A stretch of DNA of 6,760 nt, taken from positions 1 to 6,760 of the forward strand of contig JABJKO010000226.1 in assembly GCA_018660305.1 (NCBI GenBank). The letters are read 5' to 3'. The notes below the pieces were generated by a model. The model saw only the letters and a list, made by a program, of their open reading frames with translations. It made no database searches and was not told the origin of the DNA. How positions within the stretch are numbered: the first letter of the stretch is position 1; the number at the start of each line of letters is the position of its first letter. Below are positions 1 to 6,760 of the stretch, in pieces. Both the position numbers and the translations under genes were made by a program. The stretch is from Rhodospirillaceae bacterium. Lineage in GTDB: Bacteria > Pseudomonadota > Alphaproteobacteria > MPNO01 > UBA2964.

Positions 1-177
1 ATTACGCGCCGTTTCATGCGTTTCAAAGTGAACCAGCCGGTGGACGCGGTATCTTTTGGTAAAACCGTCTCCCAACCCGTGGCGATGTTCGTAGGCGCGC
101 CGGGCAATGTCGTTGGTTACCCCGATATACAAGGTTCCGCGGGGCTTGCTGGCGAGAATGTATGTGAAATAAGGCAT
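1..177 (-). CDS. GIY-YIG nuclease domain protein, N-terminal part (runs off left edge)
   Basis: Only the first 59 codons are present; the gene reads leftward out of the window. The ATG at 177 opens MPYFTYILASKPRGTLYIGV, followed by TNDIARRAYEHR. The TYIL...LYIGVTND segment is the GIY-YIG signature, and the conserved arginine of the second helix fits R27 or R28. The 'HRHGLGDGFTKRYRVHRLVHFE' type of continuation is typical of the small (about 90-110 aa) stand-alone UPF0213/YhbQ-like proteins common in proteobacteria. These are single-domain proteins that are presumed to act on DNA, but their cellular role is poorly known. The catalytic glutamate expected near the C-terminus lies outside the window. 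The ribosome binding site is weak (CAGGTG about 9 bases upstream). The gene is unrelated in function to the phosphonate genes that follow. Confidence 0.85.
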   Translation of the reverse strand, partial: MPYFTYILASKPRGTLYIGVTNDIARRAYEHRHGLGDGFTKRYRVHRLVHFETHETARN

Positions 178-199
178 GATCGACACACCTGCTGAATAG

Positions 200-228
200 A
201 TGCTCGGATCAAGTCCGAGCATGACGGA
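200..228. repeat. Dispersed palindromic repeat, copy 1
   Basis: Arms ATGCTCGGA (200-208) and TCCGAGCAT (214-222) are perfect 9-bp inverted repeats around the loop TCAAG, followed by GACGGA. The core 'CGGAtCAAGTCCGAG.ATGACG' recurs at 322-343 in the same orientation. It lies just upstream of the GIY-YIG start on the minus strand. Similar short elements are dispersed in many alphaproteobacterial genomes; that comparison is from general knowledge, not from a search. Confidence 0.6.
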
Positions 229-317
229 TTATTTTCAAACGGTCACCCTCGGGCCCAAGTGCGCTTCACGCCCATGGCCGGGGGTCTGTCTCCCACCGGG
301 GCTCACTTGTCAGGAGT

Positions 318-346
318 TCCTCGGAACAAGTCCGAGGATGACGAAT
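318..346. repeat. Dispersed palindromic repeat, copy 2
   Basis: Arms TCCTCGGA (318-325) and TCCGAGGA (331-338) are perfect 8-bp inverted repeats around ACAAG, followed by TGACGAA. The arm change relative to copy 1 (GCTCGGA to CCTCGGA) is compensated on the other side, so pairing is kept while sequence drifts. That suggests the hairpin itself matters. A looser inverted repeat, CAAGTGCGC (256-264) with GCTCACTTG (301-309, one mismatch), lies between the two copies. The hairpin is 36 bp past the phyH stop and could mark the end of that transcript, but no T-run follows it on the minus strand. Confidence 0.6.
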
Positions 347-373
347 GTATGGGAGCAACGGGTCCGGGCGCCG

Positions 374-1129
374 CTACACCTTGTAGACGTATTCCTTGTC
401 GGGATCGCGTTCGATGTCGGGTGGGAAGTTCTTGCGCTTATCGGCGTAATACTGATCCAGGTGATAGCCTTCCGAGGCCTTGTTGTAGGTCGCGAAATAC
501 ATACGCCGCGTATGGTTGGTGGGGTTGGGTTCGGAGCGGTGCGGCGCATAGGCATCGAACAGAACCATATCGCCGGGCTTTGTCGGGTAGGTGACAAATT
601 TCATATCCCGCGTGTCTTGGTCGGTCAGCGGTTCCATGCCGCGCAGCAGGCCGCGCCGGTTCTGTCCCGGCGCCAGTTCGAGGCAGCCGTTTTCGATGGT
701 CGCCTCGTCGATGCAGATCATGACGTTGACGAAATTGCTGGCATAATCGCCCCAGCCGGCCTGGGAATCCTGGTGCGGTTCAAACCCGCCACCGCCGGGC
801 ATCTTGAAGTTGATCTTTTCCTTGAACAGCGACACGTCTTCGCCGAACAGCTGCGCCGCCGGGGCCTCCAGGAGTTGGGTCAGTTCGGCGAAACCATCAT
901 GGTAGGGGGCGATATATTCGATACGGTTGATCAGGTCGCTGTCGTCAAGACGGCTTTTCTCGTGAAAGACCCAGTGACGGCCGGGTTCCTCTGGCAGCGC
1001 TTCCACCTCATGCGCCCAGCGTTCGATGACCGCCATGTCGTCCGGGCCGAACGCGCCGGGCACCACCACATAGCCGTCGCGTTCAAAGTCGGCGATCTGT
1101 GTGTCGGTCAGAACCGGTGTCGTGACCAT
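374..1129 (-). CDS. PhyH-family Fe(II)/2-oxoglutarate dioxygenase, possible phosphonate hydroxylase
   Basis: A 251-residue cytoplasmic protein of the phytanoyl-CoA dioxygenase family, which couples oxidation of 2-oxoglutarate to hydroxylation of a substrate. The N-terminus (VLTDTQIADFERDGYVVVPG, residues 6-25) is the usual opening helix and strand of the fold. The iron ligands are visible as H119-Q-D121 in GFEPHQDSQAGW and H197 in YAPHRSEPN. R208 or R209 fits the 2-oxoglutarate carboxylate anchor. KEKINFKMPGGGG (104-115) and IENGCLEL (145-152) are family hallmarks. ATG 1129 is preferred over the upstream in-frame TTG at 1141 because GGAGAG lies 4 bases before the ATG. The gene is divergent from ppd. 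Phosphonate pathways use PhyH enzymes such as PhnY*, which hydroxylates 2-aminoethylphosphonate at C1, so a role on AEP or an AEP lipid is a reasonable inference. The substrate cannot be read from the sequence, and other small-molecule substrates remain possible. Confidence 0.9.
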   Translation of the reverse strand: MVTTPVLTDTQIADFERDGYVVVPGAFGPDDMAVIERWAHEVEALPEEPGRHWVFHEKSRLDDSDLINRIEYIAPYHDGFAELTQLLEAPAAQLFGEDVSLFKEKINFKMPGGGGFEPHQDSQAGWGDYASNFVNVMICIDEATIENGCLELAPGQNRRGLLRGMEPLTDQDTRDMKFVTYPTKPGDMVLFDAYAPHRSEPNPTNHTRRMYFATYNKASEGYHLDQYYADKRKNFPPDIERDPDKEYVYKV

Positions 1130-1161
1130 GGGGCTCTCCAATGGCTACAGCGTCTTCTAAT

Positions 1162-1190
1162 GGTATAGGAAGCGCCCGGTCCCATCGCAA
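1162..1190 (-). promoter_or_regulatory. Candidate sigma-70-like promoter for the dioxygenase gene
   Basis: On the minus strand TTGCGA (1190-1185) is followed after 17 bases by TATACC (1167-1162). Each box matches four of six consensus positions, and spacing is ideal. A start near 1155 would give a leader of about 25 bases containing the GGAGAG ribosome binding site. No equally good promoter for ppd was found on the plus strand in the same gap. Confidence 0.4.
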
Positions 1191-1277
1191 CCATTGAGGA
1201 CGAAAATTGCGCCTTACGGGTCGATTTGCCGCAACGGGCAGTCTAAAAAGGCGCCACAGGGTGTCAGGGGAAGAAAC

Positions 1278-2414
1278 ATGATCGAGGCAGACAGCTTTTT
1301 AAAACCCGCAATCGAGGCTGGGTTCAATTTTTACAGCGGCGTGCCGTGTTCGTTCCTGACCCCGATTATCAACCGGGTGATAAGCGATACCGCATTGGAT
1401 TATGTGGCGGCAGCCAGCGAAGGCGAAGCGGTGGCCATCGCCGCCGGTGCCTGGCTGGCGGGGCGGGGCACCGTCGTCATGTGCCAAAATTCCGGTCTGG
1501 GCAACGCGGTTAACCCTCTGACCTCGCTCAACTACCCGTTCCGCATCCCGACGTTGCTGATCGTCACCTGGCGCGGCGGCCCCGGTATCGAGGACGAGCC
1601 GCAGCACCAACTCATGGGACCCATCACCCCGTCGCTGCTGGAGGTGATTCAGGTGCCGCATCACGGCTTTCCATCGTCGGACAATGAAGTGCCATTGGCC
1701 CTCGCCGCCGCGCAGGATTACATGGCTGAGAAGGACCTGCCGTTCGCCATGATCATGGAAAAGGGTGCGGTGCGCGATGATGGCATTGATGCGGGCACAC
1801 CCGATATCCCCGCGCCTGGCGTGAAGCAGGATCTGAATTCCGGGGACGCTCCACCCGGGCGGGTCGCCGCCATGGAACGGCTGCTGGCGGTGGTGCCGGA
1901 TAGTGCGGCGCTGATCGCAACCACCGGCTTTACCGGGCGTGAACTTTATACGGTTTCCGACCGGCCGCAGCATCTCTATCAGGTGGGTTCCATGGGGTGC
2001 GCCGCCGGCATGGGGCTGGGGGTCGCGGTGAATGCGGACCGTCCAGTGATTGTGCTTGATGGCGACGGCGCGGCGCTGATGAAAATGGGAAGCATGGGCA
2101 CCATCGGGGCCTATGCGCCCAAGAATCTCATCCACATTGTGTTCGATAATGGCGCCTACGAATCCACCGGCGGCCAGCCCACCGTGTCGCCCAGCGTGGA
2201 TTTCGCCGGGGTGGCCATCGCCTGCGGCTATCCCAGCGCGTTCTCGTGCGACGATCTGGCGGGGTTTGAGACAGCCGTAAAAGCCGCGTTGGGTTCCGAC
2301 GGACCCCACCTCATTCATATTAAGGTCGGGCGCGGGACCATCAAGGGCCTCGGCCGCCCCACCATCGCACCGGCCGACGTCGCCCGCCGGTTCAAGGATT
2401 TCCTGGCGGGTTAG
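1278..2414 (+). CDS. ppd: Phosphonopyruvate decarboxylase
   Basis: A 378-residue thiamine diphosphate enzyme, the usual length for this family. It decarboxylates 3-phosphonopyruvate to phosphonoacetaldehyde, the step that drives the unfavourable PEP mutase equilibrium toward C-P bond formation. The N-terminal pyrimidine-binding domain starts with FNFYSGVPCSFLTPIINRVI (16-35), strongly diagnostic for Ppd, and carries the cofactor glutamate in ASEGEAVAIAAG (E48). QNSGLGNAVNPLTSL (70-84) and the TWRGGPGIEDEPQH block follow. The C-terminal domain holds the diphosphate/Mg motif, beginning at G262-D-G264 and ending at D290-N291-G in FDNGAYESTGGQPT. ATG 1278 is chosen because AGGGGAAG lies 4 bases upstream and the protein opens like its relatives; an in-frame TTG at 1194 would add 28 atypical residues. 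It faces phnW, which would use its product. The stop codon TAG is formed by the TA target base pair plus the first G of the inserted element. Confidence 0.95.
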   Translation: MIEADSFLKPAIEAGFNFYSGVPCSFLTPIINRVISDTALDYVAAASEGEAVAIAAGAWLAGRGTVVMCQNSGLGNAVNPLTSLNYPFRIPTLLIVTWRGGPGIEDEPQHQLMGPITPSLLEVIQVPHHGFPSSDNEVPLALAAAQDYMAEKDLPFAMIMEKGAVRDDGIDAGTPDIPAPGVKQDLNSGDAPPGRVAAMERLLAVVPDSAALIATTGFTGRELYTVSDRPQHLYQVGSMGCAAGMGLGVAVNADRPVIVLDGDGAALMKMGSMGTIGAYAPKNLIHIVFDNGAYESTGGQPTVSPSVDFAGVAIACGYPSAFSCDDLAGFETAVKAALGSDGPHLIHIKVGRGTIKGLGRPTIAPADVARRFKDFLAG

Positions 2415-2449
2415 AGCAGTGTCCCGCTAAATTGAATCACCTGCGCCGC

Positions 2450-2538
2450 GGGCATTTTGTGCCAGGGGTAGGAGCGTGGTGCAGCGCGTAGCCATGCTAC
2501 GGGCAAACCGCGCGACGCATCCCTGGCACAAAAGGCCC
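2450..2538. repeat. Left internal stem-loop of the element
   Basis: The arm GGGCATTTTGTGCCAGGG (2450-2467) pairs with 2521-2538 with a single mismatch. A smaller perfect hairpin, CGTAGC (2487-2492) with GCTACG (2496-2501) around CAT, is nested between them. A transcript of either strand would fold strongly here. Confidence 0.65.
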
Positions 2539-2549
2539 CGGCCCGAAGG

Positions 2550-2649
2550 GTTGCGCGCAGACGGCCGCCCGCGTCGTTGCACCCCTTGGCCGATGCGACG
2601 GCATCGCCCTGCGGGGCGCGCCTCGCGGATCGACTCATCTGCGCACAAC
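2550..2649. repeat. Right internal stem-loop of the element
   Basis: GTTGCGCGCAGA (2550-2561) pairs with TCTGCGCACAAC (2638-2649) with one mismatch. A nested hairpin, CGATGC (2591-2596) with GCATCG (2601-2606) around GACG, lies between them. With the left half and the terminal repeats this gives a three-way-junction-like layout. Confidence 0.55.
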
Positions 2650-2679
2650 GCAGGGGGTTCAATTTAGCGGGATACTGCT

Positions 2680-3819
2680 CTAGGAGGCTGGTCTCAGCCC
2701 CTCACGCGAAACGCCCATCTGGCCGAGCGCCTGCTCGATGGCGCCGAGCGCCCGTTTCATATCGGTCTCGCCGATGCGCCCGATGCAGCCGATGCGGAAG
2801 CTTATTTCCTGGGTGATGGCGCCGGGGTAGAGCACGATTCCCCGATCGTTGAGCAGATCGTAGAGCCGGGCGAAGTCGAACGCCGGGTCGGCCGGCATGC
2901 GCACGGTCACAATGATGGGGGCCTGCAGCAGATCGGGCAGGAAAGTTTCGAAACCCAGGTCGCGTAACCCGCTGACCAGGACGCCGCAATTGGCGCCATA
3001 GCGTGCGCCGCGCGCCGCCACGCCGCCTTCCGCATCCAGTTCGTTCAGCGCCTGGTCGAGGGCGGCCAGCACGTGGGTCGGCGGCGTGAAACGCCATTGC
3101 CCGGTCCGATCCATGTAGGTGGCCTGATCGTGCAGATCGAGGCTGAGGGACAGGGCGTTGCCTTCCGAGGCGGCAAGGGTATCCTTTTCTATGATCGCAT
3201 AGCCCATACCCGGCACCCCTTCGAGACATTTGTTGGCCGACGCGATAATGGCATCGGCCTTCATCCGGCGCAGATCGATGGGCAGCGCGCCGAACGTGCT
3301 CATGGCGTCGACGATCAGGCGTCTTTTTGCCGCCGCCGCCATTTCGGCGATGGCCTCGATGGGGTTCAGGACGCCCGAGGTGGTTTCGCAATGGACCACC
3401 GACACATGGGTGATTGTGCTGTCATCTTCCAGCAATTGGGCCACCCGGTTGGGATCGGGTGGCATATCTTCGGCGGTCTCGTAGGTGGTACAGGACCGGC
3501 CCATGGTTTGGCAGATTTTCTGCATGCGGCGGCCATAGGCGCCGTTGATCAGGATCAGCAATTTGCTGCTTTCGCGGGGCAGCAACGTACCCAGCGTGGC
3601 TTCCACCGCGAACGTTCCGCTGCCCTGAACCGGCACGCAGCTATGGGTGTCTTCACCATGGGCGAGGGTTGTGAGGCGCTGACGAATCCGCGCGGTCATC
3701 TCAATAAAGGCGCTGTCGCGGGAGCCCCAGTCGCGCAGCATGGCCTGTTTGACCGTGTCGGAGGTGGTCAGCGGTCCCGGTGTGAGAAGGATTTGCCGAT
3801 TTTCGCCGGTCTCGCTCAT
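2680..3819 (-). CDS. phnW: 2-aminoethylphosphonate:pyruvate transaminase
   Basis: A 379-residue PLP-dependent class V aminotransferase, slightly longer than the usual 360-370. It interconverts phosphonoacetaldehyde plus alanine with 2-aminoethylphosphonate plus pyruvate. The N-terminus reads ILLTPGPLTTSDTVKQAMLR (10-29) then DWGSRD, the PhnW hallmark. VPVQGSGTFAVEA (62-74) forms the cofactor phosphate loop and HCETTSGVLNP (143-153) is conserved. D171 in DAMSTFGALP contacts the pyridine nitrogen, and K197 in IIASANKCLEGVPG is the Schiff-base lysine. R342 in FRIGCIG fits the substrate-binding arginine. ATG 3819 is preferred because it matches family starts and has AAGGA 10 bases upstream; an ORF extension to 3918 adds 33 residues of unlike composition. 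The neighbouring ppd, with no phosphonatase in view, argues for the synthetic direction. The stop codon TAG uses TA of the target duplication and the first base of the element. Confidence 0.95.
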   Translation of the reverse strand: MSETGENRQILLTPGPLTTSDTVKQAMLRDWGSRDSAFIEMTARIRQRLTTLAHGEDTHSCVPVQGSGTFAVEATLGTLLPRESSKLLILINGAYGRRMQKICQTMGRSCTTYETAEDMPPDPNRVAQLLEDDSTITHVSVVHCETTSGVLNPIEAIAEMAAAAKRRLIVDAMSTFGALPIDLRRMKADAIIASANKCLEGVPGMGYAIIEKDTLAASEGNALSLSLDLHDQATYMDRTGQWRFTPPTHVLAALDQALNELDAEGGVAARGARYGANCGVLVSGLRDLGFETFLPDLLQAPIIVTVRMPADPAFDFARLYDLLNDRGIVLYPGAITQEISFRIGCIGRIGETDMKRALGAIEQALGQMGVSREGLRPAS

Positions 3820-3892
3820 GCGTCTTTGGTCCTTGGTACTATTGTGTAGCTTGAAACCGCAGCCAATCCGGTCAATGTAAGAGGATCGGGCC

Positions 3893-3931
3893 ATGGCTGT
3901 CGATAAGCGGGGAGGCAAAAATCAGTCATAA
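3893..3931 (+). other. 12-codon leader ORF or frameshifted true 5' end of the phosphatidyltransferase gene
   Basis: ATG at 3893 has AAGAGG-like ribosome binding sequence about 8 bases upstream and reads MAVDKRGGKNQS before TAA at 3929-3931. It runs into the phosphatidyltransferase coding frame. It crosses an A5 run (3917-3921). Dropping one A would fuse it in frame to the downstream gene, giving MAVDKRGGKISHNTWIHR. It is therefore either a broken or mis-sequenced start of that gene, a short leader peptide coupled to it, or chance. Confidence 0.4.
3909..3920 (+). promoter_or_regulatory. Strong Shine-Dalgarno sequence pointing at ATC 3921
   Basis: GGGGAGG (3909-3915) plus CAAAA places a near-ideal ribosome binding site 5 bases before an ATC codon, with no ATG, GTG or TTG at the expected place. 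In contrast GTG 3987 has no purine-rich site upstream. This site is the main evidence against the GTG start. Confidence 0.5.
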
Positions 3932-4550
3932 TACCTGGATACACAGGATTGCGCGGGTTGCCGTCAGGCCGCTGGTCGGGACTCCTGTGACGCCAAACCA
4001 TCTGACAACATTGCGGCTTGTGACGGGTCTCGGGGCGGCCGGCGTATTTGCCATCGGGACACCGGGTTGGAGAACTGCCGGAGTGGTGTTGCTTGTGGTG
4101 TCATTACTGCTAGATCGGGCTGATGGCGAACTGGCCCGGCTATCCAACCGTATGAGCCAGTCCGGCCATCGTTACGATCTCTATGCTGACGGGTTGTCCA
4201 ATGGCGCGGTATTTGTCGGCATCGGGATCGGCCTCAATGAAACTCTACTCGGGATGTGGTCTCTGCCCCTCGGCATCCTCGCGGCAATTTCGGTGGTGGC
4301 CGGTGAACTCATTCTCATGCGGCTCGATTCACTGAAGCTGGTGAGCACGGCCGATATCGGCGGCCATTGGGGATTCGATCCCGACGACGGTATGTTCGCC
4401 GTGCCCCTTTGCATTGCGCTGGGCTGGGATCTGCCCCTATTGATCGCCGCCGGAATTGGTGCGCCCGTCGCGGCACTGGTGATTGGGCTGGTGTTGCTGC
4501 GCCAACAGAATGTGGCGACTGCCGCGAAGGATAGCGGATCCGGTGAATAG
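3921..4550 (+). CDS. CDP-alcohol phosphatidyltransferase, candidate phosphonolipid head-group transferase
   Basis: An integral membrane enzyme of about 209 residues that transfers a phospho- or phosphono-alcohol head group from a CDP-linked donor with release of CMP. The full catalytic signature D-x2-D-G-x2-A-R-x8-G-x3-D-x3-D is present: D65, D68, G69, A72, R73, G82, D86, D90 (counting from 3921). About five or six hydrophobic segments follow the family pattern, with LTTLRLVTGLGAAGVFAIG before the motif and two long segments near the C-terminus. The first conventional start is GTG 3987, but the frame is open upstream and encodes a family-like amphipathic N-terminus, ISHNTWIHRIARVAVRPLVG. A strong GGGGAGG lies 5 bases before ATC 3921. 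That suggests an AUC start, or a one-base indel placing the true ATG at 3893. The gene sits beside ppd/phnW and 26 bases ahead of the RND gene. A phosphonate head group is inferred from context only; ordinary phospholipid synthesis is the alternative. Confidence 0.85.
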   Translation: MSHNTWIHRIARVAVRPLVGTPVTPNHLTTLRLVTGLGAAGVFAIGTPGWRTAGVVLLVVSLLLDRADGELARLSNRMSQSGHRYDLYADGLSNGAVFVGIGIGLNETLLGMWSLPLGILAAISVVAGELILMRLDSLKLVSTADIGGHWGFDPDDGMFAVPLCIALGWDLPLLIAAGIGAPVAALVIGLVLLRQQNVATAAKDSGSGE

Positions 4551-4576
4551 GGTGCGCGTAAGGAGTGAGTGCGGCT

Positions 4577-6760
4577 GTGTCCATTGCCTTCCGTAACGGG
4601 GTTTCGAGCTGGGTCGACGGTGTGTGCCGCCACGCATGGTTTGTCCTTGTGGCGTCTCTTGTCCTGACCGGGCTGAGCGGCTGGTATACGGCGACCCACC
4701 TTGCCATTGATACCGATACCGACGGCATGCTGTCGTCGGAGCTCGATTTCCGGCAAAACTCCATCCGCCTGAAGCAGGCTTTTCCCCAGCTTTCCAACAA
4801 CATCGCCATTGTCATTGACGGCGATACGGCCGATCAGGCGGATGATGCGGCCCTCGCACTTGCCAGGGCCCTACGCGGCCAGCCGGGTTTGTTTCGCAAC
4901 GTATTTGACCCCAGGGGCGAGCCTTTCCTGCGCCGTAACGGGCTGTTGTTTCTCGACGAAGACAAGCTGGGGCAATTGGTCGACCGGCTGGCGGCAGCCC
5001 AGGTATTTCTGGCCAAACTGTCCCGCGATCCCAGCCTGCGCGGCCTGTTTGGGGTTCTCCGGCTGGCTCTGGACAATTCGGATGCGGCGGCCTCGCCGGC
5101 CGAGTTGAAACGGGTGTTAAACGCGGTGGCCGATGCGGCGGACGCCGAGATCGCAGGGCGCCGCGATGTGGTGTCCTGGAGTGGCTTGCTCGATGGCAAA
5201 CGGGCGGCGGACGACAGACGGCGAATTATTCTGGTCCAACCAAGGCTCGATTTCGCCTCCCTGGCGCCTGCTTCCGATGCCATGGCGACCATTCGCCGGC
5301 AGGCCGTTTCTCTGGGACTGACGCGCGACGCCGGTGTGCGCATTCGATTGACCGGGTCGGCGCCGCTCGAGCATGAGGAGCTGGAAAGTGTCGCCGAGGG
5401 GATGGGGATCGCCGGCATCGTGTCCCTGACGCTGGTGCTGGTTCTTCTTCTGTGGGGACTGAAATCGCCCCGGCTTGTGGCCGCTCTTTTGGTCACCCTG
5501 ATCATGGGACTGATCTGGACCGCCGCTTTCGCGACCCTGACGGTTGGGCGACTCAATCTGATATCAGTGGCTTTCGCGGTGCTGTTCATTGGATTGAGTG
5601 TGGATTTCGGCATTCATTTCGTCCTGCGGGTCCGTGAGGAGATGGCGAAAGCCCCATCGGTTCTTGCCGCCATGCGCCCGGCCGCCGATGGTGTCTCCGG
5701 CGCCCTGTGGCTCTGTGCCATTGCCGCGGCGATCGCCTTTTTCTCGTTTCTGCCTACCGATTACGTGGGGCTTGCCGAACTTGGCGTTATCGCGGGATCG
5801 GGCATGTTCATCGCGCTCTTCGCCAACCTTACAGTCCTGCCGGCCTGTATGGTGATCGCGCCGCCGGCGCGGACAGCGGGCGCGGACGCCGTGACCGTAA
5901 TTGCCGCGGGTCGGAGATCCTGGCGCATACGCCATGCCCGCGCCATTGTCGGGGTGGCTGTTGTCCTGGCCCTGGCCGCAGCCGCGCTATCGCCTCTTGT
6001 GCGGTTCGATTTTGATCCTCTCAATCTGAAGGACCGGTCGACGGAATCGGTCCAGACATTGTTCGACCTGATGGGCAACGAGGATACCGCGCCCTATACG
6101 GCCGATGTCCTGGCGGCCAATGAAGCAGCGGCGAAAGATCTGACGGCCAGGCTGGAGGCGTTGCCAACCGTTAAAAGCGTTCTTTCAATCGAGCGGTTCG
6201 TTCCCGGCGATCAGGAAAACAAGCTGGCGATCATCGAGTCGGCGGCGTTGCTCATGCTACCGGCCCTTGAAGCCCCGCGCATCGCTTCACCCAACGATGC
6301 CCGTACAAGCGTAGCCTTCAAACAGTTTCGCGACCAACTGGCAAAGATGGTCTCTTCTCCCGTTTCCGGTTCCGCCTCCTTGTCACCTACGATCCGGCGT
6401 CTATGGTCGAGTTTGGGTCGTCTGACGCCCACCACGGACACGCTCCGCTCCCTGGAACGCCGTCTCCTCTCCACACTACCCGGCCGGTTGCAGGCATTGC
6501 GGGAATCGCTGGAGGCCGGACCGGTGATTCTGGCGGATCTGCCTCCGTCATTGTGGGGCCGGTTCGTTGGCCAGCAGGGCCAAAGACGTCTGGAGATCTT
6601 TCCGTCGGAAAACGTGCGCGAACAGGTCCACCTTCGGCGCTTCGTTGCGGATGTTCAGACGGTCGCGCCCCATGCAACGGGATCGCCGGTCATCATCGTT
6701 GCGGCGGGCGAAGCCGTGGTGCGCGCCTTCGCCATCGCGGCGGCGATCTCGGTGGTGACC
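4577..6760 (+). CDS. hpnN: HpnN-like MMPL/RND transporter (runs off right edge)
   Basis: The first 728 codons of an inner-membrane RND protein of the MMPL/HpnN type (usually about 850-900 aa); the last membrane helices lie beyond the window. HpnN exports hopanoids from inner to outer membrane. Segment 1 spans about 20-40, followed by a periplasmic domain (41-275). Helices 2-6 follow at about 276-295, 299-321, 326-348, 374-394 and 400-425, and helix 7 at about 455-477. Then comes a second periplasmic domain, and helix 8 begins near 706 (EAVVRAFAIAAAI). The signature GLSVDFGIHFVLRVREE (339-355) and the blocks FDFDPLNLKD and VLSIERFVPGDQENKLAIIE match HpnN closely. GTG 4577 is chosen because AAGGAG (4560-4565) lies 11 bases before it; in-frame GTG 4565 overlaps that site, and TAA 4559 blocks anything earlier. 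It is probably cotranscribed with the phosphatidyltransferase. The cargo could be a hopanoid or the lipid made by its neighbours. Confidence 0.88.
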   Translation, partial: MSIAFRNGVSSWVDGVCRHAWFVLVASLVLTGLSGWYTATHLAIDTDTDGMLSSELDFRQNSIRLKQAFPQLSNNIAIVIDGDTADQADDAALALARALRGQPGLFRNVFDPRGEPFLRRNGLLFLDEDKLGQLVDRLAAAQVFLAKLSRDPSLRGLFGVLRLALDNSDAAASPAELKRVLNAVADAADAEIAGRRDVVSWSGLLDGKRAADDRRRIILVQPRLDFASLAPASDAMATIRRQAVSLGLTRDAGVRIRLTGSAPLEHEELESVAEGMGIAGIVSLTLVLVLLLWGLKSPRLVAALLVTLIMGLIWTAAFATLTVGRLNLISVAFAVLFIGLSVDFGIHFVLRVREEMAKAPSVLAAMRPAADGVSGALWLCAIAAAIAFFSFLPTDYVGLAELGVIAGSGMFIALFANLTVLPACMVIAPPARTAGADAVTVIAAGRRSWRIRHARAIVGVAVVLALAAAALSPLVRFDFDPLNLKDRSTESVQTLFDLMGNEDTAPYTADVLAANEAAAKDLTARLEALPTVKSVLSIERFVPGDQENKLAIIESAALLMLPALEAPRIASPNDARTSVAFKQFRDQLAKMVSSPVSGSASLSPTIRRLWSSLGRLTPTTDTLRSLERRLLSTLPGRLQALRESLEAGPVILADLPPSLWGRFVGQQGQRRLEIFPSENVREQVHLRRFVADVQTVAPHATGSPVIIVAAGEAVVRAFAIAAAISVVT

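Follow-up and report, generated by a model that had tools for sequence, protein, structure and literature searches.

A gene cluster of environmental bacteria most likely attaches a rare C-P head group to hopanoids, and the phosphonate-headed hopanoid seems not to have been described before as a lipid type. The window, a 6.8-kb stretch of DNA from a Rhodospirillaceae bacterium, codes for a PhyH-family dioxygenase, Ppd, PhnW, a CDP-alcohol phosphotransferase (CDPOH) and most of HpnN (Table 1). Judging from sequence, we give an even chance to its being part of a phosphonolipid cluster set within a hopanoid cluster, in which 2-aminoethylphosphonate (AEP) would be put on bacteriohopanepolyol and the product exported by HpnN. 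The first-pass annotation had placed the same five genes here, and profile scores and motif agree with it; its further proposal of AEP synthesis, lipid attachment by CDPOH and export by HpnN gains support in each part, with production of the lipid itself putative. Among the backbones it had named (diacylglycerol, ceramide or hopanoid), the comparative evidence favors hopanoid as the predicted acceptor.

Table 1. Genes of the 6.8-kb window, with positions, strands and supporting evidence
Feature	Position	Strand	Evidence
PhyH-family Fe(II)/2-oxoglutarate dioxygenase	374..1129	-	PF05721, 100.6 bits; HxD motif in GFEPHQDSQAGWG
Ppd, phosphonopyruvate decarboxylase	1278..2414	+	ATG at 1278; TIGR03297, 422 bits (cut-off 312.5)
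PhnW, 2-aminoethylphosphonate-pyruvate transaminase	2680..3819	-	PRK13479 and TIGR02326, both above cut-off
CDP-alcohol phosphotransferase (CDPOH, window type)	3987..4550	+	PF01066, 53 bits; GTG start at 3987
HpnN, hopanoid-associated RND transporter	4565..6760	+	TIGR03480; first 732 codons, open at window end

Both AEP-pathway proteins of the window, Ppd and the AEP transaminase, lie above curated cut-offs, PhnW scoring 522.5 bits with PRK13479 (cut-off 296) and 477.8 bits with TIGR02326 (cut-off 400.8); its start is the chosen ATG of MSETGENRQ, in an open frame that extends to 3918. Upstream of CDPOH the homologous frame extends as far as 3921 but offers no standard start codon there, and 14 bases separate the CDPOH stop from the HpnN start. 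HpnN covers positions 3-723 of the 862 in TIGR03480 and scores 801.9 bits against a cut-off of 751.85, and with the stricter NF052374 this protein, truncated by the window end, scores 603 bits (cut-off 1100). Neither a PEP mutase (PepM) nor a cytidylyltransferase, both expected for CMP-AEP, was found within the 6.8-kb window. The best NCBIfam match of PhyH, NF052437, reaches 163.8 bits, far under the cut-off of 500, and does not support a methylphosphonate hydroxylase of the PhnY type; PhyH homologues are present in 36 of 80 CDPOH loci, with AEP or the lipid as the possible hydroxylation substrate of the protein.

The five-gene order recurs in loci L002, L003, L004, L140 and L155, and a sample of 385 genomes bears out the association; the arrangement in the window is therefore not chance proximity. 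In the four long loci (L003, L004, L140 and L155) the five genes are flanked by HpnG, HpnH, HpnA, a stand-alone PntC-like cytidylyltransferase, HpnL, HpnM and MlaA, HpnH being present in all four; the squalene-hopene cyclase gene (Shc) is part of the L003, L004 and L140 stretches, and for L155 it falls just beyond the stretch. Another order, Shc-HpnG-HpnH-IspH-HpnL-CDPOH-HpnA-CDPOH-NTPt-HpnN-HpnM-PepM-Ppd-PhnW, is found in L119, L123 and L127, with near variants in L124/L125, L126 and L128, and in L145 the same run is present without CDPOH, which is on another contig. Among eight genomes of the window branch, PepM is encoded elsewhere in the genome in seven and lacking in one. The neighbor families found in at least five loci number 33, namely the 5 window genes, 22 annotated by a representative and 6 unannotated; the label HpnA/OleD covers both HpnA and the OleD-like proteins of gammaproteobacterial loci and was not counted as a hopanoid gene. 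An open reading frame labeled PepM beside the HpnK-linked CDPOH (L138, L139, L142) is about 30% PepM-like and probably another superfamily member, and L067, with the same neighbor, is hence counted with the hopanoid-only loci.

In a class sample of 385 alphaproteobacterial genomes, Shc is present in 44 of 45 CDPOH genomes and in 59 of 340 others, and PepM in 37 of the 45 and 7 of the 340, the CDPOH and HpnN genome counts being lower bounds with up to 8 or up to 2 candidates scored per genome. The 103 Shc genomes comprise 102 above cut-off and one with fragments (G123), four weak matches being excluded. Shc also accompanies PepM in 41 of 44 genomes (62 of 341 others), and only 3 of 282 genomes without Shc have PepM. 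In our pairwise gene tabulation we used the CDPOH pairings alone, leaving out PepM-HpnN, PepM-Shc and PepM-HpnH, whose denominators do not count the genomes with both genes; its CDPOH-PepM pairing holds 40 genomes, 3 of them with PepM below cut-off (G086, G377, G442). In a gammaproteobacterial order (53 genomes), PepM and Shc both exceed their cut-offs in 40, neither does in 7, and one alone does in 6. HpnH, the entry to side-chain hopanoids, is present in all 80 genomes searched (45/45 with CDPOH and 35/35 with Shc and no CDPOH), and is consistent with a hopanoid role rather than discriminating. Replacement of an outer membrane in carriers devoid of lipopolysaccharide was considered and rejected, with LpxC above cut-off in 41 of 45 CDPOH genomes.

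These counts bear on what CDPOH uses as acceptor. It could instead transfer AEP from CMP-AEP to diacylglycerol, giving an AEP analogue of phosphatidylethanolamine, with hopanoid genes adjoining because HpnN, HpnM and MlaA sort both lipids to the outer membrane. The phosphonolipids known to date are diacylglycerol-AEP and ceramide-AEP, and Pfam places HpnM and MlaA among phospholipid carriers of the Mla type; nonetheless, a diacylglycerol acceptor leaves unexplained why Shc accompanies CDPOH in all genomes but one (G045, which has HpnH). Nor does it give a reason for CDPOH to lie directly after HpnI-HpnJ-HpnK, genes for hopanoid head groups, as seen in gammaproteobacteria and, on the window branch, in L138, L139 and L142. 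We regard this glycerophosphonolipid as unlikely, while giving it some weight.

Among the relatives, 59 of the 79 genomes that have CDPOH loci score above cut-off for PepM (TIGR02320; 38/50 plus 22/30, one shared), and the PEP mutase motif EDKxxxxxNS is present in 77 of 78 fusion open reading frames, some of which are repeats of one gene. The domain fused to PepM, considered as a candidate AEP cytidylyltransferase, has AA[SAT]RG in 74 of the 78 and in none the AAGxG motif that the stand-alone enzymes have at this site; in profile comparison LicC comes first (E 2e-18), followed by sugar nucleotidyltransferases and then PntC (E 4e-11). The stand-alone cytidylyltransferase has as its best solved relative Treponema denticola PntC (6pd1; full-length match, E 4e-25; LicC 1e-16), but has Asp at the position of Glu104. 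It scores at least 230 bits in 44 of 45 CDPOH genomes, and among seven PepM genomes in which CDPOH was not detected it does so in four, which are the four with Shc; none of 28 Shc genomes lacking both CDPOH and PepM reaches this score, with weaker matches of up to 145 bits in five. An extra 90-residue domain, first seen on this protein in L033, probably reflects a wrongly called start, as the enzyme has about 248 amino acids in the others.

CDPOH carries the intact motif D-x2-D-G-x2-A-R-x8-G-x3-D-x3-D, read straight from its sequence, which bears out the first-pass statement that the catalytic aspartates are preserved, and its fold also matches. Among the families tested (PIPS, AIPS, PssA, ClsA), no NCBIfam cut-off is reached, the best score being 47.7 bits against 180 for AIPS, and five CDPOH relatives likewise fall under every NCBIfam cut-off. 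AF2299, PIP synthase and cholinephosphotransferase share the CDP-alcohol phosphotransferase fold and motif with CDPOH at 10-22% identity, CDPOH forming its own subfamily with an FDPDD motif.

A phosphorus-linked hopanoid might also be made by CDPOH from another donor, with AEP an added option or used elsewhere: CDP-diacylglycerol would give a phosphatidyl-hopanoid, or the stand-alone cytidylyltransferase could make a CDP-alcohol from phosphocholine, phosphoethanolamine or a cyclitol phosphate. PIP synthases using CDP-diacylglycerol are the nearest folds after AF2299, a single cluster can have as many as three CDPOH types, the decayed locus L040 retains CDPOH, and NTPt, PhyH and CDPOH occur without PepM above cut-off in L132, L133, L061 and L065. 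The first-pass annotation had named co-occurrence of CDPOH and HpnN in many genomes without phosphonate genes as something that would tell against its reading, and that reading mostly withstands the check, though not cleanly: PepM exceeds its cut-off in 31 of 39 class-sample genomes with both (lower bounds), and not in 8 others, which comprise three with PepM fragments (G045, G086, G442), one with a match below cut-off that may be only a relative (G377), and four in which no PepM was found (G013, G033, G090, G292). Some genomes that lack PepM retain PhyH, the cytidylyltransferase and CDPOH, and a non-phosphonate donor is possible. Near the CDPOH genes of L008, L016 and others, neither phosphonate nor hopanoid genes were found. 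However, the enrichment of PepM in CDPOH genomes, and a cytidylyltransferase profile nearest an AEP-specific enzyme, argue against another donor, which we consider improbable. That a glycan or a secreted small molecule receives the phosphonate, with hopanoid genes hitch-hiking in one lineage, is very improbable: bacterial phosphonate capacity is mostly predicted for cell-surface glycans and lipids in the available text of PMC6697681, but the same association is present in Alphaproteobacteria and the gammaproteobacterial order with differing gene orders, and the 22 annotated neighbor families include no LicD or capsule gene and HpnI as the only glycosyltransferase.

From the observed gene identities, gene order and co-occurrence we infer CMP-AEP as donor, a hopanoid as acceptor, a hydroxylation and the cargo of HpnN. 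In the pathway we propose for AEP-bearing hopanoids, PepM (fused to a nucleotidyltransferase-like domain, its gene lying apart from the cluster in the nearest relatives) would act with Ppd and PhnW to make AEP, and the separate PntC-like cytidylyltransferase would convert it to CMP-AEP. CDPOH would then transfer the AEP group to a hydroxyl of bacteriohopanepolyol, in the simplest case the primary C-35 alcohol of bacteriohopanetetrol, to give a phosphonohopanoid; PhyH may hydroxylate AEP or the lipid, and HpnL, HpnN, HpnM and MlaA would carry the product to the outer membrane.

The proposed first steps (PepM/Ppm, Ppd, AEP transaminase, PntC) are as in the AEP/PntC pathway of T. denticola and Atopobium rimae, and the stand-alone cytidylyltransferase of the window relatives is nearest Tde-PntC; in those systems the acceptor is a glycan, or none is established, whereas here CDPOH and hopanoid genes follow. 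PepM of the relatives is fused to a PF12804-type domain, as are 32.9% of Ppm proteins according to the available text of PMC6697681. Representatives of HpnA, HpnD, HpnH, HpnI, HpnJ, HpnK, HpnM and HpnN here exceed their cut-offs, and those of HpnG (178.9 of 187.1) and HpnL (179.8 of 195.65) fall just under. In the available text of a 2025 survey (PMC12583986), HpnN is described as moving hopanoids to the outer membrane, and the neighborhoods of hpn clusters in the strains studied are reported to offer no obvious candidates other than hpnA, hpnB, hpnL and hpnM. That text mentions neither phosphonate genes nor PntC or CDPOH. The first-pass annotation named no earlier description of a link between AEP lipids and an HpnN-like pump, but linkage of squalene-hopene cyclase with PEP mutase was already reported for Roseomonas in 2021, with a terpene-phosphonate guessed (PMC8776678). 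Like here, a decarboxylase and an aminotransferase lie beside the mutase; that work covers one family by antiSMASH, and its available text names no phosphotransferase, cytidylyltransferase, transporter or mechanism (PMC8776678). The genes are present in a cultured strain, Skermanella aerolata 5416T-32 (L048), and in the 2025 survey its hopanoids were seen by mass spectrometry with no Rohmer degradation products, for which the authors see no clear reason and suggest detection limits, as given in the available text (PMC12583986). With this cultured carrier, the phosphonohopanoid question is open to experiment.

Hopanoids are bacterial sterol analogues, relatives of cholesterol, and major molecular fossils derive from them. 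Up to 25% of the dissolved organic phosphorus in the sea is phosphonate (available text of PMC9381506). Phosphonohopanoids, if real, would join the role of environmental PepM with the cargo of the still unassigned hpn genes and of the pump, and surveys targeting known hopanoids may have overlooked a charged class. We give slightly less than an even chance that they form an undescribed class, AEP or hydroxy-AEP esterified to bacteriohopanepolyol by a dedicated CDPOH family and exported by HpnN, and, jointly with this, that biosynthetic phosphonate would mainly end up in them in Alphaproteobacteria that make hopanoids, lineages with assemblies near 1 Mb included, and in at least one gammaproteobacterial order.

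All five genes that the first-pass annotation had recognized in the window were recovered where it had placed them; neither a PEP mutase nor a cytidylyltransferase was found within the window. The CDP-alcohol phosphotransferase (CDPOH) has no named function, its top NCBIfam match reaching 47.7 bits where 180 is the cut-off, and the five relatives that we scored fall under every NCBIfam cut-off. Homology in the CDPOH frame extends through window 3921-3986, back to 3921 (ISHNTWIHR...), where there is no standard start codon; the ATC at 3921 is preceded by GGGAGG, and the close protein records P0002, P0003, and P0005 likewise use the later start.

Genes of the window
Gene	Position	Strand	Support
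PhyH	374-1129	minus	
Ppd	1278-2414	plus	curated cut-off passed
PhnW	2680-3819	minus	curated cut-off passed
CDPOH	3987-4550	plus	family motif present
HpnN, first 732 codons	4565 to window end	plus	curated cut-off passed

PhyH, Ppd, PhnW, CDPOH, and HpnN occur in identical order and on identical strands at five other loci (L002, L003, L004, L140, and L155). In L003, L004, and L140 they are flanked on one side by NTPt (a stand-alone PntC-like cytidylyltransferase), HpnA, HpnH, HpnG, and squalene-hopene cyclase (Shc), and on the other by HpnL, HpnM, and MlaA; L155 is flanked similarly, but with Shc just beyond the stretch (G180:C5), and the L002 stretch is too short to show flanks. Wherever flanks are seen, the window genes thus form the middle of a hopanoid cluster. 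The window's branch of the CDPOH tree (174 sequences) holds eight other loci, L001, L002, L003, L004, L006, L040, L140, and L155, from genomes G001, G002, G003, G004, G006, G033, G285, and G180, respectively; seven of the eight encode a PEP mutase (PepM)-nucleotidyltransferase fusion above cut-off at a separate place, and G033 has no PepM above cut-off. In these genomes, an ORF of ~508-594 aa lies between NTPt and PhyH in L004 (5154-6692), L040 (7144-8670), and L140. The window itself carries, at 1-179 on the minus strand, the beginning of a GIY-YIG-like ORF (MPYFTYILASKPRGTLYIGVTNDIARRAYEHRHG..., by eye) where same-order relatives have NTPt or some other gene. Next to it, window 205-345 contains two stretches alike by eye, ggatcaagtccgagcatgacgg and ggaacaagtccgaggatgacga, resembling a dispersed repeat of a type common in Alphaproteobacteria; together, the ORF and these repeats are a sign of an insertion or rearrangement.

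A protein search with the window CDPOH gave 2420 matches, of which the best 120 were listed, and a genome scan with each species represented once identified at least 224 relatives, of which we used the best 80 loci. To name the neighbors, we clustered the locus ORFs without supervision and ran family searches on a single representative from each cluster. Conserved neighbors at these 80 loci are an HpnL-like flippase, HpnA, PhyH, HpnN, NTPt, HpnM, Ppd, the PepM fusion, PhnW, HpnH, MlaA, IspH, HpnG, HpnK, HpnJ, Shc, and HpnI. Many of the stretches stop at contig ends; as they stand, 24 of the 80 have both hopanoid and phosphonate genes (with HpnM the sole hopanoid gene counted in L021, L030, and L062), 31 have hopanoid genes without phosphonate genes (L067 included), nine the reverse, and 16 neither.

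Co-occurrence was examined in an even sample of 385 genomes from the class of Skermanella (G037), with CDPOH called at E up to 1e-20, HpnN at E up to 1e-100, and PepM above its cut-off, giving 45 CDPOH, 44 PepM, 112 HpnN, and 103 Shc carriers. PepM is present in 37 of 45 CDPOH genomes versus 7 of 340 without CDPOH, and Shc in 44/45 versus 59/340; Shc also accompanies PepM (41/44 versus 62/341 without PepM). Within Shc genomes, 37 of the 44 CDPOH carriers have PepM, compared with 4 of the 59 that lack CDPOH. Fisher values for these associations are ≤2e-16, although the genomes are related and the values are not readable as probabilities. In the three genomes that have PepM but not Shc (G276, G388, and G392), CDPOH and NTPt are missing too, and the PepM frame is shorter (438-452 aa). 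Many assemblies are fragmented; even so, HpnN, Shc, or HpnH lies within 15 kb of CDPOH in 28 of 45 genomes, and PepM does in 21 of 40 (three of the 40 with PepM under cut-off). In a gammaproteobacterial order of 53 genomes, chosen via a CDPOH match and so not neutral, 46 have CDPOH, 43 PepM above cut-off, and 43 Shc above cut-off, with PepM and Shc jointly in 40 and neither in seven.

Other arrangements also join the two gene sets. L119, L123, and L127 have a single run, Shc-HpnG-HpnH-IspH-HpnL-CDPOH-HpnA-CDPOH-NTPt-HpnN-HpnM-PepM-Ppd-PhnW, and close variants of it occur in L124/L125 (on two contigs), L126, and L128; in L145 the run lacks CDPOH, which lies on another contig of the same genome. 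In the tree, group C is clear (support ≥0.98 for its main part) and lies after HpnN or beside HpnL-HpnI. The remainder, read as groups A and B, comprises the window's CDPOH and others adjoining PhnW, Ppd, PhyH, or NTPt (A), and their divergent partner (B); the support value is for C only. HpnK-linked CDPOHs fall inside group A, and CDPOH directly follows HpnI-HpnJ-HpnK in gammaproteobacterial loci and three window-branch genomes (L138, L139, and L142), with HpnI, HpnJ, and HpnK above cut-offs in the gammaproteobacterial L038 and L077. HpnL-HpnI-HpnJ-HpnK-CDPOH lies near putative OleB, OleC, and OleD genes in L036, L038, L045, L057, L072, and L077, and L038 also has a HetI-like phosphopantetheinyl transferase, under its cut-off. 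Two Rhodospirillaceae MAGs (L108 and L109) have a second arrangement, in which PepM-Ppd is accompanied by two phosphotransferases resembling group C and two ORFs resembling cytidylyltransferases.

The stand-alone NTPt is ~248 aa long, and its profile (A2, 20 rows) best matches Treponema denticola PntC over the full length (E 4e-25), followed by LicC (1e-16) and inositol-1-phosphate cytidylyltransferase (9e-13). Of the Tde-PntC residues named in PMC6697681, Glu196 aligns with the leading Glu of YE[ED]A, which at least 90% of rows conserve, but Glu104 aligns with an invariant Asp, which LicC likewise has. NTPt scores at least 230 bits in 44 of 45 CDPOH genomes (the exception is G058) and in all four PepM genomes with Shc but no detected CDPOH; none of the 28 Shc genomes without CDPOH and PepM reaches this score, five having weaker matches (top 145 bits). 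From this profile match and distribution, CMP-AEP (activated 2-aminoethylphosphonate) is the likely donor, and a donor from phosphocholine or phosphoethanolamine instead is possible. In the PepM-fused nucleotidyltransferase domain, AA[SAT]RG replaces AAGxG in 74 of 78 ORFs (L007, L030, L048, L106, and others).

Some observations argue against the phosphonate reading. G013, G033, G090, and G292 have CDPOH and HpnN, yet no PepM was found in them. At L040 (G033; 8705-9888), natural decay has removed Ppd, left a PhnW fragment, and split PhyH into two frames, with PepM absent above cut-off; the CDPOH, NTPt, and HpnN frames remain open, at roughly the level of conservation seen between the intact L003 and L004 (CDPOH, 84 and 84% versus 80%; NTPt, 83 and 82% versus 81%; HpnN, 77 and 74% versus 76%). 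This leaves either a recent loss or enzymes that accept another donor as well. PhyH is itself retained with NTPt and CDPOH at L132, L133, L061, and L065, whose genomes have no PepM above cut-off, and its substrate may therefore be the lipid and not AEP. Among named families, PhyH matches methylphosphonate hydroxylase best, under cut-off, and one of 120 PhyH homologues among the matches listed (P0144) carries the source name 2-aminoethylphosphonate dioxygenase.

Searches of the open-licence literature yielded no report of a phosphonate-bearing hopanoid and none joining AEP with HpnN. PMC8776678 (2021) links a hopene cyclase gene to PEP mutase in several Roseomonas, with the suggestion that a terpene-phosphonate awaits discovery. 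PMC12583986 (2025) describes 63 hopanoid structures in five groups from 52 strains grown; in its available portion no phosphorus-bearing structure is seen among those reported, its main text has no word starting "phosphon," and its authors note no obvious further candidate genes near hpn clusters. Its strains include Skermanella aerolata 5416T-32, whose hopanoids were detected by mass spectrometry without Rohmer products, which the authors call unclear, suggesting detection limits. This strain has HpnN-HpnA-CDPOH-HpnL-PhyH-NTPt-PepM-Ppd-PhnW (L048).

The observation itself holds and the first-pass proposal of phosphonolipid synthesis and export is mostly right, and of its diacylglycerol, ceramide, and hopanoid backbones the hopanoid is favored. 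The mechanism would join phosphonate synthesis, PntC-like activation, and CDPOH transfer to the hopanoid backbone. The phosphonate-hopene cyclase link has been noted once before, in a single family; the new elements, as far as the literature was searched, are CDPOH, the PntC-like enzyme, the occurrence across many lineages, and the mechanism.

The association extends to small assemblies. L119 comes from an assembly of 1.2 Mb, and L120-L122 (0.9-1.1 Mb) bring together HpnL, two CDPOHs, NTPt, and the PepM fusion, with Ppd, PhyH, and PhnW in addition in L120 and L122. PepM, CDPOH, and NTPt are present in all four genomes (G194, G231, G327, and G402), and Shc and HpnH lie beside the locus or elsewhere. 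If these genomes are streamlined, keeping PepM, CDPOH, and NTPt in assemblies of 0.9-1.2 Mb would mark a costly trait.
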